Under the pieces are notes generated by a model. It made no database searches. It was given only the letters and a program-made list of their open reading frames with translations, and was not told where the DNA came from. The position numbers and the translations under genes were made by a program. This document shows, in pieces, positions 1 to 64,000 of a stretch of 64,000 nt of DNA (its first letter is position 1; the number at the start of each line of letters is the position of its first letter). The DNA comes from Saccharothrix violaceirubra (GTDB taxonomy: Bacteria > Actinomycetota > Actinomycetes > Mycobacteriales > Pseudonocardiaceae). The stretch is taken from contig NZ_JACHJS010000001.1 of NCBI RefSeq assembly GCF_014203755.1, positions 4,650,001-4,714,000 of the forward strand, given 5' to 3'.

Positions 1-2008
1 GTTCGTGCCGTACGTGGCGGAAGGCCGCCCGGCACCGCCCGCGCCCTACACCGCCGTGGCGACCAAGCTGCTGACCAACGTGCCGCAGCCGCCGGAGCCC
101 GCCGACGACGGTTTCCGGTACCCGATGTGGAGCCTGCGCCGGGTCGACGTGGACGGCGAGCCGCACTGGTGCTTCGCGGTGCAGGGCCGGGGCGGGGCGT
201 TCGGCCAGGCGGGTATGTGCCAGTTCCTGTTCGCGCCGGCCGCGTTCAACCCGGCGACGCTCTGGTACGGCGCGGTCCGACTGGTGCGCGCGGACGGCCG
301 CCTGGTGCACCCGGAGGCGGGCGAGCCGAGCGACACGTGGCTGCGGCCGGTGTCCGCCGAGCGCCTGTCGGGTGCACTGACCGCTTTGTTCGCGGGCGAC
401 TCCAAGGTGGTCGTCGACGGTGGCCCGGTGGACGTGGCCGCGACGATCGGCGCGCTGCTCTCGGTCGTGCCGCTTTCGGTGGTGGACGGGTACGTGTGGA
501 CGACGTGCCTGGTGCGCCGTCCGGTGCAGGACAGCCGGCCGCTGGTGACCGGGCGCTGGCCCGAGGAACTGCCCGGCGGCAACGCGGGCCTGCGGTCGTG
601 GCTGGACCGTGCGCCCGAGAAGCCGGGCACGCCGGTGGCGCACCCGAAGACGCCCGAGGTCGTGGCGTGGCTGACCGACCTGGGTGCGCGGGACCTGTCG
701 CTGCCCGAGGAGTACGCGGCCGCGCCGACTCTGGCGGACCTGGCCGAGCTGATCGCGACCAAGCAGCTCGACATCGACCCGGCGGACGTGCCGCACCTGC
801 TGGCCAAGGACGACCCGCGGCTGGCGATCGGCCGGGGCCGCGAGCTGGTGAGCCGGTGGGCGGCCGACGACCCGGCCGGGGCGATCACCCGGCTGGTCGG
901 TTCGCCGAAGTTGTCGCCGCAGCTCACCGAGATCCTGTTCGACAGCCTGCTGGACGCGCACGTGCACGCGGCGCCGGGCACGAACCCGGCGTTGTTCCCC
1001 CCGGCGGCCAAGGCCGTGGCGGGCTGGGAGGCGGTGTTGACCAGGCTGCTGCGCGACCGGTTCGAGGACCGGCCCCGAATGGTCGAGTTCGTGCGGGACT
1101 ACGTGATCGCCGAGGGCCGGCCGCTGCACGACGGCGACGCGCAACTCGCGCACGGCAGGTGGTTGACGGCGCTGGGCGTGTCACCGGACGACCCGGCGTC
1201 GGGCATCTACCCGGTGCCGACCGCGCGGATCGTCGCCGAGATCCGCGAGCGCCGCTCGCTGGGGTCCGTGGGTCGGGCGTTCCTCGCGGCGGCGGCCGAC
1301 CCGGTCGCGCAGGTGCGGGTCGTGCTCGACGGGCTGGACAGCGTGCCGCCGGTCGTGGCCGCGGAGTTCGTGGCGCTGTGCCCGGACGACCGGCAGGCGG
1401 GCGAGGTGCTGACGTACGCGCTCGACCGGGGCCAGGCCCGTGCCGGGGTGGCGTGGGCCGAGAAGTGGTTGCTGGAGGTGCACGACCGCGTCGAGGCCGG
1501 GCGGCGCGGGGTCGTGCTGGACACCGGTGTCGGACACTTCGGGCGGATCGACCACGAGCTGCCCGCGAGCCTGTTGGTCCTCGCCCTCCGGTCCGAGCTG
1601 GCCGGGCTGGGCGCGGCGGACGCGTTGCGGCGCAAGGTGTTGACCGATGCCGTGGCGAAGCTGGAGGCCGGTTCGCGACGCGGTCACGCCAAGGCCAAGG
1701 CGCCGGCGCCGCACCTGATCGTGCACCAGCCGGTCCAGCCGGCCGTGGCGCAACCCCCGGCGCGACCCCAAACACAGCCGCAGCAGCAGCCACGACCGAC
1801 GCCCTACCCGACCGAGCCGACCGAGTCGCTCGACACGCGGGCACCGTGGAACGTCGACGTCGAGGAAGCCGCGACGAAGCGCAAGCGGCGTCGGCTGCCC
1901 GACCTGTCCGCGCACTGGCCGCTGATCGGCAAAGTGCTGATCGCCGTGCTCGTGGTCGCGTTGATCGTGGCGCTCTACCTGCTCGCCCGACACATGTTGC
2001 AACGCTGA
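1..2008 (+). CDS. Membrane-anchored protein of unknown function (5' partial), first gene of a four-gene operon
   Basis: The reading frame enters from the left edge, so the true start lies outside; a GTG at 5 is the first start-like codon in view. About 640 residues of soluble sequence are followed by a Pro/Gln-rich linker (about residues 560-600 counted from position 5), a basic stretch and one C-terminal membrane helix (about 641-663), so the bulk is probably cytoplasmic with a C-terminal anchor. I do not recognise a catalytic motif. The general look (a long actinobacterial protein beside small membrane proteins) recalls the GTPase-associated protein 1 (GAP1) families, but this is only a suggestion from memory. 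The stop overlaps an ATG of the next frame (ATGA at 2005-2008 region), indicating co-translation with the downstream genes. Confidence 0.7.
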   Translation, partial: FVPYVAEGRPAPPAPYTAVATKLLTNVPQPPEPADDGFRYPMWSLRRVDVDGEPHWCFAVQGRGGAFGQAGMCQFLFAPAAFNPATLWYGAVRLVRADGRLVHPEAGEPSDTWLRPVSAERLSGALTALFAGDSKVVVDGGPVDVAATIGALLSVVPLSVVDGYVWTTCLVRRPVQDSRPLVTGRWPEELPGGNAGLRSWLDRAPEKPGTPVAHPKTPEVVAWLTDLGARDLSLPEEYAAAPTLADLAELIATKQLDIDPADVPHLLAKDDPRLAIGRGRELVSRWAADDPAGAITRLVGSPKLSPQLTEILFDSLLDAHVHAAPGTNPALFPPAAKAVAGWEAVLTRLLRDRFEDRPRMVEFVRDYVIAEGRPLHDGDAQLAHGRWLTALGVSPDDPASGIYPVPTARIVAEIRERRSLGSVGRAFLAAAADPVAQVRVVLDGLDSVPPVVAAEFVALCPDDRQAGEVLTYALDRGQARAGVAWAEKWLLEVHDRVEAGRRGVVLDTGVGHFGRIDHELPASLLVLALRSELAGLGAADALRRKVLTDAVAKLEAGSRRGHAKAKAPAPHLIVHQPVQPAVAQPPARPQTQPQQQPRPTPYPTEPTESLDTRAPWNVDVEEAATKRKRRRLPDLSAHWPLIGKVLIAVLVVALIVALYLLARHMLQR

Positions 2009-2037
2009 TGTCACCGAAGATCAAGCACGGAGACCCG

Positions 2038-3219
2038 ATGTTCCCGAACATGCCCGACCCGGACGAGGAGTCGGCGGCGGTCCGCGTCGACAAGCTGGTC
2101 ACGGCGGCGATGCGCCGCCTCGACCGGGTCACCGGCACGCACGCGGGCAACCGGCCGCCGCACCTGGCCCAGCTCGACGCCGTGCTCACCGCGGCGGTCC
2201 ACCAGGCCAAGCAGGCCGAGGCCGGGTCGTCGGCCGTCGACCGCGACTCGGACCTGTGGCGGCTGCGCGAACCCGGCTACCTGCGCGCGATCTGCGACCA
2301 CCCGGTGGACCGGCCCGGCGGCACGCTGCCGCTCGTGCCCGTGGTGCTCACGTGGGCGTTGCTGGGGTACGCGGAGTGGACGTACCTGGACGACTACGCG
2401 TCGGCGCCGGCCGCCGACCGGCCGTCGTTCTTCGCGGACTGGATGACGCAGCCGGTCTACCGCAGCCCGGTCGCGCTGTCGCTGGCGATCGTCGCCACGG
2501 TCGCCGTGATCATGTACAAGTACCGCGCCCCGGCACGGGCGCAGCGGGTGGCCGACGAGGTCGACCGGATCGTGCACCGGCTGGAGGTCGACCTGCTGCC
2601 GCCGCTGACCGTGCTGCGCGGCGCGCTCGGGCCGGTCAAGGTCGAGGAGCACACCCGGCAGGCGGCCGTGGAACTCGGCGCGGCGGCCAAGCTGTTCACC
2701 ACGGCCACCGCGCGGCTGGCCGAGTCGACCGCCGTGGTGGACCGGTTGGTCGCGGGCGTGGAGCGGTTGGTGACCGCGTTGCCCGAACTCGGCGCGCAGA
2801 CCGGCAAACTCGAAGAGGTGCGGCGCGACCTGGACCAGACCGCGCAGATGATCTCCACCGGCCTCGCCCCGCTCCAGGACCTGGTGTCCGATGTGGACGG
2901 AGCGGCCAAGGCCGCGAAGGAGGCCGTCGACCGGTCCGAGACCGTGCTGGGCCGGGCGGCCGGGCAGCTCGCCGACGCCGACGAGGTCGCGCAGCGGCAC
3001 GCCGGGCACCGCGCGGCGCTGACCGCCGCGCAGGCGCCGTTCACGGCCGTGGCCGACGTGGTCGACAAGGCGTCGAGCCGGTTGGACGCGACCTCCGCGC
3101 AACTCCAAGAGGCCGTGTCCGAGCTGCGCAAGACCGTGGCCGAGGTCAACTGGCTGGTCATGGTGTCCGACGGGCTGCGGCACGGCGAGGGCGAGCACAC
3201 CGACGGGCAGGCGGGCTGA
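2038..3219 (+). CDS. Two-helix membrane protein with long C-terminal coiled coil (ZorA-like architecture, unknown function)
   Basis: 393 residues. A soluble N-terminal segment (1-95) is followed by two membrane helices (about 97-116 and 143-163) and then some 220 residues of heptad-like helix rich in Ala, Leu, Glu and Arg, predicted as coiled coil. This layout resembles the stator-type proteins of ion-driven complexes (ZorA, TolQ/MotA relatives), although only two helices are obvious and sequence identity is not evident. The start was set at ATG 2038 because GGAG lies 5 nt upstream; an ATG at 2008 that overlaps the previous stop would add 10 residues. The stop overlaps the next start (TGATG at 3217-3221). 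Confidence 0.8.
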   Translation: MFPNMPDPDEESAAVRVDKLVTAAMRRLDRVTGTHAGNRPPHLAQLDAVLTAAVHQAKQAEAGSSAVDRDSDLWRLREPGYLRAICDHPVDRPGGTLPLVPVVLTWALLGYAEWTYLDDYASAPAADRPSFFADWMTQPVYRSPVALSLAIVATVAVIMYKYRAPARAQRVADEVDRIVHRLEVDLLPPLTVLRGALGPVKVEEHTRQAAVELGAAAKLFTTATARLAESTAVVDRLVAGVERLVTALPELGAQTGKLEEVRRDLDQTAQMISTGLAPLQDLVSDVDGAAKAAKEAVDRSETVLGRAAGQLADADEVAQRHAGHRAALTAAQAPFTAVADVVDKASSRLDATSAQLQEAVSELRKTVAEVNWLVMVSDGLRHGEGEHTDGQAG

Positions 3220-3725
3220 TGCGCCGTCGTCGGGGCCGGCCGGACACGTCCGCCGGGCTGTCCACGGCCGGGTGGCTGTTCGCGGAACTGGCGTTGCTGC
3301 TCCTGGTCGTCGCGGTCGGCTCCGAGGTGCCGCCGGTGCGCAACGCGATGTCGGAACCGGCCGTCACGAGCACGCCGACGACGACGCAGACCGCGCCGCC
3401 GACCCGGGGCCTGTCGCTGACCACCGAGCGGTTCGTCATGCCCGCCGTGCCCGACGACCAGGTCGTGGCCCGGTTCACCGAGCTGATGACCGCCCGGATC
3501 GGGCCGGACGCCCAGGTGGGGCTCGTGCTGCTGTTCGGCGTGTCCACCACGGGCGTGCTCGGCGACGGCGAGCAGGTGTCCAAGCGGCTCAAGGGTTTCG
3601 TCGAACCCGCCGGGCTCCCCCAGCTGCGGACCAGCACCGACATCCGCCCCTACATCGGCAGCCGCAACGACGCCGGCCCCGGCGAGGTGGTCGTCGAGCT
3701 GTTCCTGATGAACGGGCCGTCGTGA
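3219..3725 (+). CDS. Small single-helix protein with MotB/ZorB-like membrane segment and OmpA-like tail
   Basis: 168 residues. A basic N-terminus is followed by one membrane helix (about 18-36) that carries an acidic residue, Glu23, in the context WLFAELALLLLVV. This closely mimics the W-x-x-A-D-L-hydrophobic pattern of the ion-conducting helix of MotB and ZorB. After a Thr/Pro linker comes an extracytoplasmic domain of about 110 residues with a beta-alpha-beta pattern (VGLVLLFG, then a helix, then GEVVVELFLMN) that could be a degenerate OmpA/peptidoglycan-binding fold. It overlaps the coiled-coil gene upstream by 1 nt and the next gene by 4 nt, so the four proteins are likely made together. 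The motor/stator role is inference. Confidence 0.75.
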   Translation: MRRRRGRPDTSAGLSTAGWLFAELALLLLVVAVGSEVPPVRNAMSEPAVTSTPTTTQTAPPTRGLSLTTERFVMPAVPDDQVVARFTELMTARIGPDAQVGLVLLFGVSTTGVLGDGEQVSKRLKGFVEPAGLPQLRTSTDIRPYIGSRNDAGPGEVVVELFLMNGPS

Positions 3726-4420
3726 TCGGTTTCCTGCGGCGTTTCCGGCGCGCACCCGTCGTGGTGGAGCACGACCCCGTGGTGCACCACGGGGTCGTGG
3801 TCGCGGACGGCACCGGACATGGTGTCGGCGACGCGTTGTGCTCGGCGTTGGCCGTGCACGGGATCGCCGCGTACGCGATCGACCCGTTCGAGGTGGACGC
3901 GGGCGCGGACGTGGTCGTGCTGCTGCTGCCGGTGCGGCCGGACACGATGCCGATGCCCGGTGGCACGGCCCTGTCGGTGCTGGGTCGGGTCGGCGCCGAC
4001 CCGGTCGCCGCCGCCGCGTTCCGCAGCCGGCTGGTCGTCGTCTGGTACCTGCGCAACGCCGCGCGCCCCCGGCTGTCGGCGCCCGGTGTCGGCCGGACCG
4101 GGCGGGTGTGGAACGGCAGCGAGCTGCTGCTGGCCACGTCGTGGCGCCGGGAACTGGCCCACCACGGCGGGGACCTGGCGGCGGCCGTGCGCTGCCGCAG
4201 CGGCCGGGTCGACCGGATGGTGCACGCGCCGACGCACCACCGGCTGGGCGCGAACCTGGTCCCGGACGTGTGCCGTGACCTGCGCGTCCTGGACCCGGAC
4301 CTGGTGCACGGCCTGTGCGTGGAGGTCGCCGACCACCGCGTGGACGACACGGTGCTGCGCTGGACCGGCGCCCGGTCGGTCGCGGCGGCCGTGCGGGTCA
4401 GCGCCGCAGCAGCTCGATGA
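3722..4420 (+). CDS. Hypothetical cytoplasmic protein, last gene of the four-gene operon
   Basis: 232 residues from a GTG that overlaps the preceding stop (GTGA). No signal peptide or membrane helix. The N-terminal half alternates strands and helices with a glycine-rich turn after the first strand (VVVADGTGHGVGDAL) and a second buried strand (ADVVVLLLPV), suggesting a Rossmann-like nucleotide or ligand-binding fold. The C-terminal half is Arg/His-rich. I do not recognise the family. Position at the end of the coupled operon suggests a cytoplasmic partner of the membrane proteins. Its 3' end overlaps the convergent dehydrogenase gene by 23 bp. Confidence 0.7.
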   Translation: MIGFLRRFRRAPVVVEHDPVVHHGVVVADGTGHGVGDALCSALAVHGIAAYAIDPFEVDAGADVVVLLLPVRPDTMPMPGGTALSVLGRVGADPVAAAAFRSRLVVVWYLRNAARPRLSAPGVGRTGRVWNGSELLLATSWRRELAHHGGDLAAAVRCRSGRVDRMVHAPTHHRLGANLVPDVCRDLRVLDPDLVHGLCVEVADHRVDDTVLRWTGARSVAAAVRVSAAAAR

Positions 4421-5258
4421 GCCGCGCGCCGTCCTCCGCGCCCTGGCCCTCGGCCACGCCCCGGGCCGACAGGTCGAGGTAGGGCGTGATCAGGTCCGGG
4501 CGCACGCCCTGGTCCACGGCGGTGTCGACCATGGTCCGGTTGGCCGTGACCTGCATGGCCAGGTTCGACGTGACGTCCGAGGTGTAGTCGCCGGTCACGA
4601 TGCGCTGCGCCATGCGCTGCGTGAACGGCAGGCACGCGGCGAGCCAGTCCACGAGCAGCGTGGCGAACTCGCCGGTGTCGATGTCCTTTTCGCCGTGCAC
4701 CAACGCGAACGCGTGCGTGACGCCCGCGAACAGGCCGGTCATCCCACCGAGCAGCGCCACGTCGTGCAGCGCCGCGTGGCCCGGGTCGTCGCCGACCCAC
4801 TTCGCACCGGCCGGGACGGCGAGGGTCCGCTCGTGCTCGGCGAACAGGTCGACCGACCCGCTGTAGAACACGTACGCGCCCGAGTCGGGGACGCCGATCA
4901 TCGGCGGGACGGCCATGATGCCGCCGTCGACGTACCGGGCGCCCCGGCCGGCCGCCCACTCGGCGCGGTCCCGGGCCTGCGCGGGCGTGCCCGTGGTGAG
5001 GTCGACCAGGTCGCGGCCGGCGAGGTCGGTACCGTCGAGGACGTCGACGACCGAGGCGTGGTCGAGCAGGCAGGTGACGACGAGCCGGTTGGCGGCGACC
5101 GCCTCGGCCGGTGTCGCGGCGACGGTCGCGCCCTCGGCGGCGAGGCGTTCGGCCCGGGCGGGCGTGCGGTTCCAGACGGTGACGTGGTGGCCGGCGGCGA
5201 GCCAGGCCCGGGTCAGGGCCGTGCCCATCGCGCCGAGCCCCAGAACGGTGAGGGTCAT
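4398..5258 (-). CDS. NADP-dependent 6-phosphogluconate/beta-hydroxyacid-dehydrogenase family oxidoreductase (imine reductase-like)
   Basis: 286 residues. The N-terminal Rossmann fold has the GLGAMG dinucleotide loop (about 7-12) and NRT after the second strand, typical of NADP preference. The middle has the conserved DGGIMAVPP segment and the C-terminal half is the all-helical dimerisation domain of the family. Length and motifs fit the group that contains imine reductases and 3-hydroxyisobutyrate-type dehydrogenases; the substrate cannot be told from sequence. It is divergent from an HxlR regulator 77 bp away, and that interval carries two inverted repeats, so the regulator probably controls it. 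Start ATG at 5258. Confidence 0.88.
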   Translation of the reverse strand: MTLTVLGLGAMGTALTRAWLAAGHHVTVWNRTPARAERLAAEGATVAATPAEAVAANRLVVTCLLDHASVVDVLDGTDLAGRDLVDLTTGTPAQARDRAEWAAGRGARYVDGGIMAVPPMIGVPDSGAYVFYSGSVDLFAEHERTLAVPAGAKWVGDDPGHAALHDVALLGGMTGLFAGVTHAFALVHGEKDIDTGEFATLLVDWLAACLPFTQRMAQRIVTGDYTSDVTSNLAMQVTANRTMVDTAVDQGVRPDLITPYLDLSARGVAEGQGAEDGARLIELLRR

Positions 5259-5282
5259 GCGTCCCAGGCTGGGACCGGGGCT

Positions 5283-5314
5283 CTTGATGATCAAGTACGC
5301 ACTCGGAAGTGCGT
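5283..5314. promoter_or_regulatory. Probable HxlR operator pair between divergent genes
   Basis: Two dyads lie in the 77-bp divergent spacer. The first is CTTGAT-G-ATCAAG (5283-5295) and the second is ACGCACT-CGGA-AGTGCGT (5297-5314), both perfect. HxlR-type regulators usually bind such sites in the spacer next to their own gene. Assignment is by position and symmetry only. Confidence 0.6.
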
Positions 5315-5335
5315 GGTTACCGGGAGGAAAGCGAC

Positions 5336-5671
5336 ATGCGCAGGCCAGGGGCGTACCACTGCGGGCTGGACGCGGCGGTCGAGGTGATCGGCGGCAAGTG
5401 GAAGGTGCTGATCCTCTGGGCGCTGGGCGAGCGCCCGCACCGGTTCGGGGAGCTGCGCCGCGAACTGGCGGGCGTGACGGAGAAGGTGCTCGCGTCGCAC
5501 CTGCGCGAACTGGAGGACGACGGCATCGTGCACCGCGAGGTGTTCGACGAGGTGCCGCCGCGCGTGGAGTACTCGCTGACCGGGTCGGGCGAGGCACTCG
5601 TACGCGCCTTGGAACCGCTCGGCGAGTGGGGCCGCGCCCACGTCCCCGGTGTCCCGGTCGAACGGATCTAG
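5336..5671 (+). CDS. HxlR-family winged-helix transcriptional regulator
   Basis: 111 residues. It has the family hallmark near the N-terminus (Cys at YHCG, then VIGGKWKVLILWAL) followed by the winged helix (RFGELRREL, VTEKVLASHLRELEDDGIV) and the YSLT segment. The conserved N-terminal Cys is in the position used for redox or electrophile sensing in HypR/YodB relatives. The start at ATG 5336 is set by an ideal GGGAGGAAAG ribosome-binding site; an upstream in-frame ATG lacks one. It is divergent from the oxidoreductase and convergent, 1 nt apart, with the DUF4291 gene. Confidence 0.92.
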   Translation: MRRPGAYHCGLDAAVEVIGGKWKVLILWALGERPHRFGELRRELAGVTEKVLASHLRELEDDGIVHREVFDEVPPRVEYSLTGSGEALVRALEPLGEWGRAHVPGVPVERI

Positions 5672-5672
5672 G

Positions 5673-6239
5673 TCACCCGCCCGGGGCCACGACCCCGCGC
5701 AGCGCCGACGGCATCGGGTAGTCGCGCTCCGCGGGGAACAGCCGCTGCGCCTTGGCGGCGTGCCCGGCCCGCAGCAGTGCCGAGGCCTTGCGGACCAGGG
5801 GCGTGAGGTCGGTGAGACCGACCACCCACTCGTCGGCGAACGTCCGGATCAACCGGCGACCGATGCCGACCTGGATGCTGTAGTGGTTCAGCGCCGCTCC
5901 GCGCGGCGAGCGTTCCGGGTCCCACTGGACGTGCACGGCCGCACCCGCCAAGGCCGCCGGGTCGGAGGTCGTCGGCACGGCCCGGGAGAGGGCCTCCGCC
6001 CAGCCCTCCCGGGTGATCCGCACCGCGAGGACCCGTTCCTGGCCCGGTTTGCGGGCCCAGTTGCTTCGGTGCATCAACCACAGGAACGACGGCTTGATCC
6101 ACGTCATCCGCTGGAACGAGAACGGCGCGACGAAGCGACCCGCCCGCAGTGCCGCGTCGGCGATGGCGGGCGAGTACGCCTGGTAGACCACGATCGTGTG
6201 GGCGTCGTAGTCGGCACGAACCTGGTACCGGGGCGTCAT
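5673..6239 (-). CDS. DUF4291 family protein
   Basis: 188 residues. The sequence carries the conserved DUF4291 stretch near the N-terminus ([14 protein letters not shown], then [17 protein letters not shown]) and the later RITREGW segment, at the usual family length. The biochemical function of the family is not known to me. No signal peptide or membrane helix. The gene ends 1 nt from the convergent HxlR gene and starts 63 bp from the stop of the orphan ATP synthase gene, so the two minus-strand genes could be co-transcribed. Confidence 0.9.
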
Positions 6240-6301
6240 GCGGCGCACCCTGCCACCCCGTCCACCCCCGCGGCGAGCCGATTTCCCCGGCCACCCCGTG
6301 C

Positions 6302-7066
6302 CTAATGGTGTTCGGCGAGGGAGCGTCCGATGAAATGCGCGCTCAACGTGGCGAAGATGTACGCCTGCAAAACCTGGATGAACGCTTCCAGCAGCGTGAT
6401 GGCCACCGCGAACGCGAAACTCACCGCCGAGATCGGCTTGAGCAGCGGTGCCGCCTCGAAGAGCAGGAATTCGCCGCCGAGCGCGAAGACCGCCACGAGC
6501 AGGTGGCCCGCGAACATCGCGGCGAAGACCCGCAGCGCGAGCGTGACCGGGTCGAAGAAGAACTTGAGGATCACTTCGGTGGGGATCAGTAGCCCCCAGA
6601 GCACCGGTTTGGGCACGTCCGGCACGATGAACTGGTTGCGCAGGTAGCCGCGCAGGCCGTGCCGGCGGATGCCCACCCAGTGGTAGGTCGGGTAGACCAG
6701 CAGCAACGCCAGCGCCGCCGGGAACCCGATGTGCGCCATCGTGGGGAACTGGACCAGCGGCACGATGCCGAAGATGTTGTTCACCAGGACGAACGAGAAC
6801 AACGCCATGATGAACGGCACGTACTTGCGGTACTCGGCGCCGATCTGCTCCTTGGCGATGCCGTCTCGTGCGACCCCGTAGATGTACTCCAACGAGAACT
6901 GGAATCGCCCGGGGACGAGTTTGAGGTTCCGCGTCCCGACGAGCAGCACACCGGCGATGATCACACTGGACAGGACGACCAGGAGTATCGGTTTGGTCAC
7001 CCACCCGAACAAGGGTGGTAATTCGAAATCCGCGGGCGTCGGCGCCGGGAAGGAATCGGCGGCCAT
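6302..7066 (-). CDS. atpB: Orphan F0F1 ATP synthase subunit a
   Basis: 254 residues with five to six membrane helices. The C-terminal half has the subunit-a signature, including the essential Arg of the proton path (Arg179 in [13 protein letters not shown]) and a Gln-rich last helix ([19 protein letters not shown]). Next to the Arg the usual LFGN is VFAA, an uncommon change. No other ATP synthase gene flanks it, although subunit a is normally encoded at the head of the atp operon. This is therefore either a second copy or a relocated gene. Start ATG 7066 follows GGAGGTGA at good spacing; an earlier in-frame GTG overlaps that site and is unlikely. Confidence 0.9.
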
Positions 7067-7266
7067 CGGCGTCACCTCCACCGTCCACCCTAGGGATGAT
7101 CTTCGCCTGCGGGCGACACTCGAACGTCGCCGCCGGTCGCGACTTTCGTGGCGCGAATTCCGACTTTGGTCGTCGCGCGCACCAGGGACCTTCGACCGTG
7201 TCGGGGGACCGCATCACGGCGGACAGTGGTCGGATCAAATCGACCGGGTGGACGGGTGGGAGCGGG

Positions 7267-8271
7267 ATGTCGGGGGTGACCGGGGCACTGGGGCTGACGG
7301 CCGAGGAGGTCGCGGAGGTGTTGGGTGCCGCGGTGCTCGCGCCGTCCGTGCACAACACCCAGCCGTGGCGGTTCCGCCTGCTGCCCGACCGGATCGAACT
7401 GCACCCGGACCCCGACCGGGTCCTGCCCGCGACCGATCCCGAGGGCCGCGAACTACGGCTGTCGTGCGGCGCGGCGTTGTTCAACCTCAGGCTCGCGCTG
7501 CTCGGCCTGGGCGTCCGGCCGCTGGTCACGCTCGTGCCCGGCGACGACGCGCCCGGCGCGTTGGCCGTGGTGCGACGGGGCGGCCGGCGGGCACCCGACG
7601 ACGACACCCGACGCCTGCTCGACGCCGTGCCGCTGCGCCGGACCAACCGGCTGCCGTTCGCACCCGGCGGGGTGCCGGTGGACCAGCGACGGGCTTTGCT
7701 GCGCGCGGCCGAACGCGAACGCGCGTGGCTGCACCTGGTCGGGCCGACCGAGATCGACCGGGTGCGGGAGCTGGCCGTGAAGGCGCACCGGCTGCAACTG
7801 GAGGACGCCGAGGTGCGCGGGGAGCTGTCCGAGTGGAGTGCGACGCGCCCGTGCGGCGACGGGGTGCCGCACGCGTCGGCGGGCCTGCGGCCGGCACCCG
7901 ACGACGGGTGGCCGATGCGCGATTTCCGCGGTGCCGAGCGGGCGGCGGACGAGGCGTACGAGCCCGACCCGCTGGTGGCCGTGCTGTGCTCGTTCTACGA
8001 GGGTCCGGCCGCCGAACTCCAGAGCGGTCAGGCGTTGCAGCGGGTGCTGCTGACCGCGACGGCACTGGGGCTGGCCGCGTCGTTCCTGTCACAGGTGATC
8101 GAGGTGCGTCCGGTCCGCGAGGAACTGCGCCGGTCGTTGGGCGGGACGCTGGTGCCGCAGACCGTGCTGCGGCTGGGTGTCGGTGCGACCGTGCCGGAGC
8201 GCCCCCGTCGCGACGTCGCCGACCTGGTGTTGCCGGTCGGTCAGCGGGTGCCGAAGTTCTGGGTCCAGTAG
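7267..8271 (+). CDS. Acg-family FMN-binding nitroreductase-like oxidoreductase
   Basis: 334 residues. Two tandem nitroreductase-like halves are visible: the N-terminal [12 protein letters not shown] motif with the FMN-contacting Arg, and a C-terminal [21 protein letters not shown] segment. This is typical of the mycobacterial Acg/nitroreductase proteins found in DosR regulons. Such proteins bind FMN, but the relatives studied show little classical activity. The ATG at 7267 was chosen for a purine-rich GGGAGCGGG upstream. The 200-bp spacer before it is fairly AT-rich and is shared with the divergent atpB gene. The 3' end overlaps the convergent CAP-domain gene by 31 bp. Confidence 0.88.
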
Positions 8272-8726
8272 GCGCGCTTCTTGGAGTCGGTGGTGTAGGC
8301 CACGCCCAGGTCCTTGTAGCCGCAGTTGAGGATGTTGGCGCGGTGGCCCGGGGACTTCATCCACGCCCGCACGACCTGCTCGGCGGTGCGCTGGCCGTAG
8401 GCGACGTTCTCGCCCGCCATGCGCCAGTAGTAGCCGGCTTCGTCGATGCGCTGGCCGGGGGTGCTGCCGTTGACGCCGGTGTGGGTCATCTTTCCGGTCT
8501 TGGCCATCTCGTCGTTGTGGCCCTTGGCCGAGCTCTCGAGCTGGGTGTTGGCCTTCAGGGCGGCGCAACCGGCGGCGGCGCGCTCCTTGTTGGTGAGCGT
8601 GAGCACCTGGGTCTCGAAGCTCGGCGTCGTCGCGGCGGACGCGGCACCGGCCGTGGTCAGGAACGCCGCGAAGGCGAGTCCGGTGGCGGCGGCGACGGTG
8701 GCGATGCGGCGGGCGACGGCGTTCAT
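8241..8726 (-). CDS. Secreted CAP-domain (SCP/PR1) protein
   Basis: 161 residues with a classic Sec signal peptide (basic start, hydrophobic core, cleavage around AGAASA-A near residue 32). The remainder is a single bacterial CAP domain: LTNKERAAAGC, the GHNDEMAKTGKMTH segment, GENVAYGQ and a C-terminal HRANILNCGYKDLGVAY motif with two Cys likely to form a disulfide. The CAP metal-binding His residues are present (GHNDE, SPGHRANI). Extracellular role unknown, possibly sterol/lipid binding or cell-wall related as in other CAP proteins. An AAGGAG site precedes the ATG. Confidence 0.92.
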   Translation of the reverse strand: MNAVARRIATVAAATGLAFAAFLTTAGAASAATTPSFETQVLTLTNKERAAAGCAALKANTQLESSAKGHNDEMAKTGKMTHTGVNGSTPGQRIDEAGYYWRMAGENVAYGQRTAEQVVRAWMKSPGHRANILNCGYKDLGVAYTTDSKKRAYWTQNFGTR

Positions 8727-8859
8727 GTCCGGCTCCTTGGTGGTGGCTGTCTCGGTGGGGTGAGACAAGATTCGGCTGCCGCGGGTCGTGCTCCGGTTCG
8801 ACGTCGGGTGCGGTTGGGGTGCGGCTTTTCCGACGTCCGGGGTTTGGCGGACGCGCGGA

Positions 8860-9921
8860 GTGGGCATCGGGATCGGCGTGGGGACGTACCTGGAGTCGGT
8901 CCGCGCGGGGTTCGCGGCGTTCGTGGGCGTGGGCGCGCTGGTGCTGCTGCCGCTGGCCGTGCTGCACTACCGCCGGTTCGGTCGGGTGGAGCCGCGTCGG
9001 GCGTTCGTCCTGTACGGGCTGCTCGCCTACGGTCTGGTCGCCGCGGCACTGATCTTCCTGCCGTTCCCCGACCCGGCGGCGGTGTGCCGGGGCGAGACGA
9101 TGACGTCCCTGCGCCCGTTCCAGTGGGTCACGGACATGCGCGCGAACCTGTCCGCCAACGGCCGGTCGGGGCTGGTGGCCGTGGTCACGTCGACGGCGTT
9201 CCTCCAGCAGGCGTTCAACGTGGCGTTGTTCGTGCCGCTGGGCGTGGTGATGCGCAAGGCGTACGGCCGGGGGCTGCTGTCCGTGGGCTGCGTGGGCCTG
9301 GGGTTGTCGCTGGCGGTCGAGGTCGTGCAGTACACGGGCAACTTCGGGGTGTACGCGTGCCCTTACCGGATCTCCGACGTCGACGACCTGATCTCGAACA
9401 CGTCCGGCGCGCTGCTGGGCTGGATGCTCGCGCCCGCCGCCGTGGTCGTGCCGGCCGTGCCGTCGCGGACGGAGTCGGTCGCGTTGCCGGAGGCGGTGAG
9501 CGTGCCGCGGCGGCTCGTGGCGCTGGCGGCGGACGCCATGGTCGTGGTCCTGGCCGTGCTGCCGGACCCGCGCTGGGCCCCGGTGGCGGCACTCGTGGTG
9601 CGCGTCGTGGCGCCCGCCGTGACCGACGGGTGGACGCCGGGCTCGTGGCTGGTCGGCCACCGCCTGCGCACGGCGTCCGGAACGCGGGTGCCGATCCACC
9701 GGCTGCTGGCCCGTGAAGTGGTCGGCGCCACGGGGTTGTGCGCGTACGTCGTGCTGGTCTCGCCGCGTTGGGACATGTTCGCGGTGGACGTCGCCGTGGT
9801 CGCGCTGGTCTTGCTGGGCGCGTTCGTGGTGCCGGTGTTCCGCCGGGACCAGTGCGGCTGGCCGGACCTCCTCGCGGGGACCCGGGCCGAGCACGCGCGG
9901 CGGTCGCTCAGCCGAGCGTGA
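8860..9921 (+). CDS. VanZ-like / RDD-like membrane protein
   Basis: About 353 residues. The N-terminal half has the VanZ arrangement of four to five membrane helices with FQQAFNVALFVPLG-like and EVVQ segments, and the motif YRISDVDDLISNTSGALLGW, which is diagnostic for VanZ. The C-terminal half (from about PRRLVALAADAM) adds more helices resembling an RDD domain. VanZ-family proteins have been linked to glycopeptide tolerance, but most have unknown roles. The start is uncertain: GTG codons at 8788, 8860 and 8878 are all in frame and none has a strong ribosome-binding site. It shares a divergent spacer with the CAP gene and overlaps the ChrA gene tail by 14 bp. Confidence 0.8.
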   Translation: MGIGIGVGTYLESVRAGFAAFVGVGALVLLPLAVLHYRRFGRVEPRRAFVLYGLLAYGLVAAALIFLPFPDPAAVCRGETMTSLRPFQWVTDMRANLSANGRSGLVAVVTSTAFLQQAFNVALFVPLGVVMRKAYGRGLLSVGCVGLGLSLAVEVVQYTGNFGVYACPYRISDVDDLISNTSGALLGWMLAPAAVVVPAVPSRTESVALPEAVSVPRRLVALAADAMVVVLAVLPDPRWAPVAALVVRVVAPAVTDGWTPGSWLVGHRLRTASGTRVPIHRLLAREVVGATGLCAYVVLVSPRWDMFAVDVAVVALVLLGAFVVPVFRRDQCGWPDLLAGTRAEHARRSLSRA

Positions 9922-11065
9922 TCAACGCGCCCGCCACGCTCGAGACGACCAACGCGCTCACCACGCCGCGCCGGAGGAGCAACAACCACACGGCCGCCGC
10001 ACCGAGCACCACGAACTGCCAGGGTCGGTGCAGGGACAGGGCCAACGGCAGGGTCGACCCGCCGATGGCGCCGATCGCCGCCGCGCCCGCGCCCGTCAGG
10101 AACGCCTTCGCGGTGGCGTTGGCCCGCAGCCGGTCCAGACGCGGTCCGCCCACGAGCACGAACGCGAACGACGGCGCGAACGCCACCAGCGCGGCCAGCA
10201 GCCCGCCGCCGAGCCCGGCCGCCGCGTAGCCGACCACGGCGACCGTCTGCACGACCGGTCCGGGCGTGATCTGGCCGAGCGCGACCGCGTCGAGGAACCG
10301 CTCGTCGCTGAGCCAGCCGTACGTGTGCACGGCGTCCTGCCGCATCATCGGGATGATCACGAACCCGCCGCCGTAGGACAGCGCGCCGACCTTGGCCGCG
10401 ACCCACGCCACCGCACCGAGCCCGCCGCCGACCGCGGGCAGCGCCAGGACGAGCGGCACGGCCGACCGCCGACCCAGCGGCGCCCGTACCGAGACCTCGA
10501 CCAGGCCGGCGGCCACCAGCACGAGCACCAGCCACGGCCCGGTGACCGCCGCCGCCACCCCGCCCACCAGCAGGTACGCGGCCCACCGCACCCGTGCCGA
10601 CAAGACGGGCCCGACCTGTCGCAGACTTCCCCGCACCAACGTGGCCGCGGCGTGCGCGGCCACGGCCGGTACCGCCGCTCCCGCGCCCGCCGCCGCACCG
10701 AGCACCCAGGCGGGCGCGGCCGTGGACAGCAGCAGCGCGGCGAGGGCGAGGATCAGCACCAGGCCGGGGAGGATGAAGCACGCACCACCGACCAACGCCC
10801 CGGGCACGCCCCCGAGCCGCCACGCGCACAGGATCGCGAGCTGCGTCGAGGCCGGTCCGGGCAGCAGGTTGGTCACGGCGATCGAGTCCTCGAACTCGCG
10901 CTCGTCCACCCACTCGCGCCGCCGCACGCACAGGTCGCGCAGAAGCGCGATGTGCGCCGGCGGGCCACCGAAACCGACGCAGCCGATGCGCAGCCACTCA
11001 CGGGCGATGATCGCCACCGGGACCCGGGTCACGCGTCCATCCTGGTGCACGGCCACCCGGACCAT
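9908..11065 (-). CDS. chrA: Chromate transporter ChrA family, full-length two-domain form
   Basis: 385 residues. Two homologous halves are visible, each with the CHR signature: FGGPPAHIALL with LLPGPASTQLA in the first, and GALSYGGGFVIIP with QITPGPVVQT in the second. Ten or so hydrophobic segments are seen. Family members export chromate by proton exchange, though many actinobacterial copies have not been tested. No regulator is adjacent. The start at ATG 11065 has only weak ribosome-binding-site support; a GTG a few codons downstream is possible. Confidence 0.88.
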   Translation of the reverse strand: MVRVAVHQDGRVTRVPVAIIAREWLRIGCVGFGGPPAHIALLRDLCVRRREWVDEREFEDSIAVTNLLPGPASTQLAILCAWRLGGVPGALVGGACFILPGLVLILALAALLLSTAAPAWVLGAAAGAGAAVPAVAAHAAATLVRGSLRQVGPVLSARVRWAAYLLVGGVAAAVTGPWLVLVLVAAGLVEVSVRAPLGRRSAVPLVLALPAVGGGLGAVAWVAAKVGALSYGGGFVIIPMMRQDAVHTYGWLSDERFLDAVALGQITPGPVVQTVAVVGYAAAGLGGGLLAALVAFAPSFAFVLVGGPRLDRLRANATAKAFLTGAGAAAIGAIGGSTLPLALSLHRPWQFVVLGAAAVWLLLLRRGVVSALVVSSVAGALITLG

Positions 11066-11186
11066 CCCACTCGTCGGGAGTTCCGCACATCCCCTGAATA
11101 TCTGAACGGCCTGATCGACGGAGTCCGAAAAGCCTATTTCCCGTTGCGCGAACGCCGGGAGAATGGACGAGGCGGACCGTTCGACT

Positions 11187-11206
11187 TTTCCGCAGAAGTG
11201 CGGAAA
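11187..11206. promoter_or_regulatory. Inverted repeat upstream of the Pro/Thr-rich secreted protein gene
   Basis: TTTCCGCA-GAAG-TGCGGAAA, a perfect 8-bp dyad with a 4-nt centre, ends 24 bp before the ATG at 11231 and is followed by the AT-rich TAATT. It could be an operator or an mRNA leader hairpin; position alone does not decide. Confidence 0.4.
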
Positions 11207-11230
11207 TAATTCGGGGCTCGGGGACGGCTG

Positions 11231-12247
11231 ATGCGTTCGCACAAGGTTCTGATCGCCGCGGCGATCGCGCTCGTGGCGGTGTCGGGAATCCTCGCGATCT
11301 GGCCACCACGCCAACCCGGCACCCGGACCGGAGACCCCCGACTCCCGGCGGCGGCCGGCACCGCCGTGGTCGGCACCCGCCCGCCACCCCCCGCCCGCCC
11401 GGCACCGACGACAACGACGACACCACCGCCCACGACGGCACTCCGCTCCACCACCACCCGCCCGACACCACCACCCCGCGCCTTACAACCCACGACCACG
11501 ACCGAGCCCCCCGCCGCCCCCCGCCGCCAAGCCCCACCGCCGGACGAGGGTTTCCCGTGGCTGCCACCGGGTCCCGCCGACCCCGGCGACCCGGCCCCGT
11601 ACCGCTGGTACGCGGCCTACGCACAGGGCAAATGCGACGCCGAGCCCCCCAAGGGGCCGTTGTGGGAAGCCGTCGACGCCCTCTGCGACGCGGCCGTGGA
11701 CGGCGAGACGAACGAATGGGCGCACGCGAAGTCGGCGGCTGCCTCCGCACCCGCACCGTCGAACTGCTTGGAAACGGCGGCCACGGCCCTCCTGCGCCGT
11801 GCCCTCGCCTGGCACGAGAAGCACCCGGGCGACACGAAACCCGTGATCAGACTGTCCGCCCTCGACGACACCCCGGCGTGCGCACTGGCGGTACTCGACC
11901 TCACCACCGCCCCGGACAACCTGACCTGCGCGGAAGCCCTCGCACCCCAGGCCGCCGCCATCCCCGCCGGCCCGGTGACCGGAGGCACCCGCCTCCTGCT
12001 CACCACGACCGGAACGGACCGGAACAGCACCAAGGTCACCGTGGGCGGCCTCCAGGCGAAGATCGACTGCCTGTCCCCCACCCGCGTGATCATCCGCACC
12101 CCGCCGTCCCCGAGGTCCGGCCGGGTCACGATCACGGTCACCACCTCGACGGCCACCGCCAACGCCCCTGCCCAGTTCGAGTACCTCAGATCACGCTCCG
12201 ACACCACCACCACACCGATGCCCAGGTACGCACCTCCGAGTGCGTGA
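11231..12247 (+). CDS. Exported, Pro/Thr-rich protein with C-terminal IPT/TIG-like domain
   Basis: 338 residues. An N-terminal hydrophobic helix (about 5-24) acts as signal anchor or signal peptide. Residues 30-110 are a low-complexity Pro/Thr/Arg linker, probably spanning the cell wall. A Cys-containing globular domain (about 115-240) follows. The last 90 residues (PVTGGTRLLLTTTG ... VGGLQAKIDCLSPTRVIIRTPP ... GRVTITVTTSTATANAPAQFEYL) have the alternating-strand pattern and typical residues of an IPT/TIG immunoglobulin-like fold. Function unknown, likely surface exposed. The gene is 10 bp from the end of the convergent SLATT gene. Confidence 0.8.
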   Translation: MRSHKVLIAAAIALVAVSGILAIWPPRQPGTRTGDPRLPAAAGTAVVGTRPPPPARPAPTTTTTPPPTTALRSTTTRPTPPPRALQPTTTTEPPAAPRRQAPPPDEGFPWLPPGPADPGDPAPYRWYAAYAQGKCDAEPPKGPLWEAVDALCDAAVDGETNEWAHAKSAAASAPAPSNCLETAATALLRRALAWHEKHPGDTKPVIRLSALDDTPACALAVLDLTTAPDNLTCAEALAPQAAAIPAGPVTGGTRLLLTTTGTDRNSTKVTVGGLQAKIDCLSPTRVIIRTPPSPRSGRVTITVTTSTATANAPAQFEYLRSRSDTTTTPMPRYAPPSA

Positions 12248-12257
12248 CTCCCGGCCG

Positions 12258-13115
12258 TCACTCCGGCGGGTCGGGACTCCACAGGCCGGTCCACGACTGG
12301 TTCTCGCCCAGGATGATCGCCTCGCACTCGTCGACCAACGCGCCCAGACCGGGCGCGTCCGCGATCGCCGCACGATCCCGCAACGCCCGCAACCGACGCG
12401 CCGCACGGCTGTACGACTCCGACTGCTCGAGATGACGTGCCGCGGCGACGTGGGCGGCGACCGCCGTGCCGACCGTGGTCGCCACCGCGACCCAGGCCCC
12501 CAGGTCGAACCCGGTGGCCGAGGCCAAGGCCCCCAACACCACCGCCGACACGGCCAACACGAACTCGGCGGTGTGCAACCGCTCGTACCGCCGCCGCTCC
12601 TCGACAGCACGCCGCGCGTAGTAACCGTCGACGGCCACCGCCACCCGACGCTCCACATAGGACGGAATGTCGTGGACATCGGGCAACGGACGCTCCTCGA
12701 CCGGCGAACGCAGCCAGGTCTCGTAACGCTCGCCTTCGGCGACAGCGGAATCACGCCGCCCCAACAACACCGCGTCCCGATCCGACCGGTCATAGGGAGC
12801 GACACCGGCCAGGTACCGGTAGACCTCGCTCTTGAGCCGCTCCGACACGGCCCGACTGGCGGTCCACGCCAACACCCGATCGGCACCGAGCTCGCGGGCG
12901 GTGATGAACGGCACGACCGCCAGACACGCCGCACTCACCCCCGCCACCACCTGCCCGGGACGCCCACCCCACTGCGCCGAGACAGCCGCCAACACCGCCC
13001 CGGCCACGGTCAGCACAAGCTGGCACAACCGCCAGCCGGCAACCCGGGACTTGGCCCGATCCGCCGCCTCGGACCACGCCACCTGGTCCGACATGACCAC
13101 CTCGGCCGTCGTCAT
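12258..13115 (-). CDS. SLATT/DUF4231-type two-helix membrane protein (tandem)
   Basis: 285 residues. Two repeats each contain a pair of closely spaced hydrophobic helices followed by a helical tail: about 29-70 (CQLVLTVAGAVLAAVSA, then VVAGVSAACLAVVPF) and about 180-220 (FVLAVSAVVLGALAS, then WVAVATTVGTAVAAHVAA). This is the layout of SLATT/DUF4231 proteins, proposed from comparative genomics to be pore-forming effectors of nucleotide-signalled conflict systems. No SLOG, SMODS or cyclase gene is adjacent, so it would be an orphan effector or a housekeeping variant. Start ATG 13115. Confidence 0.75.
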   Translation of the reverse strand: MTTAEVVMSDQVAWSEAADRAKSRVAGWRLCQLVLTVAGAVLAAVSAQWGGRPGQVVAGVSAACLAVVPFITARELGADRVLAWTASRAVSERLKSEVYRYLAGVAPYDRSDRDAVLLGRRDSAVAEGERYETWLRSPVEERPLPDVHDIPSYVERRVAVAVDGYYARRAVEERRRYERLHTAEFVLAVSAVVLGALASATGFDLGAWVAVATTVGTAVAAHVAAARHLEQSESYSRAARRLRALRDRAAIADAPGLGALVDECEAIILGENQSWTGLWSPDPPE

Positions 13116-13215
13116 AGCGCAACTCCTCCCACACCAGGGGAGTGCTTCTTACCGAAGAACACCCCCGACCCGGGACCCACGACCACGCCACCCACCCAAA
13201 AGGAACAACTTCACC

Positions 13216-13280
13216 CCCGAACGCACAACTCGCGGTGCCCGAACGCACATTTCGCGGTGTCTGAACGCATAACTCGCGCG
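13216..13280. repeat. Three tandem copies of a 22-bp repeat
   Basis: Copies at 13216-13237, 13238-13259 and 13260-13280 share the core GAACGCA-YAAYTCGCG (consensus CCCGAACGCACAACTCGCGG). Substitutions between copies are few, and the array fills most of the spacer between the SLATT start and the amidase stop. On the minus strand each unit reads CGCGAGTTGTGCGTTCGGG. Role unknown. Confidence 0.8.
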
Positions 13281-13289
13281 TTCACACCC

Positions 13290-14771
13290 TCAGGGCAGAT
13301 AGCGAGGCGCCCGCCGAGCCCGAGCCTCCGACTCGAACGCCGCGGCGAACCGCAACACCTTCACATCCGCCCGGTACCCCGCGAAGAACGACACCCCGAC
13401 CGGCAACTCCCCCACGAACCCGGCCGGCACCGACACGTTCGGATACCCCGCCACCGCCGCCGGGGTGGAAGACCCCAACTCGTACGCGTCGCCGGCCGCG
13501 TAGTCGGTCTTCCACGCCGGCGAATTGGTCGGCGCCATGATCACGTCCAGGTCGTTGGCCGCCAGAACCTCGTCCACCGACCGCCGGGCCAACGACGTGG
13601 CCGTCGCCCGCTGCTCCCGATAACCCGGATCATCCACCCCGGGAGCATCCACGGCAGCCTCGAACAGCTCCTGCCCGAACTTGCTCAACTCGACCGGATC
13701 CGCCCGGTTGAACCCGACCAACGACGCGATGGTGCGCGGCGCCCCCGGCCGGGTCCGCAGGTACTTCTCCAGATCGTGCTTGAACTCCACCGTCAACGCC
13801 GGGAACTCGGCCTCGCCGATCCGGTCCTGGTAGGGCAGATCCACCTCGACCACCGTGGCACCCGCCCGCCGCAACACCTCGACCGACCGCGCCACGACCC
13901 GGTCCACCCCGGCGTTGCCCGCGAGCCGCCACAACCCGATCCGCGCACCCTTCAGCACCCCCGGCCGCAAGGCCGCCCGGTGATCGACCCCGCCGAGCAC
14001 CGACATCAGGATCGCCGCGTCGACGACGTGCCGCGCCATCGGCCCGGCCGTGTCCTGCCGGGTGGAGAGCGGCACGATCCCCTCACCACTGACCACGCCC
14101 AACGTCGGCTTCAACCCCACGACGCCGTTCTGCCCGGACGGGCAGACGATCGACCCGTCGGTCTCCGTCCCCACCGCGACCTGGGCCAACGACGCCGCCA
14201 CCGCCGCACCGGACCCCGACGACGACCCGCAGGGGTTGCGGTGCAACACGTACGGGTTGTTGGTCTGTCCACCGACCCCGGACCACCCCGACGTCGACCG
14301 GGTCGACCGGAAGTTCGCCCACTCCGACAGGTTCGTCTTCCCGAGCACCACCGCACCCGCCCGCCGAAGCCGGGTCACCAGCTCCGCGTCCACCGACGGC
14401 GGCGTGCTCAACGCCCGGGAGCCCGCCGTGCTCGCGTACCCCGCCGTATCGATGTTGTCCTTGAGCAGCACGGGAATGCCGTCCATCAACCCGCGCGCCT
14501 GTCCCGCACGACGCCTCCGGTCACTGGCGGCGGCCTGCTCCAAGGCCCGGGGGTCGACCGCGAGGACCGCGTTGACCTTGGGGTCCACCGTCTCGATCCG
14601 CCGCAGGTACTCGCGGGTGAGCCGGACCGACGTGAGCGTGCCCGCGTCCAACCTCCGGACCAGGTCGGGGATCGTCGCCGCGTCCAGGTCGAACCCGAGA
14701 CCGACGGGATGGGCCGCGGCCGGCGGCGCGATCAGGACGACGGCCAGCACGGCCGCGAGCAAGGGGCGCAT
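13290..14771 (-). CDS. Secreted amidase (amidase-signature family)
   Basis: 493 residues. A signal peptide (1 to about 21, MRPLLAAVLAVVLIAPPAAA) precedes a full amidase-signature domain. The catalytic Lys lies in VLLKDNID (about 104), and the Gly/Ser-rich loop CGSSSGSGAAVAAS (about 185) with the nucleophilic Ser in ETDGSIVCPS completes the Ser-cisSer-Lys triad. Length matches the family. It hydrolyses amide bonds, but the substrate is unknown; secretion suggests an extracellular peptide or small-molecule amide. The start at ATG 14771 gives the clean signal peptide. It is divergent from corA with a 65-bp spacer. Confidence 0.92.
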   Translation of the reverse strand: MRPLLAAVLAVVLIAPPAAAHPVGLGFDLDAATIPDLVRRLDAGTLTSVRLTREYLRRIETVDPKVNAVLAVDPRALEQAAASDRRRRAGQARGLMDGIPVLLKDNIDTAGYASTAGSRALSTPPSVDAELVTRLRRAGAVVLGKTNLSEWANFRSTRSTSGWSGVGGQTNNPYVLHRNPCGSSSGSGAAVAASLAQVAVGTETDGSIVCPSGQNGVVGLKPTLGVVSGEGIVPLSTRQDTAGPMARHVVDAAILMSVLGGVDHRAALRPGVLKGARIGLWRLAGNAGVDRVVARSVEVLRRAGATVVEVDLPYQDRIGEAEFPALTVEFKHDLEKYLRTRPGAPRTIASLVGFNRADPVELSKFGQELFEAAVDAPGVDDPGYREQRATATSLARRSVDEVLAANDLDVIMAPTNSPAWKTDYAAGDAYELGSSTPAAVAGYPNVSVPAGFVGELPVGVSFFAGYRADVKVLRFAAAFESEARARRAPRYLP

Positions 14772-14836
14772 GCGCACACCACACTGGCGCGCACGGTGCC
14801 CGGTCAACCCGCCGAACGTCTACTACCCTGCGGATC

Positions 14837-15805
14837 ATGGCGCGCACCCGCCGGTACCGCGACGGCGTCCTGGAGGCCGAGGACTTCCCGGCCGAGGAGA
14901 TCCCCCGGCACCTGGCCGAGGACGGCGTGACCGTCTGGCTCGACCTGTGCGAGCCGACCCGGGACCGGATCGCCGCGGTGGCCGACGAACTCGGCCTGCA
15001 CGAGCTGGCCGTCGAGGACGCGTTGTTCGAGCACGAGCGCCCGAAGTTCCACCGCTACGACACGCACTGCCTGCTCAACGCGTACGCCGTGCGCCTGGAC
15101 CGGCGGTCCGGCCGGTTGGCCACGGCCGAGCTGACCGCGTTCGTCACGCACAACGCCCTGGTCACGGTCAGGACCCGCAAGTTCGACATGGACGCCGTGG
15201 TCCGCGCATGGGACCAGTCCTCGCACCTGGCCGCGAGCGGCGTCCCGTTCCTGCTGCACGGCCTCGTGGACCACATCGTCGACACGCACTTCGAAGCCGT
15301 CCAGGCCCTCGACGACCACGTGGAGCAACTCGAGGACCTGGTCTTCGCCGAGCACAGCACGAACGAGGAGATGCAGCGCCGGTCCCTGGCCATGCGCCGG
15401 TCGCTGGTGACGCTGCGCCGGGTCGTCGTGCCCATGCGCGAGGTGATCACCCCGTTGCTGCGGCGCGACCACGACATCGTCGACGACGTCATGCAGCCCT
15501 ACTTCCAGGACGTCCTCGACCACGTGCTGCGCGCGTCGGAGTGGACCGAGTCGTTGCGCGACCTGGTCGCCACGATCCGGGAGACCCAGCTCAGCATCCA
15601 GGGCAACCACCTCAACCTGATCATGAAGAAGGTCACGGGCTGGGCCGCGGTGATCGCCGTGCCGACCGCCGTCACCGGCTACTACGGCCAGAACGTGCCT
15701 TTCCCCGGCAACGGCGAGCCGTGGGGCTACTGGGTGTCGACCGGTGTCGTCGCGAGCCTGTCCATCGGGCTCTACGTGCTGTTCCGCCGCCGCGACTGGC
15801 TCTGA
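14837..15805 (+). CDS. corA: CorA-family divalent cation transporter with GQN motif
   Basis: 322 residues. A long soluble N-terminal alpha/beta domain and helices (1 to about 260) are followed by two C-terminal membrane helices (about 262-285 and 295-316) and the basic tail RRRDW. The usual YGMN selectivity motif is YGQN (about 281-284) followed by VPFPG; I believe Met-to-Gln variants occur in actinobacterial CorA. Expected to form a pentameric Mg2+ (or Co2+/Ni2+) channel in the cytoplasmic membrane. Start ATG 14837. Confidence 0.92.
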   Translation: MARTRRYRDGVLEAEDFPAEEIPRHLAEDGVTVWLDLCEPTRDRIAAVADELGLHELAVEDALFEHERPKFHRYDTHCLLNAYAVRLDRRSGRLATAELTAFVTHNALVTVRTRKFDMDAVVRAWDQSSHLAASGVPFLLHGLVDHIVDTHFEAVQALDDHVEQLEDLVFAEHSTNEEMQRRSLAMRRSLVTLRRVVVPMREVITPLLRRDHDIVDDVMQPYFQDVLDHVLRASEWTESLRDLVATIRETQLSIQGNHLNLIMKKVTGWAAVIAVPTAVTGYYGQNVPFPGNGEPWGYWVSTGVVASLSIGLYVLFRRRDWL

Positions 15806-15894
15806 CCCGCTCTTTCTTCTCGCCGACTTCCCAGGTAACGCACAGGCCGCACTCAGCATCGACCCGCACCCTCGAGGGTGACGGGAGGTGGGCC

Positions 15895-16764
15895 ATGACG
15901 GTTCTCGATCACCGGGCGCCCTCGACGGGGTGGGCGACCGCACGCAACGCACGCCGGTACCGCGCGGACGCCGCGGCCGTCCGGACCTCGCCCCACGCGT
16001 TCGCCGCCGCCGTCGCGGACGGCATCGGCGACACCCCTCGGGCCGCCGAAGCGGCACGCCGGTTCGCGGAGGTGGCACTCGACGCGGCGTGGCTCCACGG
16101 CCCGACGGCGGGGATCATGGCGGCCCGACGCGCCGCTTCCTCGCCACACCCCGATGAACCGGCCCTCACCGCTCTCGCCCCGGCCCGGCACGCCGAACCG
16201 GGTCCGCACAGGGCCACCACCCCTGGACACGACGGACCGCCGCTCCGGCTCCACCGCCCCGCACCGCACCTCCGCCCGGTACCGAACCGTCCCGCGGCCT
16301 CCCCGGACGACCGCCCGCCCGGCAACGCTGTCCTCGTCGTCGCGACCGGCGACCACCGGGGCTGGTCCGTGGCATGGGCAGGCGACGCCCGGGCGTACCT
16401 CGTGACCGACGGCGACGCCATCCCCCTGACCACCGACCACACCGTGGGCCGCTACTTCCGGGACCGCGGCGCCGACCCCGGCCCCCGACTCGACCACGTC
16501 GTGACCTCCACCGTCCGGTCCGGCGCGATCGGCACGACCCACGGCCGCTCGACCGGCCGCCTGGTCCTGGTCACCGACGGCGTGCACCGCGTCCTCGACG
16601 CCGCGACCCTCGGCCGCGTCACCCGCGCGGTCGCGGACCCGGCCGACGCCGCCGGCGCCCTGCTGGACGCCGCCCGCGCCGCGGGCACCACCGACGACTG
16701 CGCGGCCGTGGTCCTGGACCTGTCCCGACCGGCCGCACGGGCGGCACTCCACGCCGCCGCCTGA
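15895..16764 (+). CDS. PP2C-type serine/threonine phosphatase-like protein
   Basis: 289 residues. PP2C motifs are recognisable in order: AVADGIGD (about 40-47, metal-binding Asp), a Pro-rich insertion (about 100-145) that is unusual, WAGDARAYLV (about 160-170), LVLVTDGV and the terminal TDDCAAVVLDL with the last metal-binding Asp. The protein probably dephosphorylates Ser/Thr-phosphorylated partners in the cytoplasm; no membrane segment. The start is set by GGGAGG upstream of ATG 15895. No kinase gene is adjacent. Confidence 0.85.
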   Translation: MTVLDHRAPSTGWATARNARRYRADAAAVRTSPHAFAAAVADGIGDTPRAAEAARRFAEVALDAAWLHGPTAGIMAARRAASSPHPDEPALTALAPARHAEPGPHRATTPGHDGPPLRLHRPAPHLRPVPNRPAASPDDRPPGNAVLVVATGDHRGWSVAWAGDARAYLVTDGDAIPLTTDHTVGRYFRDRGADPGPRLDHVVTSTVRSGAIGTTHGRSTGRLVLVTDGVHRVLDAATLGRVTRAVADPADAAGALLDAARAAGTTDDCAAVVLDLSRPAARAALHAAA

Positions 16765-16932
16765 GCCGTTCCTCCGCGACCGGAACACCAAGATCGGGTA
16801 CGCGTCCGCACGTCCGGGTGATCACCGCACGACTCCGAGGAGCGGCCCTACCAGAATTCCCTTGCCCGACCAGGTGAATCGACTCAAGGCGACCCGCCGG
16901 CACTCCGATGGCCTCCGTGTCCGTTCCATCGC

Positions 16933-17742
16933 ATGGGGGTAAGGCACGTGAAGGTCCTGCGTCAGCGCGTGGCGGCAGTGGTCGACGACCGGGTGTTCCA
17001 ACGGGTGATCATCGGGGTCATCGTGGTCAACGCGATCACGCTCGGCCTGGAGACGTCGCCGTCGGCCGTGGCCGCGTTCGGCGATCTGCTCGACATCCTG
17101 GACGGCACCGCGCTGACCGTGTTCGTCCTCGAACTCGCGGCCCGGCTGTTCGCGCACGGCCCGCGGTTCTTCCGCGAGCCGTGGAACCTGTTCGACCTGG
17201 TCGTCGTCGGGGTGTCGCTGCTGCCGACGGCGGGCGCGCTGTCGGTCGTGCGGTCGTTGCGCATCCTGCGCGTGCTGCGACTGGTGTCGATGGTGCCGAG
17301 CATGCGCCGGGTGGTGACCGCCCTGGTCCGCTCGATCCCCGGCCTGGTGTCGTTGACCGGGTTGCTGCTGCTCATGCTCTACGTGGGTGGCGTGGTGGCG
17401 ATCAACCTGTTCCGCGCGGGCGGCGATCCCCGGTTCGACGGGCTCGGCGCGACCCTGCTCACCCTGTTCCAGATCACCACCGGCGACGGCTGGTCGGACC
17501 TGATGCGCGACCAGATGCTCAGCCAGCCGCTGGCCTGGATCTTCTTCGTGGTCTACCTGCTGGTCGCCACGTTCACCATGGTCAACCTGTTCATCGCCGT
17601 GGTGTGCAGCGCCATGGAGTCCGAGGCCGACGACCGCCTCCCGCGTCAACGTGAGGAGGGCGACTCGGCCGTGCTCGCCGAACTGCGGTCGTTGCGGGAC
17701 GAGGTCCGCGCGCTGCGCGACGAACGCCGCGTCGACGCGTAG
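16933..17742 (+). CDS. Voltage-gated-type cation channel (single six-helix domain, NaChBac-like)
   Basis: 269 residues with six membrane helices. S4 carries regularly spaced arginines (RSLRILRVLRL, about 97-107). Between S5 and S6 lies the pore segment TLFQITTGDGWSDLM (about 177-191), where the filter reads TGDGWSD, aligning with TLESWSM of NaChBac and resembling the Asp-rich calcium-selective variants. S6 contains the conserved Asn (TMVNLFIAVV). A charged C-terminal tail (about 225-269) is predicted coiled coil, as in bacterial Nav channels, which tetramerise through it. Start ATG 16933 or GTG 16948, which has AAGG upstream. Confidence 0.9.
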   Translation: MGVRHVKVLRQRVAAVVDDRVFQRVIIGVIVVNAITLGLETSPSAVAAFGDLLDILDGTALTVFVLELAARLFAHGPRFFREPWNLFDLVVVGVSLLPTAGALSVVRSLRILRVLRLVSMVPSMRRVVTALVRSIPGLVSLTGLLLLMLYVGGVVAINLFRAGGDPRFDGLGATLLTLFQITTGDGWSDLMRDQMLSQPLAWIFFVVYLLVATFTMVNLFIAVVCSAMESEADDRLPRQREEGDSAVLAELRSLRDEVRALRDERRVDA

Positions 17743-17781
17743 TCAGGCCGAACACCTCGTCCGTCCTCAATGGACTTGAAC

Positions 17782-17803
17782 GCCGCCTCGCCGACGAGGC
17801 GGC
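17782..17803 (+). terminator. Hairpin downstream of the cation channel gene
   Basis: GCCGCCTCG-CCGA-CGAGGCGGC, a perfect 9-bp GC-rich stem with a tetraloop, lies 40 bp after the channel stop. There is no T tract, as is common for actinobacterial terminators. Confidence 0.6.
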
Positions 17804-17914
17804 CTCACATCCGGCCGGACATCGCGCACGGAACCGGCGATCCGGCGTAACGCCGGGCCACCCCGCCCCGAATCCTCACCATAACGGGGGAAACGTGCGC
17901 GGTGGAGGCCGATC

Positions 17915-18682
17915 GTGGACCGTGACGCACGGGGCGACCGGGAGGTCTCCCGGTCGCGCGTGGTCGGGACGACCCATCTGCTCGACGGGCTGTGGCACCG
18001 ACTGGGGCACGCGCACGTGCTGCGCGAAGGCTTCGCGCGCGTGAACCTGCCGCCGCACTGGGAGCGGTACGTGTTCGCGGCGTCGGCCTACCTCGCGCTC
18101 GACCACCACGACGACGTGTCACTGGTCGAGTGGCTCGCCTACGACGTGGACGTGCCGGGCCTCGAACCGTGGGTGCGGCTGGACGGGGCGGCCACGGCCC
18201 TGGCGGGCGCGGAACTGCGGGCGGTCCTGGCTCGGCACTCGCTGGAGCAGGTCGACGGAACCGTCTACATAGGACGGGTCGGCACCGGGCACGGCACGGT
18301 CGACCTGGCCATGACCCCGGACGGCACACCGATCCGCCACGACACCAACCTGGCCGCGCTCTACCGCTCCCGGCCGGGCCGGCACCGGGTCGTGGTCGTC
18401 GACCACGCCGCGGACGGTCAGGTCGCGGACCTGCTCGTCGCCGCGGTCGGCACCGCCGAACGCCTTTACGGGCGCACCCCCCGCCGCATGCACCCGTGCG
18501 TCGGTTTCGCCCAACTCCTGGTGCACACGGCCGAGACCGCGACCGGCACCGAGTGGCCGCGGATCGCCACGCAACTCGACCGCGTGCACCGCGTCGAGTT
18601 CGACGACGGCACGACCGCGCTGACCGCGCTCAACCGCCGTCAACGCGAGCTGTTCACACTGTGCGCCGTCGATCCTCCGTGA
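17915..18682 (+). CDS. Compact IS1634-type transposase derivative, catalytic core collapsed
   Basis: 255 residues. The N-terminal part (LLDGLWHRLG ... VEWLAYDVDVPGL) and especially the C-terminal part (LLVHTAETATGTEWPRI ... LDRVHRVEF ... LNRRQRELF) follow the order and wording of IS1634/IS4-group transposases. A short middle stretch (LAMTPDGTPIRHDT) matches the segment after the first catalytic Asp. Full transposases are about 450-600 residues; here most of the DDE core is missing, so it should not transpose. The frame is intact with a good GGAGG site before the GTG at 17915, so it may be a degraded but still open gene or a domesticated protein. I see no terminal inverted repeats. Confidence 0.55.
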   Translation: MDRDARGDREVSRSRVVGTTHLLDGLWHRLGHAHVLREGFARVNLPPHWERYVFAASAYLALDHHDDVSLVEWLAYDVDVPGLEPWVRLDGAATALAGAELRAVLARHSLEQVDGTVYIGRVGTGHGTVDLAMTPDGTPIRHDTNLAALYRSRPGRHRVVVVDHAADGQVADLLVAAVGTAERLYGRTPRRMHPCVGFAQLLVHTAETATGTEWPRIATQLDRVHRVEFDDGTTALTALNRRQRELFTLCAVDPP

Positions 18683-18776
18683 GTTCGCGGTGCGGTCGCG
18701 GCAACACGAACCGTGCGCACCACGCGCCGCCGGCCCTCCGCGAAACCCAGGCCCGACCGCCGGCGACACGAACCGC

Positions 18777-19655
18777 TCACGCCGTGCGCTGCCGCCCTTC
18801 CGTGAAGTCCGCCGACACCGACTCCACCAACGCCGTCACGGCCGGGTGCCACTCGCGGTCCGCCGGGCCGCTGAGCACCAGCCGCCGCGCCACCCGACGA
18901 GCCAGCGGCACGAGCACCAGCCCGGACGGCAGCATGGCCGCCGCCAGCCCCGGCACGATCGACACCCCGACGCCGGCCCGCACCATGGCCAGCAGCGTGC
19001 CCAGCTCGCGCACGCGGTGCACGGGTTCGGCGGCCCACGCCGGGCTGATCCGCCGCACGTGCCGCTCGCACCCGCCGCCGGAGAGCAGGAACTGGTCGTC
19101 GACCAGGTCGTCGACCGACACGACCTCCTGCCCGGCCAGTGGGTGGTCCTGGCGCAGCACGACCTGGAACACGTCCTCGCCGATCCACGCGCCACGCGCG
19201 CCGGGCGGGTCGACCAGCACGGCCGCCTCGACCGTCCCGTTGTCCAGCCATTCGGCGACCTCGTCGTCCTCGCCCTCGAACAGCCGCACGCGCACGTCCG
19301 GGAACTCGGCCCGCCACCGCGCCAGCAGGTCCGGCAGCAGCCCTTGGCACACCGTGGTCGGCGCACCGAGCTTGACGGTGCCGCGCGGCCGTCCGGCGAG
19401 CCGGGCGGCGAGGTCGGTGATCGCGGCGGAGGCGTTGACCGCCGACCGCGCGTGCGCCAGCAGTTCCTGGCCGAACGCGGTCGGCTGCGGACGGCCCTGA
19501 CGGGTGAGCACGGGGTGCCCGAGCGTGCGTTCCAACGCCGCGACCGCGTGCGAGACGGCGGACTGGGTGAGGCCGAGCGCGTCGGCCGCGGTGCCGAACC
19601 CGCCCTCGTCGACGACCGCGAGAAAGGCTCGGAGCTGCGCGAAGTTCAGTCCCAT
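18777..19655 (-). CDS. LysR-type transcriptional regulator
   Basis: 292 residues. The N-terminal winged helix (NFAQLRAFLAVVDEGGFGTAAD ... LTQSAVSHAVAALE, residues 4-45) is canonical. The C-terminal periplasmic-binding-like co-inducer domain (about 90-290) is complete. The divergent EamA exporter 70 bp away, with a T-N11-A dyad over the regulator start, suggests it controls exporter and itself. The ligand is unknown. The gene is convergent with the collapsed transposase. Confidence 0.93.
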   Translation of the reverse strand: MGLNFAQLRAFLAVVDEGGFGTAADALGLTQSAVSHAVAALERTLGHPVLTRQGRPQPTAFGQELLAHARSAVNASAAITDLAARLAGRPRGTVKLGAPTTVCQGLLPDLLARWRAEFPDVRVRLFEGEDDEVAEWLDNGTVEAAVLVDPPGARGAWIGEDVFQVVLRQDHPLAGQEVVSVDDLVDDQFLLSGGGCERHVRRISPAWAAEPVHRVRELGTLLAMVRAGVGVSIVPGLAAAMLPSGLVLVPLARRVARRLVLSGPADREWHPAVTALVESVSADFTEGRQRTA

Positions 19656-19668
19656 GAGTGACGCTCAT
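19654..19668. promoter_or_regulatory. LysR-box (T-N11-A dyad) between lysR and the EamA gene
   Basis: ATGAGTGACGCTCAT is a perfect 5+5 dyad that also satisfies T-N11-A, the classical LysR-type recognition motif. It overlaps the regulator start codon and lies 58 bp before the exporter GTG. Confidence 0.6.
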
Positions 19669-19725
19669 ACCCTTTCGAGGTCGACTTGTTGGACTCATTC
19701 TGCCTGCTCCGGACATCCTGGGTGG

Positions 19726-20625
19726 GTGAAATCCGACTGGGCGGTGAAGTTCGTCCTGCTGTCGGCGATCTGGGGTTCCAGCTTCGCTCTGATCAAGATC
19801 GCGGTGGACGCGGGCGTGCCCGCCGTCTGGGTGGCGCTGGCCCGCTGCCTGTTCGGCGCGCTCGCCCTCTGGGGGGTCTGCGTGGTGCAGCGGGTGCCGC
19901 TGCCGCGCGACCGGGCGGTCTGGGGACATGCCATGGTCGTGGCCGCACTGCTGAACTCGGTGCCGTTCACGCTGCTGGCGTTCGGCGAGACCCTGGTCAG
20001 CTCGGTGCTGGCGGGCGTGTTCAACGCGACGACGCCGTTGACCACGCTGGTGTTCGTGCTGTTGATCGTGCCGCAGGAGAAGGTGACGGGTAAGCGGCTG
20101 CTGGGTCTGGCGACCGGGTTCGCCGGCGTGCTGATCGTGCTGGGCGTGTGGCAGGGGCTGGCGGGCGACCTGCTCACCGGCAGCCTGGCGTGCCTGGGCG
20201 CGACCGCGTGCTACGGCGCGGGGTTCGCCTACACGCGGCGGTTCTTCTCGGGGAACAAGCAGGGCGCGACCGTGCTGTCCGCCGTGCAGGTCAGTTGCGC
20301 GACGGTCCAGCTCGCGGTGGCCGCGCCGGCGTTCGGCGGCCTGCCGGACTGGCCGGGCACCGAGGTGGTGCTGGCCCTGTTCGCGCTGGGCGCCATCGGC
20401 ACGGGCTGGGCGTACGTGCTGAACCTCGAGGTGATCCGGGGTGCCGGGCCGACGGTCGCGGCGACGGTCACCTACGTGACGCCGCTGTGGTCGACGGCGA
20501 TCGGTGCCGTGTTCCTGTCCGAGCCGGTCGGCTGGAACACCCTGGTCGGTGGAGTGATCGTCATCGGTGGGGTGTTGCTGGCCAGGTCGACGACCGAGCG
20601 TAGTCGGGTTCGCCAGCAAACGTGA
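19726..20625 (+). CDS. EamA/DMT-superfamily exporter
   Basis: 299 residues with ten predicted membrane helices in two EamA repeats (the first begins VLLSAIWGSSFALIKIA, the second LGATACYGAGFAYTRRF). Family members export amino acids, purines or other metabolites; the substrate is unknown. GTG 19726 was chosen because it begins the first repeat at the usual distance; upstream in-frame codons run through the regulator promoter. Probably controlled by the divergent LysR protein. The last codons overlap a Crp-like dyad that belongs to the next gene. Confidence 0.88.
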   Translation: MKSDWAVKFVLLSAIWGSSFALIKIAVDAGVPAVWVALARCLFGALALWGVCVVQRVPLPRDRAVWGHAMVVAALLNSVPFTLLAFGETLVSSVLAGVFNATTPLTTLVFVLLIVPQEKVTGKRLLGLATGFAGVLIVLGVWQGLAGDLLTGSLACLGATACYGAGFAYTRRFFSGNKQGATVLSAVQVSCATVQLAVAAPAFGGLPDWPGTEVVLALFALGAIGTGWAYVLNLEVIRGAGPTVAATVTYVTPLWSTAIGAVFLSEPVGWNTLVGGVIVIGGVLLARSTTERSRVRQQT

Positions 20626-20635
20626 CGCACGTCAC
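20622..20635. promoter_or_regulatory. Crp/GlxR-like binding site upstream of the transglycosylase gene
   Basis: GTGACGCACGTCAC is GTGA-N6-TCAC, the core of the actinobacterial Crp/GlxR consensus, and is fully symmetric. It overlaps the EamA stop codon and lies about 170 bp before the cell-wall lytic gene at 20807. Resuscitation-promoting/lytic genes are known Crp or GlxR targets in Mycobacterium and Corynebacterium, which makes this plausible. Confidence 0.5.
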
Positions 20636-20806
20636 CCAATCCGCCAGTCTTCTTGCCCTGCGGCGTCACGAGCGGTTACGTTCCGGCCCGCAGATCACGG
20701 TTCGATTAACGCGAGGACACGGACGCGGACTCCCCCGACCGCGACCGCCCGGACCCCCGCCGGGTGCTCCCCGCAGATCGGGCTCCCCGACGCAGGAGGC
20801 TGTTCG

Positions 20807-21610
20807 TTGGCTCGGCACACGAAGGCGACCGGCCGCACCGTGTACACGGCAGCGGTCGCACCCGAGGGTTACCGGGGCGCGCACAGGGCCGAGCCCGAGC
20901 GCGCCGGACTGGCGAGCCGGGTCGCGGCGGTGGCCGTCGCGGTGGGTGCCGTGACCGGTTCCGGTGCCGCGGCGGCGGCGACGATGGGCCCGTTCAACCC
21001 GTTGGCGGGTGCCGCGGACTTCGGCGGACTGCCCGACGAGCCCAAGACGATCGAGTACAGCGGCAAGGTCGACACCGTGCACGCCATCGACCTCGGCTCC
21101 GAGACCGCCCGCATGCTCAAGGGCGAGCAGCTCGCCGCGCTGGACGCTTACACGCAGGCCAGCGGCGTCGCGTCGTCCGGCTACACGGCCCGCCAGGAGG
21201 CGGCGGCGAAGAAGGCCGCCGAGGAGGCCGAGGCCCGCAAGTCGCCGCACCAGCGCCAGGTCGAGGGCTGGATCAAGGAGGCCATCAAGGTCCTCCAGGC
21301 GAACGGGACGCCGATCGACGAGAGCGCCGTCGACGAGATCTACACGATCATCGAGAAGGAATCGAACGGGAATCCCGACGCCATCAACAACTGGGACTCC
21401 AACGCCGCGCGCGGCACGCCCTCGAAGGGCCTGATGCAGGTCATCGACCCGACGTTCCAGTCCTACAAGCTGGCCGGGCACGACGACATCTACGACCCGG
21501 TGGACAACATCATCGCCGGTGTCCGCTACACCTACGCCCGCTACGGCGGCTTCCACAACCACCCGGGCCTCGTCGGCATCGCGAACGGCAACGGCTACCA
21601 GGGCTACTGA
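20807..21610 (+). CDS. Secreted lytic transglycosylase-like (SLT) cell-wall hydrolase
   Basis: 267 residues. After a basic start and a hydrophobic signal segment (about 43-62), an Ala/Glu/Lys-rich helical region leads into a C-terminal SLT-type lysozyme fold. The catalytic Glu lies in IIEKESNGNP (about 184-186), followed by SKGLMQVIDPTF and the YDPVDNIIAGVRYTYARYG end typical of actinobacterial transglycosylases. It should cleave peptidoglycan glycan strands outside the membrane. The TTG start at 20807 is supported by AGGAGG 7 nt upstream; no ATG or GTG fits as well. It has a long 5' leader and is terminated by the strong hairpin at 21616-21649. Confidence 0.88.
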   Translation: MARHTKATGRTVYTAAVAPEGYRGAHRAEPERAGLASRVAAVAVAVGAVTGSGAAAAATMGPFNPLAGAADFGGLPDEPKTIEYSGKVDTVHAIDLGSETARMLKGEQLAALDAYTQASGVASSGYTARQEAAAKKAAEEAEARKSPHQRQVEGWIKEAIKVLQANGTPIDESAVDEIYTIIEKESNGNPDAINNWDSNAARGTPSKGLMQVIDPTFQSYKLAGHDDIYDPVDNIIAGVRYTYARYGGFHNHPGLVGIANGNGYQGY

Positions 21611-21615
21611 GCAAG

Positions 21616-21649
21616 AAGGCCGGGCCTCCTACCGGGGAGGCCCGGCTTT
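21616..21649 (+). terminator. Rho-independent terminator of the transglycosylase gene
   Basis: The stem GCCGGGCCTCC / GGAGGCCCGGC (21619-21629 with 21636-21646) has a 6-nt loop, flanking AA/TT extension and a short T run, directly after the stop at 21610. Confidence 0.85.
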
Positions 21650-21684
21650 CGCCGTTGTCACGGCAACGGCCACCAAGCGCACGG

Positions 21685-21720
21685 CGACGGCCGGGCACCA
21701 ACGAGGGTGCCCGGCCGTCG
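21685..21720 (-). terminator. Hairpin terminating the convergent ABC exporter operon
   Basis: A perfect 15-bp stem (arms 21685-21699 and 21706-21720, CGACGGCCGGGCACC and complement) with a 6-nt loop starts 8 bp after the permease stop. With the hairpin at 21616 it forms a back-to-back terminator pair between converging genes. Confidence 0.8.
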
Positions 21721-21727
21721 CCGTCTC

Positions 21728-23038
21728 TCACGCGCGCATCACGGTCGCGATCGGGATGCGGGCCGCGCGCAACGCCGGTATCAGCCCGCCGAGCACGCCG
21801 GCCGCCACGCCCGCCACGATGCCGGCCACCGCGGCCTGCCACGGGAACGGCATGTCGCTCAACGCCGGGTACTTGTCGGCCACCAGGCCGACCGCGACCG
21901 GGAGTGCCGCCGCCGACACGCCGATCGCCGCACCGGCCGTCAGCAGGCCCGTGATCATGGTCTCGGCCAGCACGATGCCCGCGAGCAACATCCGTGACGT
22001 GCCCACCGCGCGTCTGAGCGCGAACTCCTCGATCCGCTCCCCCACGGTCGCCAGCCCCACGTTGAGGATGCCCGCGACACCGATGAGCAGCACCAGCGAC
22101 GCCATGCCGAGGAAGATCCACCGCATCAGCGCGAGCTGGGACTTCATCCGTTCCAGCACGTCGACGGTCCGGACGGACAACTGCTCGGCCGGTGCGCCGG
22201 CGGCGGCCAGCCGCGACGTCAGCAACCGCTCGGTCTCCCCGGCGGTCGGGGTGAACATCACCTCGACCCCCGGACCTCCCCGACTGCCGCCGACGGCGTT
22301 CGGCGGCATCCAGTTGAGCAGCTCGTCGATGCGCACGTAGGCGGCCGGCGTGTAGCCGCCGTCGTCGACCACGCCCACGATGCGCGGCGTGGCGTCGGTG
22401 GTGGCGCCGGTGATCCGCAGCCGCGCGGGCACCTGGTACCGGGAAAACGCCTTGGCCGCCTCCAGGTTGAGCACCAGGCCAGGGGACAGCGACGGCTCCG
22501 TGCCGAACTCCAGCCACTTGCCCTGGGTGGGGTGCAGCGGGCGGAACGGCCGGATGTCCCCGCTGAGCCCCTTGAGTTCCAACTCGATCGCCTGGCCCGA
22601 CGGCATCCCCGCCGTCCCGTCCGTCACCGGGTGGCAGCCGGTCTCGTCGCAGTACATGCCGCCGCCACGCCCGTAGGCGGGCTGGTCGATCGGCCCGCCG
22701 CCGTCGTTGATCGCCTTCACGCCGGGTTCGCCGACGATCGCGGTCACGGTGGTCATCGCGGCGGCGTCCGTCCGACCCGACAGCAGGTCCAGGGCGATGG
22801 GCACGAAGTCCTCACCCGGCGGCAGGTAGAGCACGCGCGTGCCGTCCTTGCCCGAACTCTTCTCGACGTCGGCGAGCATGAGCTGGTTGGCGATCTCCGA
22901 ACCGGCCTGCACGACGACGACCGCGAGCACGCCCAGGAACAGGCTGATCATGGACAGGAACGTGCGCAGCTTGCGCGCCCGGATGCCCTGCCCGCCGATC
23001 ACCAGGGACGACCGCAGTCGCCCGGACATCCTCCTCAC
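21728..23038 (-). CDS. MacB-type ABC transporter permease
   Basis: 436 residues. One N-terminal membrane helix (about 22-45) is followed by a large extracytoplasmic domain (about 46-285, with a CDETGC pair) and three C-terminal helices of the FtsX/MacB type (about 287-310, 345-375, 400-425; RIEEFALRRAVG is the conserved cytoplasmic coupling segment). It partners with the ATPase and fusion protein upstream to move substrates across the envelope. The GTG at 23038 overlaps the ATPase stop (GTGA); ATG 23029 three codons later is an alternative. Confidence 0.9.
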   Translation of the reverse strand: MRRMSGRLRSSLVIGGQGIRARKLRTFLSMISLFLGVLAVVVVQAGSEIANQLMLADVEKSSGKDGTRVLYLPPGEDFVPIALDLLSGRTDAAAMTTVTAIVGEPGVKAINDGGGPIDQPAYGRGGGMYCDETGCHPVTDGTAGMPSGQAIELELKGLSGDIRPFRPLHPTQGKWLEFGTEPSLSPGLVLNLEAAKAFSRYQVPARLRITGATTDATPRIVGVVDDGGYTPAAYVRIDELLNWMPPNAVGGSRGGPGVEVMFTPTAGETERLLTSRLAAAGAPAEQLSVRTVDVLERMKSQLALMRWIFLGMASLVLLIGVAGILNVGLATVGERIEEFALRRAVGTSRMLLAGIVLAETMITGLLTAGAAIGVSAAALPVAVGLVADKYPALSDMPFPWQAAVAGIVAGVAAGVLGGLIPALRAARIPIATVMRA

Positions 23039-23733
23039 CGCATCACCGCCCGGTCCACGGCGTGCAGCACGCCGTCCGACAACGTCAGCACCCGGCCCAT
23101 CCGCGCCGCGTGATCGTGGTCGTGGGTCACGAGCACGAGCCCGCAGCCGTGGTCGGTGGCCGAGCGCAGCACCTCGACGACGAGGTTGCCGGTCTCGGTG
23201 TCCAGGGCGCCGGTCGGCTCGTCGGCCAGCAGCACGCGCGGTTCGCGCACCAGCGCGCGGGCGATCGCCACGCGCTGCTGCTCGCCGCCGGACAGCCGCT
23301 GCGGCCGGTGCTTGGCCAGGTGCGCGATGCCCACCCGGTCCAGGGCCGCCAGCACCTGGGCCTTGCGCCGCCGGCGCGGCAGCCAGCCCTGGCCGTTGAC
23401 CAGGGCCATGGCCACGTTCTGCGCGGCCGTGAGGTGCTTGAGCAGGAAGAACCTCTGGAACACGAAACCGAACTCGGCGCTGCGCAACGCCGCCGCCTTG
23501 CGCTCGGGCAGGCGGGTGATGTCGCGTTCGCCGAGCAGGTACGTGCCGTCGTCCGGCCGGTCGAACAGGCCGAGCAGGCTCAGCAGCGTGCTCTTGCCCG
23601 AACCGGAACGGCCGAGGATGGCGACGCTCTCCCCGCTGTGGACGGCGAGGTCGACGCCGGCGAGGATCGTGCGCGGTTCGTCCTGTCCCTTCAGGGTCTT
23701 CGTGATGCCGGTGAGCCGGATCAGCGGAGTCAT
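23035..23733 (-). CDS. MacB/LolD-type ABC transporter ATPase
   Basis: 232 residues with all ABC motifs: Walker A GRSGSGKST (about 39-47), the Q-loop, signature LSGGEQQRVAIARAL, Walker B VLLADEPTGALD and the H-loop THDHDHA. Length and similarity fit the MacB/LolD group that powers FtsX-like permeases. The start overlaps the fusion-protein stop (ATGA at 23730-23733) and the stop overlaps the permease start, so the three subunits are translationally coupled. Confidence 0.95.
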   Translation of the reverse strand: MTPLIRLTGITKTLKGQDEPRTILAGVDLAVHSGESVAILGRSGSGKSTLLSLLGLFDRPDDGTYLLGERDITRLPERKAAALRSAEFGFVFQRFFLLKHLTAAQNVAMALVNGQGWLPRRRRKAQVLAALDRVGIAHLAKHRPQRLSGGEQQRVAIARALVREPRVLLADEPTGALDTETGNLVVEVLRSATDHGCGLVLVTHDHDHAARMGRVLTLSDGVLHAVDRAVMR

Positions 23734-24713
23734 CCCGTCGGACCGCCCGGCTGCGCCTCGGGCACCTGCGGCAGGTTCGGTCCGGGCACGGCGAGCGTCT
23801 CGTCGCCGGTCAGGCCGGACTTGACCTCGATCACCTTGCCGTCGGTCAGGCCGAGCACGACGTCGACGATCGTGCGCTTGCCGTCGTCGCCGACGACCTC
23901 GACCTTGCCCCTGCCCTGGCCGCCGGCGACGGCCTCGACCGGGACGACCAGGGCCTGCGTCGCCGAGCCGGTGACGACCTCGACGGTCGCGGACGCGCCG
24001 TTGACCATCTTCACGTCGGCGGGCGGCGTGCAGACCAGGCGCAGGCCGGTCGAGTCGGACCCGGTCTTCGGTTCCGGCGCGGCCGTCTGCGGCTGCGGCG
24101 TGGGAACGCCGGTCGCGCCCGGCTTCTCCGCGTCGGGCTTCGCCGGCGGCTCGGCCGGGACCGTGCCCGCCGGCAGCGCGGCGATCGTGCCGAGCAACGC
24201 GCAGTCGAACGGCCCCGGCCCGTTCTTGATCTGCGCCTGCACCGTCCCCTTCGTATCGGCGATCTTGTAAGCCTGGTCGCCCGCGAGTTCGGCGACGATG
24301 CCGTACCCCGCGTACTTGGCGGACACGATCGGCATGCCGACCGTGACGTCGGCCTTCTCGTCGACCAGGCGACCGCTGAACGTGGACCCGGCGGGCACGT
24401 CGACGTAGGTGGGCGTGCCCGAGGTCCACACCGTCGCGACCCGCGTCGGCGTGGTGGGCGTGCCCTTCACGTCGGCCACGTCCCAGAAGCGGACCTGGCC
24501 CGCCACCGGGGCGACGAGGCCGAACACCGGGTTCATCGCGACCTTGCCGGACAGGCTGATCCTGCTGGACAGGTCCTGCCTGGTCGGCTTGGCGGTCGTC
24601 ATGGTCGCGCCCCGGTCGGCGAGGCCGGGCGGCTCCGCTTTCTGCTCGCCCGAGGTGCACGCGGTCGCGCCCACCACGACCGCGACCGCGCACACGAGTA
24701 CTTGTCTGGACAC
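23730..24713 (-). CDS. Membrane-fusion/periplasmic-adaptor-like lipoprotein of the ABC exporter
   Basis: 327 residues. The signal sequence ends in VGATAC, a lipobox-like site with Cys at about 19. Beta-rich lipoyl/barrel segments follow (LSGKVAMNPVFGLVAP, VDVPAGSTFSGRL, VTVGMPIVSAKY) with a Pro/Lys/Thr-rich insertion (about 185-230) and a last adaptor domain (VVPVEAVAGGQGRGKVEV ... VVLGLTDGKVIEVKSGL). This resembles actinobacterial peptidoglycan-associated MacA-like adaptors. GTG 24713 follows GGGGGGAAC; an upstream ATG at 24728 is possible. The 254-bp upstream spacer is relatively AT-rich and is shared with the divergent peroxidase. Confidence 0.85.
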   Translation of the reverse strand: MSRQVLVCAVAVVVGATACTSGEQKAEPPGLADRGATMTTAKPTRQDLSSRISLSGKVAMNPVFGLVAPVAGQVRFWDVADVKGTPTTPTRVATVWTSGTPTYVDVPAGSTFSGRLVDEKADVTVGMPIVSAKYAGYGIVAELAGDQAYKIADTKGTVQAQIKNGPGPFDCALLGTIAALPAGTVPAEPPAKPDAEKPGATGVPTPQPQTAAPEPKTGSDSTGLRLVCTPPADVKMVNGASATVEVVTGSATQALVVPVEAVAGGQGRGKVEVVGDDGKRTIVDVVLGLTDGKVIEVKSGLTGDETLAVPGPNLPQVPEAQPGGPTG

Positions 24714-24967
24714 CGGTTCCCCCCACATGTGGAATCCGCCGGACTATCGGAGAGATCAATTTAGCGATAAGACGTCCGGCGCCATTACGGGGTTGCCCGC
24801 CGTGCACAAGTCGCGTGGATTCACTATCAGCAACCGATGGACCACAAAACCGCCGGACGCACGTATCCACGCGCGGATTCGGCGTACTTTGGAGGTGAGG
24901 GCGGCGCAGGGGGTGCGTCGTCCCGCCACCGGTTCCGACCGGAATTACAGACTCGGGGGGGTCTACG

Positions 24968-26656
24968 TTGAAACAGCACGGCAGTGACAGCTTCTTCGTG
25001 GTGGGCGAAGGAGTGCTCGAATTCGATCAGGGCGGCGAGCCGGTCACCCGGCAGGCGCTCACGGTCGAGGAACTGCGCCGGTTCCGCTTCTCGCGGCTGG
25101 GACCGGAGGGGCCGTCTTTCGACGAGGAGACCCGCATCGCGCTGGCCACGGCGATCACCGCCGCCGTGCCGCAACCGGATTCGACCGACCCGGCGATCCC
25201 GGCCGGCTTCACCTACCTCGGTCAGTTCGTCGACCACGACCTGACCATGGACCGCAGCGAGTCGAAGCTCGGCGACGACGTCGACACCGACGACCTGGTC
25301 CAGGGCCGGTCGCCGGCCCTGGACCTGGACTCGCTCTACGGTCGCGGCCCGCGCGACCGCACGGACCGGGAGTTCTACGCCGCCGACGGCATCAGCCTGA
25401 AGATGGGCACCACGTCCAGGACGACGTTCCCGGACGCCAAGGTGGACATCGCACTCGAAGGGTTCGACCTGCCCCGCAAGGGCGGGACGGACGGCACGGG
25501 CGCCGACCGCCGGCGTCCGCTGATCCCCGACACCCGCAACGACGAGAACCTGATCGTGGCGCAGACCCACCTCGCCTTCATCAGGTTCCACAACCGGGTC
25601 GTCGAGGACCTGGCGCTGCGGGGCCTGAGCGGCAAGCTGCTGTTCGAGGCCGCGCGCGACCTGGTCGTGCGGCACTACCAGTGGATGCTGCGGACCGACC
25701 TCCTGCCGCGCATCGTCGACCCGGCCGTCGTCGACGACGTGTTCACCCACGGCAGGAAGTTCTTCGAGGTGCCCGGTCGGGGCTTCACGGCACACGGCAA
25801 CCGGCCGACGATGCCGCTGGAGTTCTCGGTCGCGGCGTACCGCCTCGGGCACAGCATGATCCGCGGTGCCTACCAGTGGAACCGGGTGTTCAACAGCACC
25901 GGGCCGGGCCCGATCGCGTCCCTCCTGCTGCTGTTCACCTTCACCGGCACGAGCGGCAACTTCGACCCCACCTCGGGCCTGCCCGAGTTGGACGACCCGA
26001 ACTCGAGCACCGTGCACACCCTGCCCACCAACTGGATCGCCGACTTCCGCCGCCTCTACGACTTCACCGAGGCGGACCGGGACGACCTCGTCCCGCCGGC
26101 CGACAGCGGCGGCGGCAACGTGACCAAGCGGATCGACACGCTGTTGGTCGACCCGCTCACGCAGTTGCCCGCCGGCACGTTCGGCGGCCGGGGCACGACG
26201 ATCCGCGACATCGAGCGCAACCTGGCGTTCCGGAACCTGACTCGGGCCAACATGGTCCGGCTGGCGACGGGTCAGCAGATCGCGGAGCTGTTCGGCGTCG
26301 AACCGCTGACGCCCGAGCAGATCCTGACCGGCGACGGCGGCGCGGACTTCTCCGCGCTGACCGACGAGCAGCAGGCGTTCGTCGGCGGGAACACGCCGTT
26401 GTGGATCTACATCCTGCGGGAGGCCGAGTTCAACGGCGGCCTGCTGGGACAGGTGGGCGGCCGGATCGTGGCCGAGGTCTTCCACCGGTCGATGGAGGCG
26501 AGCCGCACGTCCATCGTCCGCACGCCGTCGTGGCGGCCGGTCTACGGGCCGGACTCCGCGACGTTCCGGATGACCGACCTGCTGCTGTTCGCGTTCGAGG
26601 GCAAGGCCGACCTGCTCAACCCGCTGGGCGACAAGCCGACGACGTCGGGCGGCTGA
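24968..26656 (+). CDS. Animal-type haem peroxidase family protein
   Basis: 562 residues. This bacterial member of the peroxidase-cyclooxygenase superfamily has the distal His in YLGQFVDHDLT (about 87), a catalytic-Arg region in EASRTSIVRTPSW, and the proximal His in RLGHSMIRGAYQW (about 294). No signal peptide is apparent, so it may be cytoplasmic or exported non-classically. It is expected to oxidise halides or organic substrates with H2O2, but the substrate is unknown. The start is a TTG at 24968 preceded by a G-run. The gene is followed 2 nt later by a DoxX-like membrane protein, suggesting a functional pair. Confidence 0.9.
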   Translation: MKQHGSDSFFVVGEGVLEFDQGGEPVTRQALTVEELRRFRFSRLGPEGPSFDEETRIALATAITAAVPQPDSTDPAIPAGFTYLGQFVDHDLTMDRSESKLGDDVDTDDLVQGRSPALDLDSLYGRGPRDRTDREFYAADGISLKMGTTSRTTFPDAKVDIALEGFDLPRKGGTDGTGADRRRPLIPDTRNDENLIVAQTHLAFIRFHNRVVEDLALRGLSGKLLFEAARDLVVRHYQWMLRTDLLPRIVDPAVVDDVFTHGRKFFEVPGRGFTAHGNRPTMPLEFSVAAYRLGHSMIRGAYQWNRVFNSTGPGPIASLLLLFTFTGTSGNFDPTSGLPELDDPNSSTVHTLPTNWIADFRRLYDFTEADRDDLVPPADSGGGNVTKRIDTLLVDPLTQLPAGTFGGRGTTIRDIERNLAFRNLTRANMVRLATGQQIAELFGVEPLTPEQILTGDGGADFSALTDEQQAFVGGNTPLWIYILREAEFNGGLLGQVGGRIVAEVFHRSMEASRTSIVRTPSWRPVYGPDSATFRMTDLLLFAFEGKADLLNPLGDKPTTSGG

Positions 26657-26658
26657 GC

Positions 26659-27078
26659 ATGGCGGCCGTGCGGGAGGAGGTCAGGCTGGCCGACCGCGTG
26701 GCGATGCCCGCGCTGCGTGTGTCACTCGGCCTGGTGTTCGTGTGGTTCGGACTGCTGAAGGTCGTCGGCGAGACTCCGATCGCCGCGCTGCTGGAGGCGT
26801 CCGTGCCGTGGGTCGACCCGGACCTGCTCGTGCCCGGTCTCGGCTGGTTCGAGGTCGTGCTCGGCGTGGCCCTGGTGGTCGGCCGGTACCTGCGGGCGGT
26901 GCTCGCCGCGATGGGGGCACACCTGCTCGGCACGTTCATCGTGTTCGTGCAGGCGCCCGGCATGGCGTTCGCCGGCGGCAACCCCTTGCTGCTGACGGTG
27001 AACGGTGAGTTCGTGCTCAAGAACCTCGTACTCCTCTGCGCGGTTCTGGTCCTTTTCGCGGAGCACGAACGCCGATGA
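26659..27078 (+). CDS. DoxX-like four-helix membrane protein
   Basis: 139 residues with four membrane helices. The first contains RVSLGLVFVWFGLLKVVG, the DoxX-type signature. The gene starts 2 nt after the peroxidase stop (TGAGCATG), so both are on one transcript. DoxX-like proteins are linked to redox and thiol stress at the membrane in actinobacteria, which would suit an oxidase or peroxidase partner. The exact role is unknown. Confidence 0.85.
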   Translation: MAAVREEVRLADRVAMPALRVSLGLVFVWFGLLKVVGETPIAALLEASVPWVDPDLLVPGLGWFEVVLGVALVVGRYLRAVLAAMGAHLLGTFIVFVQAPGMAFAGGNPLLLTVNGEFVLKNLVLLCAVLVLFAEHERR

Positions 27079-27083
27079 GGAAC

Positions 27084-27116
27084 GGGAGGGTGTCGCGCGG
27101 GCGGTGGCACCCTCCC
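27084..27116. terminator. Bidirectional hairpin between the convergent DoxX and peptidase genes
   Basis: Arms GGGAGGGTG (27084-27092) and CACCCTCCC (27108-27116) form a 9-bp stem, with further partial pairing inside, in the 43-bp gap between two converging stops. Confidence 0.7.
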
Positions 27117-27121
27117 CCTCC

Positions 27122-28897
27122 TCACCCGAGGTGGGTGGTGAACCAGTCGGCGATCAGGGCGACGGTGGCGGCGAGGGACTCGCGGTCCACCTCGTGGCCG
27201 ACGCCGGGGTGACGGACCAGTTCCACCGGCTTGCCCAGTTCCTTGAGGCGGCGGTACATCCGCTCCGACTCCTCGGGGTCCACGCGGGTGTCGTTCTCGC
27301 CGTGCAGCAGCAGTACGGGCGCGGTGACGCGGTACGCGTTGGCCAGCGGTCCGCGTGCGGTCAGTTCGGCGCGGGCGACCGGGTCGTCCACGTCGCCGAT
27401 CCAGGCCTTGAGGCGTTTGCGCCACGTCGGCGGTGCCGAGAGCATGTCCGTGACCAGGTCCGACGAGCCGCACTCGCTGACGCCTGCCCGCCACAGGTGC
27501 GGCAGGCGGGACACGCACGACAGCGCGGCGAACCCGCCGTAGGACGCGCCGTGCACGCCCAGCCGCGTGGTGTCGACCCAGTCGACGTCGGCGAGCGCGC
27601 CGGTGATCGCGGCCAGGTCGTCGAGGTCGCCGCCGCCCCAGTCGCCGTAGATCAGGCGTTGGTGGCGCAGGCCGTGGCCGGACGAGCCGCGGATGTCCGG
27701 TGCCAGTACACCGATCCCGCGCGCGAGCAGCTCCTGCACGAGCGGGTCGAACGTCGGGTACGCCTGGTACTCGGGTCCACCGTGGACGGTCACGACCAGG
27801 GCACCGTTCGGTTCGTGCGGCGTGTAGAGGTGCGCGCGGACGCGAAGTCCGTCGGCGCTCGTCGCCCGGATCTCCCTTGGCACGACGAGGTTATTCGGGA
27901 GTCTCGCGCCGAAGTCGGTCAGCTTCTCGGCGGTCCCCGCGGCCAGGTCCGCCAGGTACAGCTCGGTGGCGGCGTCGGGGCGGCCCAGTTGCACGAGCAG
28001 CCGGCCGTCGTGGGTGAAGCGCGGCACGAAGCCGCTGTAGCCGAACTCGTGCACGGCGACGCCGGGCGGCAGCCCTTCGACCTCGTGCGTGACGCCCGAG
28101 CCCGTCGTGGTCCAGTGCAGTCGGGTCCACCCTCCGACGTCGACGCCCCAGACCACCAGGTCACCCCGGACGGCTCCACCCTCCACATCGGACGGTGGCG
28201 TGGCGGTCCACGTGAGCGTGCCGTCCAGGGAAAGCGTGGCCAGACCCATGAAGTCCCGGCCGTGCGTGGTGCACACGTGGATGCCCGACGAGTCGGGCAG
28301 CCAGCCGATCGGCTCGTACTTGTCCGGACCGGTGCGGTCGGTCAACGGGGTGACGGTGTTCGCGCGCAGGTCGCACAGGACCAGGTCGTGCTCGGTGTTC
28401 TGGTGCAGGCGCAGGACGAGCAGCTTCGTCGCGTCCGGCGAGAACGAGACCGGGAGCCACCGGTCGTCGCCGGTGAGCACGGTGCGGGTGGCACCCGTGG
28501 CCAGGTCGCGCACGTGCACGTCGAAGACCTCGCGGTCGCGGGCGTTGCTCGCGTAGGCGAGCAGGCGCGAGTCGGGACTGTAAGGCGCGCTCGCGGTGCC
28601 GTAAGGGACCCCGACTTCGCAGCGCACGCCCGGTTCCGCGACGAGCCACTCGACGGCGCCGGTCACCGGGTCGATCTCGGCGAGCCGGTGGTCCTCGCCG
28701 CCGTCCGGGTCGACGAGCACCAGCAGTCGCGTGCCGTCCGGGCGCCAGGCGCACCGGCGCACGGACCCGTCGACGGGCAGGTGCCGGGCCGCGCGCAGCA
28801 GGCGGACCTGCGGCCGTCCGGTCGCGTCGGACACGTACGCGATCTCCCCGCCGGGACCGGGTTCGGCGCCCGAGAGCCACTCGAAATCCGTCGTCAT
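27122..28897 (-). CDS. S9-family prolyl oligopeptidase / acylaminoacyl-peptidase-like hydrolase
   Basis: 591 residues. An N-terminal beta-propeller (about 1-345, repeated blades such as ISYVSDATGRPQVRLL and RLLVLVDPDGG) precedes an alpha/beta-hydrolase domain. The nucleophile lies in GASYGG (about 449), the acid in NDTRVDPEES (about 536) and the His in GVGHEVD (about 565). It probably cleaves short peptides in the cytoplasm; no signal peptide. The ATG at 28897 has GGGGGAAG upstream. It is divergent from an ArsR-type regulator with 98 bp between the starts. Confidence 0.93.
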   Translation of the reverse strand: MTTDFEWLSGAEPGPGGEIAYVSDATGRPQVRLLRAARHLPVDGSVRRCAWRPDGTRLLVLVDPDGGEDHRLAEIDPVTGAVEWLVAEPGVRCEVGVPYGTASAPYSPDSRLLAYASNARDREVFDVHVRDLATGATRTVLTGDDRWLPVSFSPDATKLLVLRLHQNTEHDLVLCDLRANTVTPLTDRTGPDKYEPIGWLPDSSGIHVCTTHGRDFMGLATLSLDGTLTWTATPPSDVEGGAVRGDLVVWGVDVGGWTRLHWTTTGSGVTHEVEGLPPGVAVHEFGYSGFVPRFTHDGRLLVQLGRPDAATELYLADLAAGTAEKLTDFGARLPNNLVVPREIRATSADGLRVRAHLYTPHEPNGALVVTVHGGPEYQAYPTFDPLVQELLARGIGVLAPDIRGSSGHGLRHQRLIYGDWGGGDLDDLAAITGALADVDWVDTTRLGVHGASYGGFAALSCVSRLPHLWRAGVSECGSSDLVTDMLSAPPTWRKRLKAWIGDVDDPVARAELTARGPLANAYRVTAPVLLLHGENDTRVDPEESERMYRRLKELGKPVELVRHPGVGHEVDRESLAATVALIADWFTTHLG

Positions 28898-28995
28898 CGG
28901 CTTCCCCCTGACTGATTCCACTTTCTGCAATCGCTTTCGAGTCAAGCAGTTCCGGCGGCGCGTCGGCAAGATCCGGGTCGGCTACCCTCGCGACC

Positions 28996-29541
28996 GTGAC
29001 CGATCAGGCCCGGCCCGCCACCGTCGAGGAGCTGAAGGCCCTCGCGCACCCGCTGAGGTGGCGCGTGCTGCGGCTGTGCCTGGACCACGCCCTGACCAAC
29101 CAGGAGCTGTCCGCCCGGCTCGGCGTCGCGCCGGCGACCGTACTGCGGCACGTGCGGGCGTTGACGAAGGCCGGTTTCCTGGTCGCCGAACCGGTTCGCA
29201 CCGGCAACCGCGGCGCGGTGGAACGCCCCTACCGCTCGACCCGCCGCACGTGGCGACTGGGCCTGGAGAGCGTCGAGGGCGACCTGACCCGGCAGGTGGA
29301 CCTGGCGTTGATCTCCGCCCACCGCGCCGAGGTCGTCGAGGCCGGTCCCGACGCGTACCGGGACGTGGCGCGCGGCGTGCTGCGGTTGGACAAGGCCGCG
29401 CAGGAGGAATTGAAGGCCCGCCTGTACGCCCTGATCGAGGAGTTCACTGACCGCGCGACCCCGGACGGCGAGCCGCTCTCGTACCTGTGGTCGCTCAACG
29501 CCCGCCCCCACCACCGCGAGTCCTCCACTCGGACACCCTGA
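28996..29541 (+). CDS. ArsR-like winged-helix transcriptional regulator
   Basis: 181 residues. An N-terminal winged helix (ALAHPLRWRVLRLCL ... TNQELSARLGVAPATVLRHVRALTKAGFL, about 13-60) is followed by a helical C-terminal half of about 100 residues, longer than minimal ArsR sensors and without metal-binding Cys pairs. It likely controls the divergent peptidase or itself. The GTG start at 28996 follows the spacer with no strong ribosome-binding site. Confidence 0.85.
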   Translation: MTDQARPATVEELKALAHPLRWRVLRLCLDHALTNQELSARLGVAPATVLRHVRALTKAGFLVAEPVRTGNRGAVERPYRSTRRTWRLGLESVEGDLTRQVDLALISAHRAEVVEAGPDAYRDVARGVLRLDKAAQEELKARLYALIEEFTDRATPDGEPLSYLWSLNARPHHRESSTRTP

Positions 29542-29617
29542 AACACGCACTCGGACCCACTCGACCGGGTGGCAGTCGCGCGCCGTGGTGAGGGGCCGGC
29601 GGGACGGGCGGCTCGTA

Positions 29618-29623
29618 GATACT
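29618..29623 (+). promoter_or_regulatory. -10 element for a leaderless gntR transcript
   Basis: GATACT (within GTAGATACTGG) ends 6 nt before the GTG at 29630, placing the expected transcription start at the start codon itself. No ribosome-binding site precedes that codon. Confidence 0.5.
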
Positions 29624-29629
29624 GGCGCC

Positions 29630-30388
29630 GTGCCCCGCACGAAGCACGAACTGCCGGCCGCGATCACGCTGCCGACGACGCTCGTCCTCGGCGCGCCCAA
29701 GGGCGGCCAACTGCGCCGATTCCTGGAGTCGCTGGTCGCGGAACTGGGTCCGGGGGTGTTGCTGCCCTCCGAGCGGGTGCTCGCCCAGCGCTACGGCGTG
29801 GCGCGGATGACCGTGCGGCAGGAACTCGACCGGCTCGCGGCCGAAGGGGTGGTGGTGCGGCGACCGCGGCACGGCACGTTCGTCGCCGAACCCGCGCGGG
29901 CCGCCGTCGATCTCGTCGCCTCGTTCACCGACCACGCGCGGGGACTCGGCCTGACGCCGGGCGCCCGCGTGCTGTGCGCCCGGGTCGAGCCCGCGGACGA
30001 ACCCGTGGCCGGTCGGCTCGGGTTGGCGCCGGGCAGCCCGGTGCTGCTGCTGGTGCGGCTGCGCACCGCCGACGACGTGCCGATGGCGTTGGAGCGCACG
30101 TGCCTGTCGGTGGAGCGGTTCCCGGGCATCGAGGCGGTGGACTGGACCGACCGGTCGCTGTACGCGGAGTTGACCCGGCGCTGGGACGTGCGGGTCGCCG
30201 GGTCCGACACGCGGATCTCGGCGGTGCTGCCGGCGCCCGACGAGGCCGCCACGCTGGGAATCGGCTGCACGCAGCCGTGCTTCGTGATCGAGGGCGTGCC
30301 GCGGGACACGACGGGGTTCGCGGTGGAGAGCGGCCGGTCGGTGTACCGGGCCGACCGCTACGAGGTGGTCACCCGGGTACGGCCTTAG
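29630..30388 (+). CDS. GntR-family (HutC/UTRA) transcriptional regulator
   Basis: 252 residues. The winged helix is complete (LLPSERVLAQRYGVARMTVRQELDRLAAEGVVVRR, about 43-77, with the GTFVAE wing) and is followed by a UTRA ligand-binding domain (about 88-245; AVESGRSVYRADRYEV is the typical end). The start GTG 29630 is preferred because a -10-like element lies just upstream; a GTG at 29585 would add 15 residues. The oxidoreductase gene begins 15 bp after its stop and is the likely target and operon partner. Confidence 0.88.
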   Translation: MPRTKHELPAAITLPTTLVLGAPKGGQLRRFLESLVAELGPGVLLPSERVLAQRYGVARMTVRQELDRLAAEGVVVRRPRHGTFVAEPARAAVDLVASFTDHARGLGLTPGARVLCARVEPADEPVAGRLGLAPGSPVLLLVRLRTADDVPMALERTCLSVERFPGIEAVDWTDRSLYAELTRRWDVRVAGSDTRISAVLPAPDEAATLGIGCTQPCFVIEGVPRDTTGFAVESGRSVYRADRYEVVTRVRP

Positions 30389-30403
30389 CGGATGGGGAAA
30401 TCG

Positions 30404-31372
30404 ATGAAAGCCGCGGTGCACACCGGGTACGGCCCGCCGGAGGTCGTCCGGATCGTCGAGGTGGACCGGCCGGCGGTCGGGGACCGGGACGTGCTCGTCC
30501 GGGTGCACGCGACGACGGTGAACCGGACGGACTGCGCCTACCGGGCGGCCAAGCCGTTCTTCATGCGGCTGCTCACCGGTCTCGTCCGACCGCGGCGGAC
30601 GATCATGGGCACCGAGTTCGCCGGTGTGGTCGAGGAGATCGGCGGCGGCGTCACGGCCTTCTCCGTCGGCGACCGGGTGTTCGGGTACAACGAGGGCGCG
30701 TTCGGCGCGCACGCCGAGTACCTGGCCGTGCCGCAGGACGGGTCGATCGCGACCATCCCGGCGGACGTGACCTTCGAACAGGCCGCCCCCGGCACCGAGG
30801 GTGCGCACTACGCGCTCGCGTTCATCACGCACGCGGGAATCCGGGCCGGGCAGGACGTCCTCGTCAACGGCGCGACCGGCGGGATCGGCTCGGCGGCCGT
30901 GCAGTTGTTGAAGAGCCTCGACGTGACCGTGACGGCGGTGTGCGCCACGGAGAACCTGGCCCTGGTGCGGGATCTCGGCGCGGACCGGGTCGTCGACTAC
31001 ACGGCCGGGGACTTCACCGCGGACGAGCGGACCTACGACGCGGTGTTCGACGCGGTCGGCAAGAGCACGTTCGGCCGCTGTCGACGACTGCTCAAACCCG
31101 GTGGCGTGTACCTGTCCTCGGAGCTGGGGCCCTGGGCGCAGAACCCCGTGCTGGCGTTGGTCACCCCGCTGCTGCGCGGTCGGCGGGTGCGGTTCCCGTT
31201 CCCGCGCGACGACCGGGCCGTCGTCGAACGGCTGCGGGACCTGATGGCGTCCGGGGCCTTCACGCCGGTCGTCGACCGGCGCTACCCGCTGGACCGGATC
31301 GTCGAGGCCTACCGGTACGTGGAGACCGGACGGAAGGTCGGCAACGTCGTGATCGTCGTACGGGCGGACTGA
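30404..31372 (+). CDS. Zinc-independent MDR-family NAD(P)H quinone oxidoreductase
   Basis: 322 residues. The GroES-like N-terminal domain (KAAVHTGYGPPEVVRI ... GTEFAGVVEEIG) lacks the structural and catalytic zinc ligands of alcohol dehydrogenases. The Rossmann domain has the NGATGGIGSAAVQL loop (about 148-161), typical of quinone oxidoreductase/zeta-crystallin-like enzymes. It uses NADPH to reduce enones or quinones. ATG 30404 has GGGGA upstream; ATG 30392 would add four residues. Likely regulated by the adjacent GntR protein. Confidence 0.9.
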   Translation: MKAAVHTGYGPPEVVRIVEVDRPAVGDRDVLVRVHATTVNRTDCAYRAAKPFFMRLLTGLVRPRRTIMGTEFAGVVEEIGGGVTAFSVGDRVFGYNEGAFGAHAEYLAVPQDGSIATIPADVTFEQAAPGTEGAHYALAFITHAGIRAGQDVLVNGATGGIGSAAVQLLKSLDVTVTAVCATENLALVRDLGADRVVDYTAGDFTADERTYDAVFDAVGKSTFGRCRRLLKPGGVYLSSELGPWAQNPVLALVTPLLRGRRVRFPFPRDDRAVVERLRDLMASGAFTPVVDRRYPLDRIVEAYRYVETGRKVGNVVIVVRAD

Positions 31373-31382
31373 CCGGCGGCGG

Positions 31383-31402
31383 GCCTTCCGACCGCGGAAG
31401 GC
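31383..31402 (+). terminator. Hairpin after the quinone oxidoreductase gene
   Basis: GCCTTCCG-ACCG-CGGAAGGC, a perfect 8-bp stem with a tetraloop, starts 10 bp after the stop. No T tract. The rest of the 150-bp spacer up to the DUF1772 stop shows no convincing feature. Confidence 0.6.
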
Positions 31403-31522
31403 GACCGCTGCCGATCATGCGGTACCCGTGCCCGCGGTCGGCACCCCTCGAACGGACCCCGGACCCGCGCACCGGCCGAGCGTTTGCACACCGACAATAC
31501 TGGTCTAGCCCAAAACCTGTCA

Positions 31523-32014
31523 TCACCCGCGCAGGGGCGGACCACCACGCACCGCGACCGCGACGAGCAGACAGGCCAGCGCGCCCACCGACAGGACCGT
31601 GCGCACGATGTTCCAGGTCACCCACGGCCCCTCGTAGGCGGCACGGACACCGGCCGCGTCGGTGGTGTCGACGGTCGCGAGCCACTCGTTGAGCGGGACG
31701 TTGAGGCCCATCGTCAGCGCGAACGCCGCCGCGTAGAGCACCAGCGCCGCGACAACCCACGGCAGGACCCGCAGACGGCGCCGGTGCAAGGCGACCGCGA
31801 CGGCGGTGACCACCAGTGCGCCGAAGAAGCTCGGCGCGAAGGCGACGTTGCGCACCACGGCGTTGATCCCGCGCATCGAGGCGATGAACGTCGCGTCGTC
31901 GACCGTGGCGAGGCCCGGCATGACCGAGCACGCGTAGGCGTAGAAGAACCCGGCGATCAGGGCGGTCAGCGCGGCGGCGAGCCACAGCACGCCGCGGGCG
32001 AGCCGGTCGGACAT
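31523..32014 (-). CDS. DUF1772 (anthrone-oxygenase-like) membrane protein
   Basis: 163 residues with four membrane helices (about 9-30, 52-75, 85-105 and 138-158). The pattern of a short first loop with RGINAVVRN, and NVPLNEWLA before the last helix, is characteristic of DUF1772. Some family members assist anthrone or polyketide oxidation, but most are unassigned. ATG 32014 has GGGAG at 7 nt. A TetR-type operator lies just upstream; the TetR gene that normally would be the divergent neighbour is now 1.2 kb away. Confidence 0.85.
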   Translation of the reverse strand: MSDRLARGVLWLAAALTALIAGFFYAYACSVMPGLATVDDATFIASMRGINAVVRNVAFAPSFFGALVVTAVAVALHRRRLRVLPWVVAALVLYAAAFALTMGLNVPLNEWLATVDTTDAAGVRAAYEGPWVTWNIVRTVLSVGALACLLVAVAVRGGPPLRG

Positions 32015-32091
32015 GAGCACTCCCGATATAATCGAACCAAGCGGTACGGTTAAAACCGTACCGCGCGGTTCGGATCTACACCAGGAGGCAC
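32001..32091. repeat. Direct repeat copy 1: DUF1772/tetR control region
   Basis: 91 bp that match 33124-33212 at all but six positions plus one 2-nt indel, in the same orientation, 1123 bp apart. The copy contains the DUF1772 start, a perfect TATAAT (32027-32032), the operator palindrome and an AGGAGG ribosome-binding site that no longer precedes a start codon. Confidence 0.9.
32041..32064. promoter_or_regulatory. TetR-type operator, copy 1
   Basis: A perfect 24-bp palindrome with arms GCGGTACGGTTA / TAAACCGTACCGC-type halves centred at 32052-32053, just upstream of DUF1772. It is repeated almost exactly in front of tetR, so it is the probable binding site of that regulator. Confidence 0.75.
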
Positions 32092-32104
32092 GACGCTCCC
32101 TGCT

Positions 32105-32779
32105 TCATGGCCGGATCAGGCGGCTGTCGAAACCGGCCGCGAGCAACCGGTCGTAGGCGGCGAGCACCCCGACGGGTACGTCCTGAGGTGCGGCAAAGCC
32201 CTGCTTCGGGTACTCGATGACCCGTTGCAGGTCGCCGACCACCATGTCGACGACCAGCTTCTCATCGCCGATGGAAGCCATGTAGTCGACGAACTCCAGC
32301 GGCTCGGACGTGCAGACCACCGCGACTTCCGGCCAAAGCAGGCGGCAGGTCGCGAACGCCCGACGTTCCATGTACGGCTTGGAAATGAGCAGCACACTGC
32401 GTGGCTCCAGCCCGTGTTCAGCCAGCACGGCACGCGAGAACGAGATGTTCTGACCGGTATTGCCCGCCTGCGGCTCGACCAGGATGGCCGAATCCGGCAC
32501 ACCCGAGGCGATCGCCTGTTCGCGGTAGTGGACAGCTTCGCCGCGCGGGAAGCGTGCGGCAGTCGTCGGGCTGTTGCCACCACTGAACACGACAAGCGGG
32601 AACATGCCTGCCTTGTACAGCTCGGCGGCGTGGTCGGCCACGCCGAGGTCATGACTCCCCAAGCCGATCGCCACATCACAGGGACGCGGCTCATGACCGA
32701 GCTGGTGGTAGTCCCAAATGGCTTCCGCGTCATGCCACTGCGCCTGAGTAATGCCTGCCGATGCCATGAAGCCGTTCAT
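32105..32779 (-). CDS. YdcF/DUF218-family protein
   Basis: 224 residues. The DUF218 Rossmann-like core is evident: CDVAIGLGSHDLGVADHAAELY, VVFSGGNSP, VEPQAGNTGQNISFS and LLISKPYMERRAFATC carry the conserved family residues. YdcF relatives bind S-adenosylmethionine in E. coli, and others act in envelope or vancomycin-related processes; the role here is unknown. GGAGG abuts ATG 32779 and lies 11 nt before ATG 32767, so the start is ambiguous. The gene sits on the segment inserted between the two repeats and has softer third-position GC than its neighbours. Confidence 0.85.
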   Translation of the reverse strand: MNGFMASAGITQAQWHDAEAIWDYHQLGHEPRPCDVAIGLGSHDLGVADHAAELYKAGMFPLVVFSGGNSPTTAARFPRGEAVHYREQAIASGVPDSAILVEPQAGNTGQNISFSRAVLAEHGLEPRSVLLISKPYMERRAFATCRLLWPEVAVVCTSEPLEFVDYMASIGDEKLVVDMVVGDLQRVIEYPKQGFAAPQDVPVGVLAAYDRLLAAGFDSRLIRP

Positions 32780-33123
32780 CCTCCGTGTTCACTGCGACCG
32801 CACGAAGGCAAGGCGGAGGCCTTCGATACTGACCAGTTGGTGCGACATGCCGTATTCGCGGGATACGCCTACGGCTTGACCCAGAAGCCGCAATCCACTG
32901 TCCACAGTGGCTCGACCGCGCTGCCCGCCGAGGCACGGCTGGATCGACGAAGAACCGGTGCGCCTTTCGGTAGGTCTGACGTACGGACAGCGGACCTTGG
33001 ATCTCACCCTGGTCGCGCCGCGAATCGCCGAGCCCGACCAGGAAATCCGGCTGCCTACGAACCGAGCGTGCTGACGTCGACCCGCCATGAACAGGAACAC
33101 GACGTCACAGCACGCGGGCGGCA
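32780..33123. other. Gene-free segment with possible decayed coding remnants
   Basis: No intact gene. A plus-strand stretch from about 32940 to the stop at 33074 translates plausibly (WIDEEPVRLSVGLTYGQ, then a few strand-like segments) but has no start, is preceded by a stop, and matches no family I recognise. Just beyond, the minus strand of repeat copy 2 reads VFVSDRLAARVL, a mutated N-terminus of DUF1772 whose start codon ATG has become GTG. I read this as debris of a duplicated or inserted locus. Confidence 0.45.
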
Positions 33124-33212
33124 AGCCGGTCGGACACGAACACTCCCGATACAATCGAACCAAACGGTACGGATAAAACCGTACCGCGGTTCGGATCCAC
33201 ACCAGGAGGCAC
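33124..33212. repeat. Direct repeat copy 2: functional tetR control region
   Basis: 89 bp matching 32001-32091. This copy ends in CCAGGAGGCACC directly before the tetR GTG, so it keeps the working leader, with TACAAT where copy 1 has TATAAT. Confidence 0.9.
33165..33186. promoter_or_regulatory. TetR-type operator, copy 2
   Basis: CGGTACGG-ATAAAA-CCGTACCG: 8-bp arms around a 6-nt centre, downstream of the TACAAT -10-like element and 28 bp before the tetR start, consistent with autorepression. Confidence 0.75.
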
Positions 33213-33213
33213 C

Positions 33214-33810
33214 GTGCCCGAACGACGCCGAGGCCGCCCGCGAGCGGGCGAAGCCGCGGCCCGCCGCGAGGCCGCGCTCGACGCCGCCCTGGCCCTGCTC
33301 GTGGAGCACGGCGTCGACGGCCTGACCATGGCGGCCGTCGCCGCCCGGGCCGGTTCGTCCAAGGAGAGCCTCTACAACTGGTTCGACAACCGCGCCGGAC
33401 TGCTGGCCGAGCTGGTCCGCCGGCAGGCCCGGGACGTGGCCACCGACCTGCCCTCGGGCAGTGACTCGCCCGAGGCCCTCCGCGACCGGCTGACCACGAT
33501 CGCCGAGAACCTGCTGCTCCTGCTGGTCGGCCCGCCGTCGCTGGCGATCAACCGGGCGGCCATGGGCTCGCCCGAACTGGCCGGACTCGTGCTGCGCCAC
33601 GGCCGGCACACGACGGGACCGGCCGTCGAGGCGTACCTGGCGGCCAACGACATCGCCGACCCGCCGGAGGCGTTCCGCCTGCTGTACGGACTGGTGGTCG
33701 CCGACCACCAGATCCGGGCGCTTCTCGGGGAGGAACCACCGACGCCCGAGCGCGTCCGCCGCGAGGCCGGAATCGCGGTCGACCGGTTCCTGCGCCTGAC
33801 GGCCGGCTGA
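33214..33810 (+). CDS. TetR-family transcriptional repressor
   Basis: 198 residues. The N-terminal helix-turn-helix (ALDAALALLVEHGVDGLTMAAVAARAGSSKESLYNWFDNRAGLL, about 20-63) is canonical; the C-terminal ligand/dimer domain is complete. The GTG at 33214 follows AGGAGG. The duplicated palindromes upstream and in front of DUF1772 indicate that it represses itself and that gene. The ligand is unknown. Confidence 0.92.
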   Translation: MPERRRGRPRAGEAAARREAALDAALALLVEHGVDGLTMAAVAARAGSSKESLYNWFDNRAGLLAELVRRQARDVATDLPSGSDSPEALRDRLTTIAENLLLLLVGPPSLAINRAAMGSPELAGLVLRHGRHTTGPAVEAYLAANDIADPPEAFRLLYGLVVADHQIRALLGEEPPTPERVRREAGIAVDRFLRLTAG

Positions 33811-33954
33811 CGACCCGCCACGACGACCTGCTCGACCGAGACCGCGGTCGTGGCACACCGACCGGACGGCACCGGACACGGTTCACGCCGGCCACCGGAC
33901 GTGAAGATCGCCTTGCGGACCCGGATGAAGGGGAAAGACAACGAGCGTTTGCTC

Positions 33955-34009
33955 ACGGGCACATTAGCTCACCGAGCCGCCCATTGGCGTGGCCCGACTC
34001 GGTGCCCGT
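33955..34009. other. Pair of mutually exclusive hairpins in a 259-bp gene-free spacer
   Basis: ACGGGCAC (33955-33962) can pair with GTGCCCGT (34002-34009), while CACCGAG (33970-33976) can pair with CTCGGTG (33998-34004). The two 3' arms overlap, so the structures exclude each other. It lies downstream of the SLOG gene on the minus strand and may be its terminator. The rest of the spacer (33811-34069) shows nothing recognisable. Confidence 0.35.
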
Positions 34010-34069
34010 TACCCTTGTCCCGTCGCAAGATTGCGGCCAGACGAGGGGTACCCCCGTTCTTGGTGGCGT

Positions 34070-34546
34070 TCAGCGGGAGGCCCCGTCAGGCCACACGACC
34101 GTGACGGGAAGATTCCTTTCGCGCGCGACGCCGACGACATCCGCTGTCCCGCCGTAGCCGCGTGCGGGCTTGCCGTCCCAGACGGCTATCAACTCGTCCG
34201 CCTCCGCGATCATGCGGACGCTCGCATCCATGTGAGCTTCAGAGTCGGACTCGGTGTGGTCCAACTCGATCACACGTGTCGCGCTCGACAGCAGGGCGTC
34301 ATAGGTGAAGTGATGAGACTCGGGAAGACCGTCCCGGTACTCGGCGGCGGGCACAACGACCACCAACGATCCGCCCGCGTCGAGAACGGCCTGTGCAAAC
34401 AAGGTATCGGCCCCGTCCGCAATGCATGACAGACCGACAAGTTCCCCCGCATCGCGCTCGTTCACCACCTCGCGCAACGCAGCGTCCACAAGCCGTTCCG
34501 TGGGCACCGAAAGTTCACGATGTCCAGTGATGGCAAGTCGGGTCAC
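34070..34546 (-). CDS. SLOG-like nucleotide-binding Rossmann protein
   Basis: 158 residues. It opens with MTRLAITGHREL, the strand plus GHR motif of YpsA/DprA-type SLOG proteins, followed by GLSCIADGADTLFAQAVL and the aspartate-rich EADELIAVWDGKPARGYGGTADVV stretch that forms the ligand pocket in the fold. SLOG proteins bind nucleotides or nucleotide-derived signals. The start overlaps the stop of the upstream XRE-TPR gene (ATGA), so the two are co-translated and probably act together. Confidence 0.8.
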   Translation of the reverse strand: MTRLAITGHRELSVPTERLVDAALREVVNERDAGELVGLSCIADGADTLFAQAVLDAGGSLVVVVPAAEYRDGLPESHHFTYDALLSSATRVIELDHTESDSEAHMDASVRMIAEADELIAVWDGKPARGYGGTADVVGVARERNLPVTVVWPDGASR

Positions 34547-35799
34547 CCGGTTTCCCCCTCGTAGAGTGCGGTCAACGCGTCGTCCAACGATGCCGCGTCC
34601 CGCGTGCGGACAGGCAATGCCTGTCGGAAATCACGTACGCGGCCGGTGATGCGTTCGGACCCGTAGTCCCGGCCAACAGCAAGTGCCGCAAGGGCAAGCC
34701 GGCACCCCTCATCCACCATCCCTGCTCCGGCGAGCACTTGCGCAAGATCAACCTGTGCCAGTGCCCGCGGTTTGGCAGCGGAAAGAGCTGGGTCCGCGCC
34801 GGCGAACGCGTCCCGGGCCGCGCGGAGATCCCCAAGACGTCCCAATGCGGATGCCTGGTAACGCGCGGCTTTGGCCCGGTCGAAGGTGAAGACCCACGGC
34901 CAGCGGGGTTCTCCGCCCTTGCGACTGGTGAGACGTTCGGCGACTCGAAGGGCGATCAGCGTCGCGGTGCGATCACCAAGTGCCGCGTGCCCGACCGCGT
35001 GAAGGCTCGCAAGCCATGCGCGTGCGGAGTCGGGAGCGGACTTGTCGAGTTGATTCGCTGCCCGATCGAGCAGCACCACACCTTGTCGTGCGTGACCTGC
35101 CTCAACGGCGAAGTGCCCGAGAGAGGCGGTCATGTAGGCGGCGAGAAGCGGGTGGTGGGCGCGCTCCGCGTGCGCGACAGCCTCCGTGTACCGCTTGCGC
35201 GCCGCCGCGTGGTCGTCGCGGTCCACGGCAAGCCAAGCGGAAAGGCCTGCGATCTCGGACAGCACGCCGTATCCGGTCGAGTTGCGCATCCTGCTCGCGA
35301 CGATGCCCGACGCGAGTCGCAGGTGGGCGTCCACGGCGGGAGCGAGCTGATCGGAAGGAACGGCCGACTCCATCCGCCGGTAGTGCGCGGTCGGCCCCAT
35401 GATGGCCGTCGCGAGGTCGTCGAGGTCGACTGCCGGACCGGGAAGACGGCGTGTGGCGACCACCCCGGCACTTGCACCGAGGGCGGTCTTCAACAGTGCG
35501 CGGCGGTCCACGTCATCAGGCTTACCACGTGCCGGACGTCGAAACCCCAGCTCTGCATCGGTGCCGACGTCCAGAACGGTGCGCAGGGCGTTCCGGTAGT
35601 AGGCAGCGGGCCAGCGGAACGCGCCCCGTTCCCATTTGCCCACATGGTTCGCATCCACCGCAGTCACCTTCCCGGTTGCGCGGTAGACATGGGCATTCAC
35701 GAGATCGGCCAGCTCCAGCCGTGTCAAAGGTTCGCCGGGACACGACGGTGACTCCACCCGTTCACGGGCGATGCGAAGTTGCTCGTTGCGTTCCGGCAC
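34543..35799 (-). CDS. XRE-type DNA-binding protein with C-terminal TPR-like repeats
   Basis: 418 residues. The N-terminal helix-turn-helix region (LTRLELADLVNAHVY ... DANHVGKWERGAFRWPAAYYRNALRTVL, about 22-75) is the type found in many actinobacterial XRE regulators. A twin-Arg-free linker (RRALLKTALGASAGVV) follows, then about 280 residues of helical TPR-like repeats (YTEAVAHAERAHHP, RAWLASLHAVGHAALGD and others). GTG 35799 has GAGGAG upstream. Coupled to the SLOG gene, and divergent from the Fic-like cassette with a 143-bp spacer. Confidence 0.88.
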   Translation of the reverse strand: MPERNEQLRIARERVESPSCPGEPLTRLELADLVNAHVYRATGKVTAVDANHVGKWERGAFRWPAAYYRNALRTVLDVGTDAELGFRRPARGKPDDVDRRALLKTALGASAGVVATRRLPGPAVDLDDLATAIMGPTAHYRRMESAVPSDQLAPAVDAHLRLASGIVASRMRNSTGYGVLSEIAGLSAWLAVDRDDHAAARKRYTEAVAHAERAHHPLLAAYMTASLGHFAVEAGHARQGVVLLDRAANQLDKSAPDSARAWLASLHAVGHAALGDRTATLIALRVAERLTSRKGGEPRWPWVFTFDRAKAARYQASALGRLGDLRAARDAFAGADPALSAAKPRALAQVDLAQVLAGAGMVDEGCRLALAALAVGRDYGSERITGRVRDFRQALPVRTRDAASLDDALTALYEGETG

Positions 35800-35942
35800 G
35801 ACGTGGCTCCTCTGCTGAACCTTCACCGAGCGTACCCAGGGGCTTACATCGCGGAAAACGACGAACTCTCCCCCGGATCTCCCCTTGCACTCCCCTCTCG
35901 GCGCCGTGTACTGCCCGACCTCCCGCACGCATTCTGGTGATC

Positions 35943-36383
35943 ATGTCCGGATTGTTGCTCGCCCTCGTCGCATTCAGTCCGCCCACCTTGGGTGCGGCGG
36001 TCCGGCTGGCGGGCCGCGTCCGACGTGAACTGCTCCTCGGACAGACGACCAGCGAAGCCGACGTGCTCACCAGGGCTACGGAGTTGTGCGCATGGGGTCT
36101 GCTCGAACCCGGCCAGGGCTCACGAGGGATCACGTTTCGGTCCCGATACTCGACGCCGTTCCTGCCGCCCAAGATCGTCCGGAATTGCCGTTTCCGCACC
36201 TCAGAAACCATTCCACGACCTCAAACCCAGCCCCGCCCAGTGACTCGGGTGCCAGCCGACAGACCACGCCCGTCCGCACGCCCGCGCCCCGATCGCGGAC
36301 GGCCACCCGGAGCGCGGGGAACGCGCGCGACCTCCACACCCAGCGCGTTCCCCGCCCCCATCCCCCAGGAATCCAACCCATGA
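35943..36383 (+). CDS. Hypothetical small protein heading the Fic-like cassette
   Basis: 146 residues if started at ATG 35943. The first 70 residues look coding and helical (LLLALVAFSPPTLGAAVRLAGRVRRELL ... RATELCAWGLLEPGQG) and could be part of a winged helix. The remainder is Pro/Arg-rich low complexity. There is no clear ribosome-binding site. The stop overlaps the next ATG (ATGA), which supports expression. I do not recognise the family, and part of the tail may not be genuine protein. Confidence 0.45.
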   Translation: MSGLLLALVAFSPPTLGAAVRLAGRVRRELLLGQTTSEADVLTRATELCAWGLLEPGQGSRGITFRSRYSTPFLPPKIVRNCRFRTSETIPRPQTQPRPVTRVPADRPRPSARPRPDRGRPPGARGTRATSTPSAFPAPIPQESNP

Positions 36384-37612
36384 CCACAGAACACGTGCCG
36401 TGGCATGACCCACGCCGCGACGACACGGAACGCACCGTGACCGCGAGGATCAGGACACACGATGCCGCGAACCGGCGGCATCGAGCCCTGGACGACGCCT
36501 TCCACCTGCTCAGCCTGCCCACTGCCGATCCGTTCGCGCCCGCGCGCAGGCTGGCTCTCATCGCCCGACTGATGGCCCGCTCGGGCCGACGTGTCGGGGC
36601 CGCCCACCATGCCGACCTGGCACGGCGCGCGCTTCCCCTCGGCGGCGGCCGTGAGGCCGTCCGCATCACCGATGTCCTGCACCGGGTGGAGGACGAGTGC
36701 GTCGCCCGCGTCGGGCCGGGCGCCCCGGCCGGGTCCGACCGCCCCCGACGTCCCCGCGTCACGGGGTTGAGCGCACCCACCGGCTACGCCCTCGGCCGCG
36801 CACGGGAAGCGCTGCTCTGGCTCGACAGCACTGTAGAGACGTCCCGCTTCACCACACGGTGGCCGCGCACCGTGATGCTCCGCGAGGCCCGCGATTCCGC
36901 ACGACTGGACGGCCTGCCCGTCGCGTTGGTCGAACTCCTGCACCAGGCCCTCTACCGGGCGCACCCGACGCACGTCGATTCCGACCTCAGCCCGTATCTG
37001 TACGGCGTTCAAGGCCCTACGCCGCCGACCCCGGCACCGGAGCCGGGCATGCCCACGACCCTGGTCCTCACCCACATGCGGCGCCTGGTGAATCCGCAGG
37101 CCACGCCAGCGGCCCGTCACGCCCAACGCCTCGGTCTGGTCGCGGACGCCGTCCACGACGGCCTGCTCACCCGCCCTGTCCTCCCGATCACCGGCCGACT
37201 TGCCGACCACGCCGAGACCTTCCGGCACCTGGCGGACGCCGCCACGACGAAAGCCGGCACGGACGGGTTCGTGCGGTTCCTGGCGGAAGGGATCATCGCC
37301 GCCTGCCACCACGAGATCGCCCTGGTCGACGCCCTTCCCGGCCTGTACGACCGCCTTGCCGGGAGGCTTCCCCACAATCCCGGCAGGTTCCAACGCCGCG
37401 TGCTGGCCGACCTGGTGGCACACCCCGTGACCAGCGGCCCGGACCTGGTGCGCCGCCACAACACGACCTCACGCACCGCGTTCAACACGATCACGGCGTT
37501 CCGCGACGCCGGAATCCTCCTTCCCCACGGCACCACCAAATACGGCCGAACCGTCTACTGCCCGGCCGCACTCGAACTCGTCCACCACCACGACACGACG
37601 GGACGACCATGA
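36380..37612 (+). CDS. Fic-like protein lacking the HPFxxGNGR catalytic motif
   Basis: 410 residues. The N-terminal helices contain LREARDSARLDGLPVALVELL (read in two parts: EARDSARLDG matches the Fic/DOC N-terminal SSxIEG element). The segment after the Fic motif is recognisable (LLTRPVLPITGRLADHAETFRHLADAA ... FVRFLAEGI), as is the C-terminal winged helix (RRVLADLVAHPVTSG ... SRTAFNTITAFRDAGIL). Between these, where HPFxDGNGRxxR should be, the sequence runs HAQRLGLVADAVHDG, so the AMP-transfer active site is absent. It could be a scaffold, regulator or inactive relative. Coupled by 4-nt overlaps on both sides. Confidence 0.65.
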   Translation: MTTEHVPWHDPRRDDTERTVTARIRTHDAANRRHRALDDAFHLLSLPTADPFAPARRLALIARLMARSGRRVGAAHHADLARRALPLGGGREAVRITDVLHRVEDECVARVGPGAPAGSDRPRRPRVTGLSAPTGYALGRAREALLWLDSTVETSRFTTRWPRTVMLREARDSARLDGLPVALVELLHQALYRAHPTHVDSDLSPYLYGVQGPTPPTPAPEPGMPTTLVLTHMRRLVNPQATPAARHAQRLGLVADAVHDGLLTRPVLPITGRLADHAETFRHLADAATTKAGTDGFVRFLAEGIIAACHHEIALVDALPGLYDRLAGRLPHNPGRFQRRVLADLVAHPVTSGPDLVRRHNTTSRTAFNTITAFRDAGILLPHGTTKYGRTVYCPAALELVHHHDTTGRP

Positions 37613-37896
37613 GATACACCGTCCGCCTGCGATCGGGCGACTTCACCAAAGCGGCCACTCTCGCGGGTCTGCGCTCCGACTACGCCCGATCCAAGGCCAT
37701 GGGCGTCCACCGGTCGACCGTCACCCGCGTCCTCGCCGGCGAACTCCGACCCGGAGCGGCCTTCATCGCCGGAGCCCTGACCGCACTCCACCCCCTGGAC
37801 TTCACCGACCTGTTCGAGATCGTCGAACAAAGCCCAGCGCCAAAGCCGTCAGTGCGTGCCACGGTCGTCAACCTTCCAGAAAATTCGACGAAGTGA
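37609..37896 (+). CDS. Small helix-turn-helix (XRE/Cro-like) protein
   Basis: 95 residues. RLRSGDFTKAATLAGLRSDYARSKAMGVHRSTVTRVLAGEL contains a single Cro-type helix-turn-helix, read as GLRSDYARSKAMGVHRSTVT (about 20-39). A short helical tail follows. The start and stop overlap the neighbouring genes by 4 nt (ATGA, GTGA), so it belongs to the Fic-like cassette and may be its autoregulator. Confidence 0.75.
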   Translation: MRYTVRLRSGDFTKAATLAGLRSDYARSKAMGVHRSTVTRVLAGELRPGAAFIAGALTALHPLDFTDLFEIVEQSPAPKPSVRATVVNLPENSTK

Positions 37897-38510
37897 CCAC
37901 CACAGTGACCGACACCCACTCACCTACGCTCCACGTCCCCTACATCACCGCGTGGTCCGCAGAACAGACCGAACCCCACGATCTGGTGGCCCTTCCCGGC
38001 AACACCGGCATCGGATACCGCGACGAACGTGCCCAGGATCGCGACCGCGACGGTGTCCTCTGGCGACGGGTACCGCTCGCCCGGAACCAGGGAAAGCCCC
38101 TGTTCGGCGTCGTCCACTCACCCCGCCAACGCCGCGCGATGCGCAAGCTCCTCTGCCAGGTCTGCGCCCACCCCGCCGACACCGACCCGGACGGCACCCT
38201 CTTCGCACTACCCGACAATCGGACCGACTGGGCCGACTGGCCCGAGGGCATGGCCTGCACCGAACCGCCCGTGTGCGCGGACTGCCTCACGCTCTCCACC
38301 CGCCTGTGCCCCGCACTGCGACGCGGCCACGCCGTGGTCCGCGTGCGAAACGCACCCATCGTCGGAGTCCACGGCGCACTCCACGTCGCCTCACCCAACG
38401 GCGTACGGGGGTGGAAGCCGACCATCGCCACGTTCGACGACCCCGCACTTTCCTGGGTCCTCGCTTCCCACCTGGTTCGCGAACTCCGAGACGTCACGCG
38501 GCAACGCTGA
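37893..38510 (+). CDS. Cys-rich, probable zinc-binding hypothetical protein
   Basis: 205 residues from a GTG overlapping the previous stop. The middle has two Cys pairs, CQVC (about 85-88) and CADC (about 126-129) with further Cys nearby (ACTEPPVC, RLCPAL), consistent with one or two structural zinc sites. The C-terminal part has a strand-rich segment (HAVVRVRNAPIVGVHGAL). No membrane segment. I have no functional assignment; its place as the last gene of a fully overlapping cassette links it to the Fic-like and helix-turn-helix proteins. Confidence 0.7.
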   Translation: MTTTVTDTHSPTLHVPYITAWSAEQTEPHDLVALPGNTGIGYRDERAQDRDRDGVLWRRVPLARNQGKPLFGVVHSPRQRRAMRKLLCQVCAHPADTDPDGTLFALPDNRTDWADWPEGMACTEPPVCADCLTLSTRLCPALRRGHAVVRVRNAPIVGVHGALHVASPNGVRGWKPTIATFDDPALSWVLASHLVRELRDVTRQR

Positions 38511-38677
38511 GCCTCCCGGCAATCCGACCGCATGGGAACCGTGACAGGAGCAGAGCCGCACCGAGTCAGCCCACCGTGGACAGGGCAAGGCATGTGGATA
38601 GTGCACAAGTCCGCCCTGGGACACGAGCGATCACCCCACCGGACGCAGTCGGACACGCTCGGTCACGACCAGGCCCG

Positions 38678-39253
38678 TCACCCGCCGGACAGGCAGTCCA
38701 GCGCCTCCTCGACCAGCTCCCCGAACGACCGGTCGGGGTGGTCCAGCCACACGTGTGCGGCGGCCCGGAGCGCGGCCAGGAAGGTCACCGCCAGCACGCG
38801 TGAACGCAACGGGTCCGGGTCGGGGAGTCTCGTGGCCACGGCCGAAGTCAGGTCGCGTTCGAACACCGCGTAGGCGGCCACCTGGTGCGCCGCGAGGCTG
38901 GGGTGCCCGCGCAGCAGCCTGCGCTGCGCCACCCAGACCGGGTCGGAGTGCGGGCTCTCGGCGACCAGCTCACGTGCCGCCCCCGCCAGCGCCGCCCGCG
39001 CGGACTCCCCCGCCGGCCGGGCGGCCACCAGCGCCACCAGCCGCCGCAGCCGGGTGTGGTCGGCGTGGAAGATCGCCTCTTCCTTGTTCGCGAAGTAGTT
39101 CGAGAACGTCCGGCGCGACACCTGCGCGGCGTCGGCCACGAGGTCGACCGTCACCCGCTCCGGCCCCAGTTCGAGGGCCAGGTGGACGGCTGCCTCGTGG
39201 ATCGCCTGCCGGGTGGCGGCCTTCTTGCGCTCCCTGAGCCCGAGCTTCTCCAT
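38678..39253 (-). CDS. TetR-family transcriptional regulator
   Basis: 191 residues. A canonical N-terminal helix-turn-helix (ATRQAIHEAAVHLALELG ... TVDLVADAAQVSRRTFSNYFANKEE, about 14-58) is followed by a helical ligand domain. It is divergent from the MarR-MFS operon with 110 bp between starts, where a 25-bp dyad sits. Whether TetR or MarR binds that dyad is not decided by sequence. The 167-bp spacer upstream of its stop shows nothing notable. Confidence 0.9.
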   Translation of the reverse strand: MEKLGLRERKKAATRQAIHEAAVHLALELGPERVTVDLVADAAQVSRRTFSNYFANKEEAIFHADHTRLRRLVALVAARPAGESARAALAGAARELVAESPHSDPVWVAQRRLLRGHPSLAAHQVAAYAVFERDLTSAVATRLPDPDPLRSRVLAVTFLAALRAAAHVWLDHPDRSFGELVEEALDCLSGG

Positions 39254-39296
39254 CGCGGTCCAGCGTACGCGGTACGTCACATTCTTTCCCACTGGG

Positions 39297-39321
39297 CAAA
39301 CTTGCACACCAGGCAAGTTTG
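39297..39321. promoter_or_regulatory. Operator dyad controlling the MarR-MFS efflux operon
   Basis: CAAACTTGC-ACACCAG-GCAAGTTTG is a perfect 9-bp dyad with a 7-nt centre, AT-rich against the background, placed between the divergent tetR and marR starts. A further related half-site (ACTTGCTTGC) follows. Confidence 0.75.
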
Positions 39322-39363
39322 TGTCGATACTTGCTTGCGGCAACCAACGGGAGGAGGCACGCG

Positions 39364-39816
39364 ATGGACGACCTCGTGGACCGACTGCGGGACCTGCTCA
39401 AGGCCGTGCGCCTGGTCAAGCAGTTCCGCTCCGAACGCCACCCGGAGTTCCCGGTGGGCATGATCGCCACGCTGACCCTGATCGACCGGTCCGGCGGCTG
39501 TCACGCCAAGGAACTCGCCGCCACCACCGGACGCGACCCGTCCACGGTCAGCCGCGCGGTGGGCACGCTCGTGGCGCACGGACTCGTCGAGCGCCGTATC
39601 GACCCGGTCGACCGCCGGGCCGGGGTCCTGGCCGTCACCGACGCCGGGCGCGGCGCGCTCGCCGAGGCCCGGACCTGGCACGACGACCTCCTGCGGCGCG
39701 TGCTCGCCGACTGGTCCCCCGCCGAGGTCACCGCGTTGACCGCGGCGCTGGGCCGCCTCACCACCGACATCGGGAAAGCCCTCGACTTCCACCACACCCG
39801 GGAGGCCGCGCGATGA
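39364..39816 (+). CDS. MarR-family transcriptional regulator
   Basis: 150 residues. The winged helix lies at about 35-95 ([49 protein letters not shown], recognition helix PSTVSRAV), and the wing keeps the DxRxG pattern (DRRAG). The ribosome-binding site is GGAGGAGG. The stop overlaps the MFS start (ATGA), a typical repressor-pump pair. Confidence 0.92.
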
Positions 39817-41351
39817 GCGCACCCACCGAAACGGAGCCGATGACGCATCGGCAGGTCCTCGAAGCGCTCAGCGGCCTGCTGCTGGTGCTCTTCGTGGCGA
39901 TGCTGAGCAGCACCGTCGTCTCCACCGCCCTGCCGAAGATCATCGGTGCGCTCGACGGGTCGCAGACCCAGTACACCTGGGTCGTCACGGCCACCCTGCT
40001 CACGGCGACCGCGACCACCCCGGTCTGGGGCAAGCTCGCCGACCTGTTCGACAAGAAGACGCTCGTCCAGGCCGCCATCGTGGTGTTCCTGATCGGCTCG
40101 GTGGTCAGCGGTCTGTCCCAGAACGCCGGCCAACTCATCGCGGCCCGCGCGTTCCAGGGCATCGGCGTCGGCGGCCTCCAGGCCCTGGTGCAGATCGTGA
40201 TCGCGGCGATGATCCCGCCCCGCGAACGTGGCCGGTACAACGGTTACCTCGGCGGCGTCATGGCCGTGGCCACGGTCGGCGGCCCGCTGCTCGGCGGCCT
40301 GATCGTCGACACGTCCTGGCTGGGCTGGCGCTGGTGCTTCTTCGTGGGCGTGCCGTTCGCGGTGATCGCGCTGTTCCTGCTCCAGGCCACGCTCAAGGTG
40401 CGCACCGTGCGGCGCCCGGACGTGAAGATCGACTACCTGGGCGCCACGCTCATCGCCGCCGGGGTGAGCCTGCTGCTGGTCTGGATCTCGTTCGTGGACG
40501 ACTCGTTCGCGTGGCTCTCGTGGCAGAGCGCGGCCATGGTCGGCGGCTCGCTGGTGATCCTCGCGGCGGCCGTGCGGGTGGAGGCGCGGGCGGCGGAACC
40601 GGTGGTGCCGTTGGAGATCGTGAAGCGGCGCACGACCGCGTTGGCGATCCTGGCCAGCCTCGCCGTGGGCATGGCGATGTTCGGCGGCGCGGTGTTCCTG
40701 GGCCAGTACTTCCAGATCGGCCGGGGCTACACGCCCACCGAGGCCGGCCTGCTGACCATCCCGATGATGGCCGGCGTGCTCGGCGCGTCCATCGTGTCCG
40801 GCCGGATGATCACGAAGTCGGGCAACGTCAAGCCCTACCTGGTCGTGGGCACGATCGCGCTGGTGCCCGGGTTCGCCGCGCTGGGCACGATCGACCACGA
40901 GACGTCGCTGGTGCTGGTCGGCGGCGCGATGCTGCTGGTGGGCGTCGGGGTCGGCATGAGCATGCAGAACCTGGTGCTGGCCGTGCAGAACACGGTGCCG
41001 CTGCGCGACATCGGCGCGGCGTCGTCGACGATCGCGTTCTTCCGCTCGCTGGGCGGCACGATCGGCGTCTCGGTGCTCGGCGCGGTGCTGGCCCGCCGGG
41101 TGGCCGACCGGATCCACCACGACCTGGCGGCGGCCGGGTTCCCGACGTCGGGTGGCGGCAGCGCGGGCAGCCTCGACCTGAGCGCGTTGCCCGAGGCCGT
41201 GCAGCACATCGTGCGGGCCGCGTACGGCGACGCCACCGGCCACATCTTCGTGATCTCGGCGGGGATCGCGGTGGTCGGCGTGCTGGCCTCGCTCGCGTTC
41301 AAGCCGATCCGGCTCCGGTCCAGTCTGGACCTCACGGCCGACCGCTCCTGA
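39813..41351 (+). CDS. DHA2-family (14-helix) MFS multidrug efflux transporter
   Basis: 512 residues with about 14 membrane helices. Motif A ([10 protein letters not shown]) and the DHA2 antiporter motif C ([16 protein letters not shown]) are present, as is the [13 protein letters not shown] opening of EmrB/QacA-type pumps. It exports hydrophobic drugs or toxins by proton antiport. It is translated with its MarR regulator. The gene ends 40 bp from the convergent siderophore operon. Confidence 0.93.
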
Positions 41352-41360
41352 GCCGGGAAC

Positions 41361-41385
41361 CGGGGGCGGCGACCAACCGCCCCCG
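41361..41385. terminator. Bidirectional hairpin between the MFS gene and the siderophore operon
   Basis: CGGGGGCGG-CGACCAA-CCGCCCCCG, a perfect 9-bp stem, fills the 40-bp gap between the converging stops. Confidence 0.75.
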
Positions 41386-41391
41386 AAACCC

Positions 41392-41607
41392 TTACCGGGA
41401 CAGCAGGGCCGTCCACGCCTCCACCGTCGGGTTCTCGGCCAGGTCGACGAACGCGACCTCGGCGCCGCCCGCCCGCCAGCCCTCGACCAACGACATCACC
41501 CGCACCGAGTCGAGCCCGTGGTCGAGCAGGTTGTCGTCGTCGGCGATGTCGGACGCGGGCACGTCCAGTACCGCCGCGATGCCCGCCCGCACGTCGTCCG
41601 TGGTCAT
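41392..41607 (-). CDS. Stand-alone aryl carrier protein (EntB/DhbB C-terminal domain equivalent)
   Basis: 71 residues, one carrier domain with the phosphopantetheine Ser34 in [10 protein letters not shown]. It has the acidic, short form of the ArCP fused to isochorismatase in EntB/DhbB. Here it is a separate gene whose start overlaps the isochorismatase stop (ATGA). It would hold 2,3-dihydroxybenzoate as a thioester after loading by the adjacent AMP ligase. Last gene of the iron-regulated operon. Confidence 0.9.
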
Positions 41608-42242
41608 GCCGTCTCCAGTTCCGCGATCAGTCGTGAGGTCGTCGTGGTCACCGCGCACCGGCCGGCCGCGTAGTGGACCGCCATGCGGTGGTCGTCGGGC
41701 GAGAAGTCCGCGACCGCGTCGGCCACGAAGAACGCCTGGATGTCCTGCATGAACGCGTCGGCCGCGGTCATCAGGCACCCGATGTGCGCGTAGATCCCGG
41801 TCACCACCAACTGGTCGCGGCCCTGGGCGTCGAGCATCTCCCGCAGACCGGTGCGGTGGAACGCGTTGTAGCGCCACTTGGTCATCAGCACGTCCGACGC
41901 GTCGGGCTCGACGGCCGGGAAGATGCCCGCGTCGGCCGGGTCGGCGATGCCCATCCCCCACATGTCCAACTGGAGCCCGCGCTGGTCCTCGCTCTGCCCG
42001 CCCGGCTGCGCCGAGTAGACGACCGGGATGCCCAGCGCGCGGGCCGTGGCCGTCAGCGCCCGGATGTTCTCGACCAGTTCGACCACGGGCGAGGAGTCCG
42101 AGCGGAACGCGCGCAGGAAGTGGTTCTGCATGTCGTGCACGAGCAACACCGCGCGCGCCGGCACGCAGGTCCAGTCCACCCGGTTGGCCGGCAGGTCCGC
42201 CTCGGTCGGCATCGGGTACGGCTCGATGGTCGGCAACCCCAT
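41604..42242 (-). CDS. Isochorismatase
   Basis: 212 residues. The sequence begins like EntB/DhbB ([12 protein letters not shown] ... [21 protein letters not shown]) and has the catalytic Asp in HDMQ, the Lys in [10 protein letters not shown] and the [12 protein letters not shown] loop. It hydrolyses isochorismate to 2,3-dihydro-2,3-dihydroxybenzoate and pyruvate. The C-terminal carrier domain usual in EntB is a separate gene here. The start lies 1 nt before the stop of the AMP ligase. Confidence 0.95.
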
Positions 42243-42243
42243 C

Positions 42244-43841
<1,598 letters not shown>

Positions 43842-43845
<4 letters not shown>

Positions 43846-44939
43846 GCCGACTCCTTCAGCCCGAGCGCGCCGAGGAACGTGCGGAACTTGGCGCTGGTCT
43901 CGGCCAATTCGGCGGCCGGGGTCGAGCCGGGCACGACGCCCGCGCCCGCGTACAGCCGCAGCGTGCGGTCGGCGACCTCGCCGCAGCGGATCGCCACGAC
44001 CCACTCGCCGTCCCCCCGGTCGTCGGTCCAGCCGACGACGCCGGTGTAGTAGCCCCGGTCGAACGGCTCGACCTCGCCGATCAGCGACCGCGCGGCCTCC
44101 ACCGGCACGCCGCACACGGCCGGTGTGGGGTGCAGTGCCGAGGCCAGGTCCAGCGACGTGGTCTCCCCCGACCGCAGCTCGCCGGTGACGCGGGTGGACA
44201 GGTGCCACATGGTGCGCGTGGGCAGCAGTTCCGGCGTCGAGGGGACGTCGAGGCGGCGGCAGAACGGCGCCAGCCCGTCGGCGATGGCCTGCACGACCAG
44301 GGCGTGCTCGCGCTGGTCCTTGGTCGAGACGAGCAGTTCGGTGGCGTTGCGGCCGTCCTGCTCCGGATCGGTGCTGCGGGGTCGCGACCCGGCGAGCGGG
44401 TTCGACACCACGGCCGTCCCGGTGCGCCGGACCAGCAGTTCGGGGCTGGTGCCGATCAGGGTCGAGCCGCCCAGGTCGGTGGCGAACGTGTAGCCGTGCG
44501 GGTCGCGGGCGGCCAACGCGGCCAGCACCTGCCGCACGTCGATGGGTTCGGCGGCGGTCAGGTCCAGCGCACGGGCGAGCACGACCTTGTTCAGGTCGCC
44601 GTCGGCCATGTGCCGCAACGCCCGCGCGACGCCGTCGGTGTAGGCGGTGGCGTCGGTGCGCTGGTCCAGCCACCGGCCGCCGGGTGTCGGCGACGCGGGC
44701 AGGGCGACGGTGTGCAGCGCCGCACCGCGCCGGACGAGGGCCGGCACGGTCAGCCGCGCGGGGCGGTCGGGGCGGAACGGGAGCGCGCCCACGAGCACCG
44801 ATCCCGGTGCGAGCCGCTCGGGCGCGGGCGTGCCGGCGTCCTCGGCGACGAGCACGCCGGTGGGCGAGGCGAAGAAGAAGCCGCCCTCCCGGTAGGTGTC
44901 GAGATCGGACAGGGCGCTGGGGGTGTCGGCGGCGAGCAC
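43842..44939 (-). CDS. dhbC: Isochorismate synthase
   Basis: 365 residues, a chorismate-binding enzyme. Conserved segments include [30 protein letters not shown], the [12 protein letters not shown] stretch with its active-site Glu, [11 protein letters not shown] and the Mg-binding region GYYTGVVGW. It converts chorismate to isochorismate, the first committed step to DHB. GTG 44939 has GGAAGTGA upstream. It is 37 bp behind the entA-like gene and overlaps the AMP ligase by 4 nt. Confidence 0.95.
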
Positions 44940-44976
44940 CGGTCACTTCCGTTTCTGGGGGAGGCTGAAAGTCGGT

Positions 44977-45711
44977 TCAGGCGCGCAGGGTCGCGCCGCC
45001 GTCGACGAACAGGTTCTGCATCGTGATGTGCCTGGCCCGGTCCGAGGCCAGGAAGAGGACCGCGTCGGCGACGTCCGCCGGGTCGGCGATCCGGCGCAGC
45101 GGGATGCCGACCCGGTACGTCGACGGGTCGCCCGCGATCACGCGGCGCGGCCCCTCGTCGTCGGTCCACAAAGCACGCTGCATGTCGGTGTCGGTCGACC
45201 CCGGCGACACCACGTTGCACCGGACGCCGAACTCGGCCAGTTCCAGGCCGAGGCAGCGGGTGAACATCGTCGTGGCGGCCTTGGACGCGGCGTACGCGCC
45301 CATGTCCGTGCGGGGCACGCCCGACGCGTTCGACCCGACCGTCACGATCGCGCCCCGGCGGCGTGGTGCCATCCGCCGGGCGACCGCGCGCGACACGTGG
45401 AACACGCCGTCGGTGTTGACTGCGAACGTCGTGCGCCAGTCGTCGTCGGTCACGTCGAGGATGCGGCCGGTCCGCAGCACGCCCGCGACGTTGACCAGGA
45501 TGTCGATGGGCCCGACCGAGCCCTCCACGTGCGCCACGGCGTCCTCGACCGCGTCCACGTCGGACACGTCGACCACGAGGTCTCCGTCGAGCACGTCCAG
45601 TCCGACGACCTTGACCCCTTCGTCGGCGAGCGCGTCGGCGACGGCGGCACCGATGCCGCGTCCCGCACCGGTGACCAGCGCCACCCTGCCCGCGATCCCG
45701 TGATCGGCCAT
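44977..45711 (-). CDS. dhbA: 2,3-Dihydro-2,3-dihydroxybenzoate dehydrogenase
   Basis: 244 residues, a classical short-chain dehydrogenase: TGAGRGIG cofactor loop (about 14-21), NVAGVL, catalytic Ser in TVGSNASG and YAASK (Tyr/Lys). Its place at the head of the DHB operon identifies it as EntA/DhbA, oxidising the dihydrodiol to DHB with NAD+. It is the first gene after the iron box at 45763-45781. Confidence 0.95.
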
Positions 45712-45762
45712 GCTGTCACTCCTGGTAGATGCCCAAAACCGAGGATCACTCTCAAGGGTGAT

Positions 45763-45781
45763 TTAGGCAAGGCTAACCTAC
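45763..45781 (-). promoter_or_regulatory. IdeR/DmdR-type iron box upstream of the DHB biosynthesis operon
   Basis: TTAGGCAAGGCTAACCTAC matches the 19-bp iron-box consensus TTAGGTTAGGCTAACCTAA at 16 of 19 positions, 52 bp upstream of the dhbA start. Expected to give repression by Fe2+-loaded IdeR/DmdR. Confidence 0.88.
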
Positions 45782-45795
45782 CTGGACGGGCGGTC

Positions 45796-46842
45796 TCAAC
45801 CCCGTCCCGAACGCCATTCCCGCAGCAGGAGCCACCCGAGGTACACGCCGCCGACGGCACCGGTGATCACGCCGACCGGCAGCTCGCCCGGCGAGGTGAG
45901 CCGCTGGGCGACGAGATCGCTGATCAGCAGCAGTGCTCCGCCGAGGAGTCCGGCGGGCAGCAGACCCGGTCCGCCCGACCCGGTGAGCCGACGCGAGACC
46001 TGGGGTGCGACCAACGCCACGAACGCGACGGGTCCCGCGCACGCCGTCGCGACGGCCGTCAACGCCACCGCGACCACGATCAAGGCCAACCGCGACCGTT
46101 CCACCCGGACACCGAGCCCCTTCGCCCCCTCGTCGCCGATGTCCAGGATGGACAGTGCACGACCGAGGATCAGCGTCACGGGAACCAGAATCAGCACGGT
46201 GAAGAACATCAGCGTGGCCTCGGGCCACCGCCGCTCGAACAGGCTGCCGACGATCCACACGGTCGCCGCGCGCGCGTCGTTCAGGTCCGCCCGCGTCACG
46301 AGGTAGTTGTTGAACGCGATCAGCATCGAACTGACCCCGATGCCGACGAGCACGAGCCGGTAGCCGTGCGCGCCCCGCTTGAGCGCCAACAGGTACACCA
46401 CGGCCGCCGACACCAGACCACCGGCGAACGCGCCCAGCGCGGTCTGCGTGGTGCCACCGCTGAAAACCAGCAGCACCAACACCGCGCCGGTGGACGCGCC
46501 CTGCCCGAAACCCACGATGTCGGGGCTGCCCAGAGGATTGCGGGTCAGCGACTGGAACACCGCGCCGGACACGCCCAGCGCGATGCCGACCAGGATCGCG
46601 GTCAGCGCCCGGGGCAGGCGGCGGCGGTCCACGAACAGCTCGGCCAGGCGGCTGCCCTCGCCGAACACCGACGTGATCGCATCCGCCACGGTGATCGGGT
46701 ACTCGCCCATGACCAGCGCGGCGAGCAGGGCACCGGCCGTGACGACCAGCAGGACCAGGCACACCCAGAGGGATCTGGCGTGCAGGCGGAAAGACACCCG
46801 TCCGGACGCGAGCCGGACGGTGGTCGGACGGGTCACGCTCAC
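45796..46842 (-). CDS. FecCD-family iron-siderophore ABC permease (second subunit)
   Basis: 348 residues, nine to ten membrane helices. The FecCD hallmarks are VDRRRLPRALTAILVGIALGVSGAVFQSLTRNPLGSPDIVGFGQGAS (in parts: RLPRALTAILVG and LTRNPLGSPD) and the late FVALVAPQVSRRL coupling segment. GTG 46842 overlaps the stop of the first permease. The two together form the inner-membrane pore; no ATPase gene follows in this operon. Confidence 0.93.
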   Translation of the reverse strand: MSVTRPTTVRLASGRVSFRLHARSLWVCLVLLVVTAGALLAALVMGEYPITVADAITSVFGEGSRLAELFVDRRRLPRALTAILVGIALGVSGAVFQSLTRNPLGSPDIVGFGQGASTGAVLVLLVFSGGTTQTALGAFAGGLVSAAVVYLLALKRGAHGYRLVLVGIGVSSMLIAFNNYLVTRADLNDARAATVWIVGSLFERRWPEATLMFFTVLILVPVTLILGRALSILDIGDEGAKGLGVRVERSRLALIVVAVALTAVATACAGPVAFVALVAPQVSRRLTGSGGPGLLPAGLLGGALLLISDLVAQRLTSPGELPVGVITGAVGGVYLGWLLLREWRSGRG

Positions 46843-47834
46843 AGCTGCACCACCCGGCGGCGCCGCACCAGCATGATGAACACGGGCGCGCCGAGGAACG
46901 CGGTCACCAGACCGGCTTCGAGTTCGCTCGGCGGCACGACGACCCGGCCCAGCACGTCCGCGCCCAGCAGTAGGCACGGCGCCAGCAGCGCCGAGTACGG
47001 CAGCACCCACCGCTGGTCGGCGCCCACGAGCGAACGCGCGATGTGCGGCACGGTCAGGCCGATGAAGGAGAACGGTCCGGCGGCGGCCGTGGCCGCGCCG
47101 CACAGCAGGGTGATCGACGCGGCGGCGGTCAGCCGGACCCGGCCGAGGTTCGCGCCGAGCGCGCGGCCGGTCTCGTCGCCCAGCGCCACGACATTGAGCG
47201 GCCTGGCCAGCAGCAGCCCGACCACCAGGCCCACGGCCAGGAACGGCCCGACGCGCGTCAGGATGTCCAGGTCGCGCCCGGCCAGGCCGCCCACGATCCA
47301 GAACCTGAACTGGTCGAGCGCCTTGTCGTCGGCGAGCTGCACCGCGTAGGTGTAGGCGACGAGCACGGCGCTGATCGCGGTGCCCGCGAGCGCGAGCCGG
47401 ACCGGTCCGGCCGCGCGGCCCGACGAGCCGAGCAGGTAGACGACCACGGCGGCGACCGCGGCACCCACGAACGCGAACCAGACGTACTCCAGCGGGCTGG
47501 TCAGACCCAGGAAGCTGATCGCGGACACGACGGCCGCCGCCGCGCCGCTGTTGACGCCGAGCAGACCGGGGTCGGCGAGCGGGTTGCGGGTCAGCGACTG
47601 CATCAGCGCGCCCGCGAGCCCGAGCGCGGCGCCGACCAGGATGCCCAGGATCGTGCGCGGAACCCGTTGGCCCACCACGACGAGCGCGTCATAGGACCCG
47701 TCCGGGTCGAACAGCACGTCGACCACTGTGGACAGTGGGACGGAGCGCGCGCCGACGGCGATGCTCAGCAACGCGAACAGGACCAGCACGCCGGTGCACA
47801 GCACCAGGCCGGTCACGCGCAGGCCGGTCAGCAC
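46839..47834 (-). CDS. FecCD-family iron-siderophore ABC permease (first subunit)
   Basis: 331 residues, about ten membrane helices, with RVPRTILGILVGAALG, LTRNPLADPGLLGVNSGA and GLTVPHIARSLVG, all typical of the FecCD/BtuC fold. The GTG at 47834 lies inside the end of the preceding gene (GTGCTGA), implying coupled translation with the binding-protein-like gene. It pairs with the permease at 45796. Confidence 0.93.
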   Translation of the reverse strand: MLTGLRVTGLVLCTGVLVLFALLSIAVGARSVPLSTVVDVLFDPDGSYDALVVVGQRVPRTILGILVGAALGLAGALMQSLTRNPLADPGLLGVNSGAAAAVVSAISFLGLTSPLEYVWFAFVGAAVAAVVVYLLGSSGRAAGPVRLALAGTAISAVLVAYTYAVQLADDKALDQFRFWIVGGLAGRDLDILTRVGPFLAVGLVVGLLLARPLNVVALGDETGRALGANLGRVRLTAAASITLLCGAATAAAGPFSFIGLTVPHIARSLVGADQRWVLPYSALLAPCLLLGADVLGRVVVPPSELEAGLVTAFLGAPVFIMLVRRRRVVQL

Positions 47835-48571
47835 GTCGACAGCTCCGCGAACTCGGTGAACAGCTCCGCGCAGACCGCGTGGTCGAACGCGTGCCAGCGG
47901 TCCGTCCACGGGTGCGAACCCGGCACGTCAACCCCCTCGTCGAACACCAGTAACAGGTCGACGTCCGGCCGCGTACCCAGCGGGACGCGCCGCGGCGGTG
48001 CGAGCCGGACGCCCAGTCGCCCCAGCGTCACCAACCACGGGTACAGCCGGGGGTCGACCACGGTCAGCCACCCGCGACGGGCGAACGCGAACCCGACCGT
48101 CCGGTCGCCGGAGGCGGTGCGCACCAGGCGTTTCGCGTCCTCGAACCGGGCGACCGCGTCCGCCGGTACCGGCGGGCAGCCCAGTGCCGACGCGAGCGCG
48201 CCGGCTTCGGCGAACACGTCCTCCAGCGACTGGCCGGGCGCTTTGAGCGTCAGGCCGACGGCCGGGAGGGCGGTGTCGCCGAGCAGCATCAGGTCCCGGC
48301 CGTGCGTGCGGTCGACCACGAGGTCGACGTCGCGCAGCAGGGCGGGGTCGGGCGTGGGGTCGTCCGGGGTGTCCAGCCGGGTCACGGTGTCGGGTCGCAA
48401 CCCCACCGCGGTCAGGCACTCGTCGGACGGGTCGTCGCCGAGCGCGGCGGCGACCGGGCGGACGCCGGCGGCCCAGAGCGTGGAGGTGGCCAGGAGGTCG
48501 ACCACCGCCACCCGCTCCGGCCGACGGGGCAGGGTCAGCTCGACCCCGCGCCCGTCGGTGTACCGCCACAC
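47828..48571 (-). CDS. Binding-protein-like (FecB/TroA fold) protein without signal peptide
   Basis: 247 residues. The wording follows siderophore-binding proteins (GVELTLPRRPERVAVVDLLATSTLWAAGVRPVAAAL ... DPALLRDVDLVVDRT ... SLEDVFAEAGALASALG), but the protein starts directly with the first beta strand and has no signal peptide or lipobox. No alternative upstream start adds one before the stop of the previous gene region. It may be cytoplasmic, perhaps handling the ferric siderophore after import, or a decayed duplicate. The GTG start has GGGGAG upstream. It lies 19 bp after the true binding-protein gene. Confidence 0.75.
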   Translation of the reverse strand: MWRYTDGRGVELTLPRRPERVAVVDLLATSTLWAAGVRPVAAALGDDPSDECLTAVGLRPDTVTRLDTPDDPTPDPALLRDVDLVVDRTHGRDLMLLGDTALPAVGLTLKAPGQSLEDVFAEAGALASALGCPPVPADAVARFEDAKRLVRTASGDRTVGFAFARRGWLTVVDPRLYPWLVTLGRLGVRLAPPRRVPLGTRPDVDLLLVFDEGVDVPGSHPWTDRWHAFDHAVCAELFTEFAELSTC

Positions 48572-48590
48572 ATCCGCTCCCCGAAGTGGA

Positions 48591-49574
48591 TCAGGCCGAG
48601 CCCAGCGCCTTGCGGATGTCGTCCAGGACGACGCCCGCGGCGATGGGGCCGCCGCGCGAGGTCCACGGCACGCCGTCCACGGTGACCACGTGCTTGGCGC
48701 CGACGGCCTTGAGCTTGGTCCACGTCGGGTTCTGCTCGGCCTGGGCCAGCGCCGCGGCGCCGTCGGAGTTGAGCGTGCCCAGGAAGATCCAGTCGGCGTC
48801 GAGGACGTCGAGCTTCTCCAGGCTGACCGCCTCGGACGGGCCGGTGCCGTCGGTCTGCTGCACCTGCGGGCGCTTGAGGCCCAGCTCGCTCACGACCGTG
48901 CTGGCGAAGTGCTGCTTCTGCAGGTACGACGGGCCCTGCGGGTTCCAGCGGACGAGGCTGACCTCGGCGGAGGCGTTGGCGCCCAACGCCTTCTTGGTCT
49001 CCTCGACCTTCTTGTCGTAGTCCTTGAGGACCTCGTCGGCCTTGGCCGACAGGTTCAGCGCGTTCGCGACGCCCTTGAGGCTGGTCTTCCAGTCGTCGGA
49101 CACGATGCTCGTGACGACGGTGGGCGCGATGGCGTTGAGGTCGGCGAGCTGCGCCGGGTCCGGCTCGATGAAGTGGCCGTACAGGATGACGTCCGGCTTC
49201 GGGTCGAGCGCGGCGATGGCCTCGATGTCGGGCTCGACGATCTCGCCGACGAGCTTGACGTTCGGCACCTTCGCCGAGAGGTAGCCCGCGACGCTGTCGC
49301 CCTGGCGGGACTTGCTCGCGCCGATCGGGGTGACGCCGAGCGCGATCGCGGCGTCGAGGTCGGTCTCGGCGAGCGCGACGACGTTCTTCGGGTTGGCCGG
49401 CACGGTCACCTTGGCGCCGGTGGCGTCGGTGATGGTGCGGGGGCCGGTGTCCTGCGCGGCCGACGACGGCGCGGAGGAGGACGTGGTGGTCTCGCCGCCG
49501 GAGCCGCAGGCGGTCAGGGCGAGAGCGCCGATCAACGCGGCACCGAGCAGGCGCGCGGTTCTACTGCTGGACAT
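48591..49574 (-). CDS. Ferric-siderophore ABC transporter substrate-binding lipoprotein
   Basis: 327 residues. A lipoprotein signal (about 1-23, LALTAC with lipid-modified Cys23) is followed by a Ser/Thr linker and a complete FecB/FhuD-type domain (ITDATGAKVTVPANPKNVVAL, IEAIAALDPKPDVILYG, long helix, then IFLGTLNSDG). It captures the ferric catecholate outside the membrane and delivers it to the FecCD pair. First gene after the iron box at 49627-49645, so iron-repressed. Confidence 0.95.
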   Translation of the reverse strand: MSSSRTARLLGAALIGALALTACGSGGETTTSSSAPSSAAQDTGPRTITDATGAKVTVPANPKNVVALAETDLDAAIALGVTPIGASKSRQGDSVAGYLSAKVPNVKLVGEIVEPDIEAIAALDPKPDVILYGHFIEPDPAQLADLNAIAPTVVTSIVSDDWKTSLKGVANALNLSAKADEVLKDYDKKVEETKKALGANASAEVSLVRWNPQGPSYLQKQHFASTVVSELGLKRPQVQQTDGTGPSEAVSLEKLDVLDADWIFLGTLNSDGAAALAQAEQNPTWTKLKAVGAKHVVTVDGVPWTSRGGPIAAGVVLDDIRKALGSA

Positions 49575-49626
49575 CGTTCTCCCAGGGGAAAGCGGGTGGC
49601 GGAAGCGGTTGCACCCTACCTTGTGT

Positions 49627-49645
49627 TTAGGCGAGGCTAACCTAA
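49627..49645 (-). promoter_or_regulatory. IdeR/DmdR-type iron box upstream of the siderophore uptake operon
   Basis: TTAGGCGAGGCTAACCTAA matches the iron-box consensus at 17 of 19 positions. It lies 52 bp upstream of the binding-protein start and contains, on the minus strand, the stop codon of the truncated NRPS gene. Confidence 0.9.
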
Positions 49646-51830
49646 ATAGCCGCATAACTTTTCGGCATCGTCGGGCCGAGGTCGGCGGCGGTCGCCACGA
49701 CGGTCGCTTCCGTCGGGCCGTACGTGTTGATCAGGCGCACACCTTGCGCGATGGATCGCCACTGGTCAACCCGGGTGCCGAGGGCGGCTTCCCCGCCGAT
49801 CACGACAGTCCGCAACGCGCGCGGCACTTCCCCTTGCGCGGCAAGGGTGTGCACCACCTCGTGCCAGAACGCGGTCGGCAGGTCCAGCAGCGTGATGTGG
49901 GCTTTGTCGCACGCCCGCAGGAAACCGTCCACCGACGCGGTCATCTCGGCCGTCCTCAACACGAGGGTCGCGCCCGCGCACAGCGTGACGAAGACCTCCT
50001 CCACGCTGGCGTCGAAGTGCAGCGCGGCGAACTGGAGCACGCGGTCGTCCGAGGTCACGCCGTAACGCTCGGTCGCGGCGGCCACAAAGGACGCCAGCGC
50101 CTTGCGGGACACCAGGACGCCGTTGGGACGCCCGGTCGAACCGGACGTGTGGATCACGTACGCGAGGTGGTCGGGCAGCACCTGTCCCGTCCCGGCGGCG
50201 TGTCCTTCGAGGACGAGACCGGGACCGACGGTGATCGGCGCGTTGGCCAGCATCGGCCCGGTGCGCTCGACGGGCGCGTCCGGGTCGACCGGCAGGTAGG
50301 CCGCGCCCGCGAACAGGACGCCGAGCACCGCGACGATCGTGTCCGGGTCGCGGCGCAGCGGCAGTCCCACCGGCACGTCCGGGCCCGCGCCACGCGCCCG
50401 CAGCGCCTCCGCGAACCGGTCGGCCCGCGCGGCGAGTTCGGCGTAGGTGTAGCGGACCTCGCCCTGTTCCAACGCCACGGCGTCAGGGCGTTCGGCGACC
50501 CGGGCGCGGATCAGCTCGACGACGTCCGGTGCCGGCGGGTGCGGCGGGCGGACGCGGATCGCGGTGTCCGCCAGGGGCAGTCGGCCGAGCGGGCGGTCGG
50601 GCGCGGCGAGTCCTTCGGCGAGCAGGCGCAGCAACCGGTCCCGGTGCCGGTCCAGCTCGTCCTGCGCGTACAGCGCGGGGTTGCCGTCCAGTTCGACGCT
50701 CAGCCCGGCGCCGTCGGAGAAGTCCCGCACGCCGACCGCCAGGTCCTCCACCGGACCGGCCGCGATGTTGCGCATCCGGCCGGGGTTCCCGGCGAAGCGC
50801 AGGTCGTTGTCGAACGGCATCACGTTGACCACCGGGCCGAACAGCTTCCGGGTGCCGCCGACCAGGTTCAGGTCGCGGCGGATCTGCTCGTGCCGGTAGC
50901 GGTGGTGCGGCCGGGTGCGCTTGATCTGCGCGGCGACCTCGCGGGCCACCGCGGGCAGCGTGTCGCCGGACCCGACCGCGATCCGCAGCGGCACGATGTT
51001 CATCACGATGCCGGGCACGCGCAGCAGCGGCGTGCCGAGCCGGCCCATCACCGGCAGGCCCAGCACGACCTCCTCGGCGCCGGTGGCCCGGTGCAGGTAC
51101 GCGGCGATGGCCGCGGTGACCAGGTCGGGCCAGGACACGCCCTCGGCCTTGGCGAGCGCCCGCAGGTCCTCGGTCGGAATCCGCGCGGTGGACCGGATCG
51201 TGTGGTCGCCGATGCCCGCGAGCCGGTCGACCAGCCCCGGCGGCTCGGGCAGGCCGTCGAGGTACTCGCGCCAGAATTCGGCGTCCTTGGCCGACTTCCC
51301 GGAGTCCACATAGGACTCTTCGACGTCGAGCACCTTGGCGAACGGACCGAACGGCGTGCCGCCGCCGTCGGTGTACAGGTCGGCCACGCGCCGGGCGAGC
51401 AGCGAGAACGCGAACCCGTCCACGGCGATGTGGTGCACGCGCTGGTGCCACACCCACCGCTCGTCGCCGATCCGCAGCAGCGCCTGCCCGAACAGCGGGC
51501 CGAGCGCCAGGTCGACCGGCGTGCGCACGTCCGCGCCCATCCACGCCAGCGCGGCGTGCTCGGGGTCGTCCTCGCCGCGCAGGTCGAGTACCGGGAAGTC
51601 CCACTCGTCCGGGGCGATCACCTGGCGCGGCACGTCGCCGTCCAGGAAGAACCGGGCGTGCAGCGACTCGGCCTCGCCGACCGCCGCGCGCACCGCCTCC
51701 TCGAACCGGACCGGGTCGACCGGTCCGTCGATCAGCACGTGGTCGGCGGTGTTGTAGACCGGGTTGTCCGGGTCCAGTTGCTGGCCGAACCAGATCGAGG
51801 TCTGCGCGGCGGACAGCGGAAGCGAGGCGG

Positions 51831-51834
<4 letters not shown>
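49642..51834 (-). CDS. NRPS condensation-adenylation protein truncated in the A domain
   Basis: 730 residues. A condensation domain (about 1-430) with active-site HHIAVDG (134-140) resembles the EntF-type starter C domain that accepts aryl-carrier-bound DHB. An adenylation domain follows from about 450: A3 reads TSGSTGRPNG (Asn for the usual Lys), and A4/A5 are present up to NTYGPTEATV. The protein then ends within about 16 residues (PTMPKSYAAI), so motifs A6-A10 and any carrier domain are missing. The stop lies in the iron box of the next operon. The partial specificity code reads D-A-E-L-V-G-T-V-V. The start overlaps the giant NRPS stop (ATGA). Confidence 0.88.

Positions 51835-64000
<12,166 letters not shown>

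Follow-up and report, generated by a model that had tools for sequence, protein, structure and literature searches.

An eight-gene actinobacterial operon encoding a candidate wall-coupled membrane complex

The window analysed here is a 64,000-nucleotide stretch of Saccharothrix violaceirubra DNA. It opens on four genes (E, F, G and H), all on the + strand, which overlap by 1 nt (E-F and F-G) or 4 nt (G-H), confirming the tight coupling claimed in a preliminary description. That description had called for the missing 5' sequence. The upstream sequence places the operon start about 7.7 kb 5' of the window and supplies the start of E and four further genes, A to D. E-F-G-H is the 3' half of an eight-gene operon, A-H, whose genes are tightly coupled. 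Its features, with transmembrane (TM) segments, are:

A, 5' of the window: fused RodA-PbpA-type peptidoglycan synthase
B, 5' of the window: kinase-like protein with a TM anchor
C, 5' of the window: small protein with one TM segment
D, 5' of the window: zinc-ribbon GTPase
E, 1..2008, + strand: 684 aa, tentatively GAP1-like; C-terminal TM segment at about 1931-1987 (residues 660-678); starts 47 nt ahead of the window (L009 9954 = window -46) and spans L009 9954-12008
F, 2008..3219, + strand: 403 aa; TM segments at about 2326-2388 and 2461-2520; cytoplasmic coiled coil at about 2530-3147
F tip motif NWLxMVxDGLR, 3148..3180, + strand: residues 381-391, where the coil ends
G, 3219..3725, + strand: 168 aa, MotB/ZorB-like; TM residues 13-34 (3255-3320)
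G Glu23, 3285..3287, + strand: lone acid within the TM helix
G outer domain, 3408-3713, + strand: residues 64-165, predicted beta-alpha-beta-alpha-beta-beta
H, 3722..4420, + strand: 232 aa, alpha/beta (Rossmannoid)

The outlines given earlier for the four window proteins hold up. E is the large protein with a C-terminal membrane anchor, F the two-helix protein with a long, strongly heptad-periodic coiled coil, and G the 168-residue protein with a single helix and Glu23, its sequence as stated. H, described as Rossmann-like and cytoplasmic, is predicted to be alpha/beta; by eye it has no recognisable nucleotide motif.

By its sequence, A is a SEDS-bPBP synthase with both motif sets intact: a SEDS domain with its catalytic Asp and an SxxK/SxN/KTG transpeptidase. 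Within one chain it matches Pfam PF01098 (E = 1.1e-19) and PF00905 (E = 5.3e-35). The motifs STFK, SCN and KTG are present in 12/12 aligned rows, and the SEDS Asp in all 11 rows with sequence at that position. Among the host genes found, the best matches of A's two halves are the adjoining RodA and PbpA of a cluster that reads by eye as FHA-FHA-PP2C-RodA-PbpA-kinase-kinase (G000:C1:7060942-7070367). B adds a further likeness to this growth locus in being kinase-like, with the kinase catalytic residues kept in 10/10 sequences, but its kinase domain has diverged far (E = 0.002 against the best-matching host kinase there). The window operon also differs in having its synthase fused and in its extra GTPase, E, F, G and H. 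An FHA-like domain at the N-terminus of B was considered and rejected: Pfam gave no match, and BLAST nothing convincing against the host genes read as FHA.

D is a divergent DO-GTPase, that is, a TRAFAC GTPase with a Walker-B glutamate and an N-terminal zinc ribbon. The GK, DxxGE and KxD motifs are kept in 33/33 sequences, as is C..H, and CxxC in 31/33. The D profile aligns with DO-GTPase profiles at E = 3.6e-8 (228 columns) and 2.9e-5. D gave E = 0.043 against a single canonical DO-GTPase sequence, and 11/33 members had sub-threshold matches to Pfam DO-GTPase2 (PF19993; best E = 0.0034). E is GAP1-like by its place, as the gene after D, and by its C-terminal TM segment; signs of kinship with GAP1 are weak. 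In Pfam, GAP1-M is matched in 2/12 E sequences (best E = 0.0043), and GAP1-N2 and GAP1-C in 0/12. The E-GAP1 profile alignment is colinear over N2-M and scores 35.3, whereas the best of 30 column shuffles reached 22.2 and the reversed profile 25.4; its pairwise E-value is 0.005 and the hhalign probability only 7%. Against one GAP1 sequence alone, E had no match. Sequence searches of the PDB returned no relatives of D, E or G.

The nearest described relatives of the operon are DO-GTPase/GAP1 systems, not Zorya. GAP1-N2-type systems (PMC7159879) likewise have a zinc-ribbon GTPase with a Walker-B-side glutamate (DxxGE, 33/33 in D), a large next gene with a C-terminal TM segment, a TM kinase-like protein and an actinobacterial, membrane-rich character. 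The window operon differs by adding a fused wall synthase and F-G-H, and by having no FNIII protein: no fn3 family is listed at E ≤ 1 among the Pfam matches of the eight operon proteins, where filters drop most matches above 0.1. Tubulin, HSP70, PP2C and vWA had no Pfam match in the eight proteins either. DO-GTPase systems have been proposed as conflict systems from comparative genomics (Kaur et al. 2020, PMC7159879); the main text of that paper does not mention FtsW, penicillin, transpeptidase or Zorya.

F has no detectable MotA, TolQ, ExbB or ZorA homology at the sequence level. Of three orthologues put through a hydropathy scan, two (L018, L020) showed both TM segments; in the window's own F only the second passed, and the first was seen by alignment. 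The stretch after the TM segments has heptad (3.5-residue) periodicity, z lying between 6.7 and 11.3 relative to shuffled residues in 8/8 proteins tested (eight of the nine complete F proteins, L019 left out), and the coil is cytoplasmic by charge. P111, T115, W116, S158 and T164 are invariant in 9/9 orthologues, as are N381, W382, D388, G389, L390 and R391 of the tip motif, which we propose as a putative docking site. MotA_ExbB is absent from F's Pfam matches. The 26 PDB chains matched by F are, by name, above all coiled coils and helical bundles, with no ZorA or MotA among them, and PADLOC ZorA matches on F cover the coiled coil only.

G opens with a short, basic N-terminal stretch, followed by a single TM helix (GWLFAELALLLLVVAVG, which carries Glu23), a Pro/Thr linker and an outer domain. 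The in-membrane acid is kept in 56/56 aligned relatives (53 Glu, 3 Asp). The predicted fold of the outer domain aligns with OmpA and MotB periplasmic domains, with moderate scores; unlike MotB/OmpA-like proteins, none of the nine G members matched OmpA in Pfam at E ≤ 10, and G had no PDB sequence match. Structure prediction supports a MotB/ZorB-like architecture with an OmpA-like outer domain, which may grip peptidoglycan.

F-G resembles ZorA and ZorB of Zorya (PMC11890865) in pairing a membrane protein that ends in a cytoplasmic coil with a one-TM protein that bears an acid and whose outer domain, in G, is predicted to be OmpA-like. The operon differs in F, where two TM segments stand without a detectable ZorA core, in carrying Glu instead of Asp in this branch, and in its wall synthase, kinase and GTPase; Zorya as described in that paper has no wall synthase. 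Among the seven proteins B to H, PADLOC matches fall only on the coil of F and the kinase motif of B, with none to ZorC, ZorD, ZorE, a nuclease or a helicase. The preliminary description, which drew its comparison with Zorya, missed the upstream core of wall synthase, kinase and GTPase and the closer DO-GTPase/GAP1 systems. Its suggestion of an ion-driven, anchored complex for defence or envelope sensing is supported as regards G's architecture and the F-G pairing. It is not supported as regards a MotA/ZorA-type partner, since F, with its two TM segments, lacks a MotA_ExbB match and matches ZorA in the coil only, nor as regards Zorya effectors, none of which appeared in B to H.

An F-like gene lies 5' of G wherever a clear G and its upstream neighbour were read, that is, in the nine complete operons and in L056, L057 and L058. 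At one locus an F-G-like pair adjoins a vWA-PP2C-kinase triad, an arrangement that the CoCoNuT paper calls TerY-P, citing a related module as antiphage; at one locus such a pair sits inside a kinase-DO-GTPase2 operon. Because F-G pairs occur beside other signalling genes, F-G looks like a portable module. F-G-like pairs lie at three loci besides the complete operons, and an alignment of the three F proteins found there hits the F profile across the two-TM region (E = 1e-5). By eye, all three keep the Pro and Thr of the first TM segment, and the Ser/Thr of the second is not clearly kept. The L058 GTPase is a strong match to canonical DO-GTPases (E = 4e-14 and 6e-12) but only a weak one to the D profile (E = 0.0019). 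A 545-aa protein there was considered as E/GAP1 and had no profile match (E family, E = 0.47; GAP1, E = 0.12), so the likeness to the window operon lies in gene order, the kinase-like gene, the DO-GTPase, F and G, not in E. At weak G matches in G707, G602, G478 and G001 no F- or G-like gene was seen by eye; G008 and G856 had no BLAST match to the operon proteins, and P0093 had no match in G309.

All eight genes occur in the same order at nine loci, the window's included, in Saccharothrix, Lentzea, Actinokineospora and kin. The preliminary description had proposed checking conservation of the E-F-G-H order, which is kept at all nine. A version of the operon with A-E and without F-H is present in another family. 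Within the order, searches turned up fused A (E ≤ 1e-40) in 6/394 genomes and D (E ≤ 1e-5) in 7/397. Six genomes are common to both sets, and the remaining D match (E = 3e-6) belongs to a canonical DO-GTPase locus. The operon is present in 3/100 genomes drawn from the family and absent from four of the five other genomes of the genus listed. Flanks of 11 operon loci, compared over 4 kb per side by tblastx (E ≤ 1e-15), are dissimilar in most locus pairs; the only strong match is between L030 and L031, of the same genus, and L014 and L015 match on one side. No clean empty site was seen among ten genomes of the genus (its own included), searched with the downstream flank and with four regions read. 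The 6PGDH-like/HxlR pair of that flank was found in those genomes in another setting, with the upstream protease unmatched beside it. Genes A-H are inherited together.

Our preferred reading, to which we give a probability of about 0.4, is an accessory membrane-embedded, wall-coupled complex: the dedicated synthase A would be controlled by a GTPase/kinase switch together with a ZorAB-like F-G pair anchored in the wall. We favour it because gene order is kept in nine loci, A and D co-occur, the motifs are intact, the model of G matches OmpA and MotB domains, its in-membrane residue is always acidic and F-G pairs recur elsewhere. F and G would form a ZorAB/MotAB-like transducer, with the outer domain of G gripping or feeling the wall and its Glu/Asp packed against the conserved Thr/Ser of F. 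A signal would run along F's cytoplasmic coil to the invariant tip, which would engage E/D/H, the GTPase and kinase switch, letting A build wall at sites of envelope disturbance. The complex would probably serve to mend or strengthen the wall locally when the envelope is attacked or stressed. If true, this would join three things so far known separately, namely stator-like wall-anchored pairs (Mot/Tol/Zor), proposed GTPase-GAP1 conflict switches and a core SEDS-bPBP synthase. A wall synthase would become a concrete candidate target of a DO-GTPase system, F-G would be a portable two-gene module, and stator-like pairs would gain a two-TM partner.

A passive scaffold is possible, if somewhat unlikely. 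G would be a wall anchor and F a membrane ruler or coil placing the synthase; the TM acid would touch one of B, C, E and F, and ions would not flow. The two TM segments of F, with no MotA signature, fit this, and so does the unclear retention of the second-TM Ser/Thr in the three distant F proteins; B, C and E each have a single C-terminal TM segment and are possible partners for G's acid. However, that acid is exchanged for Asp alone across all 56 relatives, and the first-TM Pro and Thr are kept even in the distant F proteins, which together fits a functional polar site.

A further reading, which we consider improbable, is a self-contained wall synthase coupled to ion-motive force. A peptidoglycan-anchored, stator-like F-G would then mechanically gate A via the GTPase/kinase switch, so that wall is made once damage to it has been sensed mechanically or through ions, and F-G would be a new two-TM MotAB-like class recruited by several unrelated signalling backbones (DO-GTPase and vWA-PP2C-kinase).

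Equally hard to favour is a Zorya-like anti-phage system, in which F-G would sense the wall breach at phage DNA injection, ion flow would turn or tilt the coil, D, E, H and B would act as effectors and A would reseal the wall. G's architecture, the pair beside the TerY-P-type triad, the patchy distribution with dissimilar flanks and the proposed conflict role of DO-GTPase systems in PMC7159879 are consistent with this; the lack of any nuclease or helicase among the PADLOC matches of B to H and of a wall synthase in Zorya, as PMC11890865 describes it, argues against it.

Least probable is that the operon arose from the RodA-PbpA-kinase growth locus and serves morphogenesis in particular lineages (hyphal fragmentation, sporulation or branching), taking no part in defence or stress. 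The host matches of A's halves favour this, but it sits poorly with an operon found in six of 394-397 genomes drawn from the order and 3 of 100 from the family, and not in four of the five other genus members listed, with flanks that differ at most loci. The hosts of the operon are soil actinobacteria.

The host genome is a single 7.35-Mb contig (the window being G000:C1:4650001-4714000), and the window starts 47 nt into the gene for E. With 10 kb of upstream sequence included (locus L009), the four-gene row of the preliminary description proved real and conserved, but the larger unit has eight genes: genes 1–4 are the final four of a same-strand run, listed here in L009 positions (window position = L009 position - 10000).

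L009 2338-5850, same strand as B-H: A, fused RodA-PbpA synthase, 1170 aa
L009 5847-7913, same strand: B, kinase-like, 688 aa
L009 7910-8194, same strand: C, small one-TM protein, 94 aa
L009 8221-9957, same strand: D, zinc-ribbon GTPase, 578 aa
L009 9954-12008, same strand: E (gene 1), GAP1-like, 684 aa
L009 12008-13219, same strand: F (gene 2), two-TM coiled coil, 403 aa
L009 13219-13725, same strand: G (gene 3), MotB/ZorB-like, 168 aa
L009 13722-14420, same strand: H (gene 4), alpha/beta protein, 232 aa

Six of the seven junctions are overlaps of 1 or 4 nt; C and D are separated by a 26-nt gap. A convergent gene at window 4398-5671, by eye 6-phosphogluconate-dehydrogenase-like and NAD(P)-binding, overlaps the 3' end of H. 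It is accompanied by a divergent HxlR-like regulator (by eye), and related genomes have this pair at other places too.

When GTDB genome contigs were scanned once with an alignment of D, eight loci came back, in Saccharothrix, Lentzea and Actinokineospora. The complete eight-gene set occurs in constant order at nine loci (L009, L013-L016, L018-L020 and L032), which take in the window's own locus and L032, from a congeneric genome. L017, a short contig, starts inside A and ends inside F. At E ≤ 1e-5, D matched 7 of 397 genomes of the order; six of these, the host's included, have the eight-gene-type system, and the seventh match (G309, E = 3e-6) belongs to a DO-GTPase/GAP1 locus of the canonical kind, which also has HSP70-like genes. 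Fused A was sought at E ≤ 1e-40 in 394 genomes drawn from the order and found in exactly the same six genomes as the D system. Among 100 family genomes, 3 had D, including the host's; among 396 from the phylum, the host's was the only one. Locus flanks are unlike in most loci. The operon is therefore a rare, patchily distributed system whose genes are inherited together.

A combines in a single chain an FtsW/RodA-type polymerase (PF01098, E = 1e-19) and a transpeptidase (PF00905, E = 5e-35). All 12 members keep the transpeptidase motifs intact, and all 11 rows with sequence at that site keep the catalytic Asp of the polymerase. A matches five places in the host genome besides itself. The best transpeptidase match (E = 2.5e-17) adjoins the sole polymerase match (E = 1.4e-10), in a cluster that by eye contains FHA, FHA, PP2C, RodA, PbpA and two kinases.

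Pkinase matched nine of ten B proteins (best E = 4e-6), with the window's B under the Pfam cut-off. Because the catalytic residues K311, D449, N454 and D471 are invariant in all ten, B may be active as a kinase. D belongs to the TRAFAC-type GTPases and carries a zinc ribbon (CxxC...CGxGH) as well as the motifs GK, DxxGE and KxD. Pfam DO-GTPase2 matched 11 of 33 D members below threshold (best E = 0.0034), and comparison with a single canonical DO-GTPase sequence gave E = 0.043. Profile–profile comparison with canonical DO-GTPases gave E = 3.6e-8 over 228 columns and 2.9e-5 over 119. Nine pairings of E, B or F with DO-GTPase/GAP1 profiles ranged from 0.017 (E-GAP1) to 0.77, and D against GAP1 gave 0.37.

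E begins 4 nt inside the end of D. It resembles GAP1-N2 systems in its position after the GTPase and its C-terminal TM segment: in the text of Kaur et al. (2020; PMC7159879), the GAP1 gene comes after the GTPase gene and a C-terminal TM is frequent in GAP1-N2 proteins. Pfam GAP1-M matched 2 of 12 E proteins (best E = 0.0043), Pfam GAP1-N2 and GAP1-C matched none of the 12, and a search with one canonical GAP1 sequence did not find E. A profile of the 12 operon E proteins plus nine more (20 of 21 retained by hhalign) aligned colinearly with GAP1-N2 to GAP1-M with a score of 35.3 (pairwise E = 0.005, hhalign probability 7%), compared to 22.2 for the best of 30 column shuffles and 25.4 for the reversed control. 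The support from sequence is weak, and E is called GAP1-like for its position and for a probable distant homology. A canonical GAP1-N2 locus lies elsewhere in the host genome, at G000:C1:5939547-5939948 (L041, E = 7e-34).

In F, a short N-domain precedes two TM segments, which are followed by a heptad-periodic helix of ~200 residues that terminates in an invariant tip, NWLxMVxDGLR. The charge around the TM segments (RRRR ahead of the G helix, basic residues past the second TM of F) suggests that the F coil is inside and the G domain outside. P111, T115, W116, S158 and T164 of F are invariant in 9 of 9 proteins. In Zorya (PMC11890865), a ring of ZorA Ser/Thr packs against ZorB Asp, and by analogy the invariant Thr/Ser of F are candidates for this role. 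Beyond the coil, F matched no MotA, ZorA, TolQ or ExbB model or chain in Pfam, PADLOC or PDB. On the tested features the operon is not a Zorya system, but may work alike.

With a broadened G profile, relatives turned up at E ≤ 0.001 in 11 of 150 family genomes: four with the eight-gene operon, three more with strong matches (E = 3e-33 to 1e-19) and four with weak ones. All three further strong genomes have an F-like gene directly upstream of G:

L056:7834-13397: F-G-like pair with vWA-PP2C-kinase, in another genome of the family, Asp in the G helix
L057:8682-10398: F-G-like pair between genes for large proteins (929 and 1661 aa) and nearby genes that are HSP70-like by eye
L058:9909-14863, minus strand: compact five-gene operon without a wall synthase, a smaller cousin of the window operon

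D was unmatched in two of these genomes (G022 in the family search, G206 in the order search); the third, G847, was outside the D searches. All three loci have PxxxTW in the first TM of F and Asp in G. Among the three distant F proteins, only that of L057 matches F by BLAST (E = 7e-6); aligned together, they match the F profile over the two-TM region (E = 1e-5; control B, 0.48). Downstream of its pair, L056 has vWA (PF00092, E = 3e-7), PP2C (PF13672, E = 5e-35) and kinase (PF00069, E = 1e-19) genes, a TerY-P-like triad. L058 encodes, in order, a kinase-like TM protein (Pkinase E = 0.18), a DO-GTPase2 exceeding the Pfam cut-off (E = 5e-10, 39.8 bits), a protein of 545 aa that did not match E, and then F and G; this is the window operon's order with a bona fide DO-GTPase. 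The strongest evidence for F and G working as a pair, and for a recurring kinase-GTPase-X-F-G order, comes from these loci.

FtsW, penicillin, transpeptidase and Zorya do not occur in the main text of the DO-GTPase paper (PMC7159879), where the closest theme to the eight-gene operon is the third actinobacterial one, comprising active kinase, PP2C and vWA. Compared with DO-GTPase/GAP1-N2 systems, the operon yielded no FNIII protein, and the GAP1 domains of E are putative. Its sequences point to a divergent offshoot of these systems or a sister group to them, with the fused wall synthase and the stator-like pair as new parts. In a keyword literature search, with most subscription journals and bioRxiv outside its reach, no title or abstract among the matches listed described the F-G pair, the eight-gene operon or a fusion of RodA and PbpA accompanied by a GTPase.

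The likeliest mechanism would be that G is anchored in the wall or feels it and F passes this signal to the cytoplasm, where D and E would form a nucleotide switch with B as the kinase. The output would be A, making wall at the site of the complex. The output may instead be phage defence or morphogenesis. Two genomes of another family carry a shorter version:

L030:5718-16887: A-E version without F-G-H
L031:3025-14097: A-E version without F-G-H

A, B, D and E are present, with B divided between two genes; BLAST did not connect the small gene at the C position (102 and 105 aa) to C. None of F, G and H adjoins A-B-D-E in either locus. These loci show that the A-E core can dispense with F-G-H. 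E has an additional, beta-rich-looking stretch beyond the TM in both, and this outer stretch would perhaps take over sensing.
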